Shown here in pieces: positions 1 to 64,000 of a stretch of DNA of 64,000 bases (positions are counted from its first letter, which is position 1; every line of letters begins with the position of its first letter). Source of the DNA: Alteriqipengyuania abyssalis (GTDB lineage Bacteria; Pseudomonadota; Alphaproteobacteria; Sphingomonadales; Sphingomonadaceae). Location of the stretch: NCBI RefSeq assembly GCF_019857185.1, contig NZ_JAHWXP010000001.1, forward strand, positions 558,001-622,000, written 5' to 3'. Made by a program: the position numbers and the translations under genes. The notes under the pieces are model-generated. The model saw only the letters and a program-made list of their open reading frames with translations, made no database searches and was not told where the DNA came from.

Positions 1-1185
1 CCGGACGGCACGAGCGAGGGCTTCGCCGTGCTCCACGCAATTATGGAACAGGCGCCCGCGACCAAGGTGATTATCGCCAGTGGGCACGGCGCGCATGAAA
101 GCGTGCTCGATGCGATCGCGGCGGGAGCCTACGATTTCTACCACAAGCCGGTCGACATCGCGGCGCTCGAACTGATCATATCGCGTGCGCTCAACCTCCA
201 CCGGATCGAGGCGGAGAACCGCCGCCTGGCGGAGAAGGTGGGCAAGACCAAGACCGTCCTCGGCACGCTGATCACCGGTGCGCCCGAGATGGTGAAGGTC
301 GCCCGCACGATCGAGCGGGTGGCGAACACCGACGCTTCGATGATGCTTTTGGGCGCAAGCGGGACGGGCAAGGAACTGCTGGCACGCGGCCTGCATGATG
401 CAAGCCCGCGCCGAGACGGGGCCTTCGTTGCGATCAACTGCGCCGCAATCCCCGAAAACCTGCTCGAAAGCGAGCTGTTCGGGCACGAGAAGGGCGCGTT
501 TACCGGGGCGGTCAAGACCACCGAGGGCAAGATCGAAGCCGCGCATGGTGGCACGCTGTTCCTCGACGAGGTGGGCGACATTCCGCTGGCCCTTCAGGTC
601 AAACTGCTCCGATTTCTGCAGGAACGCACGATCGAGCGGATCGGCGGCCGCAAGGCGATTGCGGTCGACACGCGGATCGTGTGCGCCACCCACCGCGATC
701 TCGACGCGATGATCGGCGAAGAGACGTTCCGCGAGGATCTCTACTACCGCATGGCGGAGATCGTCGTGCGCATCCCCTCGCTCAGCGAACGCGCAGGCGA
801 TGCCGCGCTGCTGGCCAAGGCCTTCCTCAACCGCTTCGCGCAGGAGATGAACCCGGTGGTGAAGGGGTTTGCGCCCGATGCGCTCGCCGCGCTCGATGCG
901 CACAGGTGGCCGGGCAATGTCCGCGAGCTGGAGAACCGCGTGAAACGTGCGGTGATCATGGCCGACGGCAAGCTGGTCAGCGCCGAAGACCTCGACCTTA
1001 CATCACCGGACATGAACGATGCTGCGCCCCTCAACCTCAAGGGCGCGCGCGAGCAGGTCGACCGGCAGGTGATCCGCAAGGCGCTGGCGCGGACCGAGGG
1101 CAATATCTCGGGCAGCGCGAAGCTGCTCGGCGTGTCGCGGCCGACGCTGTACGATCTGCTCAAGCAGTACGATCTGCAGAACTAG
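1..1185 (+). CDS. prsR: PEP-CTERM-box response regulator PrsR (5' end cut off by window)
   Basis: This is an NtrC-type, sigma54-dependent response regulator. The frame is open from base 1, so the gene starts before the window; the phosphoacceptor Asp half of the receiver is missing but the conserved Lys (HKPVD) is present. Residue numbers here are counted from base 1. The AAA+ domain has a Walker A GASGTGKE (about 118-125), the sigma54-contacting GAFTGA loop (about 165-170) and FLDEVGD as Walker B. A Fis-type helix-turn-helix closes the protein (ISGSAKLLGVSRPTLYDLL). The visible receiver start and its overall match fit PrsR, the regulator paired with PrsK in exopolysaccharide/PEP-CTERM organisms; that family assignment is from recognition. 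Its stop shares the bases CTAG with the stop of the convergent DUF475 gene. Confidence 0.88.
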   Translation, partial: PDGTSEGFAVLHAIMEQAPATKVIIASGHGAHESVLDAIAAGAYDFYHKPVDIAALELIISRALNLHRIEAENRRLAEKVGKTKTVLGTLITGAPEMVKVARTIERVANTDASMMLLGASGTGKELLARGLHDASPRRDGAFVAINCAAIPENLLESELFGHEKGAFTGAVKTTEGKIEAAHGGTLFLDEVGDIPLALQVKLLRFLQERTIERIGGRKAIAVDTRIVCATHRDLDAMIGEETFREDLYYRMAEIVVRIPSLSERAGDAALLAKAFLNRFAQEMNPVVKGFAPDALAALDAHRWPGNVRELENRVKRAVIMADGKLVSAEDLDLTSPDMNDAAPLNLKGAREQVDRQVIRKALARTEGNISGSAKLLGVSRPTLYDLLKQYDLQN

Positions 1186-2240
1186 GCAGTCTCGCGCTCG
1201 GCCCCGTGCTTGCGGTTGTAGCGCATCGACCACAGCAGAGAGATGCCGATCAGCACCGCGCCGATCAGGCCGGTGATGCTTTCCGAAATATGGAATTTCG
1301 CCGACAGCAGCATGATCAGGCCCAGCGCGATGATCGCCCAGAACGCGCCATGCTCGAGGAAGCGGTACTTGGTCAGCGTGCCCGCGCGCACGAGGTGGAC
1401 CGTCATCGACCGCACGAACAGCGCCCCGATGCTCAGCCCCAGCGCGATGATCAGCATGTTGTTGGACAGCGCGAAGGCCCCGATCACCCCGTCGAATGAA
1501 AAGCTCGCGTCGAGCACTTCCAGATAGAGGAAGCCGCCCAGACCCGATCGCACCGCGCCCTCGGCCATCTTGCGGCGTTCCACCTTGTCCAGCACCGTGC
1601 CGATTGCATCGACCGCGATATAGGTGACCAGGCCCAGAATGCCGGCGGTCAGGAACACCATCGCCTCACCTTCGGGCAGCATCGTGGAAATGCCGTAGAG
1701 CATCAGCAGCAGGATGCCGATCTCCGCCGCGCGGATTTCGGAGAAGCGGCGTAGCGCCAGCTCCAGCCCGCGGATCCAGTCGACATCCTTGTCGCCGTCG
1801 AAGAAGAAATTCAGCCCGACCATGGTCAGGAAGGCACCGCCGAAGCCTGCGATACCGACATGCGCCGACGATACGATCGCCTCGTAGCGCTCCGGATCGT
1901 TGAGCGAGAGGTCTATTGCCGACAGCGGATCGAGGTTGGCCGCTACGGCCACAATGGCGAGCGGGAAGACGATCCGCATCCCGAACACCGCGATCAGGAT
2001 GCCCCATGTCAGGAAGCGGCGCTGCCACTTCTCGTCCATCTCGCGCAGCACGGTCGCGTTGACCACTGCGTTATCGAAGCTGAGCGAGATTTCGAGGATC
2101 GACAGAACCAGCACGATCCACAGCACGTGGGCCACGCTGCCGACACTGCCGCCCGCGTTCCAGGCGTAGAACCCGGCCGCGATGAAGCACACGAGAGTGA
2201 AGAGCAGCGAGCCCCAGTAATGTCGCAGAAGTGTGTTCAC
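1182..2240 (-). CDS. DUF475 family (TerC-like) integral membrane protein
   Basis: A 352-residue polytopic membrane protein with about nine hydrophobic segments. It belongs to the DUF475/TerC-like family: acidic membrane motifs LSFDNAVVNA near residue 54 and FSFDGVIGAFAL in the second half are the family signature and are thought to bind metal ions. Members are linked to metal-ion export or tellurium resistance, but this protein's substrate cannot be read from the sequence. It is convergent with prsR and overlaps it by 4 bp at the stop codons. It is separated from panB by about 50 bp on the same strand, so co-transcription downstream of panB is possible. Length is normal for the family. Confidence 0.85.
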   Translation of the reverse strand: MNTLLRHYWGSLLFTLVCFIAAGFYAWNAGGSVGSVAHVLWIVLVLSILEISLSFDNAVVNATVLREMDEKWQRRFLTWGILIAVFGMRIVFPLAIVAVAANLDPLSAIDLSLNDPERYEAIVSSAHVGIAGFGGAFLTMVGLNFFFDGDKDVDWIRGLELALRRFSEIRAAEIGILLLMLYGISTMLPEGEAMVFLTAGILGLVTYIAVDAIGTVLDKVERRKMAEGAVRSGLGGFLYLEVLDASFSFDGVIGAFALSNNMLIIALGLSIGALFVRSMTVHLVRAGTLTKYRFLEHGAFWAIIALGLIMLLSAKFHISESITGLIGAVLIGISLLWSMRYNRKHGAERETA

Positions 2241-2292
2241 GAAATTGGTGTCCGTGCGATTCCCGGGGCGATCCGGTGGGTTGAGGGGGAGA

Positions 2293-3165
2293 CTAGCTCT
2301 TGGGCTGGTAGGTCTGGTCTTCGGTCGGGAAGCTGCGCGCGCGCACTTCGCTCGCGTATTGCTGCACCTTGTCGGTGATCTCTTCCGCCAGATTGCCGTA
2401 TTTCTTCACGAAGCGGGGCACGCGCTCGAACATGCCGAGCATGTCGTCCACCACCAGCACCTGCCCATCGCACTGGGCCGACGCCCCGATTCCGATCACC
2501 GGAATGTCGAGCGACTGGGTCAGCGAGACGGCGATCGGTTCGACCACGCCTTCGACGACGACTGCGAAGGCGCCAGCGGCCTGTACCGCCTTGCCGTCCG
2601 AAATGATCTTGGCGTGCTCTTCCTGGCTGCGCCCACGCGCGCCGTAGCCGCCAAGTGCATTCACCGCCTGCGGGGTAAGGCCGATATGCGCCATCACCGG
2701 GATGCCACGCTGCGAAAGGAAGCTTATCGTCTCCGCCATCGCCTCGCCGCCTTCGAGCTTCACCGCCGCGCAGCCGGTTTCGGCCATGATCCGGCTCGCG
2801 CTTTCGAAGGCCTGCTGCGGGCTGCCTTCATACGCGCCGAAGGGCATGTCGACCACGACCACCGAGTGATAGCTGCCGCGAACCACGGCAGCACCATGCG
2901 CACACATCATGTCGAGCGTGACCTGAAGCGTGGAAGGCAGGCCATAGATTACCTGGCCGAGCGAATCGCCCACCAGCAGCAGGTCGCAATGCTCGTCGAG
3001 CAGCTGCGCCTGCCGTGCGGTGTATGCGGTCAGCATCACCAGCGGCTCCTTGGTTTCGCCATCCGCCTTGCGGTTCTGGATCTTGGGGACCGTCAGCCGC
3101 TTCATCGGCTGCGGGGTGGGGGTCGCGCGGCTGGTCGCCGTATCGATCTGGAAGGTTGTCGACAT
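2293..3165 (-). CDS. panB: 3-methyl-2-oxobutanoate hydroxymethyltransferase
   Basis: PanB makes ketopantoate from 2-oxoisovalerate and 5,10-methylene-tetrahydrofolate, the first committed step of pantothenate and coenzyme A synthesis, in the cytoplasm. The 290-residue protein has the standard landmarks: LTAYTARQA at the barrel start, the metal-binding [16 protein letters not shown], and [15 protein letters not shown]. The reading frame runs on upstream to 3420, but residues before MSTTFQ look unlike any PanB and overlap the divergent transporter gene, so the start is placed at 3165. The extra N-terminal stretch before KRLTVPKIQ (about 20 residues) is common in alphaproteobacteria. panC and panD are not in the window. 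Confidence 0.95.
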
Positions 3166-3296
3166 GGTGGGCGTGCTAGCCCCTCGACGGAACAAACGCA
3201 AAGCGCAGCCCTCGACGAAGCGACAGAAACATTGCAGAAGCAGCATCAACACAAAGGATAAACCGCGCCAGGGCGCGCGGCAGGGAGAGAATTTTA

Positions 3297-4736
3297 ATGG
3301 TCGCCACATCGACAACCACGGAGACAACCACGGGTGAGGGCTGGTCCTCGCGCTCGGCATTCGTCCTCGCCGCGATCGGCGCGGCAGTGGGGCTGGGCAA
3401 TCTCTGGCGCTTCCCGACACTGGCTGGCGAGAGCGGGGGCGGGGCCTTCGTGATCTTCTATATCGGCTGCGTGTTCCTGCTGGGCCTGCCGCTGTTGCTG
3501 GCGGAGATCTTCATCGGCCGGGCAGGGCAGACCGACGCAATCGGCTCCATACGCCGCGTCGCGGAGGAATCGAACGTCTCCAAGGGCTGGGTCTCCTTCG
3601 GCGCAATCGGTGCGCTGGCCGCCTTCCTGATCGTCTCCTTCTATTCGGTCGTCGCGGGCTGGGTGCTCTATTACGCGGGTGTCTTCGCCGCCGATTTCGG
3701 GTCGGCCGTTGCTGCGGGCGATCCCTTCCGCGGCGCGCTGGAAGGGCAGAGCCAGGACGAGATCGCCAACCGCCTGACCAACCTGTTCGCCAGCCCCAGC
3801 CTGCTGCTGGGGATGCACTTTGCCTTCATGGGCGGCACCCTGTTCATTGTCGCGCGCGGCGTATCGGGCGGGATCGAGAAGGCGGCGACATGGCTGATGC
3901 CCGCCTTCTTTGTGCTGCTGATCGGGATCACCATCTACGGCGCTGTCGTCGGCGATGTCAGCGAGGCGGCAGCCTTCCTGTTTACGCCCGACTGGTCGCG
4001 GTTGACCCCCGAAGTGATGAACTCGGCGCTGGGTCAGGCGCTGTTCTCGCTCTCGCTCGGCGTGGCGGGGATCATCACCTATGGCTCCTATATCCGCGAG
4101 GGCACGCCGCTGGGATCGACCGCGGTCACCATCGCGATCGCCGACACTGCGGTGGCGCTGATCGCCGGGCTCATGATCTTCCCCATCGTGTTCGCCGTCG
4201 GCCTCGACCCCGCAGCAGGGCCGACGCTGGTGTTCCAGACCCTGCCCTTCGCGTTCGAGGCGATGCCGGCGGGCTCGCTGATCGGGCTGCTGTTCTTCAT
4301 CCTGGTGCTGGTCGCGGCAATCACCAGCTCGATCTCGCTGCTCGAAGTGCCGACCGCCTACGGCATCGGCGAACTGGGCTGGAGCCGGACGACTTCCGCG
4401 CTGGTATTCGGCGGCGGCGCCTTCCTGATCGGGATCGCCTGCCTGCTGGGCTATAACGTGTGGTCGGACGTGCGCCCGCTGTCGTTCTGGCCGATCTTTG
4501 CAGATACCGACATCCTCGACACGGTCGACGGGTTCACCGGCAAGATCATGCTGCCGCTGGGCGCACTGCTGACCTCGATCTTTATCGGCTGGAAGGCGGA
4601 CCGACGGCTGCTGGAGACGACCACCCAGCTCTCCGCTCCGGCGTTCGCATTGTGGCGCTTCCTGCTCGCGTGGCTGTGCCCGCTGGCGGTGGCGATCATC
4701 CTCGTCACCGGATTGTTCCCCAGCCTGCTGAGCTGA
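3297..4736 (+). CDS. Sodium-dependent transporter, NSS/SNF family
   Basis: A 479-residue inner-membrane protein of the neurotransmitter:sodium symporter family (LeuT fold). The first segment carries [13 protein letters not shown], which forms the sodium and substrate site in this family, and about twelve hydrophobic segments follow. Bacterial members carry amino acids or related amines with Na+; the substrate here is unknown. The ATG at 3297 follows a good ribosome binding site (GGGAGAGA) by about 7 bases. Upstream it is divergent from panB; downstream, about 100 bp, lies another amino-acid-type permease on the same strand, so the pair may serve related uptake. Confidence 0.9.
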
Positions 4737-4836
4737 GGCAAGAATCCGGCTTCCCGAGGTCTTCGAGTTGTAATATTGGCGCAGACGCGGTCGGCAGGGC
4801 GGGGAGGGCTCGCTTCCGGACCGTGGATCTGCGCCC

Positions 4837-6417
4837 ATGATTTTCGGCCGCGTAAAGCCGCTCGACGCCATTTTGGCGACGGCGGAGAAGAAGTCTCTCC
4901 ATCGCACTCTCGGTTGGTTCCAGTTGATGCTTTTCGGCATCGGCTGCGTGATCGGCACGGGGATTTTCGTTCTGACGGCGGCAGGCGCGCAGAAGGCTGG
5001 ACCGGGCCTGATGCTCGCCTTCGCCATTGCTGGCGCGGTCTGCATCATCGCGGCGCTCTGTTATGCAGAGATCGCCTCGATGATTCCCGTCGCGGGTTCT
5101 GCCTATACCTATAGCTACGCCAGCGTGGGCGAGCTGCTCGCGTGGACCGTGGGCTGGGCGCTGATCATGGAATACGCGATCGCCGCCGCTGCCGTGTCGG
5201 TCGGCTGGTCGGGCTATTTCAGCGGGACTTTCCTCAACGAGATTCTCGGCGTCCAGCTGCCGGCCTGGCTTGCCGCCGGGCCGCTGGTGCTGGGCGGCGC
5301 ACCGGGCGGGCTGATCAACCTGCCCGCGCTGATCATCGCGCTGCTGGTGACCGGCCTGCTGATCGTTGGAACGAGCGAGAGCGCCAAGGTCAATGCGGTG
5401 CTGGTCCTCGTCAAGGTCACCGCGCTGACAGCGTTCATTGCGCTTACCTTCACCAGCCCGGATTTCGACGCGAGCCATTTCAACCCGTTCCTGCCTGCCG
5501 GCGTGTTCGGCGGCTTCGGTTCTGGGCTGGGTGCGGTCGGCGCGGCGGCGACGATCTTCTTTGCCTATGTGGGCTTCGATGCGGTCTCTACTGCGGCGGA
5601 GGAGACCAAGAACCCGCAGCGCAACGTGCCCATCGGGCTGGTCGGATCGCTGCTGTTCTGCACCCTGTTCTACATCCTCGTCGCGGCTGGCGCGATCGGC
5701 ACCATCGGCGGGCAGCCGATCATGGGGCCAAACGGCGTGCCGTTCCCCACCGGGTCGGAGGAACTGGCCCGCCAGTGCGCGACCTATGCCGCCGACCAGT
5801 TGCCGCTGGTCTGCTCGAACGAGGCGCTGGCTCATGTGTTGCGCCAGATCGGCTGGTCGAGCATTGGCAACCTGCTGGGCATCGCTGCGTTCCTTGCGCT
5901 GCCATCGGTCATCCTGGTTCTGATCTACGGCCAGACGCGCATCTTCTTCGTGATGGCGCGCGATGGGTTGCTGCCCGAAAGCCTCAGCCGGGTGCACCCG
6001 AAGTTCAAGACGCCGCACATCGTGACCATGCTCACCGGCGGCGCGGTGGCCCTAGGTGCAGCGTTCTTCCCGGTCGGCAAGCTCGCCGATATCTCCAACG
6101 CTGGCACACTCTACGCCTTCACGATGGTGGCGGTTGCGCTGCTGGTACTGCGCCGGCGTGATCCTTCGCGTAGGCGGGCGTTCCGGGTGCCGGCGGCGTG
6201 GCTGATTGCACCGCTGACGATTGCGGGCTGCGTGTTCCTGTTCCTCAACCTGCCATACGAGGCGATGCTGTTCCTGCCCGGCTGGGGACTGCTCGGGATC
6301 GTGATCTACTTCGCCTACAGCCGCTCGCGGAGCCATCTGGGGCGCGGGATCGTGGAAGTGGTCGATGATGTGGCTGGTGAGCAAACGATGGTGCCGATCG
6401 AGCCGCCGGCTGGCTGA
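4837..6417 (+). CDS. APC-family amino acid permease (CAT-like)
   Basis: A 526-residue amino acid/polyamine/organocation transporter of the inner membrane. The signature IGCVIGTGIFVLTA in the first helix and about twelve to thirteen hydrophobic segments match the cationic amino acid transporter branch (YfnA-like). A periplasmic loop around residues 295-335 contains two cysteines (QCAT and LVCSN) that might pair; that is inference. The substrate is not deducible. The gene ends just before a strong hairpin-plus-T-run terminator, so it is the last gene of its transcript. Confidence 0.9.
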   Translation: MIFGRVKPLDAILATAEKKSLHRTLGWFQLMLFGIGCVIGTGIFVLTAAGAQKAGPGLMLAFAIAGAVCIIAALCYAEIASMIPVAGSAYTYSYASVGELLAWTVGWALIMEYAIAAAAVSVGWSGYFSGTFLNEILGVQLPAWLAAGPLVLGGAPGGLINLPALIIALLVTGLLIVGTSESAKVNAVLVLVKVTALTAFIALTFTSPDFDASHFNPFLPAGVFGGFGSGLGAVGAAATIFFAYVGFDAVSTAAEETKNPQRNVPIGLVGSLLFCTLFYILVAAGAIGTIGGQPIMGPNGVPFPTGSEELARQCATYAADQLPLVCSNEALAHVLRQIGWSSIGNLLGIAAFLALPSVILVLIYGQTRIFFVMARDGLLPESLSRVHPKFKTPHIVTMLTGGAVALGAAFFPVGKLADISNAGTLYAFTMVAVALLVLRRRDPSRRRAFRVPAAWLIAPLTIAGCVFLFLNLPYEAMLFLPGWGLLGIVIYFAYSRSRSHLGRGIVEVVDDVAGEQTMVPIEPPAG

Positions 6418-6423
6418 TGCATG

Positions 6424-6463
6424 AAAAAGGGGCGCAATCCTCTCGGATGCGCCCCTTTTTTTT
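6424..6463. terminator. Rho-independent terminator (probably bidirectional)
   Basis: An A-run, a GC-rich stem (GGGGCGCA...TGCGCCCC) with a short loop and a run of eight T. It lies between the ends of the convergent permease and PPOX genes, and the A/T runs on both sides would let it stop transcription in both directions. Confidence 0.85.
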
Positions 6464-6479
6464 GGATGGCGATGCTCAC

Positions 6480-6965
6480 TTAGAGCGACGTTTCCTTGAC
6501 GTGCTTGTCCTTGGCGTCCTCGTGGACGTTCATGCCGAGTGCCATCTTGGCGACGTCGAGCAAGCCCATGTCGCCGTTCCAGATTTCCGCATCGCCCAGA
6601 TCCATTCGCAGGAACAGGATGTCGGGATCGTCCTTGCCGCCATCGTACCAGGCTTCGACGAAATTATTCCAGAACTGGTCGAAGCGTTCCTGGCTCGTCT
6701 CCTTGGTCAGCGTGCCGTGGAAGCGCGCGAACATCTTGTGATCCTCGCCCTCGAACGTGGCGGTCGCCGCGCCCAGCTTGGCGAAGTCGCTCTTGGTATG
6801 GGTGAAGAACCAGATCGAGCTGTTGGCATCCTTGTCGAGCTGCGGCGACATCGGCACCGCGCTCTTCGGATCGGTGTCGAGCTGGAGGAACAGGTAAGGG
6901 CTGTCTGCCAGCGCCTTCCAGAATTTCTCGCGCAGTTCGTCGGCCTTGCCTTCATTGTATCTCAT
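6480..6965 (-). CDS. Pyridoxamine 5'-phosphate oxidase family protein (general stress protein 26-like)
   Basis: A 161-residue flavin-binding split-barrel protein resembling the GS26-like group of the PPOX superfamily (LREKFWKAL near the start, PMSPQLDKDANSSIWFFTH, then a C-terminal FLRMDLGDAEIWN strand pair). Such proteins bind FMN or related flavins; the physiological reaction is usually unknown. The start is set at 6965 because GGAG/AGGAG sits about 6-9 bases upstream of that ATG, while the longer reading frame to 7235 overlaps the divergent SOS promoter. It is convergent with the permease gene and divergent from imuA. Confidence 0.85.
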   Translation of the reverse strand: MRYNEGKADELREKFWKALADSPYLFLQLDTDPKSAVPMSPQLDKDANSSIWFFTHTKSDFAKLGAATATFEGEDHKMFARFHGTLTKETSQERFDQFWNNFVEAWYDGGKDDPDILFLRMDLGDAEIWNGDMGLLDVAKMALGMNVHEDAKDKHVKETSL

Positions 6966-7064
6966 TGTGATCTCCTTTGTTTCTCCAACGGCGAGGAGGG
7001 GAGATGGTTTCTTGGTCCGGACGGGGAGGGCTTTCGTTGGATGCTTGCCGTCCGGAATAAAATG

Positions 7065-7079
7065 GAACATAAAAGGAAC
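7065..7079 (+). promoter_or_regulatory. LexA box (GAAC-N7-GAAC) of imuAB
   Basis: GAAC, seven bases, GAAC: read on the other strand this is GTTC-N7-GTTC, the LexA operator known for alphaproteobacteria. It ends two bases before the imuA start codon, and its second half contains the Shine-Dalgarno-like AAGGA. A TAAAAT at 7058-7063 just before it could be the -10 element. A second box with the same geometry precedes the radical SAM gene. Confidence 0.82.
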
Positions 7080-7081
7080 AA

Positions 7082-7885
7082 ATGAGTCGTTCCGCCATGA
7101 TCCAAGACAGCCTTCCCACCGCCGCCCAGCTTGCATCCGATGCCACCTCACAGCGCTGGCAGCCCGGGCTGGATGCCGTCGCGCAAAGCGAGATCTTCGC
7201 CTCCGGACGAGAGGGCAGCGGGGCGGGCGTGGCACTTGCTCTGGCGCTCGACGCGTGGCGGCACCGGGTGCGCGAAGAGGGGGATGAGGCGGAGGATCGC
7301 CGCGCAGTGGTGTGGGTGCAGACCCGCGCCGCGGTGAAGCGGGGTGGGCGCCCGTTCCGGGCAGGCCTGCCGCAGGAAATCCGCCACCGCCTGATCCACG
7401 TGCTCGCCGAGAAGGACGAGGATGCGCTGTTTGCGCTGGAAGAGGCGGTGCGTTGCCGCGACATTGCCTTCGTGATCGGCGAGATCGTGGGCAGCCCCCG
7501 CGCGCTCGACTTCACCGCCTCGCGCCGACTGACGCTGGCGGCGGAGCGGCATGGCGTCCCGCTGATGCTGGTGCGGCTCGACGGAACGCGCGACCTCTCC
7601 TCCGCGCGGCAGCGCTGGGCGGTGCAGGCCGCACCCTCGGCAAGGCCGCAATGGAACCGTCAGGCTCCGGGCGTGCCTGCGTGGCAGGCCGAACTGTTCC
7701 GCGCGCGCAAGCACCCGCCGGGCCTGTGGCGATTGAGCGAGGATGCGGGGGCGTTGGTGGCGGAGCGAACTGGAGAGGGGCAGACTGCGGTTTCGAATGT
7801 CGCAGCCCCCTCTCCAGGCGCTGCTAGCTCCTTCGGAGCAAGCGTCGCCATCCTCTCCCCCACAGGGGAGAGGGTTAGTGGCTGA
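7082..7885 (+). CDS. imuA: ImuA, RecA-like SOS mutagenesis protein
   Basis: ImuA is a RecA/SulA-like accessory factor of the ImuA-ImuB-DnaE2 translesion mutasome induced by DNA damage. The 267-residue protein starts close to the LexA box. The recognisable core runs from about residue 25 to 210: a degenerate RecA fold with GREGSGAGVALAL in the nucleotide-loop position, RRAVVWVQTR, and FVIGEIVGSPRALDFTASRRL. Residues from about 231 to 264 are translated from a palindromic repeat element, so the natural family tail is probably extended or replaced. imuB follows after 2 bp, indicating translational coupling. An alternative in-frame ATG lies at 7097, but the 7082 start has the better spacing to AAGGA. 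Confidence 0.87.
   Translation: MSRSAMIQDSLPTAAQLASDATSQRWQPGLDAVAQSEIFASGREGSGAGVALALALDAWRHRVREEGDEAEDRRAVVWVQTRAAVKRGGRPFRAGLPQEIRHRLIHVLAEKDEDALFALEEAVRCRDIAFVIGEIVGSPRALDFTASRRLTLAAERHGVPLMLVRLDGTRDLSSARQRWAVQAAPSARPQWNRQAPGVPAWQAELFRARKHPPGLWRLSEDAGALVAERTGEGQTAVSNVAAPSPGAASSFGASVAILSPTGERVSG
7772..7873. repeat. Palindromic repeat element inside the 3' end of imuA
   Basis: Two inverted repeats: GGAGAGGGG (7772-7780) pairs with CCCCTCTCC (7807-7815), and CCTCTCCCC (7852-7860) pairs with GGGGAGAGG (7865-7873). This is the typical look of short dispersed intergenic repeats of sphingomonads, but here it lies in frame and encodes about the last 37 residues of ImuA apart from the final three. 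Confidence 0.72.
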
Positions 7886-7887
7886 AC

Positions 7888-9441
7888 ATGGCACCCCGCC
7901 GTATCCTCTCGATCTGGCTCGCGGCCTTCGCGATCGACCGCTGGCGTCTCGCCAAAGGCTGCGCGCGCGGTGAAGGCGCCGATGCGCAGCCGCTGGTCCT
8001 GATCACCGAGACCGCGCACGGCTCGCGCATCCAGGCGACGAACAGCGCGGCGCGAAACGCAGGCGCGCGGATCGGCACCATGCTCGCCGATGCGCGTACG
8101 CTGTGCCCCTCCATCGTCGCCGTGCCGGACAATCCGGCGGGCGATCTTGCCGAGCTGGAAAAGCTGGCCGCGTGGGCCATGCGCTGGGGCCCGTGGTCCG
8201 CGCTCGACCCGCCCGATGGCCTGCTGGTCGATGTGACCGCCGTGGCGCACCTGTTCGGCGGCGAGGCGAAGCTGCTGGCGGATGTCCATCATGCCTTCGC
8301 CGCGCGCGGCTTCGTCATGCGCGCTGCGATCGCGCCTACTGCCGGCGCGGCATGGGCGCTTGCGCATTACGGGCCGGATCGCGCGATCCTCGCCTCCGAA
8401 GACGATATGGAAGCGCGCCTGTCCGATCTGCCGGTTGCCGCGCTGCGGCTCGACGACGACGTGCTCACCGTGCTGCGGCGGCTCGGGCTCAAGCAGCTCG
8501 GCGAACTGGGCACGGTGGGCCGCGACGCACTCCATCGCCGTTTCCGCAACCGCAAGTCGCCTGCCGCCAACCCGCTGGTCCGAATGGACCAGCTGCTCGG
8601 TCGGATGCCCGAACCATTGCTGCCGGTGGTGCCGCAGCAGATGCCGCTGGTGCAGCGCCGGCTGATGGAGCCGATCCGCCACCGCGCGCTGCTCGACACC
8701 GTGCTGGGGGATCTGGCGGCGGACATGGTTCGCGAACTGGAAGGCACAGGGCAGGGCGCGCGTCGCCTCGACCTCGGGCTGTGGCGCGTCGACGGAGAGG
8801 TGGTCGTCAGAACGCTCGAACTCGCCGCCGCCACGCGCGATGCAGGCCATATCGTGCGGCTGTTCGGCGAGAAGCTGGGCGATGTCGACGCGGGCTTCGG
8901 GATCGAGCTGGTCCGCCTGCGTGCCAGCTGGGCGGAGGCGCTCCCCGCGAACCAGGTCGATATCGAAGCCGCCGCCGAACGGCATGGCACCTCGCTATCC
9001 GCCTTCGTCGACCGGCTGACTATGCGCCTCGGCCCCAAGGCGGTGCGCCGCCCGGTGCTGAAGGGAAGCCATGTGCCCGAACGCTCGCAAGCCTGGCAGC
9101 CGCCACTATCGCCCGAACCGCCCGAGCAGGGAGCTTTTCGCTTCCACGCGCGCCCGCTCAAACTGCTCGACAGGGCGGAGCCGATCGCGGTTCTCTACGC
9201 CACGCCCGACGGTTTTCCGCAGAGGTTTCGCTGGCGCGGGGAAGTGCATGAAATATCGCGGGTCGAGGGGCCGGAACGGATCGCACCCGAATGGTGGCGC
9301 GAACGCGGCAGCGCGCGGCTGCGCGACTATTACCGGATCGAGGATGATACCGGGCGACGCTATTGGATCTATCGCTATGGTATTGCAGGCGACGGGCGCG
9401 GCGGCGTGCCCGAATGGTTCCTGCAGGGCCTGTATGCCTGA
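7888..9441 (+). CDS. imuB: ImuB, non-catalytic Y-family polymerase-like protein
   Basis: ImuB is the hub of the DnaE2 mutasome: it resembles Y-family polymerases but lacks the catalytic acids, and it docks ImuA, DnaE2 and the sliding clamp. In this 517-residue protein the palm's first acidic motif is replaced by ILSIWLAAFAIDRW (residues 6-19) and the SIDE region reads PPDGLLVDVT, so catalysis is not expected. Helix-hairpin-helix-like DDDVLTVLRRLGLKQLGELG and little-finger segments follow. The C-terminal 100 residues form the ImuB-specific tail, ending VPEWFLQGLYA. The gene starts 2 bp after imuA and shares its LexA-controlled promoter. Confidence 0.92.
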   Translation: MAPRRILSIWLAAFAIDRWRLAKGCARGEGADAQPLVLITETAHGSRIQATNSAARNAGARIGTMLADARTLCPSIVAVPDNPAGDLAELEKLAAWAMRWGPWSALDPPDGLLVDVTAVAHLFGGEAKLLADVHHAFAARGFVMRAAIAPTAGAAWALAHYGPDRAILASEDDMEARLSDLPVAALRLDDDVLTVLRRLGLKQLGELGTVGRDALHRRFRNRKSPAANPLVRMDQLLGRMPEPLLPVVPQQMPLVQRRLMEPIRHRALLDTVLGDLAADMVRELEGTGQGARRLDLGLWRVDGEVVVRTLELAAATRDAGHIVRLFGEKLGDVDAGFGIELVRLRASWAEALPANQVDIEAAAERHGTSLSAFVDRLTMRLGPKAVRRPVLKGSHVPERSQAWQPPLSPEPPEQGAFRFHARPLKLLDRAEPIAVLYATPDGFPQRFRWRGEVHEISRVEGPERIAPEWWRERGSARLRDYYRIEDDTGRRYWIYRYGIAGDGRGGVPEWFLQGLYA

Positions 9442-9474
9442 TGCGATCGCGGCCCTGTCGGCTACCCGGAAAGG

Positions 9475-9789
9475 TCAGCTGCCCGAGAAAGGCGTCCCGA
9501 ACACGCCCACCGCCAGTTCGGCCCACACCAGCAGCAGCCCGGCGAGGATGCCGAGCACGGCGGCCACGCACCAGACGGGGCGCCCGATGACGCGGATTGC
9601 GAACTCGATCGCCAGCGCAGTCGCGCCCAGCAGCACCGCCGCCACAGCAAAATCGAATGGAGTCCAGTGCACCTCGCCGGTGAATTGCATCGCGACCAGC
9701 GGTGCAATCAGGATGGCGAGAAAGGAACCCCACAGGGCCACGCGCCAGATACGATTCGCGATACCAGACGTGATCGAAAGGTCGTCCAT
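9475..9789 (-). CDS. Small integral membrane protein, unknown function
   Basis: A 104-residue protein with three hydrophobic segments (about residues 17-36, 48-70 and 77-97) and no recognised domain. The start at 9789 is chosen because GGAGGAGAGG lies a few bases upstream. It stands alone on the minus strand, convergent with imuB (33 bp between the ends) and downstream of the carbonic anhydrase gene. Nothing ties it to DNA repair except position. Confidence 0.65.
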   Translation of the reverse strand: MDDLSITSGIANRIWRVALWGSFLAILIAPLVAMQFTGEVHWTPFDFAVAAVLLGATALAIEFAIRVIGRPVWCVAAVLGILAGLLLVWAELAVGVFGTPFSGS

Positions 9790-9903
9790 TCTGCCTCTCC
9801 TCCACACGAATCATGCGCATAAAGGCGAGCAAAGGCAAGAGGATAGCGGGCCGGTCCTCTCCGGGCCGGCCCGTCCTGTGTATAACGCGGTGGATTCGTC
9901 CGC

Positions 9904-10629
9904 TCAGCCGGGCAGGTCGAAGAAATCGACCGCGCCCGTTTCCAGGCTGTAATAGGCGCCCACGACCCAAAGCTTGCCCACCTGCTGGGGTTCGAGCAGC
10001 AGCGGATCGGTCTGTTCGCGCAGCTGCCTGACCACGCGGCGAACATTGGCGCGGATCGAGTTGTCGAGCAGGTTGCCCGCGTCGCCGCGCGCCTGCAGAA
10101 CGGCAGGGATGATCGGTTCGACCATCGGCCCGATCGAGCCGGGGAAGGTCGCATTGTCGGTGACGACCTCGGTCGCCGCCTTCACCGCGCCGCAGCTTTC
10201 GTGGCCCATCACCACCACCAGCGGTGTCTTGAGCACGGCGACCGCATATTCGATCGAGCCGAGCGCGACCGTGTCGACCGTGTTGCCCGCGTTGCGGATG
10301 ATGAACAATTCGCCGAGGCCGCGGCCGAACAGCAGTTCGGGCGGCACGCGGCTGTCCGAACAGGTCACGTAGGCCGCGAAGGGCTGCTGCCCGCGCGCGA
10401 GCTCCAGCCTGCGCTGGGCGCTGGTCAGCACGCTGGTCTGCTCACCGCGAAGGAAAGCGGCGTTGCCCTCGACCAGCAGGTCCAGCGCCTGGCGCGGCGT
10501 AAGGTCCTCGCCCGCCGGTGCCGCGCGCATTCCGGGCGTCTGCTGCGCGGCAAATGCCGCGCCGCCGCCCAGGAGGGCAGAGGCGCCGATCGCGCCGGTC
10601 GCCCCAAGCATGTTTCTGCGTGAAATCAT
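9904..10629 (-). CDS. Exported beta-class carbonic anhydrase
   Basis: A 241-residue beta-carbonic anhydrase that interconverts CO2 and bicarbonate using zinc. The zinc ligands are visible in CSDSR (Cys, Asp) and in GHESCG (His, Cys). The protein begins with SRRNMLGATGAIGASAL, a twin-arginine signal, so it is predicted to fold in the cytoplasm and act in the periplasm, unlike most bacterial beta enzymes. The start at 10629 has GGAGAGA a few bases upstream; the longer frame to 10698 adds residues that do not belong to the signal. It is divergent from the SOS-controlled radical SAM gene, with 232 bp between starts. Confidence 0.92.
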   Translation of the reverse strand: MISRRNMLGATGAIGASALLGGGAAFAAQQTPGMRAAPAGEDLTPRQALDLLVEGNAAFLRGEQTSVLTSAQRRLELARGQQPFAAYVTCSDSRVPPELLFGRGLGELFIIRNAGNTVDTVALGSIEYAVAVLKTPLVVVMGHESCGAVKAATEVVTDNATFPGSIGPMVEPIIPAVLQARGDAGNLLDNSIRANVRRVVRQLREQTDPLLLEPQQVGKLWVVGAYYSLETGAVDFFDLPG

Positions 10630-10844
10630 GTCTCTCTCCATCCCTTTGCGCGTCGATGGAGAGGTAGAAACAGGGCCATCGAACGCGCATCGTTTCAACA
10701 GGGCTCTTGCCCTGGATTACTCGATGCGGTCCGACATCACGCGCCAGAAGGCGCGCCAGAGGGGCCCGGTCCGCGTGAATTTCGTATCACCAAGGAGAGA
10801 AAATTCAAGTGCCCCAAGGGCTAGGGCTGGTATGACGACGAAAA

Positions 10845-10859
10845 GAACATATAAGGAAC
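10845..10859 (+). promoter_or_regulatory. LexA box (GAAC-N7-GAAC) of the radical SAM-udgX-dnaE2 set
   Basis: A second GAAC-N7-GAAC operator, ending two bases before the ATG of the radical SAM gene, exactly as at imuA. The two sites share ACATAAAAGGAAC versus ACATATAAGGAAC, and even the first codons ATG AGT CG are the same. AAGGA inside the box is again the likely ribosome binding site. Confidence 0.82.
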
Positions 10860-10861
10860 GA

Positions 10862-12103
10862 ATGAGTCGCGCACCGATCCTCGACAGGCTGAAGATTCTC
10901 GCCGATGCGGCGAAATACGATGCCTCCTGCGCCTCGTCCGGCACGGCCAAGCGCAACAGCACCAAGGGCGGGATCGGCAGCACCGAGGGGATGGGAATCT
11001 GCCACGCCTATGCGCCCGACGGTCGCTGCATATCGCTGCTGAAAATCCTGCTGACCAATCACTGCATCTTTGATTGCCACTACTGCATCAACCGCAAGAG
11101 CTCGAACGTGCAGCGCGCGCGCTTCACGCCGCAGGAGGTCGCGGATCTGACGCTCAGCTTCTACCGCCGCAATTATATCGAGGGGCTGTTCCTCTCCTCG
11201 GGCATCGTCAAGAGCTCCGACCACACGATGGAGCAGATCGTGGAGGCCGCGCGCATCCTGCGAGAAGAGTACGATTTTCGCGGCTATATCCACCTCAAGA
11301 CGATTCCCGAGGCGGACCCGGAGATCATCCACCGCGCTGGGTTTTACGCCGATCGCGTCTCGATCAATGTCGAATTGCCGACCGATGCCGGGCTGACGCG
11401 CCTCGCGCCGGACAAGGACGCGCGCCAGATCGAGGGCGCGCTGGGCAAGACCAGCAGCGACATCGTCGAGGCGAAGGATGCGAAGAAGCGCTTCAAGCAC
11501 GCGCCGCGCTTCGCGCCCGCAGGCCAGTCGACCCAGATGATCGTCGGCGCCGATGCGGCGAGCGATGCGGATATCGTGGGCCGCGCGAGCCGCCTCTACG
11601 ACAGCTTCGACCTGCGCCGCGTCTATTACAGCGCCTTCTCGCCGATCCCCGATGCCTCGGCGGTACTGCCGCTCAAGCGCCCGCCGCTGATCCGCGAACA
11701 TCGGCTCTACCAGTCGGACTGGCTGATGCGGTTCTACGATTACCGCCCGCAGGAGATCATGCAGGCGACCGAGGCCGACGGTAACCTGCCGCTCGATATC
11801 GATCCCAAGCTCGCCTGGGCACTGAAATTCCGCGAGCGCTTCCCGGTCGACGTCAACCGCGCGAGCCGGGAAGACCTGCTGCGCGTGCCGGGGCTGGGGG
11901 TGAAGGCGGTGCAGCGCATCCTCGCCTCGCGTCGCCACCGTACGCTCAGGCTCGACGACGTGGCCCGGCTGACCGTGTCGCTGACCAAGGTGCGGCCCTT
12001 CATCTGCACCATCGACTGGCGGCCGACGCTGCTGACCGACCGCGCCGACCTGCGCAGCCTGCTCGCGCCGAAGCAGGAACAGCTGGAGCTGTTTGCGGCA
12101 TGA
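10862..12103 (+). CDS. Putative DNA modification/repair radical SAM protein
   Basis: A 413-residue radical SAM enzyme. The iron-sulfur motif CxxxCxxC is at C68, C72 and C75 (NHCIFDCHYC). A C-terminal helix-hairpin-helix segment (about 333-372, VNRASREDLLRVPGLGVKA) suggests DNA contact. It belongs to the family usually found beside a DUF4130/uracil-DNA glycosylase-like gene and described as a putative DNA modification or repair enzyme; its substrate and product are unknown. The upstream frame reaches 10463, but the start at 10862 is supported by the LexA box/AAGGA and by the family N-terminus (LKILADAAKYDASC). udgX follows after 121 bp filled by a repeat, and the three genes probably form one damage-inducible operon. 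Confidence 0.92.
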   Translation: MSRAPILDRLKILADAAKYDASCASSGTAKRNSTKGGIGSTEGMGICHAYAPDGRCISLLKILLTNHCIFDCHYCINRKSSNVQRARFTPQEVADLTLSFYRRNYIEGLFLSSGIVKSSDHTMEQIVEAARILREEYDFRGYIHLKTIPEADPEIIHRAGFYADRVSINVELPTDAGLTRLAPDKDARQIEGALGKTSSDIVEAKDAKKRFKHAPRFAPAGQSTQMIVGADAASDADIVGRASRLYDSFDLRRVYYSAFSPIPDASAVLPLKRPPLIREHRLYQSDWLMRFYDYRPQEIMQATEADGNLPLDIDPKLAWALKFRERFPVDVNRASREDLLRVPGLGVKAVQRILASRRHRTLRLDDVARLTVSLTKVRPFICTIDWRPTLLTDRADLRSLLAPKQEQLELFAA

Positions 12104-12115
12104 GGCCCTCTTCCC

Positions 12116-12214
12116 TCCATCGTCATCCCCGCGAAGGCGGGGATCCAGCTAAGGGCTGTGACACGAGTAACTTCTGTCATCTGGCCCCCTGCCTTCGCAG
12201 GGGCGACGATCTGG
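12116..12214. repeat. Palindromic repeat element between radical SAM gene and udgX
   Basis: Starts with the common dispersed-repeat sequence CGTCATCCCCGCGAAGGCGG (hairpin ATCCCCGC/GCGGGGAT at 12125-12144) and ends with CCCCTGC-CTTC-GCAGGGG (12186-12203). It fills nearly the whole intergenic space, so a read-through transcript would carry two stable hairpins here. Confidence 0.78.
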
Positions 12215-12224
12215 AGTACGCGTC

Positions 12225-13658
12225 ATGACCGCACTCCAGCACGTCCGCCCGCACGCACATTACACCGTGCAACTGCCGCGCAGCGACGACTTCGCCTTCT
12301 GGCGCGAACGCGCGCGCGCGCTGATCCAGTGCGATATTCCGCCCGACAAGGTCGCCTGGATCGAGCCGAGCGGCAACGGCGATCTATTTTCGAATGGCGG
12401 CATGCGCCTGCCCGAGCCGCCCGCCGATGCGCCGCCCGTCCGCGCCAGCAAGCGCTACCTGAGCGTCGCGCAGAACGCCGCGCTGCATCGCGACCCGCAG
12501 CGGTTCGCGCTGCTCTACCGCCTGCTGTGGCGGCTGCAGCGAAACCTGAGGATCATGGAGGACAAGGCCGATCCCGACGTCCGCCGCGTGGAGGAGCTGG
12601 ACAAGAACGTCCGCCGCGACAGCCACAAGATGCACGCCTTCGTCCGCTTCCGGCAGGTGGAGGAAGAAGGTGGGGCGGAACACTACATCGCGTGGTTCGA
12701 GCCCGAGCATCACATCCTTCGCGCCAATGCGGGCTTCTTCATGCGCCGCTTCGCGAGCATGCGCTGGTCGATCCTGACCCCGCAGGGCACGCTGCACTGG
12801 GACGGCGAGACCATGCACGAAGGCCCGCCCGCGCAGAAGGCCGACGCGCCGCAGGGCGACCCGGTCGAGGACCTGTGGCGCACCTATTATGCGTCGATCT
12901 TCAATCCCGCGCGTTTGAAGGTCGGGGCGATGCTCTCCGAAATGCCCCGCAAGTACTGGAAGAACCTGCCCGAGGCCGCGCTCATTCCCGAGCTGGTCGC
13001 GGGCGCGCAGAAGCGGGAAAGCGAGATGGTGGCGGCAGGCGAACTGAGTTTCGAGGAACGGCCCGGGAGCCTGGAGGCGATCGGCGAAGCGATCGAGCAG
13101 TGTCGCAAGTGCCCGATCGGCTGCCTCGACAACCGCGCGGTGATGGGCGAGGGGCCGGGCGATGCGGCCCTGATGATCGTCGGCGAGCAGCCGGGCGATC
13201 AGGAGGACCAGGAAGGCCGGCCCTTCGTCGGCCCCGCCGGGCAACTGCTCGACGTGCATCTGGAGCGCGCGGGGATCGATCGGAGCCGCGCCTACGTCAC
13301 CAACGCGGTCAAGCACTTCAAGTTCGTCCAGCGCGGCAAGCGGCGGCTGCACCAGAGCCCGACCGCCAAGGAGATCGACACCTGCCGCTGGTGGATCGAG
13401 GGCGAGCGCGAGCTGGTGCAGCCCAAACTGGTGCTGGCGATGGGCGCCAGCGCGGCGCGCGGGATGCTGGGCAAGACGGTGAGCATTTCCAAGGTGCGCG
13501 GGCAGGCCATGTCGCTGGAAGACGGCAGCGAGCTGTGGGTCACCGCGCATCCGTCCTACCTGCTGCGCCTCGACGGCGACGCGCGCGAGAAGCAGGCGGC
13601 GCTGTTCGATGCCGACCTCGCCGCGGTGCGCGAGCGGTTGGCAGAGTTGGCTCAATGA
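12225..13658 (+). CDS. DUF4130-UdgX fusion, uracil-DNA-binding protein
   Basis: A 477-residue two-part protein. Residues 1 to about 255 are the DUF4130-like partner domain always linked to the radical SAM family upstream (SHKMHAFVRFR, FEPEHHILRANAGFFMRRF). Residues from about 285 form a uracil-DNA glycosylase fold of the UdgX type: GEQPGDQED at 320-328, FVGPAG, and the loop KRRLH at 372-376, whose histidine in characterised UdgX forms a covalent bond with the uracil site. C293, C296, C300 and C387 are candidate iron-sulfur ligands. HPSYLLR (442-448) closes the active site. It is probably damage-induced from the LexA box upstream of the radical SAM gene; dnaE2 follows after 137 bp of repeat DNA. 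Trapping rather than excision is inferred from the motif. Confidence 0.92.
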   Translation: MTALQHVRPHAHYTVQLPRSDDFAFWRERARALIQCDIPPDKVAWIEPSGNGDLFSNGGMRLPEPPADAPPVRASKRYLSVAQNAALHRDPQRFALLYRLLWRLQRNLRIMEDKADPDVRRVEELDKNVRRDSHKMHAFVRFRQVEEEGGAEHYIAWFEPEHHILRANAGFFMRRFASMRWSILTPQGTLHWDGETMHEGPPAQKADAPQGDPVEDLWRTYYASIFNPARLKVGAMLSEMPRKYWKNLPEAALIPELVAGAQKRESEMVAAGELSFEERPGSLEAIGEAIEQCRKCPIGCLDNRAVMGEGPGDAALMIVGEQPGDQEDQEGRPFVGPAGQLLDVHLERAGIDRSRAYVTNAVKHFKFVQRGKRRLHQSPTAKEIDTCRWWIEGERELVQPKLVLAMGASAARGMLGKTVSISKVRGQAMSLEDGSELWVTAHPSYLLRLDGDAREKQAALFDADLAAVRERLAELAQ

Positions 13659-13668
13659 TGCGAATACT

Positions 13669-13792
13669 CCCTACCGCGAAGCGGTGGGGAGGGGGACCAC
13701 CCGCAGGGTGGTGGAGGGGCCCTGGTGTCGCGCCGCGCCCCTCCACCGCGTTGTACGCGGTCCGCCTCCCCATGCAGGACACGGGGAGGATT
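13669..13792. repeat. Palindromic repeat element between udgX and dnaE2
   Basis: A chain of inverted repeats: CCCTACCGC-GAA-GCGGTGGGG (13669-13689), ACCACCC-GCA-GGGTGGT (13696-13712), a GGAGGGG/CCCCTCC pair further apart, ACCGCG-TTGTA-CGCGGT (13745-13761) and CTCCCC/GGGGAG near the end. It occupies the space before the dnaE2 start and leaves AGGA as the only plausible ribosome binding site. Confidence 0.72.
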
Positions 13793-13795
13793 TAG

Positions 13796-16700
13796 ATGCC
13801 CGAAGCACCACTCACCCCCGACAAGCGCCGGATAGAGATCGACCCCGATGGCGTCGATCCGCCACCGCGCGCGCCTTTCGTCGAGCTAGGCCTCGTCTCG
13901 TGCTTCAGCTTCCTGCGCGGCAGTTCGGACGCGGTCGACCTCGTGACCACCGCGCGAATGCTGGGCTACGACGCGCTGGGGATCGCCGATGCCAACACCA
14001 TGGCGGGCGTGGTGCGCGTGCATACCGAGGCGAAGACGCTCAAGCTCAGGCCTGTTGTCGGCACACGGATCGAGACGGTCGAAGGCCTCGCCTTTCTCGC
14101 CTACCCGAAGGATCGCGCAGCTTACGGGCGCCTGTGCCGCCTCATCAGCGCCGGGCGGATGAGTACGCCCGATGGCAGATGGCAGGAGAAGGGCGTGTGC
14201 GAGATTACCCTTGCGATGCTCGCCGACCATGCTGAGGATGTTCAGCTAATTCTGCTGCCACCTGACGATCTCGATGCGCGATTCACGATTGCGGTGCCGA
14301 GCAACGTTATCCCGTTCCGTCATCCCGGACTTGATCCGGGATCCCGCTTTTCTTCCCACACCGGTGCAGAAGAAGCGGGACCCCGGCTCGGGGGCCGGGG
14401 TGACGAGAACGTCATGATGATCCCCGCCGCTTTCCCCAGGCTCATCCCACACCTCACCGCGCAACTGCCCACCCTACGCCATATTGCGGCGGCGTATCTC
14501 TATCGCGGCGACGATATCGCGTGGATCGACCGGCTCGACGCCATGGCGCGCGAGCACGGCCTGTCGCTGCTCGCCACCAACGACGTGCATTACCACGTGC
14601 CCGAGCGGCGGCCGCTCAATGACGTCATGACGGCAATCCGCCACAAGACGACTGTGGAGGCCGCCGGCCACCTGCTCCACGCCAATGCCGAGCGGCACCT
14701 GAAATCGCCGGACGAGATGATCCGCCTGTTCGCACGCTGGCCCCATGCCATCATGGCGTCACGCGATATCGCGGATGCCTGCACCTTCAGTCTAGACGAG
14801 CTGCAATACGAGTATCCGAGGCGCGCCTATCCCGACGGCATGACCCCGCAGCAACATTTGGAACAGCAGACGTGGGAGGGTGCAAAATGGCGCTATTCCA
14901 ATGTGATACCTTCCAAAGTTAAAACCACGCTTGAGTATGAGCTGGGGCTGATCGGCAAGCTCGATCTCGCCCCCTATTTCCTCACCATCAAGGAAATCGT
15001 CGATTTCGCGCGCAGCCAGACGCCCCCGATCCTGTGCCAGGGGCGCGGCAGCGCCGCCAATTCCGCCGTGTGCTTCTGCCTCGGTATCACCAGCGTCGAT
15101 CCTGCCGAGCACCAGTTGCTGTTCGACCGGTTTCTCTCCGAAGAGCGCAGTGAGCCGCCCGACATCGATGTCGATTTCGAGCATGAGCGGCGAGAGGAAG
15201 TCATCCAGCATATTTACAGGGAGTATGGGCGGGATCGCGCCGGACTGTGCGCCACCGTCATTCACTATCGCCCGCGCATGGCGATCCGCGAGGTGGGCAA
15301 GGCCATGGGCCTGTCGGAAGACGTCACCGCCTCGCTCGCACGCACCGTATGGGGTGGCTGGGGGCGCGAGATCGGCGAGGATCACGTGGCCGAAACGGGC
15401 ATGGATATCACCGATCCGCATTTGAGGCGCGTTCTCACACTCACCAGCCAAATGATTGGAATGCCGCGACATCTTTCCCAGCATGTCGGCGGGTTCATCC
15501 TCACCGACGGATTGCTGACCGAGACCGTGCCGATCGGCAATGGCGCGATGCCTGACCGCAGTTTCATCGAATGGGACAAGGACGACATCGACGATCTTGG
15601 CATCTTCAAGGTCGATGTACTCGCGCTCGGGATGCTGACCTGCATCCGCAAAGGCCTCGATCTGCTGGAGGACCATTACGACCGTCCGCTGACCCTCGCC
15701 ACCATCCCGCAGGAGGATCCGGCGGTGTACGACATGCTGTGCAAGGGCGATTCGCTCGGCGTATTCCAGGTCGAGAGCAGGGCACAGATGAACATGCTGC
15801 CGCGCCTGCAACCGCGCCAATTCTACGATCTGGTGGTGCAGGTCGCGATCGTGCGCCCCGGCCCGATCCAGGGCGATATGGTCCACCCCTATCTCAAGCA
15901 GCGGCGATTGGCGCGCGCGGGAAAGACCGATTTCCAGCTTCCTGCGCCCGCGCCCGAGCATGGTCCGCCAGACGAGCTGTCCTCGATCCTTGGGCGCACT
16001 TTCGGGGTGCCGATCTTTCAGGAGCAGGCGATGAAGATCGCCATCGATGCGGCCAGGTTCTCTCCGGCAGAGGCCAACCGCCTGCGCCGGGCGATGGCCA
16101 CCTTCCGCAGCCGGGGAATGGTGCATGCGCATGAGGAAATGATGGTCGGACGCATGATAGAGCGTGGCTACGACCCCGATTTCTCCCAGCGCTGCTTCGA
16201 CCAGATCAAGGGTTTCGGGGAATATGGCTTCCCGGAGAGCCATGCGGCTAGCTTCGCGCACCTCGTCTACGTCTCCAGCTGGCTCAAGTGCCACTATCCG
16301 GCGGCCTTCGCCTGCGCGCTGCTCAATTCGCAGCCGATGGGCTTTTACGCGCCCGCACAGATCGTGCGAGACGCGGCCGAACATGGGGTCGCGGTGCTGC
16401 CGGCGGATGTGAATGGGTCGGACTGGGATTGTACGCTGGAGGAAATTTCTCCCCCCTCGGGCGAGGACATGAGGCCCATGGCCCTGCGCCTCGGCCTGCG
16501 CCAGATCGACGGTTTCCCTGAGCATGTCGCGGCCAAGCTGGTCGCGGAGCGGGTGGAGCGCGGCTCTTACCGCGATGTCGCCGAGCTGCGCGACCGTGCG
16601 GGACTTGCTCCCTCGCATGTCGAGCGGCTCGCCAGCGCCGATGCCTTCCAGTCGCTCGACCTGCCGCGCCGGCAGGCTCTGTGGGACGCGCGCAGCCTGA

Positions 16701-17398
16701 TCGCCGCGCCAGACCTGCCGCTGTTCCGTGCAGCGGCAGAGCGTGAGGAGGGGGCGGAGAAAGCCCGCACCGCGCTGCCCGTCATGCCGCTCTCCGAAGA
16801 AGTGGTCGCGGATTACCAGACCACCCGGCTCAGCCTGAAGGCGCATCCGATGACGTTTCTGCGCGCAGACCTGGCCGCGCGTGGCTTCGTGCGCGCGTGC
16901 GACCTGCGCGAGCGCAAGTTCCGCAGCATGGTGCAGGTCGCGGGCGTCGTGCTGATCCGGCAGCGGCCGGGCAGTGCCAAGGGCGTGTGCTTCATCACGC
17001 TGGAGGACGAGACGGGGGTGGTGAACCTGGTCGTGTGGCCCGATCTCAAGGAAAAGCAGCGCAAGGTGGTGATGGGCGCGCGGCTGATGGAGGTGCGCGG
17101 GCGGGTGGAGTACGATGACGAGGTGATCCACGTCATCGCCCACCACATGACCGATGCGACACACATGCTTGCACGCCTGTCCGACGATGCGCTGCGCTAT
17201 GAGCTGGCGCGCGCGGACCATGTCAATTCACCGCTGCCGTCAGGTAAGATCAATCCGCGCGATGACCTGCGCGACGGGGCGGAGGATCCCGCTGGCGGCC
17301 AAGCGACCCGCCCCCGCGATCTGATCGACGAGCTGCCGAACACCGGGGGTCATCCACGCAATGTCCGGATCATTCCCAAGTCACGCGACTTTCATTGA
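13796..17398 (+). CDS. dnaE2: Error-prone DNA polymerase III alpha subunit DnaE2 (ImuC)
   Basis: The catalytic polymerase of the ImuAB mutasome, copying past DNA lesions with low fidelity. The 1200-residue protein starts with a PHP domain (ELGLVSCFSFLRGSSD, residues 30-45) whose metal ligands are degenerate, as in other DnaE2. The C-family polymerase core has the catalytic aspartates in PDIDVDF, then GVPIFQEQAMKIA and FGEYGFPESHAASFA; a C-terminal OB domain follows (VQVAGVVLIRQRPGSAKG). Residues 175-204 are translated from an inserted palindromic repeat, so the protein is longer than its relatives. It is the third gene after the LexA box at 10845, and no separate LexA box is visible before it. 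The next gene's ATG overlaps its stop (TGATG). Confidence 0.95.
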   Translation: MPEAPLTPDKRRIEIDPDGVDPPPRAPFVELGLVSCFSFLRGSSDAVDLVTTARMLGYDALGIADANTMAGVVRVHTEAKTLKLRPVVGTRIETVEGLAFLAYPKDRAAYGRLCRLISAGRMSTPDGRWQEKGVCEITLAMLADHAEDVQLILLPPDDLDARFTIAVPSNVIPFRHPGLDPGSRFSSHTGAEEAGPRLGGRGDENVMMIPAAFPRLIPHLTAQLPTLRHIAAAYLYRGDDIAWIDRLDAMAREHGLSLLATNDVHYHVPERRPLNDVMTAIRHKTTVEAAGHLLHANAERHLKSPDEMIRLFARWPHAIMASRDIADACTFSLDELQYEYPRRAYPDGMTPQQHLEQQTWEGAKWRYSNVIPSKVKTTLEYELGLIGKLDLAPYFLTIKEIVDFARSQTPPILCQGRGSAANSAVCFCLGITSVDPAEHQLLFDRFLSEERSEPPDIDVDFEHERREEVIQHIYREYGRDRAGLCATVIHYRPRMAIREVGKAMGLSEDVTASLARTVWGGWGREIGEDHVAETGMDITDPHLRRVLTLTSQMIGMPRHLSQHVGGFILTDGLLTETVPIGNGAMPDRSFIEWDKDDIDDLGIFKVDVLALGMLTCIRKGLDLLEDHYDRPLTLATIPQEDPAVYDMLCKGDSLGVFQVESRAQMNMLPRLQPRQFYDLVVQVAIVRPGPIQGDMVHPYLKQRRLARAGKTDFQLPAPAPEHGPPDELSSILGRTFGVPIFQEQAMKIAIDAARFSPAEANRLRRAMATFRSRGMVHAHEEMMVGRMIERGYDPDFSQRCFDQIKGFGEYGFPESHAASFAHLVYVSSWLKCHYPAAFACALLNSQPMGFYAPAQIVRDAAEHGVAVLPADVNGSDWDCTLEEISPPSGEDMRPMALRLGLRQIDGFPEHVAAKLVAERVERGSYRDVAELRDRAGLAPSHVERLASADAFQSLDLPRRQALWDARSLIAAPDLPLFRAAAEREEGAEKARTALPVMPLSEEVVADYQTTRLSLKAHPMTFLRADLAARGFVRACDLRERKFRSMVQVAGVVLIRQRPGSAKGVCFITLEDETGVVNLVVWPDLKEKQRKVVMGARLMEVRGRVEYDDEVIHVIAHHMTDATHMLARLSDDALRYELARADHVNSPLPSGKINPRDDLRDGAEDPAGGQATRPRDLIDELPNTGGHPRNVRIIPKSRDFH
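14318..14405. repeat. Palindromic repeat inserted in frame in dnaE2
   Basis: The outer arms CGTCATCCCGG and CCGGGGTGACG are inverted copies with one mismatch, and the interior holds ATCCCGGA...TCCGGGAT and CCCGCTTTTCTTC...GAAGAAGCGGG pairings. The sequence CGTCATCCCGGACTTGATCC is a widely dispersed sphingomonad repeat. It is translated as residues 175-204 of DnaE2 (HPGLDPGSRF and onward), in the PHP domain, without breaking the frame. Confidence 0.8.
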
Positions 17399-18165
17399 TG
17401 ATGAGCGAGGGCAAGCGACATTCCCGATGGCTGCGTGGCGTCATTCGCGTGCTGAGGCCGCTCGCCAGCCTCGGCACCGACCGGCGCGTGCTCGCGATCC
17501 TGATCCTGCTGGCGCTGTTCGTCGGCGGGCGGGTATGGCTTGCGGAGAACCCGGGAAGCAATCCGTGGGCCCCGCTCGACCTGCGCGACGAGCCGGGTTG
17601 GGCCACCCGCTCGAAGATCGCGGCGCTGCGGGACGACCCGGCGCAATGTCGCGCGGTGCTGGAGCGCAGCGAAGTTGCCTTTACCGCGCTGGAGTCGCTG
17701 GGCGAGGCGCCATGCCTTCGCGCCAACCGCACACGGCTCGATGACTTTCCCTACGCGGGTGACCGGCCCGACACGACCTGCGCGACCGCCGCCGCGCTGG
17801 AAATCTGGCGGCATGACGCCGTGCAGCCCGCCGCACGAGACGTCTTCGGCCAAGAGGTTGCGCGGATCGAGCATTTCGGCAGCTTCAGCTGTCGGCGGAT
17901 GTACGGGCGCGAAGAAGGCCCGTGGAGCGAACATGCCACCGCCAACGCGATCGACATCGCGGGCTTCGTGCTGGCGGATGGGACGCGGATCGAGGTGGTC
18001 AATGACTGGCAGGGGGAGGGCGACAAGGCCCGCTTTCTGCGCGAGGTCCGCGATGGTGCGTGCCGAGCCTTCGGCACCGTCCTCTCACCCGATTACAACG
18101 AGGCGCACCGCGACCACTTTCACCTCGATCAGGCGGCGCGTGGGTTAGGCGGGGTGTGTCGCTGA
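17398..18165 (+). CDS. Extensin-like C-terminal domain protein
   Basis: A 255-residue protein with one N-terminal membrane helix (about residues 30-47, VLAILILLALFVGG) and a periplasmic extensin-like C-terminal domain. The motifs HATANAIDIAGF and HRDHFHLD resemble the zinc-binding His/Asp pattern of M15/LAS peptidases, so a peptidoglycan-related role is plausible though unproven in this family. Several cysteines may form disulfides. The start is ambiguous: TTG 17395, ATG 17398 or ATG 17401; 17398 is chosen because it overlaps the dnaE2 stop by one base. Function in the SOS response is not implied; read-through from dnaE2 is possible. Confidence 0.85.
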   Translation: MMSEGKRHSRWLRGVIRVLRPLASLGTDRRVLAILILLALFVGGRVWLAENPGSNPWAPLDLRDEPGWATRSKIAALRDDPAQCRAVLERSEVAFTALESLGEAPCLRANRTRLDDFPYAGDRPDTTCATAAALEIWRHDAVQPAARDVFGQEVARIEHFGSFSCRRMYGREEGPWSEHATANAIDIAGFVLADGTRIEVVNDWQGEGDKARFLREVRDGACRAFGTVLSPDYNEAHRDHFHLDQAARGLGGVCR

Positions 18166-18219
18166 ATCGCTACCCGATCCCGCCGTCGTGCTAGCACTCA
18201 TTACCTATCGGGTGGATAT

Positions 18220-18762
18220 CTAACGCTTCTCAATCTCTTGTGCGATCTCGTCCAGCGCGATCAAATGTGCGAGTGGGATTTCGATTACGATCTGCCTGCC
18301 GTCGCGCGAGTAAAAACTGAACCATTTCTTATCCCTGGCGCCCCCGTACACCTGATCGCGGGTGAGCTTGACGCCCACCAATTCGTTCCGGTCGCACATC
18401 GCCCCGCTGCAATTCGTACTGGATCGGTCCAGCGTTGTCAGTCGCTGGCGCGGGATGTAGCCGTAGTCCATCTCGTTGAAATCGGCCCAGGAAGAAGCCC
18501 GGTATGTCGCTTCCACGACCAGAAAATAGGCCGTAGGTTCCTCCGCATATCGACGGACGGTCAAACGGCCGGTGACCTTATGGGTCACCATCTTGACCTT
18601 GATCTCCGGGGCCACGAATTCGTGGTTCCCATCGCTAAAATCCGGCGTGAAACGGATTTCCGTACCGTTAGCGGCTTCCATCGGGAGGGAGGCCTGGCTC
18701 GCGGCCGGAGAGGACAAGCCGATACTCGCCAAAATCAACATGCCAAGAAGAAGCTTCTTCAT
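18220..18762 (-). CDS. Exported protein of unknown function
   Basis: A 180-residue protein with a clear signal peptide (MKKLLLGMLILASIGLSS, cleavage likely after ASQA), so it is periplasmic. No domain is recognised. Two cysteines (NCSGAMCD) are close together, and the C-terminal half ends in an acidic/basic helix. Base composition is noticeably less GC-rich than the neighbours (roughly mid-50s per cent by eye), hinting at different ancestry. It is convergent with the extensin-like gene and lies downstream of phoB, 120 bp away. Confidence 0.7.
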   Translation of the reverse strand: MKKLLLGMLILASIGLSSPAASQASLPMEAANGTEIRFTPDFSDGNHEFVAPEIKVKMVTHKVTGRLTVRRYAEEPTAYFLVVEATYRASSWADFNEMDYGYIPRQRLTTLDRSSTNCSGAMCDRNELVGVKLTRDQVYGGARDKKWFSFYSRDGRQIVIEIPLAHLIALDEIAQEIEKR

Positions 18763-18882
18763 CTGTCACCCCCGCGCAGAGCGTATCGTTCGGCTCTGCA
18801 TTACGTGCAGCCACGATCACCGTCGAAGCAATTCGACGCGTTCTCTTGGGCTCGGCAAGATAGCTGCCAGCTTAACCGTCGG

Positions 18883-19572
18883 TCAAACCGCCTCAAGCGC
18901 GTATCCGGCGGAGCGGACCGTGCGGATCGGGTCGCTCGCGCCTTCGAGCTCCAGCGCCTTGCGGAGCCGCCGGATATGCACATCGACCGTGCGCAACTCG
19001 ATATCGCTGCCCGTGCCCCATACGCCGTCGAGGAGCTGCCCTCGGCTGAACACACGACCCGGGCTCTCCATGAAGAACTTGAGCAGGCGATACTCGGTCG
19101 GCCCCAATTGCAGGTTGCGCCCGCGCCGCTCGACCTTGTGCGCAACGGGATCGAGCTTGATATCTCCGACCTCGATCGTTTCACCTGCGAGGGCAGGGCG
19201 GATGCGACGCATCACCGCAGCAACCCGGGCGAGCAGTTCGCGGGGGCTGAACGGCTTGGTCAGGTAGTCGTCCGCGCCGGTTTCCAGCCCTCGGACCCGG
19301 TCATCCTCCGCCTCGCGCGCGGTCAGCATGATGATCGGGACGTGTGCGGTCCCTTTGTCGCGGCGCAGGCGGCGACAGACCTCGATCCCGCTGGTCCCCT
19401 CGATCATCCAGTCGAGGATGATCAGGTCGGGCACGTCCTCGCTCGCCATCAGCAGGGCTTCGTCGCCATCGGCGGTTACGCGGACCTGATAGCCCTCGTT
19501 GGCGAACCGGAATTCGAGCAGCTCGGCCAGGGCCGGGTCGTCTTCGACAAGGATCAGCTTGGCAGAAGGCAC
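18883..19572 (-). CDS. phoB: Phosphate regulon response regulator PhoB
   Basis: The DNA-binding response regulator that turns on phosphate-starvation genes. The 229-residue protein has a receiver domain with acidic pocket EDD (10-12), phosphoacceptor D54 (IILDWM) and K106 (LTKPF), and an OmpR/PhoB-type winged helix (residues about 130-229; GPTEYRLLKFFMESPGRVFSR). It is the last gene of the phoR-pst-phoU-phoB cluster, 55 bp after phoU. Transcription is probably autoactivated through the Pho box before pstC. Confidence 0.96.
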   Translation of the reverse strand: MPSAKLILVEDDPALAELLEFRFANEGYQVRVTADGDEALLMASEDVPDLIILDWMIEGTSGIEVCRRLRRDKGTAHVPIIMLTAREAEDDRVRGLETGADDYLTKPFSPRELLARVAAVMRRIRPALAGETIEVGDIKLDPVAHKVERRGRNLQLGPTEYRLLKFFMESPGRVFSRGQLLDGVWGTGSDIELRTVDVHIRRLRKALELEGASDPIRTVRSAGYALEAV

Positions 19573-19627
19573 TGGGTGTCTCGCTAATATGCGGCTGATT
19601 TGCCTGTTACGGCGGACCAGCCGTGGG

Positions 19628-20302
19628 TCAATTCTCTTCTTCGTCGAGCGGATAATCGCCGGTCGCGGCGAAATAGACCATCTCGGCCACGTTGGTCGCG
19701 TGGTCGCCGATACGCTCTATATTGCGGGCCACGAACAGCAGCTGCGCCGCGCTCGAAATGGTCGCAGGATTTTCAACCATGTGGCTGACAAGATTGCGGA
19801 AAATGGAATTGTAGAAGGCGTCCACCTTCTTGTCCTGCGCGATCACTTCGCGGGCCAGCGCGGCATCGCGCGCGGCATAGGCGGTCAGCACATCGTGCAC
19901 CATCTCCGCCGCGACGTCGGCCATCGCGGGCAGCAGGGTGAGCGGTTCGAACCGCGTGCGCCCTTCGATCCGCCCGACGCGCTTGGCGATGTTCTTGGCA
20001 TAATCGCCGATCCGTTCGACCACGCCGGCGATCTTCAGGGCGGCGATCACTTCGCGCAAATCGTCCGCCATCGGAGCGCGCAGGGCGATGATCTTCACCG
20101 CGAGCCGGTCGACCTCGCTTTCCAGCGCATCCAGCTTGCGGTCGTCCGCGACGATCCTCTCGGCCAAGACCTCGTCCCCGCGGATCAGCGCGTCGAGCGC
20201 GCCTTCCAGAGCGGTTTCAGCCAGGCCGCCCATCTCCGTGATGAGCCCGCGCAGCCGGGTGATGTCCTCATCGAAGGCTTTGACTGTGTGTTCCGAGATC
20301 AT
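19628..20302 (-). CDS. phoU: Phosphate transport system regulator PhoU
   Basis: PhoU links the Pst transporter to the PhoR kinase and dampens signalling when phosphate is plentiful. The 224-residue protein is made of two PhoU repeats of three helices ([15 protein letters not shown] in the first, [15 protein letters not shown] in the second), the metal-binding E(D)xxxD-type motifs of the family. The start at 20302 overlaps the pstB stop by four bases (ATGA), which fixes it; the frame continues upstream but only inside pstB. Confidence 0.96.
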
Positions 20303-21087
20303 CCGTAGCGTCCGGTGATATAGTCTTTGGTTCGTTCTTCGAGCGGATTGGTAAAGATCTGGTCCGTCGGACCATATTCTACCATCTTGCCGAGGTGGAA
20401 AAAGGCGGTCCGCTGCGAAACGCGCGCCGCCTGCTGCATCGAGTGGGTCACGATGACGATCGCGTAGCGGCCGGCCAGATCGTCGATCAGCTCCTCGATC
20501 TTGGCGGTCGCGATCGGGTCCAGCGCAGAAGCCGGTTCGTCCATCAGGATGACTTCGGGGTCGACCGCGATCGCCCGCGCGATGCATAGGCGCTGCTGCT
20601 GGCCACCGGAGAGCGCGGTACCCGACTCGCCCAGGCGATCCTTGACCTCGTTCCACAGACCGGCGCGCTGCAGCGAGCGTTCGACGATCTCGTCCAGCTC
20701 GCCCTTGCTTTCCGCCAGACCGTGAATCTTGGGGCCGTAGGCGATGTTTTCGTAAATCGACTTGGGGAAGGGGTTGGGCTTCTGGAACACCATCCCGACC
20801 CGGGCACGCAGCTGAACAACATCCATGCCGCTGGAATAGATGTCTTCGCCGTCGAGCTCGATCTGACCCTCGACGCGGGCCGAAGGGATCGTGTCGTTCA
20901 TGCGGTTAAGTGTGCGCAGGAAGGTCGACTTTCCGCAACCCGACGGCCCGATAAAGGCGGTGACGAACTTCGTCGGGATGTCGATCGACACATCGTCGAT
21001 CGCCTTCTTGTCACCATAGAAGACCGAGACGTCGCTTGCGCGCATCTTGGGCTCGGCCTTGTCGTCCATGTCGTGGATTACGGTCAC
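20299..21087 (-). CDS. pstB: Phosphate ABC transporter ATP-binding protein PstB
   Basis: The ATPase of the high-affinity phosphate importer. The 262-residue protein carries Walker A GPSGCGKS, the ABC signature LSGGQQQR, Walker [13 protein letters not shown] and the switch histidine (VTHSMQQA). The GTG start at 21087 overlaps the pstA stop as GTGA; an internal ATG (MDDKAEP) six codons later is a possible alternative. It overlaps phoU by four bases, so pstA, pstB and phoU are translationally coupled. Confidence 0.97.
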
Positions 21088-22349
21088 CAGGTTTTCTCGA
21101 ACTTGTTGCGCAGATAGATGGCGAGGGCATTCATCACCAGCAGGAACAGCAGTAGCACGATAATCGCCGCGCTGGTCCTTTCGATGAAGCCGCGGTCGAT
21201 TTCATCCGACCACAGGAAGATTTGCACCGGCAGCACCGTGGCGGGCGAGGTGAAGCCATCGGGCGGGGTGGCGACGAAGGCGCGCATCCCGATCAGCAGC
21301 AGCGGGGCGGTCTCGCCCAGCGCACGCGCCATGCCGATGATGGTGCCGGTGAGAATGCCGGGCAGGGCGAGCGGCAGCACGTGATGGAACACCACCTGCA
21401 CAGGGCTTGCGCCGACCGCCAGCGCACCGTCGCGGATCGAGGGCGGCACCGCCTTGATCGCGTTGCGTCCCGAAATGACGATCACCGGCATCGTCATCAG
21501 CGCCAGCGTCATCCCCCCGACCAGCGGGGCGGATCGCATATTGGGGAAGATCCACAGGAACACCGCAAGACCGAGCAGCCCGAAGATGATCGACGGGACC
21601 GCCGCGAGGTTGTTGATCGACACCTCGATAATGTCGGTCCAGCGGTTCTTGGGCGCGTATTCTTCCAGATAGAGCGCAGAGAGCACGCCGATCGGGAAAG
21701 CGAGCGCGAGGGTCACGATCATGGTCAGGATCGATCCCTTGAGCGCGCCCCACACGCCGACCTGTTGCGGGTCGGTCGCGTCGGAGCGGGTCAGGAAGCC
21801 CCAGTCGAAACGCTTTTCCAGATAGCCCTCGCGTTCAAGCTGGGCGGCCAGCGCCTGCATTTCGGGCGAGCCTTCGCCGTCCATTCCGCTTGCCAGATCG
21901 CCGCTCGCCGGCAGCCAGAAGGTCTCCTGCCCGCGCAGCATGGCAGGGTCGGCGCGCAGATCCTCGGCAACCTCGCGCCAGGCGTCCTGGCTGAGCTGTT
22001 CGGCACCCGCTGCGCCCATGCGCTGTTCGGCGGCAAAGGAGACGATCTCGGGCAGGCCCTGCATTTCGAGCGTCTGCACCGCACCGGGCTGGCTGAGTGA
22101 GGCGGCGTCTCCGGCGAGGCCCGATTTAGCAAAGTCGATCTGCACCTGCAGCTCGGCACGCTGGAAGCCGCCGACACCGTTGATGGTCATGTTGCCGAGC
22201 AGCACGAACAGGATCGCGATCGACACGATGATCGCAAACAGGCCGAACAGCTTGAACCGCCGTTCCTGCGCGTAGCGCTGCTTCAGGCGCTTTTCGAACG
22301 CCGCGCTGCGGGTCGGCCGGCGCGCTTCGGTATCTGCGGGACTGGTCAT
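21084..22349 (-). CDS. pstA: Phosphate ABC transporter permease PstA, long form
   Basis: One of two inner-membrane channel subunits of the phosphate importer. At 421 residues it is about 125 longer than the enterobacterial protein. The extra part is an N-terminal helix (about 35-55) followed by a large periplasmic region (about 60-190), as in the DUF3333-containing PstA of alphaproteobacteria. The typical permease core with the ATPase-contacting loop ([22 protein letters not shown]) follows. Its ATG shares one base with the pstC stop (TAATG). Confidence 0.95.
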
Positions 22350-23734
22350 TATTCGTACGCCTCCCGGAAGCGCTTCACGACGCGCAGGGCGATGAAGTTG
22401 AGCAGCAGGGTGACCATGAACAGCACGAAGCCGAGCGCAAAGGCGCTGAGCGTTGCCGGATGGTCGAAACTGCCTTCGCCGGTCAGCAGGGCGACGATCT
22501 GCACCGTCACGGTGGTCATCGCTTCCAGCGGATTGGCGGTAAGATTGGCGGCGGTGGAAGCGGCCATCACCACGATCATGGTTTCACCGATCGCGCGGCT
22601 GACGGCCAGCATGACGCCGCCGACAATGCCCGGCAGCGCGGCGGGGATGAGGACCTTCTTGATCGTTTCGGATTTGGTCGCGCCCATGGCCAAGCTGCCA
22701 TCGCGCATCGATCCGGGTACGGCCGCGATACTGTCATCTGCCATCGAGGATACGAAGGGGATGATCATCACCCCCATCACCAGCCCTGCGGCGAGCGCGC
22801 TTTCGGAGGACGCGTTTTGAATACCCACCGCCTGCGCAGCATCGCGGATCGCCGGGGCGACCGTGAGCGCGGCGAAATAGCCGTAGACGACGGTCGGCAC
22901 GCCCGCGAGAATTTCGAGAGCGGGCTTGATGATCTTGCGCCAGCGAGAGCTGGCATATTGGGTCAGGTAGATCGCGCTCATCATGCCCAGCGGGATGGCC
23001 ACGATCATGGCGATAATCGCGCCGATGAAGATCGTGCCCCAGAACAGGGGGATCGCCCCATAGCGGTCGCCCTGCGGTGCCGCCGGATTGGACATGGGAT
23101 CCGGGTTCCAGCTCAGCCCGAACAGGAAATCGACGGGGGAGACCATGCCGAAGAAACGGATCGTCTCGAACACCAGGCTGGCGAGGATGCCGAAGGTGGT
23201 CAGGATCGCGACCAGCGAGGCAAGCAGCAGCACGCCCATCACGGCGCGTTCCACCTTCACCCGGGCGGTGAAGGCGGGCCGCACCCGGGTGAACGCCCAC
23301 AGTCCCAAAATGACCGCCAGCGCCAGTGCGAAGCCGAAGCCGACCAGCGTGTAGAAGCGCGAAGCCTCGCGAAACGGTTCGACCAGGGCGGCAGCGTCGG
23401 GATTGAACACGCCCGCCGCTTGACCGTAGGCGACCGCGCGCGCTTCGGCGAGCATCGACTGACGCTGGAAACCGAAGGTGGGCAGGCTCTGGCCCGCAGG
23501 CGTTGCGGGCACCCACTGGTCGACCAGAATGGGCGAGAGGATGCTCCAGAACACGGCGAACAGGGCGAGCGGCACCGCTACCCAGATCGCCACGTACCAC
23601 GCGTGATAGCCGGGTCGCGATACGATCCGCGGCGCATCCTTGTCGCGGCTGAAGGCACGGGCCTTCGCGCGCCCCGCGAGCCAGCCGGCCAGCCCGAGGC
23701 CGATCGCAAGCAGGAAGAGAAAGACGGGTGACAT
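22349..23734 (-). CDS. pstC: Phosphate ABC transporter permease PstC, long form
   Basis: The second channel subunit of the phosphate importer, 461 residues, again longer than the enterobacterial protein because of an N-terminal region with extra helices before the core. The ATPase-contacting loop is SMADDSIAAVPGSMRDGSLAMG. The start is placed at 23734 (MSPVFLFLLAIG), with AAGGGG about 11 bases upstream; an alternative ATG at 23788 has its GG-rich site touching the codon. It is the first gene after the Pho box. No periplasmic phosphate-binding protein gene (pstS) is present in this cluster. Confidence 0.95.
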   Translation of the reverse strand: MSPVFLFLLAIGLGLAGWLAGRAKARAFSRDKDAPRIVSRPGYHAWYVAIWVAVPLALFAVFWSILSPILVDQWVPATPAGQSLPTFGFQRQSMLAEARAVAYGQAAGVFNPDAAALVEPFREASRFYTLVGFGFALALAVILGLWAFTRVRPAFTARVKVERAVMGVLLLASLVAILTTFGILASLVFETIRFFGMVSPVDFLFGLSWNPDPMSNPAAPQGDRYGAIPLFWGTIFIGAIIAMIVAIPLGMMSAIYLTQYASSRWRKIIKPALEILAGVPTVVYGYFAALTVAPAIRDAAQAVGIQNASSESALAAGLVMGVMIIPFVSSMADDSIAAVPGSMRDGSLAMGATKSETIKKVLIPAALPGIVGGVMLAVSRAIGETMIVVMAASTAANLTANPLEAMTTVTVQIVALLTGEGSFDHPATLSAFALGFVLFMVTLLLNFIALRVVKRFREAYE

Positions 23735-23862
23735 GCGGTTGGCGGCCCCTTGAGTGGTGTTCGGAGATGCCGCCGCCAGCGCGATCATCCCCTTGTTTGA
23801 GAATCAGAAGCGAGTGAAATGCCGCGTGTCTAGCGGGCCCCGGCTCGCGTTGTTGAAACTAT

Positions 23863-23880
23863 GTGGCAGGGTTATGACAG
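23863..23880 (-). promoter_or_regulatory. Pho box for the pst-phoU-phoB operon
   Basis: On the minus strand CTGTCAT, four bases (AACC), CTGCCAC: two 7-bp direct repeats with the 4-bp spacing of the PhoB binding site, one mismatch from CTGTCAC. It begins inside the last codons of phoR and lies about 130 bp before pstC, in the right orientation. Confidence 0.7.
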
Positions 23881-25137
23881 TCTGTCCGGTTCGTCTGAAA
23901 TTGAGTCCGGCTGTGCCGTTCGGGCAAACCGTTCCAGCACCGCATCGGGTGCCGGACGGCTCTTGCCCAGCCGCGGCAGGCGCACGGTGACGATGGTGCC
24001 GCGACCCACTTCGCTATCGATGTCGAGCCGCCCGTGATGGCGCTCGACGATATGCTTGACGATTGCGAGGCCCAGTCCAGTGCCGCCGGACTGGCGGCTG
24101 CGGCCTGGATCGGTGCGATAGAAGCGCCGCGTCAGATGCGGCAGGTGCTCCGCTTCGATTCCGTCGCCGCGATCTTCCACCTCAAGCTTGGCTTCGCCCA
24201 GCGCCGATTCGCTCAACCGGACGGTGACCGGAGTGCCCTCGCGCCCGTATTTGAGCGCGTTGTCTACCAGATTGCGGACCAACTGCTCCAGCTGCTGCGG
24301 ATCGCCAAGAACTTCGAACTCCTCGCTCGCCTCGAAAGCCAGTCGCTCGATTCGGTTGGGCCCGGCACCCTCGCGTGCGGCACGTTCGACCAGCGCGTTG
24401 AGCGGCACGGGCTGCTCTGGGCGATCGTGCTTTTCCGCTTCCACCCGCGAGAGAGACATGAGGTCGCTGACGAGATTCTGCAGCCGCTGCGCCTCGCGGT
24501 GGATGGTGTCGAGGAACTTGCGCGCGGTCGCTTGGTCGATGTCCTCCGGGTTTTCGCTCAGGGTTTCGACATAGCCGATGATCGAGGACAGCGGGGTGCG
24601 CAGTTCGTGGCTGGCATTGGCGACGAAATCGGTATGCGCGCGACTGATATCGGATTCGGCAGTCTTGGATACCAGCTCGACCACGCTCGAGCGGTCGTCG
24701 ATTGCATAACGGCTGACCCGCCACACGTCCTTGCGGCGGACCAGCCCGGTGACGATCGCTTCGCCGTGATCTTCGGAATCGAGCAGCGCGATCGCGCGCG
24801 GGTGACGCAGCGCGACCCGGATATCCTGCCCGACGACATGATGGCCGAGCAGCTTGCGGGCGGAGCCATTGGCAATCACCACGCGCTTGCGGTCGACCAG
24901 CAGCAGCGGGGAATAGGCGTTCTCGATCATCTCCGCGAGCCGGGCGCGCGAAATCCCCTCCGGTCGCGGATCGGGCTCTGCTCGCTGTTCGTCGGGCTGG
25001 GTGATCCACAGGGTCAGCGTCCAGACAAGCCAGACCGCCAGTGCATAGCCAACGCCGATCCCGGCCAGCATCAGCAGGAAGACGCTGCAGGTGGCGATGA
25101 TTACACCGGCCCAGGGGAATGTGAGCGGCTTGTGCAT
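23872..25137 (-). CDS. phoR: Phosphate regulon sensor histidine kinase PhoR
   Basis: The membrane kinase that phosphorylates PhoB when phosphate is scarce. The 421-residue protein has two adjacent N-terminal membrane segments (about residues 10-46), a PAS domain (about 70-160, SPLLLVDRKRVVIANGSA), the HisKA dimerisation domain with phospho-acceptor H177 (ASHELRTPLSS) and a HATPase domain with N box DNALKYG and G box GGTGLGLAIV. The start at 25137 (MHKPLTF) is chosen because residues further upstream are not PhoR-like. pstC begins 137 bp downstream, after a Pho box that overlaps the phoR stop. Confidence 0.93.
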   Translation of the reverse strand: MHKPLTFPWAGVIIATCSVFLLMLAGIGVGYALAVWLVWTLTLWITQPDEQRAEPDPRPEGISRARLAEMIENAYSPLLLVDRKRVVIANGSARKLLGHHVVGQDIRVALRHPRAIALLDSEDHGEAIVTGLVRRKDVWRVSRYAIDDRSSVVELVSKTAESDISRAHTDFVANASHELRTPLSSIIGYVETLSENPEDIDQATARKFLDTIHREAQRLQNLVSDLMSLSRVEAEKHDRPEQPVPLNALVERAAREGAGPNRIERLAFEASEEFEVLGDPQQLEQLVRNLVDNALKYGREGTPVTVRLSESALGEAKLEVEDRGDGIEAEHLPHLTRRFYRTDPGRSRQSGGTGLGLAIVKHIVERHHGRLDIDSEVGRGTIVTVRLPRLGKSRPAPDAVLERFARTAQPDSISDEPDRLS

Positions 25138-25338
25138 GGCGGCCTGCCTAGGGTGATTTGTCGGCCTGCGCCAGAGCGCGGGCACGGACGCGGAGTTGGC
25201 TTGGGGAAAATTCGGTTCGCGCCATGCAAGAGCACGGCCGCAGATGCCCAGCACGCAGCCTCGCCTGGCCCCAGAAGGGGAGTTGAAGTCTGTCTGTCAT
25301 CGGGAGCAAAATCGCCGGCGATCATGCCAGCATCCGGA

Positions 25339-25413
25339 TGGTGACCCCTACGGGAATCGAACCCGTGTTTCAGCCGTGAAAGGGCCGCGTCCTAACCGCT
25401 AGACGAAGGGGCC
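25339..25413 (-). tRNA. tRNA-Glu (anticodon TTC)
   Basis: On the minus strand a complete cloverleaf: acceptor GGCCCCT pairs with AGGGGTC (one G-T pair), the anticodon loop is CTTTCAC with TTC at 25378-25380, and the T arm is CGGGTTCGAATCCCG. Discriminator A and an encoded CCA follow. Confidence 0.96.
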
Positions 25414-25532
25414 ACATCCGGAACTGCTTCTGGCGGAGCGGCGAAAAAGCCGGGGACCGCCGAAGCGAGCCGCGCATCTAGGGGCGTCGTTTGAAGCGGT
25501 CAAGCCCCGTCATTCGCAATTGTGCAGGTATT

Positions 25533-27335
25533 TTACGGTTCGATGAAAGCTGCGTCCTCGAGGTGCAATTCCGCACGCGGCGTATTGGCCCAGGTATCGA
25601 CCTTTGCGCGACCGGCGAGCCACATCCGCGTGCCCGGATGCGCGGCAAGCAAAGCCTGGCCCCAGTCGCTGTCTGCTGCGCGAAAAGCGATCGCCTTGAT
25701 CGAGCCGCCATCGCGCGATCCCGCAACCAGCCGCACATGATCGCTGCCGACCCGGTCGACCTTCACCAGATGCACAGGGCCGATTGCGATTCGCGGGCCG
25801 GGCCAGCCCATGCCGTAGGGACCGCCGCGCTCCAGCGTCTCGACCAGTTCGACCGTCAGCCCACGCGGGCCGAGCGAGAGGTCGAACCCGAGCGATGCCT
25901 CCGCGCTCGCGGCAGCGACCTGTCGTTCGAGCCGCGATTCGAGCCAGTCTGCAAACGCCTCGATCTTGTCCTCATGCACGGTCAGCCCGGCGGCCATCGC
26001 GTGTCCGCCGCCTGCCTCCAGCAGGCCTTCCTCGCGCGCGGCCATGATCGCCGCGCCAAGATCGACGCCGGGAATCGAGCGCCCCGATCCCTTGCCGACC
26101 CCGGTCTGACTGTCGCGCGCGATTACCAGTGAGGGGCGCCCGGTCTTTTCCTTGATTCGCCCTGCGACGATCCCGATCACGCCCGGGTGCCAGCCATCGC
26201 CATGGACGATTCGCACCGCCCGGTTGCCTTGCCCGGCCAGCTGCGCCTCACCCGCTTCCTGCACTTCCGCCTCGATCGCGCGCCGTTCCTCGTTCAGCTG
26301 CGATAGCTGGGCGGCGATCTGGGCGGCTTCTTCCGGGTCTTCGGTCGTCAGCAGGCGTACGCCGAGCGTCGATTCGCCCACGCGCCCGCCAGCATTGATT
26401 CGCGGGCCGAGCGCGAAGCCAAGATCGGACGAGATGGGTGCCCTGGTAAGGCGACTTGCATCGATCAGCGCGCTCATTCCAATATTGGCGCGCTTGGCCA
26501 TCACCTTGAGACCCTGCGACACGAACGCGCGGTTGAGGCCGTGGAGCGCGGCGACATCGGCAACCGTGCCCAGCGCCACCAGATCGAGCAGACCGCGCAG
26601 ATCCGGCTCCTTGCGGTCCTTGAAATAGCCGTGCGTCCGCAGCTTCCTCACCAGCGCGATCGCGACCAGGAAGGCAACGCCGACCGCGGCAAGGTGGCCG
26701 TGGGCCGCCGCCTCATCCGCCTCGTCGAGCCGATTGGGATTGACGAGGGCGAGGGCAGGCGGGCGCTCGGGCGAGCATTTGTGGTGGTCGATCACGATCA
26801 CCTCCACGCCCGCATTGCGCGCGGCGGCCAGCGCCTCGTGCGCCATCGCGCCGCAATCGACCGTGACCACCAGGCTCGATCCCTGTTCGCCCAGCTTGAC
26901 CAGCGCCTCTCCGCTGGGGCCGTAGCCTTCCAGCAGCCGGTCGGGGATGTAGTAGTCCGCTTCGTGCCCAAGCATGCCGAACAGGCGGATCAGCAGCGCA
27001 GCCGAAGTTGCGCCATCGACGTCGTAATCGCCGTAGATGGTTACTTTCTCGCGCGTCAGGATTGCCTGCGCGAGACGCTCTGCCGCCACCTCCATGTCCT
27101 GAAAGATCGAGGGGTCGGGGAGGAAGGCGGCAAGCTTCGGCTCGCGCTGGCGTTCCAGATCGTCGCGCGCGACGCCGCGTGCGAGCAGCAGCTGGGTCAG
27201 GATGTCGTCGCCAAGGCCGGCGGCCGGGCCGTCATACTGGTTCGGTCCTCCGCGCCAGCGCCAGCTGCGCCCGCCGAGCGAGCGCTCGACACCGCAGACG
27301 AGGGTGGCGTTGGAATTTGGAGCAGTGGTGGCCAT
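25533..27335 (-). CDS. recJ: Single-stranded-DNA-specific exonuclease RecJ
   Basis: A 5'-to-3' exonuclease for single-stranded DNA acting in RecF-pathway recombination and mismatch repair. The 600-residue protein has the DHH-family motifs GDYDVDGATS (metal-binding Asp), VTVDCGA, and VIDHHKC, then the DHHA1 domain with GGGHAMAAGLTV and a C-terminal OB-fold. The start at 27335 (MATTAPN) is preceded by GGAAG; eleven further upstream codons lack family similarity. It is divergent from the flavodoxin-like gene, 80 bp between starts. Confidence 0.96.
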   Translation of the reverse strand: MATTAPNSNATLVCGVERSLGGRSWRWRGGPNQYDGPAAGLGDDILTQLLLARGVARDDLERQREPKLAAFLPDPSIFQDMEVAAERLAQAILTREKVTIYGDYDVDGATSAALLIRLFGMLGHEADYYIPDRLLEGYGPSGEALVKLGEQGSSLVVTVDCGAMAHEALAAARNAGVEVIVIDHHKCSPERPPALALVNPNRLDEADEAAAHGHLAAVGVAFLVAIALVRKLRTHGYFKDRKEPDLRGLLDLVALGTVADVAALHGLNRAFVSQGLKVMAKRANIGMSALIDASRLTRAPISSDLGFALGPRINAGGRVGESTLGVRLLTTEDPEEAAQIAAQLSQLNEERRAIEAEVQEAGEAQLAGQGNRAVRIVHGDGWHPGVIGIVAGRIKEKTGRPSLVIARDSQTGVGKGSGRSIPGVDLGAAIMAAREEGLLEAGGGHAMAAGLTVHEDKIEAFADWLESRLERQVAAASAEASLGFDLSLGPRGLTVELVETLERGGPYGMGWPGPRIAIGPVHLVKVDRVGSDHVRLVAGSRDGGSIKAIAFRAADSDWGQALLAAHPGTRMWLAGRAKVDTWANTPRAELHLEDAAFIEP

Positions 27336-27415
27336 GGGGCTTCCTAGCGCGCCTTGCGGGTAGAACAAAGCGCGGCCCCGTTGACTTTCGACAGGGCGGG
27401 CGGAGGGTAGACACG

Positions 27416-27901
27416 ATGGCCGATCCCACTCTTCTGATCACATGGCACAGCCGTACCGGCGCGAGCGAGGCGATGGCGCGTGCCGCCGCCAACGGGGCAG
27501 GCAATGCGGCGCGCTTGCTCGCCGCGCACGAGGTGATGCCCGAAGACCTGCTGGCGGCGGGCGGGTACATGTTCGTCTGCCCGGAGAACCTCGCGACGAT
27601 GAGCGGGGTGATGAAGGAGATGTTTGATCGCTGCTATTACCCGGTGCTTGGCCGAATCGAAGGCCGCGCCTTCGCGACGATCATCTCCGCCGGGTCCGAC
27701 GGGGAGGGCGCGCAGGCGCAGATCGACCGGATTGCGCAGGGCTGGCGGCTGAAGCGGGTGGCGGATCGCATCATCGTGAACATGCAGGCGCAGACGCCCG
27801 AGGAGATTCTGGCGCAGAAGACCGTGCCCGACGATCGCCTGGCAGAATGCGAGGCGCTGGGCGAGGCGATGGCCGAAGGGTTGCGGATGGGCGTGTTCTG
27901 A
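27416..27901 (+). CDS. Flavodoxin family protein
   Basis: A 161-residue flavodoxin-fold protein. The phosphate-binding loop of FMN is TWHSRTGASEAMA (residues 9-21), and the second loop GYMFVCPENLATMSG fits the flavin ring site. It resembles the short NADPH-dependent FMN reductase/flavodoxin family proteins rather than classical flavodoxins. Partner and substrate are unknown. The frame stays open upstream inside recJ antisense, but GGCGGAGGG 10-16 bases before 27416 supports this start. Confidence 0.85.
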   Translation: MADPTLLITWHSRTGASEAMARAAANGAGNAARLLAAHEVMPEDLLAAGGYMFVCPENLATMSGVMKEMFDRCYYPVLGRIEGRAFATIISAGSDGEGAQAQIDRIAQGWRLKRVADRIIVNMQAQTPEEILAQKTVPDDRLAECEALGEAMAEGLRMGVF

Positions 27902-28024
27902 CCTTTCTCAACCTGTTCGACTCCGGAGCAATCCTGCGCCGCGGCACTCGACGTAACGCGCTGTTATCCGCAAGGGATGTACCCGGGCGTTTCCGGCGGT
28001 GAGACGCCGGGCTAGGGGATCTGC

Positions 28025-28786
28025 ATGTCCGCTCACTCTGACGATCCGGCGCGACCCGACCCGGCCGACGATCTGCTGATCCTGGTCCCGCGTGAGGCGC
28101 GGCCGACTGCCGACGCGATCGCGCAGATCGCCCGGGACGCGCCATGGCTCGACCTTGCCGGGCCTGAGCTTGGCGGCACCGCCGGCGGGGCCATCGCGTT
28201 GCAGCGCGCCGGGCTTGGCTTCGACCTTGCCGGTCTCGCTCCCGGCGTGCCGCTGCCCGTGCCGCACCCGCTGTCCGCGCGCGAGCTACCGGAGGACTTC
28301 GCGCCCGCCAGCATCGCCGCCGTGTCGCTGCGGCTCGGTCCGCATATCGAGGCGGGGCGGGGCAATCTTGCGATCCTGCGCGAGTGGTTCGCGCTTGCCG
28401 CCGCGCTGGCCGATGCGCTGGGCGCAGCTGGCATCGTGTGGACGCCGGCAGGCCTCGCGCTCGGCCCCGCGCTGCTGGCCCGCAACCTGCAGGCATGGAC
28501 TGCGCGCGGTGAGCTGCCCGTGACGCTGCTCGCCAGCTTCCACCCCACGCTCGACGGGGCGGTGCAGAGCAGTGGGCTCGCCTTCTTCACCGGGCAGGAG
28601 TTCCGCATCGAACCCCAGCTCGTCGGCGGAACCCAGCAAGTCGATACGCTCGCCCGGCTGCTGTTTCGCCACCTGGTCTATGCCGGGCCGCAGTCCGAAA
28701 CCGGGCATCTGTCCACGCCCGATGGGCACCCGCTGCGGATCGAGGCCGCGGCAGACGGACGCACGATCCGCGTGTGGCCCGGCTGA
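28025..28786 (+). CDS. Hypothetical cytoplasmic protein
   Basis: A 253-residue protein without a confident family. It is rich in Ala, Leu, Gly and Pro, has no signal peptide or membrane helix, and shows a repeated alternation of strand and helix. The segment FALAAALADALGAAGIVWTPAGLALGP loosely recalls DUF4261-type proteins; this is a weak impression only. It is the second gene after the flavodoxin-like gene (123 bp gap) and convergent with the nitronate monooxygenase-like gene, 4 bp apart. Confidence 0.7.
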   Translation: MSAHSDDPARPDPADDLLILVPREARPTADAIAQIARDAPWLDLAGPELGGTAGGAIALQRAGLGFDLAGLAPGVPLPVPHPLSARELPEDFAPASIAAVSLRLGPHIEAGRGNLAILREWFALAAALADALGAAGIVWTPAGLALGPALLARNLQAWTARGELPVTLLASFHPTLDGAVQSSGLAFFTGQEFRIEPQLVGGTQQVDTLARLLFRHLVYAGPQSETGHLSTPDGHPLRIEAAADGRTIRVWPG

Positions 28787-28790
28787 GCCG

Positions 28791-29765
28791 CTAGTAGGGG
28801 GCGGAAGCCTCGTCGAGCGCGGCCTTGGCTTCCTTGTACTCACGCTCCAGCCGGTCGACCATGTCGGCCACACTCCCGACGGACTTGACCGCGCCGATAC
28901 CCTGGCCCGAGCCCCAGATATCCTTCCACGCCTTGGCCTTGGAGTTGCCACCGCTGCCGAAGTTCATCTTCGACGGATCGCTTTCGGGCAGGTCGTCCGG
29001 GTCGAGCCCGGCCGCCTCGATCGAGCTGCGCAGGTAGTTGCCGTGCACGCCGGTGAACAGGTTCGTGTAGACGATGCCTTCAGCGCTGCTGTCCACGATC
29101 CCCTGCTTGTAGCCCTGATCGGCGTTGGCTTCTTCGGTCGCGATGAACGCGCTGCCGATGTAGCCGAAATCGGCCCCCATCGCCTGCGCGGCGAGGACCG
29201 AGCGGCCCGTCGCGATCGAGCCCGACAGCGCGATCAGCCCGTCGAACCACTCGCGAATCTCGTGCATCAAGGCGAAGGGCGACTGCGTGCCCGCATGGCC
29301 GCCCGCACCGGCTGCGACCGGGATCAGCCCGGTCGCACCCTTTTCGATCGCCTTGTGGGCAAAGCGGTTGTTGATGACATCGTGCAGCGTGATCCCGCCC
29401 CAGTTGTCCACTGCCTGGAACACCTCTTCACGCGCGCCGAGCGAGGTGATGACCAGCGGCACCTGCCACTTCTCGCACACCTGCATATCCTCTTCGAGGC
29501 GGGCATTGGAGCGGTGGACGATCTGGTTGACCGCGAAGGGAGCGGCGGGGCGATCCGGATTGTCGCGGTTGTGCGCGGCCAGCTCTTCGGTGATCTGGTG
29601 GAGCCATTCATCGAGCACGCCCGAAGGCCGCGCGTTCAGCGCCGGGAAGCTGCCGACGACCCCCGCCTTGCACTGGGCGATGACCAGTTCCGGCCCGGAT
29701 ACGATGAACATCGGCGAACCGATGATGGGCAGGCGAAGGCGATCGAACGGGGCGGGAAGGGGCAT
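28791..29765 (-). CDS. NAD(P)H-dependent flavin oxidoreductase, nitronate monooxygenase-like
   Basis: A 324-residue FMN-dependent TIM-barrel enzyme of the nitronate monooxygenase/2-nitropropane dioxygenase family. Landmarks are the N-terminal LPIIGSPMFIVSG, PVAAGAGGHAGTQSPFALM (phosphate-binding loop and catalytic His region), ALSGSIATGRSVLAAQAMGADFGYIGSAF. Real substrates of such enzymes vary (nitronates, NADH:quinone, enoyl-type lipids), so none is assigned. It stands alone; the amidohydrolase upstream on the same strand is 70 bp away and may be co-transcribed. Confidence 0.88.
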   Translation of the reverse strand: MPLPAPFDRLRLPIIGSPMFIVSGPELVIAQCKAGVVGSFPALNARPSGVLDEWLHQITEELAAHNRDNPDRPAAPFAVNQIVHRSNARLEEDMQVCEKWQVPLVITSLGAREEVFQAVDNWGGITLHDVINNRFAHKAIEKGATGLIPVAAGAGGHAGTQSPFALMHEIREWFDGLIALSGSIATGRSVLAAQAMGADFGYIGSAFIATEEANADQGYKQGIVDSSAEGIVYTNLFTGVHGNYLRSSIEAAGLDPDDLPESDPSKMNFGSGGNSKAKAWKDIWGSGQGIGAVKSVGSVADMVDRLEREYKEAKAALDEASAPY

Positions 29766-29835
29766 TGAAGGTCTCTCCGGACTGGGTGTTTGCGTGTGGG
29801 TCTATGCGCCGATTCCGGCGGTGTCGAGATTGCCG

Positions 29836-30891
29836 TTACGTCAACTCGAGCAGATGCTCGATGTCATAGACCCGCGCCGCGTTGCCCGCGAACAGCGCGC
29901 GCTTCTCCTCATCCGAGGCACCTGAAGCGAGCCGTTTCAACGCGTTCCACACGGTGGCGTAGCTGCCCGCCCACTTGTCCACCGGGTAGTTGCTTTCGAA
30001 CATCGCGCGACCCGGGCCGAACGCCTCGATGCAGGTATCGACATAGGGCCGCCACATCTGCGCCAGTTCTTCGGATGACACGCTGTCGGTCGGCCCCTCG
30101 GCGGGCATCCCGCAGAACTGCATTGCGAGACCGCCAAGCTTCACGACCACGTTCTGGCACTTGGCAAGCTCGCGGATCGAGCTACGCCAGCGCTCGAAGT
30201 TCTCGTCCAGCTTGCCCGCGTAGCACGCGCTGCCCAGCGGTGTGCCGCAATGATCGAGCACGATGGTCTGGTCGGGGAAGGCCTTTGCCAGATCGATCAC
30301 GTCGCCCAGCTGGGGCTCGAGCACCCAGGCATCGAAGGTCATCCCGCGCTTGCCCAGTTCGGCAAAGCCTTCGCGGAAGGCGGCATCGCGGTAGAGCCCT
30401 TCGGGATGGTGGAATGCAGGGCCGAGCACGCTGGGGTCGGCATCCCATGCGCCTGCGTGACGGATGCCCTTGAAGCGGGGGCCGCCAGCCTGAGCCAGCG
30501 CATCGAGTACGTCGCCCGCCTCCGCACCAAGGCGCAAGTCCGCATGGCCGACGATCCCGGCGCATGGCCGGGTGTCCCCGTATAGCCCGCTAGCGCCCTG
30601 TGCGGCGACTCCTCGGACGAACTCGACCTCGCCCACGACCTTCATCGCCTCGCTGCGCGACACATCGTAGAACGCGCCGCATTCCATGAACACCGTGCCG
30701 ATGATCCGGTGGCCGCTGGCGGTGTCGGCCATGAACTGGTCGAATGTGTAGTGCGCGGAGAGGCCAACCGTTTCGAGAAACGGATGAAGCGGTTCGGGGA
30801 ACGCGCCGAGCAACGCGCGCAGATCCCACAAGTGGTGGTGCGGGTCGATGATCGCCAGGTCGGGTTCGATGATCGCTTCGGGCGGGGTCAT
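29836..30891 (-). CDS. Amidohydrolase family protein (PDC hydrolase-like)
   Basis: A 351-residue metal-dependent TIM-barrel hydrolase of the amidohydrolase_2 type. The N-terminal DPHHHLWDL supplies metal or substrate-binding histidines, and VLDHCGTPLGS and MFESNYPVDK form the later barrel motifs. Relatives include 2-pyrone-4,6-dicarboxylate lactonase and fuconolactonase; the natural substrate here is unknown. Upstream lie 227 bp before the end of miaA in which no gene or RNA is recognised. Confidence 0.87.
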   Translation of the reverse strand: MTPPEAIIEPDLAIIDPHHHLWDLRALLGAFPEPLHPFLETVGLSAHYTFDQFMADTASGHRIIGTVFMECGAFYDVSRSEAMKVVGEVEFVRGVAAQGASGLYGDTRPCAGIVGHADLRLGAEAGDVLDALAQAGGPRFKGIRHAGAWDADPSVLGPAFHHPEGLYRDAAFREGFAELGKRGMTFDAWVLEPQLGDVIDLAKAFPDQTIVLDHCGTPLGSACYAGKLDENFERWRSSIRELAKCQNVVVKLGGLAMQFCGMPAEGPTDSVSSEELAQMWRPYVDTCIEAFGPGRAMFESNYPVDKWAGSYATVWNALKRLASGASDEEKRALFAGNAARVYDIEHLLELT

Positions 30892-31118
30892 GCGCTCTCC
30901 TTGGTCCGGGTGGCACAGAGAGCGGGGGTGGCTGCAAAACCGGCTTCGAGGGGATTTCGCCTTGCGATCAATCGCATGGGTGGCACGGCGGCGCGCGCAG
31001 TGTCACCTTTCGCATTTTGTGGGCGAAGCCTCGTCTGCATCCTCTCTCCGGTCTCTTCTGTGTGAAGTAGATCCATGGGGCGCAGCCTGCCGCAACCGGG
31101 CCGTGTAGGGAAGGGCCG

Positions 31119-32057
31119 TTATCCCAGCGCGGCGAGCGCATCCTCGGCGCTCTCCTCGCGCGGCCAGTCTTGCGGAGGCTGGTGCCGCAGCCAGGTATAT
31201 TGCCGCTTGGCATAGTTGCGGGTGGACCGCTGGCCTGTCTCGATCATCTCGTCGCGCGAGCATTCTCTGCGCAGCCAGCCCGCAATCTCGCGCACGCCGA
31301 TGGCGCGCATCACCGGCAGATCGGGGTCCAGATCGCGCGCCATCAGCGCCTCCACCTCCGCCACCGCGCCCTGTTCCAGCATCGCCGAAAACCGCGCATC
31401 GCAGCGGGCGTAGAGCCACTCGCGCTCCGGCAGCAGGATGACCGGCGACAGCGCGACCCGGTCCGCGATCCCGCCTTCCTTGCGCTGTTGCCACTCGCCC
31501 AGCGTCAGCCCGGTCGCGCGGACCACCTCCAGCGCGCGGGCGATGCGCTGTGTGTCGCCCGGGTCGAGCCGCGCGTGGCTCGCCGGGTCTGCCGTCGCGA
31601 GCTCAGCAAAGGCATCGCGCGTAGGCAGGGCGCGCACTGCGTCGCGGACATCGGCAGGGATGGCGGGGACGGGCGCGATCCCCTCCATCAGCGTGCGGAT
31701 ATAGAGGCCTGTGCCGCCGACCAGGATCGGCACATCGCCGTGGGCGTGGATATCGGCAATCTCGCGCTTCGCAGCCTCGGCCCATTGCGCGGCGGAGCAG
31801 GCCTGCGCCCCGTCCCACGCACCATAAAGGCGATGCTCTGCCTGCGCGATCTCGTCTGCCGAGGGTCGCGCGCTCAGCACCTGCAGGTCGGCATAGACCT
31901 GCGCGCTGTCCGCATTGACGATCACGCCCTTGCGGCCTTCGTTCTTCAGCCGCTCCGCCAGGTCGAGCGCCAGCGCGCTCTTGCCGCTGGCGGTCGGCCC
32001 TGCGATGAGCATCAGAGGCCCTTGCACCGCTTTTCCGGAGATCTCGTTCGTGCTCAT
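31119..32057 (-). CDS. miaA: tRNA dimethylallyltransferase MiaA
   Basis: Adds a dimethylallyl group to A37 of tRNAs that read UNN codons, using the isoprenoid made by the IspA pathway. The 312-residue protein has the P-loop [35 protein letters not shown] and the RQ-type tRNA contact [12 protein letters not shown]. The start at 32057 (MSTNEISGK) is the only one giving the normal N-terminus. The first 8 bp overlap the start of the divergent serB gene, so its promoter must lie inside serB. Confidence 0.95.
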
Positions 32058-32934
32058 CGCCCGTGTCCTAGCAGAGCCCGTGCCCTCCGAGGCAAGCCTG
32101 CAATCGCTGGAGGCCGCATTATCCGCCGCCGGACAGCCCTTTGCCGAAGCGATGATGCTGGAACATTGCGGCGAGGTGCTGGAAATCTCCATTCCCGAGG
32201 GCACCCGCGATGTCGTCGCCGCGCTCGTGGAGGAGCATCTCGCCCCCATCGCCGCGCTGTTCGCCGACGATACGATCGCGATTCCCCGCCTGCTGGTGAG
32301 CGACATGGATTCGACCATGATCGGGCAGGAATGCATCGACGAGCTGGCCGATTTTCTGGGCGTGAAGGATCAGGTCGCCGCGATAACCGAGCGCGCGATG
32401 CGCGGCGAACTCGATTTCGCAGGCGCGCTGGATGAACGCGTCGCCCTGCTCGAAGGGCTGGAGGAAACCGCGATCGAGCAGTGCCTGGCTCAGCGGATTT
32501 CGCCCACGCGCGGCGCGGGCACGGTGATCGCCACGCTCTCCGCCCACGGCGCGCGCTGCGTGCTGGTGACCGGCGGGTTCCACCGCTTTGCCGACCCGAT
32601 TGCGGAGCGGCTCGGGTTTGATCGGGTGGTCGGCAATCGCCTGCTGATCGAGGGTGGCAAGCTGTCGGGCAAGGTCCAGAAGCCGATCTGCGACAGCGCC
32701 ACGAAGGAGCGGACCTTGCGCGAGGAAGCCGCCGAACTGGGCGACGGGGCACGCACGCTCGCGCTCGGCGACGGGGCGAACGACACGCCGATGCTGCGCG
32801 CGGCGGATTACGGCGTCGCCTACCGTGCCAAGCCCGCGACCCGCGCTGCGGCGAACGGGTGGATCGATTGCCAGGATATGACCGCGCTGCTGCTGCTGCT
32901 GGGGATCGACCGAAAGAGCTGGGTCCGCCGCTGA
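32050..32934 (+). CDS. serB: Phosphoserine phosphatase SerB
   Basis: Catalyses the last step of serine synthesis. The 294-residue protein has an N-terminal ACT-like region (1-70) and a HAD phosphatase domain with nucleophile D85 and D87 (SDMDST), LVTGGFH and [10 protein letters not shown]. The start is read as GTG 32050 ([10 protein letters not shown], the usual SerB opening) with GGAG about 10 bases upstream; the frame continues to 31915, but those residues lie opposite miaA and are not SerB-like. The promoter must lie within the miaA 5' region. Confidence 0.93.
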
Positions 32935-32953
32935 GGCGCTTGTACAAAAAGCC

Positions 32954-32991
32954 TTGAACAGATCGCGGAGAGCGTTTATTTACACTGGTGT
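32954..32991 (+). promoter_or_regulatory. Candidate promoter and operator of the coq4-like gene
   Basis: TTGAAC (32954-32959), 17 bases, TATTTA (32977-32982) fits a sigma70 promoter. An inverted repeat ACAC-TG-GTGT (32982-32991) touches the -10 and is followed by CAGTAAGGA. Such TACACTGGTGTCAGTAA-like sites resemble TetR-family operators; no regulator gene is nearby, so the operator call is tentative. Confidence 0.45.
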
Positions 32992-33007
32992 CAGTAAGGA
33001 ACATCGC

Positions 33008-33853
33008 ATGACTGAAGCCAGCTCTGTTGATCCCGCAGCCTCCGCAGTCGAATGTGCGCGCGACGGTACGCCGCTGCGCGATCCGGCGCGTCCGGTCCCC
33101 AAATACCGCCCGCTGACAGCGATCCATCACTTCCGCGAACTGCTGAAGGACAAGGAAGACACCAGCCACGTCTTCCGCATTTTCGAGGCATTGCCGCACA
33201 AGAGCTTCATGCCGCGCGTGCGTGAACTCACGCTCAGCGAGCAGGGCGAGCGGCTGCGCGCCGAAGAGCCGTATCTGCCGCCGATCCTCGACGATCACGA
33301 AACCTTGCGCAAACTACCGCAGGGCACCGTCGCGCACGCCTATTGCGACTTCATGGAGCGCGAAGGGCTGTCCGCTGCCGGGCTGGTGGCCGAGGCGGAC
33401 AAGCTCGGCCGGCCGAAATATGACGATCTGGTCCAGTGGTTCGGCTTCCGCAGCCGCGACACGCACGACCTGATGCATGTGCTGACCGACTATGGCCGGG
33501 ATGCGCTTGGCGAACAATGCGTGCTGCTGTTTACCTATGGCCAGCAGCCGAGCCATGGCCACCTGCTGATCGGCTATGCCGGGGCGTGGAACATCAAGAA
33601 GATGACCGGGCGTAGCAAGGCGCCGGTGTACAAGGCGGTGCGTCAGGCACAGCGCACCGGCACGGCGTGCCCCGCGCTGGTGGGCATGTCGATCCGCGAA
33701 TTGCTGGCCATGCCGCTGGACGAGGCGCGGGCGAAGCTCAACATCCCCGAACCGCACTGGTATCGCGAATGCCACCGGATGTGGAAGGAAGAGGGGATCG
33801 ACCCTTACGACCTGCTCGGCAGCGAGCCGAAGGGCGCGCCCGCCGCGGCGTGA
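33008..33853 (+). CDS. Coq4 family protein (ubiquinone biosynthesis)
   Basis: A 281-residue Coq4-like protein. The family's metal/quinone-binding motif HDxxH with a following acidic residue is seen as THDLMHVLTDYGRDALGE in the middle of the protein. In eukaryotes Coq4 organises and helps catalyse ubiquinone ring modification; bacterial members are less studied. The start at 33008 (MTEASS) follows AAGGA; the first 50 residues look disordered. It probably has its own promoter. Convergent neighbour: the nitroreductase gene, 4 bp from its end. Confidence 0.87.
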   Translation: MTEASSVDPAASAVECARDGTPLRDPARPVPKYRPLTAIHHFRELLKDKEDTSHVFRIFEALPHKSFMPRVRELTLSEQGERLRAEEPYLPPILDDHETLRKLPQGTVAHAYCDFMEREGLSAAGLVAEADKLGRPKYDDLVQWFGFRSRDTHDLMHVLTDYGRDALGEQCVLLFTYGQQPSHGHLLIGYAGAWNIKKMTGRSKAPVYKAVRQAQRTGTACPALVGMSIRELLAMPLDEARAKLNIPEPHWYRECHRMWKEEGIDPYDLLGSEPKGAPAAA

Positions 33854-33857
33854 CCCG

Positions 33858-34529
33858 CTAGAGCCAGCTGGCGATCCGGCTGAGCGGCTTCTTGTCGAGC
33901 GCGTGTTCGGGCACGGTGGCATCCGCTGCCGCATGCCCCGCGACTACGATCATCATCGGTTTCTCCCACTCGGGCCGCCCGCATATCTCGCGCAGGAAAC
34001 CCATCGGCGAAGGCGTGTGGGTCAGCGTTGCCAGCCCCGCCTCGTGCAGCGTCGCCAGCAACAGGCCGCACGCGATCCCGACGCTTTCGGTGACATAGTA
34101 GTTCTGCGTCTGCCCATCCTCCGCGATCCCGCCCTTGCGCTGCGCGAAGCACACGATCAGCCACGGCGCGGTTTCGAGGAAGGGCTTGTCCGCATCCGTG
34201 CCCAGCGGGGCGAGAGCATCGAGCCATTGCTCGCCCGCCTTGCCGGCATAGAACGCGCGCTCCTCCGCCTCCGCCGCCTCACGAATCGCGCGCTTTTTCT
34301 CGGGCGAGCCGACGACGGTGAAATGCCATGGCTGGTGGTTAGCGCCATTGGGCGCGGTGCCCGCCGCGAGGATCGCCGCCTCGATCACTTCGCGCGGTAC
34401 GGGCGTGTCGGCAAAGCTGCGGCAGGAGTGGCGGGTCTTCAGGCGATCGTACGCGGCGCGGGCGCGCGCGATCCGCTCTTCGTCGGTGAGGTGGGGCAGT
34501 GCGGGGAAGGGGTGGTGACGCTCGCTCAT
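33858..34529 (-). CDS. Nitroreductase family protein
   Basis: A 223-residue FMN-dependent reductase. The FMN-binding motif near the N-terminus is RHSCRSFADTPVP, with APNGANHQPWHFTVV and the later TLTHTPSPMGFL. The shape recalls the BluB/iodotyrosine deiodinase-like subgroup, but the substrate cannot be assigned. Signal sequences are absent, so it is cytoplasmic. A small exported-protein gene lies upstream on the same strand, 40 bp away. Confidence 0.87.
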   Translation of the reverse strand: MSERHHPFPALPHLTDEERIARARAAYDRLKTRHSCRSFADTPVPREVIEAAILAAGTAPNGANHQPWHFTVVGSPEKKRAIREAAEAEERAFYAGKAGEQWLDALAPLGTDADKPFLETAPWLIVCFAQRKGGIAEDGQTQNYYVTESVGIACGLLLATLHEAGLATLTHTPSPMGFLREICGRPEWEKPMMIVVAGHAAADATVPEHALDKKPLSRIASWL

Positions 34530-34569
34530 CGCCCCTCCTTATCCGCGCCGCTCCTGCGTGTCGAAAGGC

Positions 34570-34938
34570 TCAACGCATCCGCGCCGTGGTCTCTCCGGTG
34601 GAGCCGTTATGATACAGCGCGACCTGGCCCTCCATCTCGCAGAAGTTGATTTCCGGCCAGGCGACCTGCTCGCCATCGACCTCGTAGACGACCAGAATGT
34701 CCCACCAGCAGGTGTCGGCGGAGCGGGAGAAGTCGATGTTGAGGACATCGTCGTCCTCCAGCACATCGAAGCCGAGCAGGTCTTCTTCCCAGTCGTCGGT
34801 GCCGGTGGGCGAGATGTAGATTTCGGAAATGGTGTAGCCGGTGCGGTTGGTGACCGACAGCACCTCGTCCTGCGCCAGCGCGGGCGCGCAAAGCGCCATG
34901 CTGCCCGCCAGCCCGGCGAGCATTGCCCAGTGTTTCAT
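34570..34938 (-). CDS. Small exported protein, unknown function
   Basis: A 122-residue protein with a signal peptide (KHWAMLAGLAGSMALCAPALA, cleavage before QDEVL). The mature part is acidic and strand-rich with two cysteines (DTCWWD and NFCEM) that may form a disulfide; the LSVTNRTGYTISEIYISP opening resembles small periplasmic beta proteins. The start at 34938 has GGAGGGG about 10 bases upstream. No function is proposed. Confidence 0.75.
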   Translation of the reverse strand: MKHWAMLAGLAGSMALCAPALAQDEVLSVTNRTGYTISEIYISPTGTDDWEEDLLGFDVLEDDDVLNIDFSRSADTCWWDILVVYEVDGEQVAWPEINFCEMEGQVALYHNGSTGETTARMR

Positions 34939-35023
34939 AGATCGAATCCCCTCCAAATCGAGGCGACCCGGGCCTGTATCTAGCAGCGGGCAGATCGAGC
35001 GGGAAGCCGATCCGGCCTGCGCA

Positions 35024-35431
35024 TCACCGCAAATCCTTGCGGATCACCAGTTTGAGCCCCGACCATGTCTCGTCCACCGCGCACACTTTCGTATCGACCA
35101 GCCCGATCGGCAGCGCGACCTCGCGGATCGTGTCTTCGGAGACATCGGTTGGCACCTTGGATGCCTGCTTCGGCCAGCTCACCCAGATATGGCCGTCGGC
35201 TGCGATCTGCTTGCGCAACGTGGCGAGCAGGCTGCTCAGCTCTTCGCGCGTGGTCACGAAGATGTGCGCCGCGTCGATTCCCTCCGCAGGATCGGCGACG
35301 AAGATCAGGTCCAGCGCATATTCGCCGATCTCGTCCTGCACATTCTCGGGCATGGCGTGAAACCACACCCGCTGATCGTCGCGCAGGTTGAGCTTCTTGG
35401 CCAGAGGCGTTTCGGAGTAGCCTGCGGGCAC
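35024..35431 (-). CDS. DUF3052 family protein
   Basis: A 135-residue protein matching DUF3052: the start GYSETPLAKKLNL, HIWVSWPKQASK in the middle and the end KVCAVDETWSGLKLVIRK are the family landmarks. The function is unknown. It is small and probably cytoplasmic. The GTG start at 35431 lies 2 bp after the purL stop, with GGAGG about 10 bases upstream inside the purL end; no ATG gives the right N-terminus. Tight coupling to purL suggests co-expression. Confidence 0.85.
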   Translation of the reverse strand: MPAGYSETPLAKKLNLRDDQRVWFHAMPENVQDEIGEYALDLIFVADPAEGIDAAHIFVTTREELSSLLATLRKQIAADGHIWVSWPKQASKVPTDVSEDTIREVALPIGLVDTKVCAVDETWSGLKLVIRKDLR

Positions 35432-35433
35432 GA

Positions 35434-37686
35434 TCAGCCCTCCATCCACTCCTGGAAGAACGCCTCGTTCGCGGCGCGCAGCTCGTCCACCTCCACGCCC
35501 AGCAGGCTGTCGCCGCCGACCGTGCCCAGACGCCGGAAGCCGACCAGCGCGGCGGCTTCGCTCTCGGGGCCCTCGGCGACGATCGCGTTGAACGCTTCGA
35601 CCTTGTCCGGGCTGACGGTGACGACGTAGCGGCTCTGGTCCTCGCCGAACCACCACTGCGCAGGCGTATAGGCATCGTTTGCGGTGACCTCCGCGCCGAT
35701 ATTGCCCGCCAGAGCCATTTCGGCCAGCGTCACGGCGAGCCCGCCGTCCGAGCAGTCGTGCACCGCGCTCAGCAGGCCTTCCTCGATCAGCCGCAGCACG
35801 ATCTCACCCGCACCGCGCTCTGCGAGCAGGTCGACCGGCGGCGCGCGGCCTTCGTCGCGGCCGTGAATCTCCTTGAGCCACAGCGACTTGCCAAGGTGCG
35901 AGCGGACCGGATCGGGCTTGGCCCAGAACTCGGGCGCGATCAGGTAGATCGCATCGCCTTCGCCCTTGAAACCGATGCTGGTGAGGGTGTCGTAATCCGC
36001 GACCAGCCCGACCCCGCCGATGGCCGGGGTGGGGAGGATCGCCGAGCCGCCGCCGGTCGCCTTGCTTTCATTGTAGAGCGACACGTTGCCGCTCACGACC
36101 GGGAAGTCGAGCGTGCGGCACGCCTCGCCCATGCCATCGAGCGCATGGACGATCTGGGCCATGATCTCGGGCCGCTGGGGGTTGGCGAAGTTGAGGCAGT
36201 TGGTGATCGCGAGCGGCTTCGCGCCCACCGCGCACAGGTTGCGGTAAGCCTCAGCCACCGCCTGTTTGCCGCCTTCGTAGGGGTCGGCATGGACATAGCG
36301 CGGGGTGCAATCGGTGCTGATCGCGAGCGCCTTCTTCGTCCCGTGCACGCGCACCACGCCCGCATCGCCGCCGGTCTGCAGCGTGTCGGCACCCACCTGA
36401 CGGTCGTATTGTTCGAAGATCCACCGGCGCGAGGCGAGGGCGGGGCTGCCCATCAGTTTGAGCAGGTCGGCCCCGACATCAGCGCTGTCTGGCACGTTCT
36501 TCATGGGCGTGATCTTCGCCCACTGCGTGTATTCCTCGCGGCTGAGGTAGGGCCGGTCGTAGAGCGGCGCATCGTCGGCTAACGGGCCGAGCGGAATGTC
36601 GCACACGGTCTCGCCTTCGAAATCGAGGACCATGCGGCCCGTATCGGTCACTTCGCCGATGACCGCGAAGTCCAGTTCCCACTTCTCGAAGATGGCGCGG
36701 GCTTGTGGCTCGCGGCCGGGCTTGAGGACCATAAGCATCCGCTCCTGGCTCTCGCTCAGCATCATTTCGTAAGGGGTCATCCCCTCTTCGCGCTGGGGCA
36801 CGTCGTCCATCTTGAGGCGGATGCCGACGCCTCCATTGGACGCCATCTCGACGCTGGAGGAGGTCAGCCCCGCCGCGCCCATATCCTGAATCGCGACGAT
36901 TGCGTCGGTCGCCATCAGTTCGAGGCACGCCTCGATCAGCAGCTTTTCCGTGAAGGGGTCGCCGACCTGCACGGTGGGGCGCTTGGCCTCGGCGTCTTCC
37001 TCGAAATCCGCGCTCGCCATAGTCGCGCCGTGAATCCCGTCGCGCCCGGTCTTGGAGCCAACATAGACGATCGGATTGCCCACGCCGGTGGCGGCGGAAT
37101 AGAAGATCTTGTCCGCGTCCGCGACGCCGACGGTCATCGCGTTGACGAGGATATTGCCGTCATAGGCCGGGTCGAAATTGGTCTCGCCGGCGACGGTCGG
37201 CACGCCCACGCAATTGCCGTAGCCGCCGATCCCCGCGACCACGCCTTGCACCAAATGCTTCATCTTCGGATGGTCGGGCCGCCCGAAGCGCAGCGCGTTG
37301 GCGTTTGCCACTGGCCGCGCACCCATGGTGAAGACATCGCGAAGGATGCCCCCAACGCCGGTCGCCGCGCCCTGATAGGGTTCGATATACGACGGGTGGT
37401 TGTGCGACTCCATCTTGAAGATCGCGGCCTGACCGTCGCCGATGTCGATCACGCCCGCATTCTCACCCGGGCCGCAGATCACCCACTCGGCCTCGGTCGG
37501 CAGCTTCTTGAGGTGCAGGCGCGAGGACTTGTACGAGCAATGCTCGCTCCACATCACCGAGAAGATGCCGAGTTCGAGGAGGTTGGGCTCCCGGCCCAGC
37601 GCGTTAAGGACGCGCTCGTATTCCTCGGGGCTCAGCCCGTGCTGTTCGACGACTTCGGGGGTGATCTGGGATGCGTTGGTAGCCAT
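35434..37686 (-). CDS. purL: Phosphoribosylformylglycinamidine synthase subunit PurL (small type)
   Basis: Fourth step of purine synthesis, converting FGAR to FGAM with ATP and ammonia. At 750 residues this is the small PurL that needs separate PurS and PurQ subunits; those genes are not in the window. Landmarks are the [11 protein letters not shown] region, [21 protein letters not shown], and [16 protein letters not shown]. The start at 37686 is the only ATG before the first family-like residues. The DUF3052 gene follows directly. Confidence 0.97.
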
Positions 37687-37730
37687 GCGGGCGCGCTTAA
37701 ACCGCTCCGCGTGCCAGCGCCAGTCCTACG

Positions 37731-38378
37731 CTATCGTTTCGCACGCCGCGTGTGGCCCAGCCACCATGCGCCAAGCGTGGCGAGCGCGTAGGCGACAAAC
37801 GCGGTGATCGAGATCGCGGGCGTCACCGCCTCCGGCTCCGGCCCGAACCAGTTGACCGCCTGCAATCCCAGCAGCAGCACGCCGAGCACGATCGCAGGCC
37901 CCGCGGGGCCGCGCGTGCGGGAGAGGAAAAATGCCAGCGCGCCGAAGGTCAGCGCCAGTTCCAGCGGCATTTCCACCGACGGATAGTTCCACAGGCCGAG
38001 GCCCAGCTTGGGCGGATGGCCTGCCAGTGTCAGGTCTGGGCGATGGACGAGCAGATCGAGCAGCCAGTGGGATAGTACCACACAGCCCGCCAGCACGCTC
38101 GCCAACCGGTCGCGCGTGACCAGCCATGCAAGCACTGCAAAGCCTACCGCGAACCCCGCGCTGCCCAGCAGGCTGTGCGTATAGGGCATGTGGTAGAGGT
38201 CCATCGGGTTCATCGCGGTGATCCCGGGGGAGACCCGCATGTCCTCGATCCCCAGCAGCAGGAAAGCGAAGAACGCCCAGTCGACCGCCTGCGCCGCGAT
38301 GAAATACAGCGCCAGCCGGGGGCGCTTCGGCGTCAGCGCCGCGGCCACGAATGCGGGCGCGAAATGACCGATGAACAT
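37731..38378 (-). CDS. Integral membrane protein, YdjM/metal-dependent hydrolase-like
   Basis: A 215-residue protein with six or so hydrophobic segments, beginning MFIGHFAPAFVAAAL. The conserved His/Asp residues (IGHF, YTHSLLGS, SHWLLDLLVHRPDL) fit the family of membrane-bound proteins annotated as putative metal-dependent hydrolases. The activity is unproven. The start at 38378 has GGGGAAG about 9 bases upstream; longer frame residues are not membrane-like. Divergent from xseB with 71 bp between starts. Confidence 0.75.
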   Translation of the reverse strand: MFIGHFAPAFVAAALTPKRPRLALYFIAAQAVDWAFFAFLLLGIEDMRVSPGITAMNPMDLYHMPYTHSLLGSAGFAVGFAVLAWLVTRDRLASVLAGCVVLSHWLLDLLVHRPDLTLAGHPPKLGLGLWNYPSVEMPLELALTFGALAFFLSRTRGPAGPAIVLGVLLLGLQAVNWFGPEPEAVTPAISITAFVAYALATLGAWWLGHTRRAKR

Positions 38379-38449
38379 GTGCTTTCTTCCCCAAACCCCG
38401 CGTGCGCTTGCTTGACCCGGCTTCGGCGGGGCGTCAATGCTCGCCCGCG

Positions 38450-38701
38450 ATGGCAGAGGATCCACAGAACATTTCCGACATGAGCTTCGAGGAAGCTCTC
38501 AGGGCGCTCCAGCAGGTCGTGCGCCAGCTGGAAGACGGGGAGGTGCCGCTCGACCAGTCGATCGCGCTGTACGAACGCGGCGAGAAGCTGCGCGCGGCGT
38601 GTCAGGCGCGGCTCGACGCGGCGCAGGCCCGGATCGAGGCGATCGTGCTCGATGCGAAGGGCCAGCCGAGCGGGACGAAGCCGTTCGACGGCTCCGAATG
38701 A
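38450..38701 (+). CDS. xseB: Exodeoxyribonuclease VII small subunit
   Basis: The small subunit of ExoVII, a single-stranded DNA nuclease of mismatch repair and damage tolerance. The 83-residue helical protein shows SFEEALRALQQVVRQLEDGEVPLDQSI and YERGEKLRAACQARLDAAQ, the standard coiled family pattern. The large subunit gene xseA is not nearby. It overlaps ispA by four bases (ATGA), the usual alphaproteobacterial arrangement. Confidence 0.95.
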   Translation: MAEDPQNISDMSFEEALRALQQVVRQLEDGEVPLDQSIALYERGEKLRAACQARLDAAQARIEAIVLDAKGQPSGTKPFDGSE

Positions 38702-39624
38702 CGCAGGCTTCCGAAATGGATTTCGAGGATACCCACGGCGCCCGGCTCAAGATGGCACTCGCCACGATCCGCACGGATGTGGACGATGCATTCGACGCCT
38801 TGCTCCCGGTGCCCGGCGATACCCGTGCCCCGCTGGTGGAGGCGATGCGTCACGCAGCGATCGGCGGGGGCAAGCGGGTGCGCCCGCTGCTGCTGGTGGC
38901 GACCTCGACGATGCTCGGCGTGTCGCGCGAAGCGGCGGTGCTGGCGGGTACGGCGGTCGAAGCGATCCACGTCTATTCGCTGATCCACGACGATCTGCCG
39001 TGCATGGATGATGACGACATGCGCCGCGGCAAACCGACCGTGCACAAGGCATTCGACGAAGCGACGGCGGTGCTGGCAGGCGATGCGCTGCATGCGCTCG
39101 CGTTCGATATTCTGACCGACAGTTCGGTGAGCAGCGATCCCTTCATCCAGGCCGAACTGGTCCGCTGCCTAGCGCAGGCGAGCGGGATGAGCGGTATGGC
39201 CGGCGGGCAGGCGATGGACATGGCCGCCGACAGCGCGACCTACGATCTGCCCACGATCACCCGCCTGCAACAGCTGAAGACCGGCGCGCTGCTGACCGCG
39301 AGCGTGGAGATGGGCGCGATCCTTGCGCGTGTGCCGCACGATGCGCGCGGGCACCTGATCGCCTATGCGCGCGACATCGGCCTCGCCTTCCAGATCGCCG
39401 ACGATCTGCTCGATCACGAGGGTGACGAGGACAAGGCGGGCAAGGCGCTGCGCAAAGACGACGAACAGGGCAAGCAGACCTTCGTCACCCTGATGGGTGC
39501 CGAGGGCGCGCGCGCGCAGGCGAAGGCTCTGGTCGAACAGGCCTGCGGACATTTGGCCCATTACGGTGAGGATGCAGGCGTGCTCTGCGACCTTGCGCGA
39601 TATATTGTGGAGCGGGATCGTTGA
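38698..39624 (+). CDS. ispA: Farnesyl diphosphate synthase-type polyprenyl synthetase
   Basis: Builds C15 (or longer) isoprenyl diphosphates from IPP and DMAPP for quinones and membrane carriers. The 308-residue protein contains both Asp-rich motifs, DDLPCMDDDDMRRGKP and DDLLDHEG, plus GGGKRVRPLLL. The chain length is inferred from resemblance to short-chain IspA; geranylgeranyl synthase is an alternative. The ATG at 38698 overlaps the xseB stop, and the following coaD start overlaps its own stop. Confidence 0.94.
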   Translation: MTQASEMDFEDTHGARLKMALATIRTDVDDAFDALLPVPGDTRAPLVEAMRHAAIGGGKRVRPLLLVATSTMLGVSREAAVLAGTAVEAIHVYSLIHDDLPCMDDDDMRRGKPTVHKAFDEATAVLAGDALHALAFDILTDSSVSSDPFIQAELVRCLAQASGMSGMAGGQAMDMAADSATYDLPTITRLQQLKTGALLTASVEMGAILARVPHDARGHLIAYARDIGLAFQIADDLLDHEGDEDKAGKALRKDDEQGKQTFVTLMGAEGARAQAKALVEQACGHLAHYGEDAGVLCDLARYIVERDR

Positions 39625-40133
39625 GTGAGCGTATAGGCATCTACCCCGGCACCTTCGACCCGATTACGCGGGGGCACGCGGACATCATCCGCCGCGCCGC
39701 GCGGCTGGTCGACCGGCTGATCATCGGGGTCACCACCAACCCCTCGAAAAACCCGATGTTCGACACCGAGGAGCGCCTGGCGATGGTCAAGCGCGAGGTC
39801 GCGAACATGAACCTCGATAATGTCGAGGTGATTGGGTTCAACGCGCTGCTGATGAAGTTTGCCGAAGCGCAGGGGGCCAGCATGATCGTGCGCGGCCTGC
39901 GCGCAGTCGCGGACTTCGAATACGAATATCAGATGGCAGGCATGAACCAGCAGCTCGACGACGAGATCGAGACCGTGTTCCTGATGGCCGACGTCTCTCT
40001 GCAGCCGATCGCGTCCAAGCTGGTCAAGGAAATCGCGCTGTATGGCGGTGACATTTCCAACTTCGTCAGCCCGACCGTGCGTGACGATGTGGTCGCTCGG
40101 GTCGAGAAGATCGGCCTGAAGGGTGACTACTGA
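39621..40133 (+). CDS. coaD: Pantetheine-phosphate adenylyltransferase
   Basis: Fourth step of coenzyme A synthesis, joining ATP to phosphopantetheine. The 170-residue protein shows the nucleotidyltransferase motif YPGTFDPITRGH and the family's RGLRAVADFEYEYQMAGMN and SSKL-like region (IASKLVKEI). It uses a TTG start at 39621, whose bases overlap the ispA stop (TTGA); no ATG or GTG is in frame at this place and family members begin at exactly this residue. Confidence 0.95.
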   Translation: MSERIGIYPGTFDPITRGHADIIRRAARLVDRLIIGVTTNPSKNPMFDTEERLAMVKREVANMNLDNVEVIGFNALLMKFAEAQGASMIVRGLRAVADFEYEYQMAGMNQQLDDEIETVFLMADVSLQPIASKLVKEIALYGGDISNFVSPTVRDDVVARVEKIGLKGDY

Positions 40134-40223
40134 GAGCCGCCGGGCCGCAGCATTCGTTCATTGCACCGACAGCGCGCGCTTAGTATCGCCGCGCCATTCC
40201 TCCACAATTCGTTTGTGAGACAC

Positions 40224-40919
40224 ATGTTCAAGATCCTTCTCTCAGCCGTTGCCCTCTCCGCGATGGCCGCCACTCCGCTCGCCGCGCAGGATATCGACGC
40301 CGATGCGCCGCCGGCCCAGCGGCAGATGTCCGACTATGCGACGATCGACTACAATCTGCAGGAAGACCGGGAGAATATCCTGCTGCTCGACCTGTCGAAC
40401 GGCCAGCGGGTCGCGATCCGCCTGATGCCCGACTGGGCGCCGCACCATGTCGAGCGGGTCAAGACACTGGCGCGTGAAGGCTTTTACGACGGGGTGATCT
40501 TCCACCGCGTGATCGACGGGTTCATGGCGCAGACCGGCGATCCGACGGGCACGGGGCAGGGCGGGTCCGAGCTTCCCGACCTCAAGGCAGAATTCAACCC
40601 GATGCCGCACGTGCGCGGCACGGTGTCGATGGCCCGCGCGCAAGACGAGAACAGCGCCAACAGCCAGTTCTTCATCGTCTTCTATCCGCGTTTCAGCCTC
40701 GACAAGAAATACACCAATTTCGGCCGGGTCATCGCCGGGATGGGTGCGGTCGACGCGATCGTGCGCGGCGAGCCGCCCAGCAATCCGACCCGGATCGTGC
40801 AGGCTTCGATCGCAGCGGACAACCGCCCCGCGCCGAGCCCTGCGCAACTGGCCGCGCCCGCGAACACCGACGCGCGCACGATGAGCGTCGACGAGCTGAA
40901 CGCCCCGATCGGGGAGTGA
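40224..40919 (+). CDS. Exported cyclophilin-type peptidyl-prolyl isomerase
   Basis: A 231-residue periplasmic PPIase that speeds proline isomerisation in folding proteins. The signal peptide is MFKILLSAVALSAMAATPLA, with cleavage near AAQ. The cyclophilin core has FYDGVIFHRVIDGFMAQTGDP, GTVSMARAQDENSANSQFFI and NFGRVIAGM. The tail of about 35 residues is Pro/Ala-rich. The frame extends upstream to 40161, but 40224 gives the proper signal sequence. Confidence 0.93.
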   Translation: MFKILLSAVALSAMAATPLAAQDIDADAPPAQRQMSDYATIDYNLQEDRENILLLDLSNGQRVAIRLMPDWAPHHVERVKTLAREGFYDGVIFHRVIDGFMAQTGDPTGTGQGGSELPDLKAEFNPMPHVRGTVSMARAQDENSANSQFFIVFYPRFSLDKKYTNFGRVIAGMGAVDAIVRGEPPSNPTRIVQASIAADNRPAPSPAQLAAPANTDARTMSVDELNAPIGE

Positions 40920-40959
40920 CCCGATCGCTTCGACGCGCTAGCGGCAGCCCCCATGCGCG

Positions 40960-40981
40960 CCCTTCGACAAGCTCAGGATGA
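40960..40981. repeat. Fragment of a dispersed CCCTTCGACAAGCTCAG repeat
   Basis: CCCTTCGACAAGCTCAGGATGA just before queA matches a short sequence seen repeatedly in sphingomonad intergenic regions. Only one arm is recognisable here and no hairpin forms, so the call rests on recognition. Confidence 0.4.
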
Positions 40982-40996
40982 TCGGGGTCGACTTTC

Positions 40997-42040
40997 ATGA
41001 AAGTCGATCTGTTCGATTTCGACCTCCCGCCGGAGAGGATTGCTCTTCGCCCCGTCGCCCCGCGCGACGCGGCGAAGATGCTGGTGGTGGACGGCGCTGC
41101 GCCGTTTGCCGACCGGCAGGTGCGCGACCTGCCGGACCTGCTGCGCGCAGGCGACGTGCTGGTGTTCAACGATACCCGCGTGATTCCCGCCCAGCTTGAA
41201 GGCGAGCGCATCCGCGAGGGCGCATCTGGCGCGGCGATCGGCGCAACGCTGCACAAGCGGATCGACGCGCGCCGCTGGCAGGCCTTCGTGCGCAACGCCA
41301 AGCGGCTGCGTGAGGGCGACACGATCCGGTTTCCCGATGGCGTCTCGGTGACCGCGGAAGCGCGGGCCGAGGATGGCAGCTGGACGCTGGCCTTCGCGGG
41401 TGATGAGCCGGTCGAGGAACTGCTCGCCCGGGCAGGCGCGATGCCCCTGCCGCCCTACATCGCGCAGCGCCGCGCGGCGGACGAGCGTGACGCGCAGGAC
41501 TATCAGACCCTGTTCGCGGACAAGGCCGGAGCGGTGGCCGCACCGACCGCGGCGCTCCATTTCACGCCCGAACTGGTCGAGCGGCTCGATGCGGCGGGGA
41601 TCGTGCGCGAAACGCTGACGCTGCATGTGGGCGCGGGCACCTTCCTGCCGGTGAAGGCGGATGACACCGCGCACCATAAGATGCACGCGGAGTGGGGCGA
41701 GATCACCGCAGAGGCAGCCGCACGCCTCAACGCCGCGCGCGCCGAGGGCCGCCGGGTGATTGCGGTCGGGACAACCAGCCTGCGCCTGCTCGAAAGCGCG
41801 GCAGACCAGAACCACACGATCCAGCCATTCGCCGGCGACACCGACATCTTCATCACGCCGGGCTACAAGTTTCGCGCGGTGGACGGGCTGATGACCAATT
41901 TCCACCTGCCCAAGTCGACGCTGATGATGCTGGTCAGCGCGCTGATGGGGCGCGAGCGGATGATGGAGGCCTACGCGTACGCGATCGCGCACGAATACCG
42001 CTTCTATTCCTACGGGGATTCCTCGCTGCTATTGCCGTGA
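40997..42040 (+). CDS. queA: S-adenosylmethionine:tRNA ribosyltransferase-isomerase
   Basis: Adds the cyclopentenediol precursor to 7-aminomethyl-7-deazaguanine in tRNA, making epoxyqueuosine. The 347-residue protein starts [19 protein letters not shown] and has [23 protein letters not shown] and [11 protein letters not shown]. The ribosome binding site is weak; ATG 40997 fits the family start. tgt, the partner enzyme for tRNA-guanine exchange, lies 4 kb downstream on the same strand. Confidence 0.97.
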
Positions 42041-42042
42041 CC

Positions 42043-42663
42043 ATGGCGGAAAGAGAGCTCCCCATCCATCACCGCGCCACCGATCCGGGTGGAAGGGTCT
42101 GGAGCTTCGGTAGCGTGACCTGGGTCCATTGCCCCGAATGCGACCATGCGGCGAAAAGCACGGGCAGCAGCGTGTCCTGCGCCCACTGTGGATATGCCAC
42201 TATTCCGAGCTTGAAGCCCTACAGCGACAAGTGGGCCTATCCGACCTCTTCCAACCCTCGCTGCAGCCATTGCGGCAACCCCCTCGACAGGCGCGACCGC
42301 CCGACCGCGCGTCACAAAGAAGGCAAGCTGTTCGTGAGCATCCGCTGCGACCATTGCGACGAGACGGAGGATTATCCTGCATCGCCCGGCTCCGACCCGG
42401 CAGCCAGTCGACCCTACCGCCTGCTCCGCCGGTACCTCGAGACACAGGTCGGCGGCGAAACGCTGTGGGTGAACAATCTCGTCCATCTCGATGCGCTGGA
42501 GGACTGGCTTGGCGCAAAGGTGCGCGAGCGTGGCCCGCAGCCCGGCCTCACCATGATGGCCAAGCTGCCGCGCTGGATGAAGGCATCTACCAATCGCGCC
42601 AAGGTGTTACGCGGACTGGCGCAATTGCGCGAGCGTGCCGAACAGGCAGGGATCGACGAATAG
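42043..42663 (+). CDS. Zinc-ribbon protein of unknown function
   Basis: A 206-residue protein with four CxxC knuckles: CPEC (about 29-32), CAHC (46-49), CSHC (about 71-74) and CDHC (about 101-104), predicted to bind two zinc ions. The C-terminal half (LLRRYLETQVGGETLWVNNLVHLDALEDWL) is helical and repeats a form seen in sphingomonad proteins of unknown function. The start could be GTG 42037, which overlaps the queA stop as GTGA, or ATG 42043; the latter is used. Function unknown; co-transcription with queA is likely. Confidence 0.75.
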   Translation: MAERELPIHHRATDPGGRVWSFGSVTWVHCPECDHAAKSTGSSVSCAHCGYATIPSLKPYSDKWAYPTSSNPRCSHCGNPLDRRDRPTARHKEGKLFVSIRCDHCDETEDYPASPGSDPAASRPYRLLRRYLETQVGGETLWVNNLVHLDALEDWLGAKVRERGPQPGLTMMAKLPRWMKASTNRAKVLRGLAQLRERAEQAGIDE

Positions 42664-42723
42664 GCGACCAATTCGTCGCCGGGCTCTCTTGTAATACCTG
42701 CGCCTTGCGCCAAATAGTCGCGC

Positions 42724-43671
42724 ATGCCTGAACCGATCCTAGAGCTTGCCGGCCTCACAAAAGTGTTTCCCGGAGGGTTCAAGGCGCTCGACAATGTCGA
42801 TCTCACCATCAACCGCGGCGAGATTTTCGCGCTGCTCGGGCCCAACGGCGCGGGCAAGACCACGCTGATCGGCGCGGTGTGCGGATTGGTGCGACCGACA
42901 TCGGGTACGATCCGCGCGTTCGGTCAGGATACCAAAAGCGACTGGCGGCAGGCCCGCGCGCGCATCGGGCTGGTGCCGCAGGAACTGTCGACCGACATGT
43001 TCGAGCCGGTCCTGCATGCGGTCGAATATTCGCGCGGCCTGTTCGGCCTCGCGCCCGATCCCGCGCGGATCGAGGAAATCCTGCGCTCACTGAGCCTGTG
43101 GGACAAGCGCAACAACCGGATCATGGAGCTGTCCGGCGGGATGAAGCGGCGCGTGCTGATCGCCAAGGCAATGGCGCACGAGCCAGACCTGCTGTTCCTC
43201 GACGAGCCGACCGCGGGCGTCGATGTCGAACTGCGCAAGGACATGTGGCACCAGATCGACGCGATGCGCGCGCGCGGTGTCACCGTGATCCTGACCACGC
43301 ATTATATCGAGGAAGCCGAGGAAATGGCCGACCGGGTCGGCATCATCCGCGGCGGCAAGATCCTGATGGTGGACCAGAAGGACGCGATGATGGCCCGGCT
43401 CGGGCGGACCGAGGCGCATGTAATGCTGGCACAGCCGCTCGACACACTTCCGCCCGCAATCGCCGCCTTCCCGGTCGAGCTGAAGGAGGGCGGACGTTCC
43501 CTTTGCTATCGCGGCGGCGACGGCACGGGCAAGGGCCGCGAGGAAGTTGCCGAGCTGACCAAGGCGCTGATCGCGAGCGGGATCGACTATGTCGGCATCG
43601 ATGTGCGCGAAAGCAGCCTGGAGGACATCTTCGTCTCCCTGCTGGGCGATGAAGAGGAGCAGGCGGCATGA
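42724..43671 (+). CDS. ABC-2 type transporter, ATP-binding protein
   Basis: The ATPase of an ABC-2-type exporter. The 315-residue protein has Walker A GPNGAGKT, signature LSGGMKRR and Walker B LLFLDEPTAGVD, and a C-terminal extension (about 230-315) typical of the DrrA/NodI-like group. The transported molecule cannot be read from the sequence. The permease gene follows with a four-base overlap (ATGA). Confidence 0.92.
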   Translation: MPEPILELAGLTKVFPGGFKALDNVDLTINRGEIFALLGPNGAGKTTLIGAVCGLVRPTSGTIRAFGQDTKSDWRQARARIGLVPQELSTDMFEPVLHAVEYSRGLFGLAPDPARIEEILRSLSLWDKRNNRIMELSGGMKRRVLIAKAMAHEPDLLFLDEPTAGVDVELRKDMWHQIDAMRARGVTVILTTHYIEEAEEMADRVGIIRGGKILMVDQKDAMMARLGRTEAHVMLAQPLDTLPPAIAAFPVELKEGGRSLCYRGGDGTGKGREEVAELTKALIASGIDYVGIDVRESSLEDIFVSLLGDEEEQAA

Positions 43672-44435
43672 GCTTCAACGCGCGTTCCGCCTGGTCGATC
43701 TACCGGCGCGAGCTGTGGCGCTTCCTGCGCACGGCGTTTCAGTCGGTGCTTGCACCCGTGCTCACCACCTCGCTCTATATCCTCGTCTTCGGCAGCGCGA
43801 TCGGCAACCGGATGCCTGACGTGGGCTCCGTCGATTACGGCGCGTTCATCATTCCCGGCCTGCTGATGCTGACGCTGCTGGGCGAGACGACCAGCAATTC
43901 CAGCTTCGGCATCTACATGCCGCGCTTCACCGGTACGATCTACGAACTGCTGAGCGCGCCCGTGGGCGTGGCGGAAACGCTGGCCGGCTTCGTCGGCGCT
44001 GCGGCCACCAAGAGCCTGATACTGGCGGCGATCATCCTCCTGACCGCGCGGATATTCGTGCCTTACGACATCGCGCATCCGGTATTCGCCTTCGTGTTCA
44101 TCCTGCTGGTCGCGGCCAGTTTCAGCCTGTTCGGCTTCATCCTGGGCATCTGGGCGGACAGTTTCGAAAAGCTGGGCATCATCCCGATGCTGATCCTGAC
44201 CCCGCTGACCTTCCTGGGTGGCACCTTCTATTCGATCGCGGACCTGCCCGCGCCGTGGAACACGGTCGCGCTGGCCAATCCGATCGTCTACCTCGTCAGC
44301 GGGCTACGCTGGACATTCTACGGCTCTGCCGATGTCAGTATCTGGGTATCGCTGGCGCTGACCCTGGCCTTCCTCGTGGCCTGTACAGCGATCATCGCAT
44401 ACATCTTCCGTACCGGGTGGCGGTTGCGCAACTGA
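43668..44435 (+). CDS. ABC-2 type transporter, permease protein
   Basis: A 255-residue inner-membrane protein with six hydrophobic segments, the partner of the preceding ATPase. It fits the ABC2_membrane family (FARSAWSIYRREL-like start, GGTFYSIADLPAPWNTVALANP near residue 185). Such pairs export lipids, polysaccharides or drugs; the substrate here is unknown. It is the last gene of the two-gene set; the next gene begins 19 bp later with its own signal peptide. Confidence 0.92.
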   Translation: MSFNARSAWSIYRRELWRFLRTAFQSVLAPVLTTSLYILVFGSAIGNRMPDVGSVDYGAFIIPGLLMLTLLGETTSNSSFGIYMPRFTGTIYELLSAPVGVAETLAGFVGAAATKSLILAAIILLTARIFVPYDIAHPVFAFVFILLVAASFSLFGFILGIWADSFEKLGIIPMLILTPLTFLGGTFYSIADLPAPWNTVALANPIVYLVSGLRWTFYGSADVSIWVSLALTLAFLVACTAIIAYIFRTGWRLRN

Positions 44436-44453
44436 CGCGTTAAGCGGCTTGCC

Positions 44454-45401
44454 ATGCCGACCAGAACGATCGCTGCCGCAGCGCTATGCGGCCTGTTTGC
44501 AACGCCCGCTCTCGCCGAAGTCCCGCCCGATGTGCAGGCGATGATCGACGCCGCCATCGCCACCGGCGACAAGGCGAAGGTGGAAACCGTGTTCGACCTG
44601 GCCAAGCAGACCCAGCCCGACCATGCCGAGGAGATCGAGGCACTGGCGGTCGCTTGGCGCGCCGATCAGGAAGAGGCCAAGCGGCTTGCCGAACAGCACA
44701 AGCAGGAAGAGATCCGCCAGGCCGGAATGCTCGACCTATGGTCCGGCGAAGGACAGGTCGGTGCCTTTTTGTCGACCGGCAACAGCGAGGATGCAGGCCT
44801 CTCGGTCGCGCTCAACCTCAAGCGCGAGGGGATCGACTGGACCCACGCGCTGCGTGCAAGCGCAGACTACCAGCGCTCCAACGGGGTGACGAGCCGGGAG
44901 CGCTATCTGGTCGCCTACGAACCGCGCTTCCAGATGGGGGAGAACCTGTTCGCCTATGGTCTTGCTCAGTACGAGCATGACAAGTTCCAGGGCTTCGACC
45001 ATCGCTACGCGGTTTCAGGAGGGATCGGTTACACGTTGCTCGATAGCGATTCCGCGACCCTCTCGATCAAGGCTGGCCCGGCCTATCGCGTGACGCAACG
45101 CACCGACGGCACCAGCGTCGACCGGATTGCCGGGCTGTTCGGGATGGACTTCGACTGGAAGCTTTCCGACCGTATCACCTTCACGCAGGACGCCAATGCC
45201 GTGGCCGAAACCGGGGCCGAGGCGCTGCTGATCGTGGACAGCGCGAACACGACGTTCAATCTGCTCAGCGGGATCGATTTCAAGGTCAGCGACCGGCTGC
45301 GCTCGCGCCTTTCCTATCAGCTGGAATACAACAGCAATGTCCGTGCCGACCAGAGCAGCACCGATACGCTTACCCGCTTCACACTGGTCTATGGTTTCTG
45401 A
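44454..45401 (+). CDS. DUF481 outer-membrane beta-barrel protein
   Basis: A 315-residue exported protein: signal peptide RTIAAAALCGLFATPALA, a helical, charged region (about 25-90, rich in Glu and Lys), then a DUF481 barrel of alternating strands from about residue 95 (GQVGAFLSTGNSEDAGLSVALN) to the terminal phenylalanine typical of outer-membrane proteins. It is probably a salt-stress-type porin relative; function unknown. It follows the ABC permease by 19 bp. Confidence 0.88.
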   Translation: MPTRTIAAAALCGLFATPALAEVPPDVQAMIDAAIATGDKAKVETVFDLAKQTQPDHAEEIEALAVAWRADQEEAKRLAEQHKQEEIRQAGMLDLWSGEGQVGAFLSTGNSEDAGLSVALNLKREGIDWTHALRASADYQRSNGVTSRERYLVAYEPRFQMGENLFAYGLAQYEHDKFQGFDHRYAVSGGIGYTLLDSDSATLSIKAGPAYRVTQRTDGTSVDRIAGLFGMDFDWKLSDRITFTQDANAVAETGAEALLIVDSANTTFNLLSGIDFKVSDRLRSRLSYQLEYNSNVRADQSSTDTLTRFTLVYGF

Positions 45402-45407
45402 ACACGC

Positions 45408-45923
45408 CTAGTTCGCCGGGCACACGCGGAACGGCACCTCGTCGCGCTCGGCGCTGCCCACCTCGAGGAACAGCGCCATTACGCGGGCGAGGTTTTCGGG
45501 CGGCAGCGGGGCGAGTTCTGCCAGCAGGCGGTCGGCAATCCGGCATCGTTCCCCATCGAAGCCGCGCGCGATGATGGTCGCGGCGGCGGGCGCCAGCGCC
45601 GCCTTGGCGACGCCTTCGAACGGACCATCGACCGGCAGGCGCGAACCTGCCAGCCGCTGCGCGACCTTGCGCGCGCGCGGCCACGCCCGCTCCGCCTGCG
45701 GACCGAGCCTGGTCTTGAGCGCGCCCGAGCGTGTACCGAGGAAGGGCTGGGCGGGCAGGGCGCCCGCGCACCGCTGTTCGAGCGCGCCGACAAGCTCGGG
45801 CATGACATAGGCGACCAGCGCCTCGTTCTCCGAAGGCGAGATGCACGGCCTCGCAGGGGTTTGTGCCGCGGCAGTGGTGCTCGCGGCGAGCAGGCAGGTG
45901 AGGGGGGCAAGCTGGCGGATCAT
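45408..45923 (-). CDS. Exported protein, unknown function
   Basis: A 171-residue protein with signal peptide MIRQLAPLTCLLAASTTAAA. The mature part is Ala/Leu/Pro-rich, helical and carries several cysteines (PCISP, QRCAGA, ERCRIAD, RVCPAN) that could form disulfides; no domain is recognised. The start is uncertain because no good ribosome binding site precedes either ATG 45923 or ATG 45941. It is convergent with the DUF481 gene and divergent from tgt. Confidence 0.68.
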   Translation of the reverse strand: MIRQLAPLTCLLAASTTAAAQTPARPCISPSENEALVAYVMPELVGALEQRCAGALPAQPFLGTRSGALKTRLGPQAERAWPRARKVAQRLAGSRLPVDGPFEGVAKAALAPAAATIIARGFDGERCRIADRLLAELAPLPPENLARVMALFLEVGSAERDEVPFRVCPAN

Positions 45924-46048
45924 AGGGGGCGAGGGTTCCATGCTGGTCGGTCGGCCTGCGTTGCAGTGCAAGCACTGAGCGAAAGGTGAATGCGAGCATA
46001 AAGGCAATGCGCTGGCGGATCGACAGCGTCGCCGCGCTGCATTAGCGG

Positions 46049-47188
46049 ATGATCGCGATGAGCACCCGTTTCCAGTTCGATATTTCCGCCCGCAGCGGTG
46101 CGGCCCGCACCGGCACGATCCAGATGATGCGCGGAGAGATCCGCACGCCCGCCTTCATGCCCGTGGGCACGGCCGCCACGGTCAAGGGGATGAAGCCCGA
46201 AAGCGTGCGCGCAGCGGGCGCGGACATCATCCTCGGCAACACCTACCACCTGATGCTGCGCCCCGGGGCGGAGCGGGTCGCGAGGCTCGGCGGGCTGCAC
46301 AAATTCATGAACTGGGACCGCCCGATCCTGACCGATAGCGGCGGCTATCAGGTGATGAGCCTGTCCGACCTCAACAAGCTGACCGAGGAAGGCGTCGAGT
46401 TCCGCAGCCATCTCGACGGCTCGAAACACATGCTCACGCCCGAACGCAGCATGGAGATCCAGCGCCTGCTGGGCAGCGACATCGTGATGGCGTTCGACGA
46501 ATGCCCGCGCGCCGACCGCCCGCTGGCCGAGATCGAAGCGAGCATGGAGATGTCGATGCGCTGGGCGAAGCGCAGCCGCGATGCCTTCGATGCAGGCGGT
46601 GAGCACGCCGCCCGCGCGGCGCTGTTCGGCATCCAGCAGGGTGCGCTGGACGAGACCCTGCGCCGCCGCTCTGCCGAGGCGCTGAGCGAAATCGGGTTCG
46701 ATGGCTACGCGATCGGCGGGCTTGCCGTGGGCGAAGGGCAAGAGGCGATGTTCGCCACGCTCGACTTCGCGCCCGGCCAGTTGCCCGACAACGCCCCGCG
46801 CTACCTGATGGGGGTCGGCAAGCCGGACGATCTGGTCGGCGCGGTGGAGCGCGGGGTCGATATGTTCGACTGCGTGCTGCCGACCCGCTCCGGTCGCAAC
46901 GGGCAGGCCTTCACCTGGGATGGCCCGATGAACCTTCGCAATGCGCGCTTCGCGGAGGATACCGATCCGCTCGACAGCAGATGCGCCTGCCCGACCTGTG
47001 CCACATACAGCCGCGCCTATCTGCATCACCTGATCAAGTCGGGCGAGATGCTGGGCGCCATGCTGCTGACCGAGCATAATATCGGCTTCTACCAGCAGCT
47101 GATGCAGGCGATGCGCGATGCCATCGCGCAGGATCGCTTCGCCGCCTTTGCGCGCGGCTTTCGCGATACCTATCTGCGGACAGGATGA
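46049..47188 (+). CDS. tgt: tRNA-guanine transglycosylase
   Basis: Swaps guanine 34 for preQ1 in tRNAs for Asp, Asn, His and Tyr. The 379-residue protein has the TIM-barrel motifs [25 protein letters not shown] (nucleophile region), [17 protein letters not shown], and the zinc cysteines CACPTC with a following His. Start ATG 46049 or ATG 46058 are both possible. The M50-like gene overlaps its end by four bases (ATGA). Confidence 0.97.
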
Positions 47189-47898
47189 GTTACCTCGCAG
47201 AACAGGACCGGCAGCAGCGGATCACGCTGCTCGTTATTCTCGGTCTGGGATCGCTGATGATCTGGCATGCGCCCTTCGGCGCGCTGCTGCTGTATCCCTT
47301 CACCATCCTGTCCACCTGGTTCCACGAGATGGGCCATGGCCTGTCCGCGATCCTGATGGGTGAGCGATTCGATTCGCTGGTGATCTATCCGGACGGATCG
47401 GGCGTCGCGATGTCGCTGGTCTCGCCCGATCGCACCGCGCTGCAGGATGCGATCATCGCGGCGGGTGGACCGATCGGACCGGCGCTGGCGGGCGCGGCGC
47501 TGATCGCTTCGTCTCGCACGATGAAGGGCACGCGCATCGCGCTTGCGGTGCTGGGAGCGGCGCTGTTGCTGACGACCGCGATCTGGGTCCGCAGCGTGAC
47601 GGGCTGGCTGGTCCTGCCGATCGCCGGGGTTGCGATCCTCGCCATCGCCCGCAACGCCAATGCGGACCAGCAGCGCTTCGCAATCCAGCTGCTGGGTGTG
47701 CAGGCAGTCATCAGCGTGTGGGCGCAGTCGGGCTATCTGTTCACCCAGGGCGGAATGCTGGGCGGTATGCCGCAGATATCGGACACGGGGGCGATCTCCG
47801 CCGCGCTCGGCCTGTCTTACTGGTTCTGGGCGATCGTGCTCAGCGCGATCAACATCGCTATCCTGTGGTGGAGCTTACGCTACGCATTTCGCCGCTGA
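47185..47898 (+). CDS. M50 family metallopeptidase-like membrane protein
   Basis: A 237-residue integral membrane protein with six to seven hydrophobic segments. The motif [14 protein letters not shown] contains HExxH, the zinc-binding signature of M50 intramembrane proteases, near residue 48. A second Asp-containing metal motif is not obvious, so activity is uncertain. It follows tgt with a four-base overlap, and its last 41 bases overlap the end of the convergent GGDEF-EAL gene. Confidence 0.82.
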
Positions 47899-50473
47899 AC
47901 CCGCGGGCTCTTCGCGGCGGCGCGAGGGGCAGGGGGACGGCGTGCGCATTCTTGGCGACGAACTGCGCGATCTCTTCCAGCGGCATCGGCCTGCTGAAGA
48001 AATAGCCCTGCAGATGGGTACAGCCCAGCTCGCTCAGCACGGCGTTCTGTTCTTGGCACTCGACGCCCTCGGCGACGATCCCCATCGATAGCTGCCGCCC
48101 GAGGCCGATCACCGCTTCGACGATCGCCCGTGCGGTCTTCGAGGTTTCGATGTCGGCGATGAACGACTTGTCGATCTTGACCTTGTCGAACGGGAACATC
48201 TGGAAATAGCTGAGCGAGGAATGGCCGACGCCGAAGTCGTCCATCAGGATCTGGATGCCGAGGCTGCGCAACTCCTCCAGCTGGGCGAAGGTTTCCTGCG
48301 TGTTCTCGATCACCAGCCGTTCGGTGACTTCAAGCTGGAGCCGATTGGGCGCCAGACCCGTGCGCTTCAGGGCCTCTCGCACGGTGGAGACCAATTCGCC
48401 CGATTTGAACTGCTGGGGTGAAAGATTGACGGCCACCCGCATTGTTTCGGGCATTGCGAGCATATCGCTACATGCCCGGAAGATGAGTTTGCGGCCCAAT
48501 TCGTCGATGAGACCGCTGTCTTCCGCCAGCGCGATGAACACTTCGGGACTGATCGGGCCGCGGGTTTCGTGTTCCCACCGGGCCAGTGCTTCCACGCTGC
48601 TGACCATTCCGGTCCGCGCGGACATCACCGGCTGATAGTGCAGCACGATATCGCCCCGATTGATCGCCGTGCGCAGATCGCTTTCCAGCATCCGGCGTTC
48701 GCGGACCTGTGCGTCGAGCGTCGCGTCGAACAGGCACACGCGTCCGCCGCCTTCCTTCTTGGCACGGTGCAGAGCCAGTTCGACCCTGTCGCGCAAGGCT
48801 TGTGGGAAGCCGGCATCGTCGGGGAAGAATGCCGCGCCGACCGATGCGCCGATATGGCAGAAGGTCCCGCTGGCCACGATAGGGGCGGCCGCGATGCTGA
48901 CGATCTTCTGGGCCAGCTGCACGGTCCGCATCTCCAGCCGGTCGCCCTTCAGGAGGACGACGAACTCGTCCCCACCAACCCGCGCGATCGTCCCCTGCGC
49001 GCCGCAAAGGATCTGCAGCCGCGTGCCGATCTCCTGCAGCACCGCATCGCCTGCCGACTGACCGAACTGTTCGTTCACTGCCTTGAAACGGTCGAGGTTG
49101 ACGCACAGCATCGCGAAGGGCGTGCCTTCGCCGACATAATCCGCAAGCAGCTCCGAGAGGCTTGTGCGATTGAGCAGCCCGGTCAGATCGTCGTACCGCG
49201 CGAGGCGCTTCTTTTCGGCTTCGGTGCGGCGAAAATCCGTCATGTCTTCGCCAACGCCGAGAACGTATTGCCCGGGACGATCGGGGCCGTCCATCACGAT
49301 GCGCGTCGTCCGGATGTCGAACGATCGGCCATCCTTGCCGATAAAGGTACTCTCGTAGCGGAACGGCCGGTTGATCTGCGCCGCCTTCAGGTCGCGCTGC
49401 TCGAATTGTTCGCCGGTGGAGCCGAACAGTTCACGATCGGATCGACCGATGATTTCACTTTCCGGCAAGCCCATAAGGTCGCAGGCCTTTTCATTGACCA
49501 GGACGTATTTCCTGGTCGAAAGATCCTTCACGAAGAGTAACGAGGGCAGATTCGCGACGATCGCATCGAGCTGGTTGCGTGCGTGGTTGCGGTCGGTCTC
49601 CAAGGCCTTCCTGTCGCGGATGTCCCTGAAAATGGCTGCGAATCCGCCGACACCGCCGAGATCTCCCCAGCGGGCGAGCGACACGTCGGTAAGCAATTCC
49701 CCACCATCCGCCGTCTGGACGGGCAATTCCGCAAATTTTCTCAGTTCGCCCGTCGGGCCCAGGGCTTTGACCTGTTCAAGTCTGCTCTGATGTCCGTCAC
49801 GATAGCGCTCGGGCATCAGGACTTCGATGCTTTTGCCCAGCATCTCGGACGCCGGGCGGCCGAAGAGATCCTCCGCCCCGCCGTTCAGGAGGACGATCTT
49901 GCCCTCCCGATCTGCGGCCACGACCGCATCGCTCGTCGCATTGATGACCTTGGTCGCGATGTCCCCCCGCAGCCGATTCCGACGTGCGATCAGCATGCAT
50001 GAAACGAGGCGTGCGAGCCCCTTCAGCAGGTCGGCACTCTTTTGGTCGAACTCGGCGCGCGGTGTGGAATCGATGATGCACAGGCTGCCGACGCACGACG
50101 CGTCCTCCAGGATCAGCGGGGCCCCTGCATAAAAGCGGATACCGCCATCGGCAGTGACCAGCGGGTTGTTGCAAAAGCGCGGATCGCGTGTCGCATCCTG
50201 AACCACCAGCAGGTCGCGCTGCTCGACCGTGTAATGGCAGAACGCGATGTCGCGCGGCGTCTCGACAAACGGAAGATTGACCCGCGATTTGAACCATTGC
50301 CGGTCGTGATCGATCAGGCTGATCGCGGCACTCTCCACGCCCAGCGAAGACGCGGCCAGCGCGGTCAGATCGTCGAATTCCGTCTCGACCGGGGTGTCGA
50401 GCACCGCAAGCTCAGCCAACGCGTGGAGGCGTTGGCCCTCGTCGCGCGGCTGATCGGGATCGGGCGGAACCAT
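47858..50473 (-). CDS. GAF-PAS-PAS-GGDEF-EAL cyclic-di-GMP protein
   Basis: A soluble 871-residue signalling protein. In order: a GAF domain (about 20-170), PAS (about 175-290), second PAS with PAC (about 300-415), GGDEF (about 420-585) and EAL (about 595-850). The GGDEF motif is intact (RVGGDEFVVLL), and the EAL residues are present: EAL, NLSPQQF, EVTER, DDFGVGHSSL, KIDKSF, AEGVE, LQGYFF. Both diguanylate cyclase and phosphodiesterase chemistry are therefore possible. The start at 50473 is chosen over an ATG at 50533, which adds non-GAF residues. The Pro/Arg-rich end overlaps the M50-like gene by 41 bp. Confidence 0.92.
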   Translation of the reverse strand: MVPPDPDQPRDEGQRLHALAELAVLDTPVETEFDDLTALAASSLGVESAAISLIDHDRQWFKSRVNLPFVETPRDIAFCHYTVEQRDLLVVQDATRDPRFCNNPLVTADGGIRFYAGAPLILEDASCVGSLCIIDSTPRAEFDQKSADLLKGLARLVSCMLIARRNRLRGDIATKVINATSDAVVAADREGKIVLLNGGAEDLFGRPASEMLGKSIEVLMPERYRDGHQSRLEQVKALGPTGELRKFAELPVQTADGGELLTDVSLARWGDLGGVGGFAAIFRDIRDRKALETDRNHARNQLDAIVANLPSLLFVKDLSTRKYVLVNEKACDLMGLPESEIIGRSDRELFGSTGEQFEQRDLKAAQINRPFRYESTFIGKDGRSFDIRTTRIVMDGPDRPGQYVLGVGEDMTDFRRTEAEKKRLARYDDLTGLLNRTSLSELLADYVGEGTPFAMLCVNLDRFKAVNEQFGQSAGDAVLQEIGTRLQILCGAQGTIARVGGDEFVVLLKGDRLEMRTVQLAQKIVSIAAAPIVASGTFCHIGASVGAAFFPDDAGFPQALRDRVELALHRAKKEGGGRVCLFDATLDAQVRERRMLESDLRTAINRGDIVLHYQPVMSARTGMVSSVEALARWEHETRGPISPEVFIALAEDSGLIDELGRKLIFRACSDMLAMPETMRVAVNLSPQQFKSGELVSTVREALKRTGLAPNRLQLEVTERLVIENTQETFAQLEELRSLGIQILMDDFGVGHSSLSYFQMFPFDKVKIDKSFIADIETSKTARAIVEAVIGLGRQLSMGIVAEGVECQEQNAVLSELGCTHLQGYFFSRPMPLEEIAQFVAKNAHAVPLPLAPPRRARGFSGEMRSVSSTTG

Positions 50474-50560
50474 ACGCCCGCGATAATCGCAAACCCTTAT
50501 GAAATCGTTCGCGCCCGAAACGCCGCGATCCATCGCCCGTTATCGGCAGAGCCAACGCAC

Positions 50561-50588
50561 AAAAAAGGCGGCCCCGAAAGGCCGCCTC
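50561..50588 (-). terminator. Rho-independent terminator of rpsD
   Basis: On the minus strand AGGCGGCC, a TTTCGG loop, GGCCGCCT and six T. It stands 23 bp after the rpsD stop and before the GGDEF-EAL gene. Confidence 0.88.
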
Positions 50589-50611
50589 TTGTTGTCCGAT
50601 TGGCGAACCGA

Positions 50612-51226
50612 TCAGCGCGAATAGAATTCGACGATCAGGTTCGGTTCCATCGTGACGGGGTAGGGCACCTCGTCCAGCTTCGGCACGCGGGTGAAGGTCA
50701 CCTTGTCGGTGCCTTCCGGCGAGACGTAGTCGGGGATGTCACGCTCGGGCAGGCTCTGCGCTTCGATGACCAGCGCCATGTCCTTTGCCTTGGCACCCAG
50801 GCCGATCACGTCACCGACGACGACGCGGCGGCTCGGGATGTTGCACTTGCCGCCATTGACGGTGATGTGGCCGTGGTTGACCAGCTGGCGCGCGGCGAAG
50901 ATCGTCGGCGCGAACTTGGCGCGGTACACGACCATGTCGAGACGCTGTTCGAGCAGGCCGATCAGGTTCTGACCGGTATCGCCCTTCAGACGGGCCGCTT
51001 CCTGGTAGGTGCGCTTGAACTGCTTTTCGGTGACGTCGCCGTAATAGCCCTTCAGCTTCTGCTTCGCGCGCAGCTGCAGGCCGAAGTCGGACATCTTGCC
51101 CTTGCGACGCTGGCCGTGCTGGCCGGGGCCGTAGGAACGCTTGTTGACCGGCGAATTCGGGCGACCCCAGATGTTCTCGCCCATCCGGCGATCGAGCTTG
51201 TACTTAGCGCTCTTGCGCTTCGACAT
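50612..51226 (-). CDS. rpsD: 30S ribosomal protein S4
   Basis: S4 organises the 5' domain of 16S rRNA. The 204-residue protein shows the family start [20 protein letters not shown], and the S4 RNA-binding domain (about 95-160; [30 protein letters not shown]). It is monocistronic: a promoter lies about 155 bp upstream and a terminator 23 bp downstream. The start at 51226 has AAGGA about 8 bases upstream. An upstream frame to 51304 is not S4-like. Confidence 0.98.
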
Positions 51227-51380
51227 AATCCATTCCTTCAATTTGCTGGACTGCGCCATTCGCAGCCGTTCAACCCGGCATCGCACCGACGGGAGGAAAT
51301 CCACGTCGCGGCCACCGCTTCACCGGGGTGCGGGGCCAATCTCGTGAGGCTTTTAAGGAAAGCTCGCGAAGCGAAGCGCG

Positions 51381-51408
51381 CACATAGCAATATTCGTGCG
51401 CGGGTCAA
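51381..51408 (-). promoter_or_regulatory. Candidate promoter of rpsD
   Basis: On the minus strand TTGACC, 16 bases, TATGTG, within CTTGACC...GCTATGTGCGC, the pattern common before alphaproteobacterial ribosomal genes. It would give an untranslated leader of about 145 bases. Confidence 0.55.
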
Positions 51409-51449
51409 GGTCTCGACAGGATGGCCGGGTCAGGGCAGAGGCAATCGCG

Positions 51450-51764
51450 ATGAGCGAAACCGTAAAGCCCCCCGAAGATTGCGAAACCATGGCCGAAGTG
51501 CGCCTCGGCGTAGATACGCTCGACCGCGAGCTGATGCGGCTGATCGCGGTGAGATTTGGCTACATGAGAGCGGCCGCACGGATCAAGCCGGAGCGTGGCC
51601 ATGTGCGCGACGAGGCGCGCAAGGCTCAGGTGATCGACAACGTGCGCGAAGATGCGCGTAGAGAAGGCATCCCCGAGGCCGCACTGGGCGACATCTGGGA
51701 TGCCCTGGTCGAAGCGTCGATCGCTTACGAAATGGTCGAATGGGAGCGGTTGCGGAGCAGCTAG
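51450..51764 (+). CDS. Chorismate mutase (AroQ type)
   Basis: A 104-residue helical protein of the AroQ chorismate mutase family, which turns chorismate into prephenate for phenylalanine and tyrosine. Visible landmarks are LGVDTLDRELMRLIAVRFGY, AAARIKP and RDEARKAQVI. It also resembles isochorismate-pyruvate lyase (PchB), so mutase is a family-level call. The start at 51450 gives the expected N-terminus. It is divergent from rpsD and convergent with the small exported protein. Confidence 0.87.
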   Translation: MSETVKPPEDCETMAEVRLGVDTLDRELMRLIAVRFGYMRAAARIKPERGHVRDEARKAQVIDNVREDARREGIPEAALGDIWDALVEASIAYEMVEWERLRSS

Positions 51765-51777
51765 CTGCGCGTTCGCG

Positions 51778-52068
51778 TCAGTTGCCGCCGGGGCCGCCGG
51801 TCATCGCACCGCCGGATTTGATTTGGATCTCGGCACCGACTTCGCCGGATTCGAGTGCAGCCCACTGCGCCTCGGTCATGCAGACGCGTCGGCCCATGCG
51901 CGAACCGGTCTTCGCGACCTTGCGGCAAACCTTCTTTTCCTTGGCCGGCTTGGCCTGCGCTTCCGACTGGGTCGTGCTGCTATCGCTCTGATCGCGTTCG
52001 GATTGTGCCATCAGCGACACAGGAGCGATCAAGACCGCCAGAGCGACGGACCGTGCAATCAAGGACAT
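51778..52068 (-). CDS. Small exported protein with Cys pair
   Basis: A 96-residue protein: signal peptide to about residue 21 (LIARSVALAVLIAPVSLMA), a polar Ser/Gln/Lys-rich spacer, and the core KVCRKVAKTGSRMGRRVCMT, two cysteines in a short loop, then AQW. The same core occurs in the adjacent frameshifted copy. This is a family of small periplasmic sphingomonad proteins of unknown function. Composition is a little poorer in GC than neighbours. Confidence 0.75.
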   Translation of the reverse strand: MSLIARSVALAVLIAPVSLMAQSERDQSDSSTTQSEAQAKPAKEKKVCRKVAKTGSRMGRRVCMTEAQWAALESGEVGAEIQIKSGGAMTGGPGGN

Positions 52069-52256
52069 AAAATAGAACTCTCTGATAACGGAGGTTTTCG
52101 GTTGTTAGCCGCTGCATGTGCTATGTCACAGGCAAGCGTTTGTCTAACGAAAAGCCGAACCTCCGCTCGCCGAGAGGTGCCGTCCGGCAACGGACGATTG
52201 CAACAGTTCGAGGCTGTGGCGTCCGCCCGCGAAAAAGCCAGATTGGCGATGCCTTT

Positions 52257-52582
52257 CTAGTCGGGGCGTTTGCTGCCCATTCCCATCACGCTCGAGGTCC
52301 TTCCGGACAACGGGCTCCATGCGCCCATATCCGTATTATCGCCCTTGGTCATGGTTTCGGCGTCCACGTTCCGCGTCGCCGCAGCGTCCCATTGCGATTG
52401 CAGCATGCAGACACGTTGGGGCATGCGCGTGCCCGTCACCTTGATCCTGCGGCAGACCTTCTTGTCTTTCTTGGCTTCGACTTCGGAGCCATTGGACGCA
52501 TCGTCGGGCGCGTCCTGAGCGGATAGGGCTATACGGGTGCGACAAGCATTGCGAGTGCCACTGCTTTAGCGATGGGAGTCAT
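52257..52582 (-). pseudogene. Frameshifted paralogue of the small Cys-pair exported protein
   Basis: From ATG 52582 (with AGGAG upstream) the reading frame gives a signal peptide, MTPIAKAVALAMLVAPV, then hits a TAG at 52531-52529. One base off, the frame continues as IALSAQDAPDD..., then KKVCRRIKVTGTRMPQRVCM and a short tail to 52257. The protein would match the intact copy at 51778-52068 if one base were restored near 52533. No start codon precedes the downstream frame before 52439. Either a disabled duplicate or a sequencing error. Confidence 0.65.
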
Positions 52583-52691
52583 GATATTCTCCTGATCTAG
52601 CCTTTTGCGTAAGATCAGGAAGTTCCTACCAGTATTTTTCGCAATTGTCTAAATCGCGTTTGGCAATGATACCTTCGGGCCTTAAAGGTAC

Positions 52692-53435
52692 TTAGCTTCT
52701 CTTCGCAGACCCGGGGGCACCGCGCCCAGGCTCCCTTTCCAGCGAAGACAGTACACCGCGCAGGGTACGCACCTCGAGGTAATTCCAGCCTGGCTTGGTC
52801 AGCACGCCGCGCAGCGTGCGCCGGGTCGCATCTGCCCGCGACTCGGGCAGGAAATAGCCCTTGGGCTCAAGCATGCGCTCGAGATGCGCGATCAGCCCTT
52901 CGAGTTCGTCCTGCGGGGCAGGTGGCAGCAGATCTTCCTTGGGCGGCTGCGCCAGTCCTTTCCGCTTGGACCACTCATAGGCGCAAAGGATCACCGCCTG
53001 CGCGAGGTTGAGCGATCCGAATTCCGGGTCGATCGGCACGGTCAGGATCGTGCGGGCGAGCGCGACGTCCTCGGTCTCCAGCCCCGAGCGTTCGGGCCCG
53101 AACAGGAACGCGCTGCGGCCCGGTTCGGCGTGGATCGCGTCGGCGGCCTGCTCGGGCGTGACCACGGGCTTGGTCACGCCGCGCTTGCGGACTGTGGTGG
53201 CGAAGACATGCGCGCAGTCGGCCACCGCATCGGCGGTGCTTTCAAACACCTGCGCTTTGTCGAGGATGAAGTCCGCACCCGCCGCAGCAGGCCCCGCCGA
53301 AGGGTTGGGCCAGCCATCGCGCGGGGTGACGAGCCGCATCTCGCCAAGGCCGAAATTGGCCATCGCGCGCGCCGCCTTGCCTATATTCTCGCCCAGTTGC
53401 GGGCGGACGAGAACGATGACGGGTTTCTCGCTCAG
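52692..53435 (-). CDS. trmJ: tRNA (cytidine/uridine-2'-O)-methyltransferase TrmJ-type
   Basis: A SPOUT-family methyltransferase that 2'-O-methylates position 32 of tRNAs. From ATG 53363 the protein lacks the usual first strand, whereas the frame upstream reads SEKPVIVLVRPQLGENIGKA, the normal N-terminus. The only start codon there is CTG at 53435, overlapping the preceding gene's stop as CTGA; with it the protein has 247 residues, the family's usual length. The knot motifs FGPERSGLETEDV and SLNLAQAVILCAYEW are intact. A rare CTG start is therefore inferred. Confidence 0.85.
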   Translation of the reverse strand: MSEKPVIVLVRPQLGENIGKAARAMANFGLGEMRLVTPRDGWPNPSAGPAAAGADFILDKAQVFESTADAVADCAHVFATTVRKRGVTKPVVTPEQAADAIHAEPGRSAFLFGPERSGLETEDVALARTILTVPIDPEFGSLNLAQAVILCAYEWSKRKGLAQPPKEDLLPPAPQDELEGLIAHLERMLEPKGYFLPESRADATRRTLRGVLTKPGWNYLEVRTLRGVLSSLEREPGRGAPGSAKRS

Positions 53436-53653
53436 CGCTTGATCCGGCGATAGAGCATGTAGCCGGCCCCTGCCACGAGGCCGACCGGCCAGGTGATGAC
53501 GGGCAGAAGCGCCGCGCCGACCACGCCGACCGCCGCGCCGGTCAGGACGGGCTTGGTGGAGGGATGATCCATCCCCTGTTTCATCATGCCGCTGAGTTCA
53601 GCCTTGGCGTCCTCGACCCAGTCCTGGCCGTTGCCGGGCTCTTTTTCGTCCAT
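53432..53653 (-). CDS. Small membrane-anchored hypothetical protein
   Basis: A 73-residue protein with an acidic, helical N-terminal half (DWVEDAKAELSGMMKQG) and one or two C-terminal membrane segments (VLTGAAVGVVGAALLP and GLVAGAGYML) ending YRRIKR. No function is known. It lies 3 bp from the end of glyA and overlaps trmJ by four bases, so the three are probably co-transcribed from rpiB-glyA. Confidence 0.72.
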   Translation of the reverse strand: MDEKEPGNGQDWVEDAKAELSGMMKQGMDHPSTKPVLTGAAVGVVGAALLPVITWPVGLVAGAGYMLYRRIKR

Positions 53654-53656
53654 TGC

Positions 53657-54976
53657 TTATCTCCCGGGATAGACGGGGAAGGCGGCGCACAATTCGCCGA
53701 CTTCGGCGCGCACGGCCTGTTCGATCTGGGCATCGCCCTCCGGCCCGTTCTTCGCGAGGCCTTCGACCACCCGCGCGATCAGTTCGCCGATCTTGGTGAA
53801 CTCGTCGGTGCCGAAGCCGCGGGTCGTGCCCGCCGGGCTTCCAAGCCGCAGACCGCTGGTGATGAAGGGGCTGCGCTTGTCGAACGGAATGCCGTTCTTG
53901 TTGCAGGTGAGAAAAGCCCGATCGAGCCCCTTCTCGGCGTCCTTGCCGGTTACGTCCTTGGCAGTCAGGTCGACCAGCATCGAGTGATTGTCCGTCCCGC
54001 CGGAGACGATCCGCAACCCGTGCGCTTCGAGGCTGGCGGCGAGCGCGCGTGCGTTGTCGACCACGCGGCTTGCGTATTCCTTGAACTCGGGCCGCAGCGC
54101 TTCGCGGAAGGCGACCGCCTTGGCGGCGACGATGTGCATCAGCGGGCCACCCTGCATCCCGGGGAAGACCGCCATGTTGAGCGGCTTCGAATACTTCTCG
54201 TCATTCCACAGGATCACGCCCGAGCGCGGACCGCGCAGGCTTTTGTGCGTCGTGGTGGTGACGATGTCGCAATGCGGGAAGGGGGAGGGGTGGGCGCCGC
54301 CTGCGACGAGACCCGAGATGTGGCTCATGTCGCACAGCAGGATCGCGCCCACTTCATCGGCGATCTTTCGGAAGGCCTCGAAATCCCACACGCGCGAATA
54401 GGCGGTGCCGCCGCAGATGATCAGCTTGGGCATGTGCTCGCGCGCGGTCGCCGCAACCGCGTCCATGTCGATCAGCTCGTCGGCCTCGCGCACGCCGTAG
54501 GGCACCGGGTTGAACCACTTGCCGCTCATGTTCACCGGCGATCCGTGGGTCAGGTGCCCGCCCGAATTGAGGTCGAGCCCCATGAAGGTGTCGCCCGGTT
54601 GCAGCATCGCGAGGAACACCGCTTGGTTCATCTGGCTGCCGGAGTTGGGCTGCACGTTGGCGAATTCGCAGCCGAACAGCTGCTTCGCGCGGTCGATCGC
54701 CAGCGTTTCGACGACGTCGGCATATTCGCATCCGCCATAATAGCGCTTGCCAGGATAGCCCTCGGCATACTTGTTGGTGAACACGCTGCCCGCCGCCTCC
54801 AGCACCGCAGTGCTGGCGATGTTCTCGCTCGCGATCAGTTCGATCTTGTCGCGCTGACGGTTCAGCTCGCTGCGAATCGCCGCGTGGATCTCGGGATCCG
54901 CATCGGCGAGCGTGTCGTGCCAGAAGCGATCTTCGGGGGTGCGCGAATCGCTGGTGGGGGCGGTCTGTGTGGCCAT
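53657..54976 (-). CDS. glyA: Serine hydroxymethyltransferase
   Basis: A PLP enzyme converting serine and tetrahydrofolate to glycine and methylene-THF. The 439-residue protein has [15 protein letters not shown], the PLP lysine in [14 protein letters not shown], and [15 protein letters not shown]. The start at 54976 (MATQTAP) lies four bases after the rpiB stop; a longer frame from 55024 would overlap rpiB. A short polar N-terminal stretch precedes the conserved FWHDTL. Confidence 0.97.
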
Positions 54977-54980
54977 GGTG

Positions 54981-55430
54981 TCAGGCGCCTTCGGTAGCGG
55001 TGGGGTTGGAGAGCTTGTCGACACGGCGCTGGTGCCGGTCGCCCGCGAACGCGGTTTCGAGGAAGGTCTGGACGCAGGCCTTGGCCTGTTCGATCCCGAT
55101 CAGCCGCGCGCCCATCGCGATCACGTTCGCGTCGTTATGCTCGCGCGCGAGCCTGGCGGAAAGCTGCTCGGATACGAGCGCGCAGCGCACCTGCGGATTG
55201 CGGTTCACCGCCATCGAGATGCCGAGACCGCTGCCGCACAGCGCAATACCGCGCATCGCGGTGCCATCTGCAACCACGCTGGCGAGCTTATAGCCGTAGT
55301 CTGGATAATCGACGCTGTCGGGAGTGTGCGGGCCAAGGTCGGCGACCTCGTGCCCCTTCTCGACGAGCCATTCGTGAAGCGCCGCCTTCATATCGAGCGC
55401 GGCATGGTCTGAAGCTATCGCGATACGCAT
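54981..55430 (-). CDS. rpiB: Ribose-5-phosphate isomerase B
   Basis: Interconverts ribose-5-phosphate and ribulose-5-phosphate. The 149-residue protein shows [14 protein letters not shown] at the start and the catalytic cysteine region [15 protein letters not shown], then [13 protein letters not shown]. The start at 55430 is chosen because this is the family N-terminus. It heads the rpiB-glyA-small protein-trmJ set. Confidence 0.95.
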
Positions 55431-55558
55431 GGGGGGCACATAAGACGAGGCGCGGGCGAGCGCCACACCTAATGGGCAGGGATTTCCCCAGCGTGTCGAC
55501 GCCGCGCGCCGTACTCCGTAAGGCTAAAGGTCGGAGTGCCGGGGCGCGCCGCCACGCG

Positions 55559-56671
55559 TTAAAGCGCGTTCGCCTCGAGTTCGGTATAGGGCAGGCTCCG
55601 AATTGCATAGCATTCCTGTTTGCGCTCGGTCGGAACGCTGTTGGTGCACTGATTGACGAAATTGGCGCGCCTGGTGGCCAGTCGCTCACACTGGCTGAAG
55701 CCAAATTGCGCAACGCAGCCGCCCGCCGCGCTGCCGTTGTTGCTCATCGCCTCCTCGAATGCGTCGCCGTCCTTATGGCCAGGCATCTTCCACCTTTCGT
55801 CGATGATCCAGGCATAGCGATCCAGCACGGCCTCGGGGGCATTCTCCGCAGTCCAAGGGTTGGCAAGATTGGCGCGGACCATGGGGTTTTGCGCATAGAG
55901 GCGTAGCGGTCGGGTCGATGGCTTCTGGTCCGACCGGATTGTGTCGATCGTCTGTCCGTCGCTCGACTTAACCGTGACTTGGTAAGCCTTGCCGACCACG
56001 GTGCGACGCTGATCACTGCGGACCTTCTCCCAGCCTGCCATGATCGGGGTAAAAGCGATTTCCAGATCGACCGAGCGATCCCCCGAGCCAAGCGCTTCGG
56101 CAGCCTCCGGGGACATCGGCAGGAAGTCCAGCTGCCCGGTGCCTTCGAGCGCAAGCGCGAAATTAAGCCCCTCAGAACCGCTGTCACTGGCGCTGAAGCT
56201 GACCATCGTGCGATCATACAATCCATCGATGGGGAAGCCCTTGCGATCGAAATCGTAGTCTTCGAGCCTGCCGCGAAGTTCGACCGTGTAGGTCTGCGCA
56301 GACACGCTTTCATCAACCAGTTTCTTGAACTCGTCGAAATGCTCTTCGAGGAATCGCCTGCGCTCGAATTCGTTCTCGAACGTCAGATTCAGCGGCTTGG
56401 TCATCATCCGGTCGAGAGATGCAGGTTCGCCCGACATTCGGTGGTAGAGATAGGCGAGATTGATCGCGTTTATCTCCAGATCGCCGGCCCTCTTCGGACC
56501 TTCGACATAGAGATCGCTCTGACCACCGCTTTCGTCGGCGCTGCCCGCTGCCGCCTCGTCGGCCGCCGAAGCATCTCCATCGGCTTTTTCGGCATCGGCT
56601 CCCGAGCACCCCGCGAGAGCAAGAGCTGCAAGTCCTGAAAACGCCAAGGCCGTGATATTCGCAAAACGCAT
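55559..56671 (-). CDS. Lipoprotein of unknown function
   Basis: A 370-residue lipoprotein. The signal ends in the lipobox LALAGCS (Cys at about residue 22), followed by an acidic Ala/Asp/Glu-rich linker to about residue 45. The rest shows no known domain, but includes a C-terminal Cys-rich part (GGCVAQFGFSQCERL and NQCTNSVPTERKQECYAI). The start at 56671 has AAAGGGGGA 6-14 bases upstream, part of the hairpin at 56676-56709. Base composition is lower in GC than rpoD and carA. Confidence 0.75.
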   Translation of the reverse strand: MRFANITALAFSGLAALALAGCSGADAEKADGDASAADEAAAGSADESGGQSDLYVEGPKRAGDLEINAINLAYLYHRMSGEPASLDRMMTKPLNLTFENEFERRRFLEEHFDEFKKLVDESVSAQTYTVELRGRLEDYDFDRKGFPIDGLYDRTMVSFSASDSGSEGLNFALALEGTGQLDFLPMSPEAAEALGSGDRSVDLEIAFTPIMAGWEKVRSDQRRTVVGKAYQVTVKSSDGQTIDTIRSDQKPSTRPLRLYAQNPMVRANLANPWTAENAPEAVLDRYAWIIDERWKMPGHKDGDAFEEAMSNNGSAAGGCVAQFGFSQCERLATRRANFVNQCTNSVPTERKQECYAIRSLPYTELEANAL

Positions 56672-56675
56672 AAAG

Positions 56676-56709
56676 AATCCCCCTTTCTTCAATTGAAAAA
56701 AGGGGGATT
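56676..56709 (-). promoter_or_regulatory. Near-perfect 34-base palindrome over the lipoprotein ribosome binding site
   Basis: AATCCCCCTTT and AAAGGGGGATT are inverted copies around a central CAATTG, with one mismatched pair in 34 bases. It begins 46 bp after the rpoD stop and ends 4 bases before the lipoprotein ATG, so one arm contains that gene's AAAGGGGGA Shine-Dalgarno. It may end rpoD transcription, or hide the ribosome binding site. Confidence 0.7.
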
Positions 56710-56755
56710 GTGTCCGCTATGTCAACATTGGCGGGTCTCTTGACCCGCCAGAAAC

Positions 56756-58759
<2,004 letters not shown>

Positions 58760-58762
58760 GGG

Positions 58763-60664
58763 CTATTGAAAATCCGTTTCCGTGCCGCTGTGTTCCCCAT
58801 TATCGCCAGGAACAGCAGCGGCTTTTGAATCTCGTATCGGTGTCGCTCGCGCGATCCGTCTCGTCGCCATCTGGCCCAAGCGAGCGTCGAACGCCAGCTT
58901 CCGCTTGAGCAGACGCTGCTGTTCGGCGAACGCGCCTTCGGGATCGTGTTCGAAACGCTCCGTCGCGGCAGCCAGCGCCTTTTCAAGCGCCGGCCCTTCG
59001 ACCAGCAACTCGATGGCTTCGGCCAGGTCCTCGCGCGCGGTCGCTGCATCGTGGGCTTCTCTAGGCAAGCCAGATACGGATTGTTCAGCGGACCGGGAGC
59101 CCCAGCGCTCGTGGAATATGGCCTTTTTACCGTCGGCTTCAAGCGTTTCTGCGCGTTCGAGCACAGGATCGAACAAAGAAAATGTCGCAGGGTCGATCTC
59201 GCCCAGCTCGGCAAGCGCCTCGCGGTGGCTCTCGACCAGGTCGGGAAACCGGGCGAGCTGGCCCACCACATCGGCCAGCAGGCGCTGCCGCTGGCCGCCT
59301 TGCGAGAGGTTGGCGAGCCGCTTGGCAAGCTCGGGCGAAAGCGGCTCCGGCTCATCGCGGCGCCATTGCTTGCGCGGCTGAAACGGCGCTTTTTCGCGGC
59401 GCGGGAAGGCGAAGGCGGAGAATTTGTCGAGCAGGTCGCGGCGGTAGAGCGAGCGGACATCGGGCTCTTCGATGGCCTCGATATGGGTCATCAGACGGGC
59501 CTTCAGCCCCGCCTTCGCCTCCGGCGTATCGAGCGGCGCAGCCTGCATTTCGAGCGTCCACAATGCCTCCAGCAGCGACTGCGCGCTGCCCAGCACCTGT
59601 TCGAAAGCTGCAACACCTTTTTTCTTTATGAGGTCGTCCGGGTCGAGCCCGGCGGGCAGCCATGCGATCTTGAGCGAGTGCCCCGGCTTCAAAAGCGGTA
59701 GTGCCCGCTCGATCGCGCGGCGCACCGCGCGCTGGCCTGCGGCATCGCCATCGAAGCACAGGATCGGGCATGACACGTGGCGCCATAGCTCCTCGATGTG
59801 ATTCTCGGTTAGCGCCGTGCCGAGCGGGGCGACGCCTTCCGCGATCCCTGCATTGGCGAGCGCGATGACATCCATATAGCCTTCGACGACCACGATCCGG
59901 TCGCTCTTGCGCGCGGCCGGGCTGGCGCGATGGATGTTGTAGAGCGTGCGCCCCTTGTCGAACAAAGGCGTCTCGGGCGAGTTGAGATATTTGGGCGCGC
60001 CGTCCTTCGCCGTCAGGATGCGCCCGCCGAACGCGATCACCCGCCCGCGCACATCGTGGATCGGCAGCATCAGCCGGTCGCGGAAACGGTCGTACGGGTC
60101 CTTGCCGTCGATCGCGATCCGAAGCCCGCCTTCGACCAGAAGTTGCGGCGGTAGCGTGCCGAGCGCGGTGGGCAGAGCCTGCCGCTCGTCCGGCGCATAG
60201 CCGAAGCCAAACTCGCGCATCGTCGCCTGGGAGAAGCCGCGCTTGCCCAGATAATCGCGCGCTGCGCTGCCCCGTGGTCCCGCCAGTTCGCGCACGAAGA
60301 ATTCCTGCGCAGCGCCCATCGCGTCGTGCAGCCCGGCACGGCGTTTGGCCTTTTGGGCTTCGCGCGGGTCGGGCGCGGGCATCTCCATCCCCGCGGTCAC
60401 CGCCAGTTCCTTGACCGCATCCATGAAGGTGAGGCCGCGCTGGTCGGTCATCCAGCGGATCACATCGCCATGCGCGCCGCAGCCGAAGCAGTGGTAGAAG
60501 CCCTTCTGGTCGTTGACCGTGAAGCTGGGCGTCTTCTCGTCATGAAACGGGCAGCACGCCTTCCACTCGCGCCCTGCGCGCTGCAGCTTGGTCGTCCGCA
60601 TGATGACGCTGGAAAGCGTCACCCGCGTGCGCAGCTGATCGAGCCATTGTGGAGAGAGCGCCAT
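58763..60664 (-). CDS. dnaG: DNA primase
   Basis: Makes RNA primers for replication. The 633-residue protein has the CHC2 zinc finger (CCPFHDEKTPSF and FYHCFGCGAHGD), the TOPRIM domain (IVVVEGYMDVIALANAG and CFDGDAAGQRA) and a helicase-binding C-terminal region. The start at 60664 (MALSPQWLDQL) is the usual family start; eight more codons upstream are non-conserved. rpoD follows after 3 bp. Confidence 0.97.
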   Translation of the reverse strand: MALSPQWLDQLRTRVTLSSVIMRTTKLQRAGREWKACCPFHDEKTPSFTVNDQKGFYHCFGCGAHGDVIRWMTDQRGLTFMDAVKELAVTAGMEMPAPDPREAQKAKRRAGLHDAMGAAQEFFVRELAGPRGSAARDYLGKRGFSQATMREFGFGYAPDERQALPTALGTLPPQLLVEGGLRIAIDGKDPYDRFRDRLMLPIHDVRGRVIAFGGRILTAKDGAPKYLNSPETPLFDKGRTLYNIHRASPAARKSDRIVVVEGYMDVIALANAGIAEGVAPLGTALTENHIEELWRHVSCPILCFDGDAAGQRAVRRAIERALPLLKPGHSLKIAWLPAGLDPDDLIKKKGVAAFEQVLGSAQSLLEALWTLEMQAAPLDTPEAKAGLKARLMTHIEAIEEPDVRSLYRRDLLDKFSAFAFPRREKAPFQPRKQWRRDEPEPLSPELAKRLANLSQGGQRQRLLADVVGQLARFPDLVESHREALAELGEIDPATFSLFDPVLERAETLEADGKKAIFHERWGSRSAEQSVSGLPREAHDAATAREDLAEAIELLVEGPALEKALAAATERFEHDPEGAFAEQQRLLKRKLAFDARLGQMATRRIARATPIRDSKAAAVPGDNGEHSGTETDFQ

Positions 60665-60721
60665 TGGATGCGTTCTAGCCGTTCGCACCCGCCGAAGTCG
60701 AGATACGAACGGCCTGCCGGA

Positions 60722-61435
60722 TCAGGGGGCGGTGTCGTCCTGCTTTTCAATCTTGGGCGGGAAGGGGCCGGTTGCCAGCGCGATCTTTTCATCCGCGCGC
60801 AGCGTGTAGGCTTCCGCCGGGCCTTCGGGCGGCAGGGTGCTCTGCCAGAAAAACGTGATCGGCTCGCCCGTGCCCCAGTTGTTGCCGCCCACCGCGCGCC
60901 ACACCAGCGTGCCGTTATCATCCTCGACCCGGATCACCCCATCGGGTCCGAGCGCCTTGGCCGCCTGCTTGCGGTCGTAGCCGATCGCGCCGGTGAAGCC
61001 GTAAGCCTCGCGCACGGTGCCGAACACGGTGGCCGCCGCGACCTCGTCCAGCCCCACGGGCCGGGTGAAGGGCGGATCATTGGGCGCGTCCGTGCCAGGG
61101 GTCACGATATGGACATAGGTATAGACCGTCCCCTCGGGCATATCCTCGGGGTCGCAGGTGTCGTATTCTTCGGGGCACGCAACGTAGCTGACGATATCGC
61201 CGATCGAGCGCCCGCCCGCGATGATCGAAGCCTCGATCTCGGGGCCGAGCGGGCCTTCGATCTTCGCCCCGACCTTAAGCTCGCCAAAATCGGACGCGAC
61301 CAGATTGCGCGGTTCGGACGGAGCATCGCTGGTCGCCGTGGGCGAGGGGGCAGGGGCGGGCTCCGCCTCTTCCGATCCGCCCGAACAGGCGGCCAGTGCC
61401 AGCAGTGCGGCACAACAGGCGAAGCGTGAAATCAC
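60722..61435 (-). CDS. Lipoprotein of unknown function
   Basis: A 237-residue lipoprotein: signal and lipobox LALAACS with Cys at about residue 17, an Ala/Pro/Glu/Ser linker, then a domain with two cysteines (ACPEEYDTC) and the conserved-looking GTVYTYVHIVTPGTD and GAIGYDRKQAAKALG. No domain is recognised. It overlaps the preceding yqeY stop by four bases (ATGA), and dnaG lies 58 bp downstream, so it probably belongs to the yqeY-dnaG-rpoD transcript. Confidence 0.77.
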   Translation of the reverse strand: MISRFACCAALLALAACSGGSEEAEPAPAPSPTATSDAPSEPRNLVASDFGELKVGAKIEGPLGPEIEASIIAGGRSIGDIVSYVACPEEYDTCDPEDMPEGTVYTYVHIVTPGTDAPNDPPFTRPVGLDEVAAATVFGTVREAYGFTGAIGYDRKQAAKALGPDGVIRVEDDNGTLVWRAVGGNNWGTGEPITFFWQSTLPPEGPAEAYTLRADEKIALATGPFPPKIEKQDDTAP

Positions 61436-61884
61436 TGCAACGCCTCTTTCACCCAGCCCGAGGTGCGCGTCATGTCCAGCGTCGCGCCGTGGCGCGCCTT
61501 CAGCTCGGCCATGACCTTGCCCATCGACTTGATATCGGCTGCACCCAGATCGGTCTTCACCTGGTCGATCGCGGCGCGAGTCTCGGCCTCGTCCATCTGC
61601 TTGGGGAGGAATTCCTCGATCACGGCCAGTTCGGCCTCTTCCTGCGCGGCAAGCTCGTCGCGCCCGCCATCGCGGTACATTGCGATCGACTCCTTGCGCT
61701 GCTTGGCCATCTTCATCAGCACGTCGGTCACCAGCTCGTCGTCGCCCACCTCGCCCTTGGCGGTGCGCTGCTCGATATCGCGATCCTTGATCTTGGCCTG
61801 GATGAGGCGGAGCGCGGCCGTCCGCTCCTTGTTGCCGCCCTTCATTGCGGCGATCGTTTCCTGCTTGATGGTATCGCGAATCAT
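61432..61884 (-). CDS. GatB/YqeY domain protein
   Basis: A 150-residue protein consisting of the YqeY/GatB tail domain (IRDTIKQETIAAMKGG, RTAALRLIQAKIKD, EEFLPKQMDEAE, SMGKVMAELKARHGATLDM). The domain binds tRNA in GatB; the role of stand-alone YqeY is unclear. The start at 61884 is the family start. It is divergent from carA with 162 bp between starts. Confidence 0.92.
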   Translation of the reverse strand: MIRDTIKQETIAAMKGGNKERTAALRLIQAKIKDRDIEQRTAKGEVGDDELVTDVLMKMAKQRKESIAMYRDGGRDELAAQEEAELAVIEEFLPKQMDEAETRAAIDQVKTDLGAADIKSMGKVMAELKARHGATLDMTRTSGWVKEALQ

Positions 61885-62046
61885 GGTTTCCGGTTTGCCT
61901 TTATCTCTTATCTCTTCAGACGAGCGCCTATAACAAATGTTCCTGTGGGTGGGAGACGCTTCGCGCGCTTGACGGGCGCGGAGTGCACGCCTAGCCGGAT
62001 GGCTTAGCACACATCGCCGGACACACTTAAAGGAACGGACAAGCCC

Positions 62047-63228
62047 ATGGCTTCAGCCGAGATCACTCCTGCGCAGCCTGAAGGCGCGACGGGCCTGTTG
62101 CTTCTTGCCGATGGTACGGCCCTGTGGGGTATCGGCTGCGGAGCCGAGGGAAGCGCCGTTGGGGAGGTGTGTTTCAACACCTCGATGACCGGCTATCAGG
62201 AAGTGATGACCGACCCGAGCTATGCCGGGCAGATCGTCACCTTCACCTTCCCGCACATCGGCAATGTCGGCGCGAATCCGGAAGACATCGAGAGCAAGGT
62301 GGAGAGCGCGCTTGGCTGCATCATGCGCGAAATTCCCACGGGGCCGAGCAATTTCCGCTCCACGCTGGATCTCGACACCTGGCTGAAGGACGAGGGCAAG
62401 ATCGGCCTCGCTGGCGTCGACACCCGCGCGCTGACCCGGCTCATCCGCCTGAACGGCGCACCCAATGCGGTGATCGCGCACAGCGCCGACGGCGTGTTCG
62501 ACCTCGACGCGCTCTTGCAGAAAGCGCGCGAGTGGCCGGGGCTGGAAGGCATGGATCTCGCCCGGCGTGTGTCGCGCAAGGCGCACGAAGGCTGGCGCGG
62601 AGGCGCGTGGGAGCTGGGCAAGGGCTATGGCGAGAGCGCCGCGGAGAAGCCGCACGTGGTCGCGATCGACTACGGCGCGAAGGACAATATCTTCCGTCAG
62701 CTGGTCCGCGCGGGCGCGCGGGTAACGGTGGTGCCCGCCGAAACCTCGCTGGAAGATGTGCTGGCGCACGAGCCCGACGGCGTGTTCCTCTCCAACGGCC
62801 CGGGCGACCCTGCCGCGACCGGCGCCTATGCGGTGCCGGTGATCGCCGGCCTGCTGGAGCGTGATGTGCCGATCTTCGGCATTTGTCTCGGCCACCAGCT
62901 GCTCGGCCTCGCGGCGGGGGCAAAGACTGCCAAGATGTTCCAGGGCCACCGCGGTGCCAACCACCCCGTCCAGCGCGTGGGCGAGGGCTGGGGCGAGGCG
63001 ACCGGTCTGGTCGAGATCACCAGCATGAACCACGGCTTCGCAGTCGACGGCGACACGCTGCCCGCGAATGTCGAGCAGACGCACGTCTCGCTGTTCGACG
63101 GCACCAATTGCGGCATCGCGATCAAGGGTAAGCGCGCGTTCGGGGTGCAATATCACCCCGAGGCGAGCCCCGGCCCGCAGGACAGTTTCTACCTGTTCGA
63201 AAAGTTCGTGGGGATGCTGGGGGAATAG
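62047..63228 (+). CDS. carA: Carbamoyl-phosphate synthase small subunit
   Basis: The glutaminase subunit that feeds ammonia to CarB for arginine and pyrimidine synthesis. The 393-residue protein shows FNTSMTGYQEVMTDPSY in parts, the glutaminase nucleophile in FGICLGHQLLGLA, LSNGPGDP, and the catalytic His/Glu in YHPEASPGP. AAGGAACGGA lies about 10-20 bases upstream of the ATG. carB is not in the window; the following gene is a small low-GC ORF 2 bp away. Confidence 0.97.
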   Translation: MASAEITPAQPEGATGLLLLADGTALWGIGCGAEGSAVGEVCFNTSMTGYQEVMTDPSYAGQIVTFTFPHIGNVGANPEDIESKVESALGCIMREIPTGPSNFRSTLDLDTWLKDEGKIGLAGVDTRALTRLIRLNGAPNAVIAHSADGVFDLDALLQKAREWPGLEGMDLARRVSRKAHEGWRGGAWELGKGYGESAAEKPHVVAIDYGAKDNIFRQLVRAGARVTVVPAETSLEDVLAHEPDGVFLSNGPGDPAATGAYAVPVIAGLLERDVPIFGICLGHQLLGLAAGAKTAKMFQGHRGANHPVQRVGEGWGEATGLVEITSMNHGFAVDGDTLPANVEQTHVSLFDGTNCGIAIKGKRAFGVQYHPEASPGPQDSFYLFEKFVGMLGE

Positions 63229-63230
63229 AA

Positions 63231-63455
63231 ATGGCAGTAGTCAAGAACTTCAAAACTGAGCCCCAGAATTCTCGTGTGGGTCACACGGAGTGCTCCGGCA
63301 TCATTCGAGCTGTCGAGGTAGGTGGAGAGAAATACGTGCAAATCGACACGTATGGTTCGAGTGAGCGGGAGTTTCAGAACAAGTTGTCTCAGTCGCTTCG
63401 CCTCACAGAATCTGCCTTCAACCAACTGAAGAAGCTTGGCGAAGCACACTTCTGA
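63231..63455 (+). CDS. Small hypothetical protein with low-GC composition
   Basis: A 74-residue protein starting 2 bp after carA. It opens AVVKNFKTEPQNSRVGHTEC and continues with VEVGGEKYVQIDTYGSSERE, then a helical end. I recognise the QIDTYGS-type pattern from short proteins of unknown function found in scattered bacteria, often misannotated; no function is claimed. Base composition is about 50 per cent GC, well below carA, which suggests a recent arrival. Ribosome binding may rely on coupling to carA. Confidence 0.65.
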   Translation: MAVVKNFKTEPQNSRVGHTECSGIIRAVEVGGEKYVQIDTYGSSEREFQNKLSQSLRLTESAFNQLKKLGEAHF

Positions 63456-63492
63456 TGCCGAACAAGGCCGACATTTTCTTTGACTTTCACTT

Positions 63493-63605
63493 CTCCCCTC
63501 CCCGTGGGGAGGGGTTGGGGGTGGGGGTTCGGCGTTGATGGCCGGGTGCTTCGCCTCGAACGTGGTACACCCATCCCCCGGCCCCTTCCCTCAAGGGATG
63601 GGGAG
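63493..63605. repeat. Palindromic repeat element upstream copy (left of the DUF559 gene)
   Basis: Contains CCCCTCCCC-GT-GGGGAGGGG (63495-63514), GGTTGGGGGTGGGGGTT, and, at 63565-63603, GTACACCCATCCCC followed by CCCCTTCCC-TCAA-GGGATGGGG. The latter segment recurs at 63959-63998 in the same orientation on the other side of the DUF559 gene. Confidence 0.75.
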
Positions 63606-63606
63606 G

Positions 63607-63954
63607 TCAGGCGTTGCGTGCGATTTCGATCTCGCGCGCGATAGTCGCGAGAACGCCGTCGGTGTTCTCGAGGACGTCGTGGTTCCAGAAGCGGATGATG
63701 CGGTAACCGTGCGCCTCGATATGCGCGGTACGCGCGGCGTCGGTATGTGCGGAGTGCTGGCCGCCGTCGCATTCGATTGCGATGCGAAGCGATCGGCAGG
63801 CGAAGTCCACGACGAAATCTCCGATCTGGTGCTGGCGGACGAACTTCGCGCCGCGGAGCTGGCTGCTGCGAAGGTGCGTCCACAGGCGCTGTTCGGCATC
63901 GGTAGGACGGTTGCGCAATTCGCGCGCCACGCCGGTCAATCGCTTCTCCACCAT
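63607..63954 (-). CDS. DUF559 family endonuclease-like protein
   Basis: A 115-residue protein of the DUF559 family, which resembles very-short-patch repair endonucleases and the PD-(D/E)xK fold. Visible landmarks are LRNRPTDAEQRLW, GDFVVDFACRSLRIAIECDGGQH (in parts: FVVDF and IECDGGQH carry the acidic catalytic residues) and YRIIRFWNHDVLEN. Nuclease activity is family inference. The start at 63954 (MVEKRLTGV) is the family start. Palindromic repeats lie directly on both sides; the gene ends 1 bp from the left repeat. Confidence 0.85.
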   Translation of the reverse strand: MVEKRLTGVARELRNRPTDAEQRLWTHLRSSQLRGAKFVRQHQIGDFVVDFACRSLRIAIECDGGQHSAHTDAARTAHIEAHGYRIIRFWNHDVLENTDGVLATIAREIEIARNA

Positions 63955-63958
63955 CGCC

Positions 63959-63998
63959 GTACACCCATCCCCAACCCCTTCCCTCAAGGGAAGGGGCT
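63959..63998. repeat. Palindromic repeat element, right-hand copy
   Basis: GTACACCCATCCCC followed by CCCCTTCCC-TCAA-GGGAAGGGG, nearly identical to the copy at 63565-63603 and in the same orientation, reaching the window edge. It contains the upstream region of the DUF559 gene. Confidence 0.75.
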
Positions 63999-64000
63999 TT

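Follow-up and report, generated by a model that had tools for sequence, protein, structure and literature searches.

What does a radical SAM gene with a LexA-type operator of its own do between imuB and dnaE2, beside a putative uracil-trapping protein? This question was addressed in a 64 kb window (the whole stretch of DNA analyzed, 64,000 nucleotides), in which the following features were distinguished:

7065..7079, + strand: LexA-type operator 1, GAACATAAAAGGAAC, ending two bases before imuA (ATG 7082), with AAGGA within the box
7082..7885, + strand: imuA (NF033429, 25.3 bits, below the cut-off of 150), preceding imuB and matching relatives by tblastn
7888..9441, + strand: imuB (Pfam IMS, weak; IMS_C; DUF6504), with QGAFRF where most relatives carry a QxxLxF clamp-type motif
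9475..9807, − strand: orphan ORF of 110 aa between imuB and the radical SAM gene, without a family match, outside the module
9904..10698, − strand: carbonic anhydrase (PF00484, 130.8 bits), intervening, outside the module
10845..10859, + strand: LexA-type operator 2, GAACATATAAGGAAC, ending two bases before the radical SAM gene (ATG 10862), with AAGGA within the box
10862..12103, + strand: radical SAM gene (TIGR03916, 577.4 bits against a cut-off of 343.5)
11063..11086, + strand: CxxxCxxC radical SAM cluster motif (C68, C72, C75)
11846..11935, + strand: helix-hairpin-helix motif, residues 329–358 (PF12836, 26 bits, just under the cut-off of 27)
12080..12094, + strand: C-terminal clamp-binding-type pentapeptide QLELF of the radical SAM protein, residues 407–411
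12104..12224, no strand: dispersed palindromic repeat in the radical SAM–udgX gap, self-complementary at 12119–12210
12225..13658, + strand: DUF4130 (TIGR03915) fused to UdgX (TIGR03914), 228.1 and 320.7 bits, both above cut-off
13338..13352, + strand: UdgX R-loop KRRLH, aligned to KRRIH of 6ail, with H376 equivalent to the cross-linking histidine
13659..13795, no strand: dispersed palindromic repeat in the udgX–dnaE2 gap, self-complementary at 13685–13772
13796..17398, + strand: dnaE2, error-prone polymerase III alpha (NF004225, 1362.6 bits against a cut-off of 939)

LexA-type operators and their conservation

Both GAAC-N7-GAAC boxes of the original prediction, placed two bases ahead of the imuA and radical SAM starts, were present. 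The bare pattern was found three times in the window against 1.47 expected, and 15 of 100 shuffles reached three; since the pattern is not rare in 64 kb, this count alone proves little, and the reality of the boxes rests on their conservation before relatives of the radical SAM gene. A box was found within 80 nt upstream of 170 of the 176 distinct alphaproteobacterial radical SAM genes (reversed pattern, 2 of 176; shuffle rate, 0.002; background, 0.0035 per 80 nt), with the exact two-base spacing in 105 of 176. This set comprised 181 loci including the window, minus L159, where a stop lies inside the match and leaves no radical SAM frame, and minus four identical proteins that were merged; L160 was left out, as it has no radical SAM gene. 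All 26 adjacent-type family loci with imuA in range likewise carried a box upstream of imuA. The genome itself contained 59 sites (reversed pattern, 32), including those before lexA, rmuC and a gene that we take to be radA-like. The arrangement corresponds to an alphaproteobacterial LexA regulon, with a conserved operator near the start and the same pattern before lexA, and LexA is predicted to bind at both boxes. The flanks had been described as almost identical; the box itself accounts for most of the likeness, and only 26 of 37 bases are identical. In the closest relatives, the shared first codons, ATG AGT CG, do not recur at both sites; they were therefore taken as incidental, and for this reason the likeness of the flanks was rejected as a sign of duplication.

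Outside the class, 25 of the 29 genomes of the same phylum with a radical SAM protein above cut-off were sampled. An E. coli-type CTG-N10-CAG box was found in 17 of these 25 loci (background, 0.05 per 120 nt), where it replaces GAAC-N7-GAAC, which indicates that SOS control was kept although the operator changed; the box was absent from the other 8 of 25, and no Xanthomonas-type LexA boxes were found before those. In Henriciella L240, and also in loci L330 and L331, imuABC and the radical SAM–udgX genes diverge around one shared box.

It should be noted that the link of the radical SAM–UdgX pair to SOS and mutagenesis genes is already in print in the available text of PMC3765255 and PMC8565304, the latter describing SOS control of COG1573–COG4277, so that its novelty had been overstated. 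In the portion available of a Streptomyces LexA study (PMC9380542), a single radical SAM gene is named, which may or may not belong to this family. TIGR03916 (rSAM_link_UDG), which by inference equals COG4277, TIGR03915 and TIGR03914 all exceeded their NCBIfam cut-offs, in agreement with that SOS-controlled system (COG4277–COG1573, likewise by inference), whereas here the system lies between imuB and dnaE2 and has its own LexA-type box.

Gene order and the linkage of dnaE2

The locus contains all three genes of the ImuA–ImuB–DnaE2 mutasome, together with LexA-type boxes and an ImuB clamp-type motif, although the ImuA match is under cut-off; it differs from the known system in that dnaE2 stands apart from imuAB, behind radical SAM–udgX and the second box. 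A QxxLxF-type motif was found near residue 410 in 36 of the 44 ImuB relatives listed and was missing there in 8, and the QGAFRF of the window is a weak form of it. According to the accessible part of PMC10421592, the ImuB clamp motif is essential to mutasome function in mycobacteria. The two minus-strand genes between imuB and the radical SAM gene had been omitted from the original prediction; the orphan ORF was found between imuB and the radical SAM gene in 7 of 100 family regions, and the carbonic anhydrase in 1 of 100.

The search for radical SAM–DUF4130–UdgX–dnaE2 adjacency gave a divided answer: dnaE2 follows radical SAM–udgX in 29 of 99 family loci but is not beside the pair in 70 of 99, so the adjacency is not required. 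Upstream of the adjoining dnaE2, no exact LexA-type box of its own was found within 200 nt in any of the 29 loci. Judged by tblastn ends, the udgX–dnaE2 gap was at most 21 bases (4–21) in 23 of 29, and a four-base radical SAM–udgX overlap was found in 13 of 29. The missing box and the short gaps suggest that box 2 probably controls dnaE2. The predicted joint control of the three genes by box 2 is thus probable from the relatives, but in the window both junctions are filled by repeats, of which the first has nine further partial matches in the same genome and the second has three at two other places. These inverted-repeat elements could attenuate transcription and may uncouple dnaE2 from box 2, which is consistent with a reading in which dnaE2 is driven here by another promoter and its neighborhood with radical SAM–udgX is positional only. 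The instability of the arrangement on the radical SAM tree (13 changes over 99 rows) points in the same direction, whereas the absence of a dnaE2 box and the tight spacing in most relatives argue against this reading, which we consider quite unlikely. Among 149 family genomes, dnaE2 was found in 96 of 100 with the radical SAM gene and in 36 of 49 without it (p = 1.2e-4, uncorrected for relatedness).

The radical SAM protein and its C-terminal tail

The partner had been described as having no known reaction, and the literature search likewise found none for TIGR03916. Three extra cysteines, C23, C47 and C56, were kept together with C68, C72 and C75 in 222 of 222 sequences, as is expected of an active enzyme; the extra three perhaps form an auxiliary iron–sulfur site, and the enzyme may carry out a new DNA chemistry. 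A sequence search for relatives of solved structure was uninformative (best E-value, 0.032). The AlphaFold model (pLDDT 85.1, pTM 0.83) matched HydE, lipoyl synthase, biotin synthase, MqnE, RlmN and others, and spore photoproduct lyase (SplB) was missing among the fold matches listed. The genome also holds another radical SAM gene (L013) with a LexA-type box, which we assume may be the SplB-like one. That second gene would weigh against direct reversal of the SplB kind, in which the protein would mend UV thymine damage with DUF4130 as its partner, and the absence of SplB from the listed folds may do so; we consider this reading very unlikely. SplB is also a radical SAM enzyme, and a likeness is proposed in the part available of PMC3765255; however, the present protein has a helix-hairpin-helix and a clamp-type tail, and its listed folds belong to other radical SAM families.

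The new element, overlooked in the original prediction and absent from the papers found by the literature search, is a putative C-terminal beta-clamp-binding peptide in TIGR03916. Beta-clamp binders have a C-terminal QL(S/D)LF according to the accessible text of a review (PMC9690074), and QLELF is a peptide of this type. The motif, in pentapeptide and hexapeptide forms, was found in 175 of 176 alphaproteobacterial homologues (the frame-broken L156 was counted as lacking it) versus 4 of 3204 other C-termini, and in 0 of 179 neighbor C-termini (udgX, 0 of 97; imuB, 0 of 27; dnaE2, 0 of 29; imuA, 0 of 26). Residues 407–413 had a pLDDT below 50, as a free tail would show in such a model. The strict pattern missed 15 of the 25 loci sampled from the same phylum but other classes (QMALW, QGSLF, QASLF and similar) and 2 of 16 further alphaproteobacterial loci (QLGFGF); it was widened only after these misses had been seen, and the wider pattern had a background of 49 in 3868. 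Outside these counts, tails read by eye in L264, L267, L269, L270, L271 and L340–L345 all had the motif, followed by further residues in L267, L270, L271 and L343, and none showed in L272, where the gene is broken. Tails of a related form were also seen in members of the Bacteroidota, Bacillota, Fusobacteriota and Gemmatimonadota. Judging from this conservation, the tail probably hooks the enzyme to the beta sliding clamp. If it does, TIGR03916 would to our knowledge be the first of the radical SAM enzymes to be linked with the replication clamp. Its occurrence in several phyla, with a conserved tail, makes the replication fork its likely place of action.

DUF4130-UdgX and the proposed mode of action

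The hallmark residues behind the predicted covalent uracil trap were present: motif A (GEQPG) and the equivalents of R107 and H109 in the R-loop, as given in the available text of PMC10359453, were found, and R374 and H376 were invariant in 32 of 32 sequences. The UDG part of the predicted model matched UdgX 6ajp (TMt 0.88), and the 50 matches listed for the joint DUF4130-UdgX model were UDG-superfamily entries except 9qhs (phage DNA polymerase) and 3ikb (uncharacterized Streptococcus protein). The protein thus shares GEQPG, KRR(I/L)H with the nucleophilic histidine, HPS..LLR and the fold with Mycobacterium smegmatis UdgX, from which it differs in its fusion to DUF4130 and in motif B, HPSYLLR, with Y where HPS(S/A)(L/V)(L/V)R is described. 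From its residues, the protein is predicted to trap uracil covalently.

TIGR03916 and TIGR03915 are paired in the window and occur together in all 100 family genomes in which the radical SAM protein exceeds its cut-off (by-eye comparison of the two match lists). In 15 of the 25 loci of the same phylum but other classes, tblastn showed no UDG beside DUF4130, and none was seen in the annotated loci of Bacteroidota, Pusillibacter and Acinetobacter; the UdgX step is therefore not essential to the core. This bears on two further readings. According to one, near the printed interpretation of COG1573–COG4277 in the part available of PMC8565304, an SOS-linked uracil base-excision pair cleans up misincorporation by error-prone polymerases, and the radical SAM protein is only an accessory DNA-binding factor. 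The constant pairing and the loci without UDG indicate that uracil excision is not the core; moreover, the available text of PMC10359453 portrays UdgX as a trap that does not turn over, and the six invariant cysteines fit an active enzyme, so that we regard this reading as unlikely. According to the other, the radical SAM–DUF4130 pair resolves or regulates the covalent UdgX–DNA complex. The UdgX-DUF4130 fusion indeed adjoins the radical SAM gene in most alphaproteobacterial loci read, and the available text of PMC10359453 describes resolution as RecA-dependent or proteolytic and the cellular role of UdgX as largely unknown; nevertheless, the pair exists without UdgX in other phyla, which makes such an original role unlikely. 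We consider this reading highly improbable.

The reading that we favor, and consider fairly probable, is that of a radical repair enzyme, induced by the SOS response and docked on the clamp, next to the ImuB–DnaE2 mutasome, with UdgX capturing uracil or abasic sites. Upon DNA damage, the two operators would switch on imuAB and, separately, the radical SAM gene, DUF4130-udgX and dnaE2. The radical SAM protein, presumably a DNA-acting enzyme, would dock on the clamp by QLELF and hold DNA by its helix-hairpin-helix; ImuB would dock by its own QxxLxF-type motif and bring DnaE2. Induced together, repair enzyme and mutasome could be present on the same clamp where a fork has stalled or a gap is left. 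There, the radical SAM–DUF4130 pair would repair or modify the damaged base directly, UdgX would form a shielding covalent complex with uracil or with the abasic site so produced, and ImuB–DnaE2 would copy past the remaining damage. The locus would in this way link UdgX to the mutasome and bear on how bacteria whose DNA is damaged choose to repair or to mutate it. A tentative extension, somewhat short of an even chance, is that TIGR03916 forms a bacteria-wide class of clamp-acting radical SAM DNA repair enzymes, in which the lesion-reversing enzyme and the mutagenic polymerase occupy the same clamp at damaged forks and either compete there or take over from each other.

Of the relatives from named genomes, 80 of 586 were kept. 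A phage or plasmid origin was considered and rejected: a single locus turned up in the viral collection and ten matches in the phage records, two of them named Acinetobacter phage, and the one Acinetobacter phage locus that was opened adjoins glyS and glyQ, resembling a bacterial chromosome.

Predicted LexA-type operators before imuA and the radical SAM gene

Both GAAC-N7-GAAC boxes were found at the positions named in the original prediction, each two bases ahead of an ATG and with AAGGA within, and the genes are arranged as follows:
7065–7079, box 1, followed by imuA (start at 7082) and imuB
Between imuB and box 2, a minus-strand ORF of 110 amino acids and a carbonic anhydrase gene
10845–10859, box 2, followed by a TIGR03916 radical SAM gene (rSAM; start at 10862), a DUF4130–UdgX fusion gene (udgX) and dnaE2

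Loci with rSAM were collected from 100 same-family regions (99 with rSAM), 80 of the 586 named-genome relatives and one viral-collection locus, yielding 181 loci including the window; an rSAM frame was recovered from 180 of these, 176 of them distinct. The top-ranking named relatives in the scan were Sphingomonadales, e.g., Qipengyuania, Pelagerythrobacter and Erythrobacter, and the named set also takes in Brevundimonas, Rhizobium, Aurantimonas, Henriciella and Rhodobacteraceae. GAAC-N7-GAAC or its complement was detected within 80 nt of the rSAM start in 170 of the 176 distinct loci (family set, 97/99; named set, 72/76; viral-collection locus, 1/1), with 2/176 for the reversed-pattern control; in two of the six loci lacking the exact box, L108 and L127, a box with a single altered base was recognized by eye. 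Among 25 same-phylum loci outside the class, assumed to be beta- and gammaproteobacterial, CTG-N10-CAG was found within 120 nt before rSAM in 17 (background, 0.05 per 120 nt) and was absent from this interval in eight. Because the box occurs in 170/176 alphaproteobacterial loci and CTG-N10-CAG in 17/25 loci outside the class, the predicted LexA-type control of rSAM is conserved, the operator having changed with the clade; LexA itself would be the binding protein.

Elsewhere in the 3.1 Mb assembly of the same genome, a GAAC-N7-GAAC box (G000:C1:358494-358508) overlaps the predicted start region of a second radical SAM gene. Further boxes (G000:C1:101600, 708445 and 989222) precede a Toprim/CHC2 primase-like gene, a gene that we take to be radA-like, and rmuC.

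The rSAM–DUF4130 pair and the position of dnaE2

In 149 family genomes, rSAM exceeded the cut-off in 100 and TIGR03915 (DUF4130) in 101; comparison by eye placed TIGR03915 in all 100 rSAM genomes, while genome G046 carried TIGR03915 alone and G116 only an rSAM fragment below the cut-off. Further out, rSAM over the cut-off was sparser (12/240 genomes of the class sample and 84/398 of the phylum sample). DUF4130 adjoins rSAM without a UDG in annotated Bacteroidota loci (L341, L342 and L344) and in Pusillibacter and Acinetobacter loci. Since the pair co-occurs in 100/100 genomes and DUF4130 stands beside rSAM without UDG elsewhere, rSAM–DUF4130 looks like the core and UdgX like an addition. By tblastn, UDG was not seen in 15 of the 25 same-phylum loci outside the class. 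The rSAM gene of Fusobacterium is followed by a 248-aa frame. In a single case (L151, genome G108), DUF4130 lacked the UdgX half and no dnaE2 exceeded the cut-off.

The predicted rSAM–udgX–dnaE2 adjacency held in 29 of the 99 family rSAM loci, where dnaE2 lies directly behind udgX, but not in the remaining 70. In these 29 loci, no exact box was found within 200 nt upstream of dnaE2, the udgX–dnaE2 gap was at most 21 bases in 23, and rSAM and udgX overlapped by four bases in 13 (gap and overlap from tblastn ends). In the window, inverted repeats fill both the rSAM–udgX gap (121 bases) and the udgX–dnaE2 gap (137 bases), and partial copies of these repeats occur elsewhere in the genome. The dnaE2-adjacent arrangement clustered on the rSAM tree, with 13 changes over 99 rows versus 25.7 in shuffles, and in the quick tree was confined to one 48-row branch (support 81); it has undergone several changes. 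Among 117 further loci, the full split order imuAB / rSAM–udgX–dnaE2 was found in 12 and a partial one in three more, two of them cut by contig ends, whereas in three (L240 of Henriciella, L330 and L331) imuABC and rSAM–udgX diverge around a common box. The split order is a clade-level variant. Within dnaE2 of the window, the stretch at 14400–14600 (HPGLDPGSRFSSHTG...) looks derived from a dispersed repeat; blastn revealed no second copy in the window.

A clamp-binding-type motif at the rSAM C-terminus

The observation in the original prediction was real and its interpretation mostly correct, but what is new differs from what was supposed there: regulation and pairing were already known in outline. 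According to the available part of PMC8565304, COG1573–COG4277 forms a two-gene system under SOS regulation in Bacteroidetes, and work on Verrucomicrobia and Caulobacter is cited there; COG4277 presumably equals TIGR03916. The new part, judged from sequence, is a conserved putative clamp-binding motif carried by a radical SAM enzyme that is itself uncharacterised; this is where the novelty lies, and it is also testable. Among the matches listed in the open-licence literature, none was found that ties a clamp-binding motif to a radical SAM protein or assigns TIGR03916 a reaction, and those naming both radical SAM and the sliding clamp were, by title, on phages and an antibiotic.

The strict pattern was Q(L/M/F/I)x(L/M) followed, directly or one residue later, by F/L/I/M, within the last 16 residues. 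It was present in 175 of 176 alphaproteobacterial rSAM proteins (QLELF in 111), the lone exception being a frame-broken gene, and in 4 of 3204 other C-termini from the same loci (frames of at least 250 codons); shuffled tails gave 2.9%. Neighbouring C-termini lacked it (udgX 0/97, imuB 0/27, dnaE2 0/29, imuA 0/26), against 98/99 for rSAM. The available part of the review PMC9690074 gives C-terminal QL(S/D)LF as a hallmark of bacterial clamp binders, with a consensus that may vary. In the AlphaFold model of rSAM (pLDDT 85.1, pTM 0.83), motif-bearing residues 407–413 form one of two stretches with a pLDDT below 50.

In 45 further rSAM sequences, the strict form occurred in 10/25 from the same phylum outside the class, in 14/16 alphaproteobacterial ones and in all four plasmid- or phage-collection records (L263, L265, L266 and L273), L265 and L273 both being Acinetobacter with an identical tail. 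A widened pattern, set only after QMALW, QGSLF and QASLF had been seen, covered 29/29 sequences from outside the class and the plasmid/phage collections and 16/16 alphaproteobacterial ones (background 49/3868). Similar tails were noted by eye in Fusobacterium (QLKLF), Phocaeicola (QLILEF), Gemmatirosa (QLSLW), Acetoanaerobium (QLSIF), Parabacteroides (QLILPF), Bacteroides (QLLLDF), and Subdoligranulum, Spirosoma and Pusillibacter (all QLSLF). Two records named Acinetobacter phage, CAKLQH020000003 and CAKLQF020000004, both contain a radical SAM repair gene; in one of them, L273, it adjoins glyS and glyQ, and this record looks like a bacterial chromosome. A QxxLxF-type motif was present around residue 410 in 36 of the 44 ImuB relatives listed and absent from the other eight.
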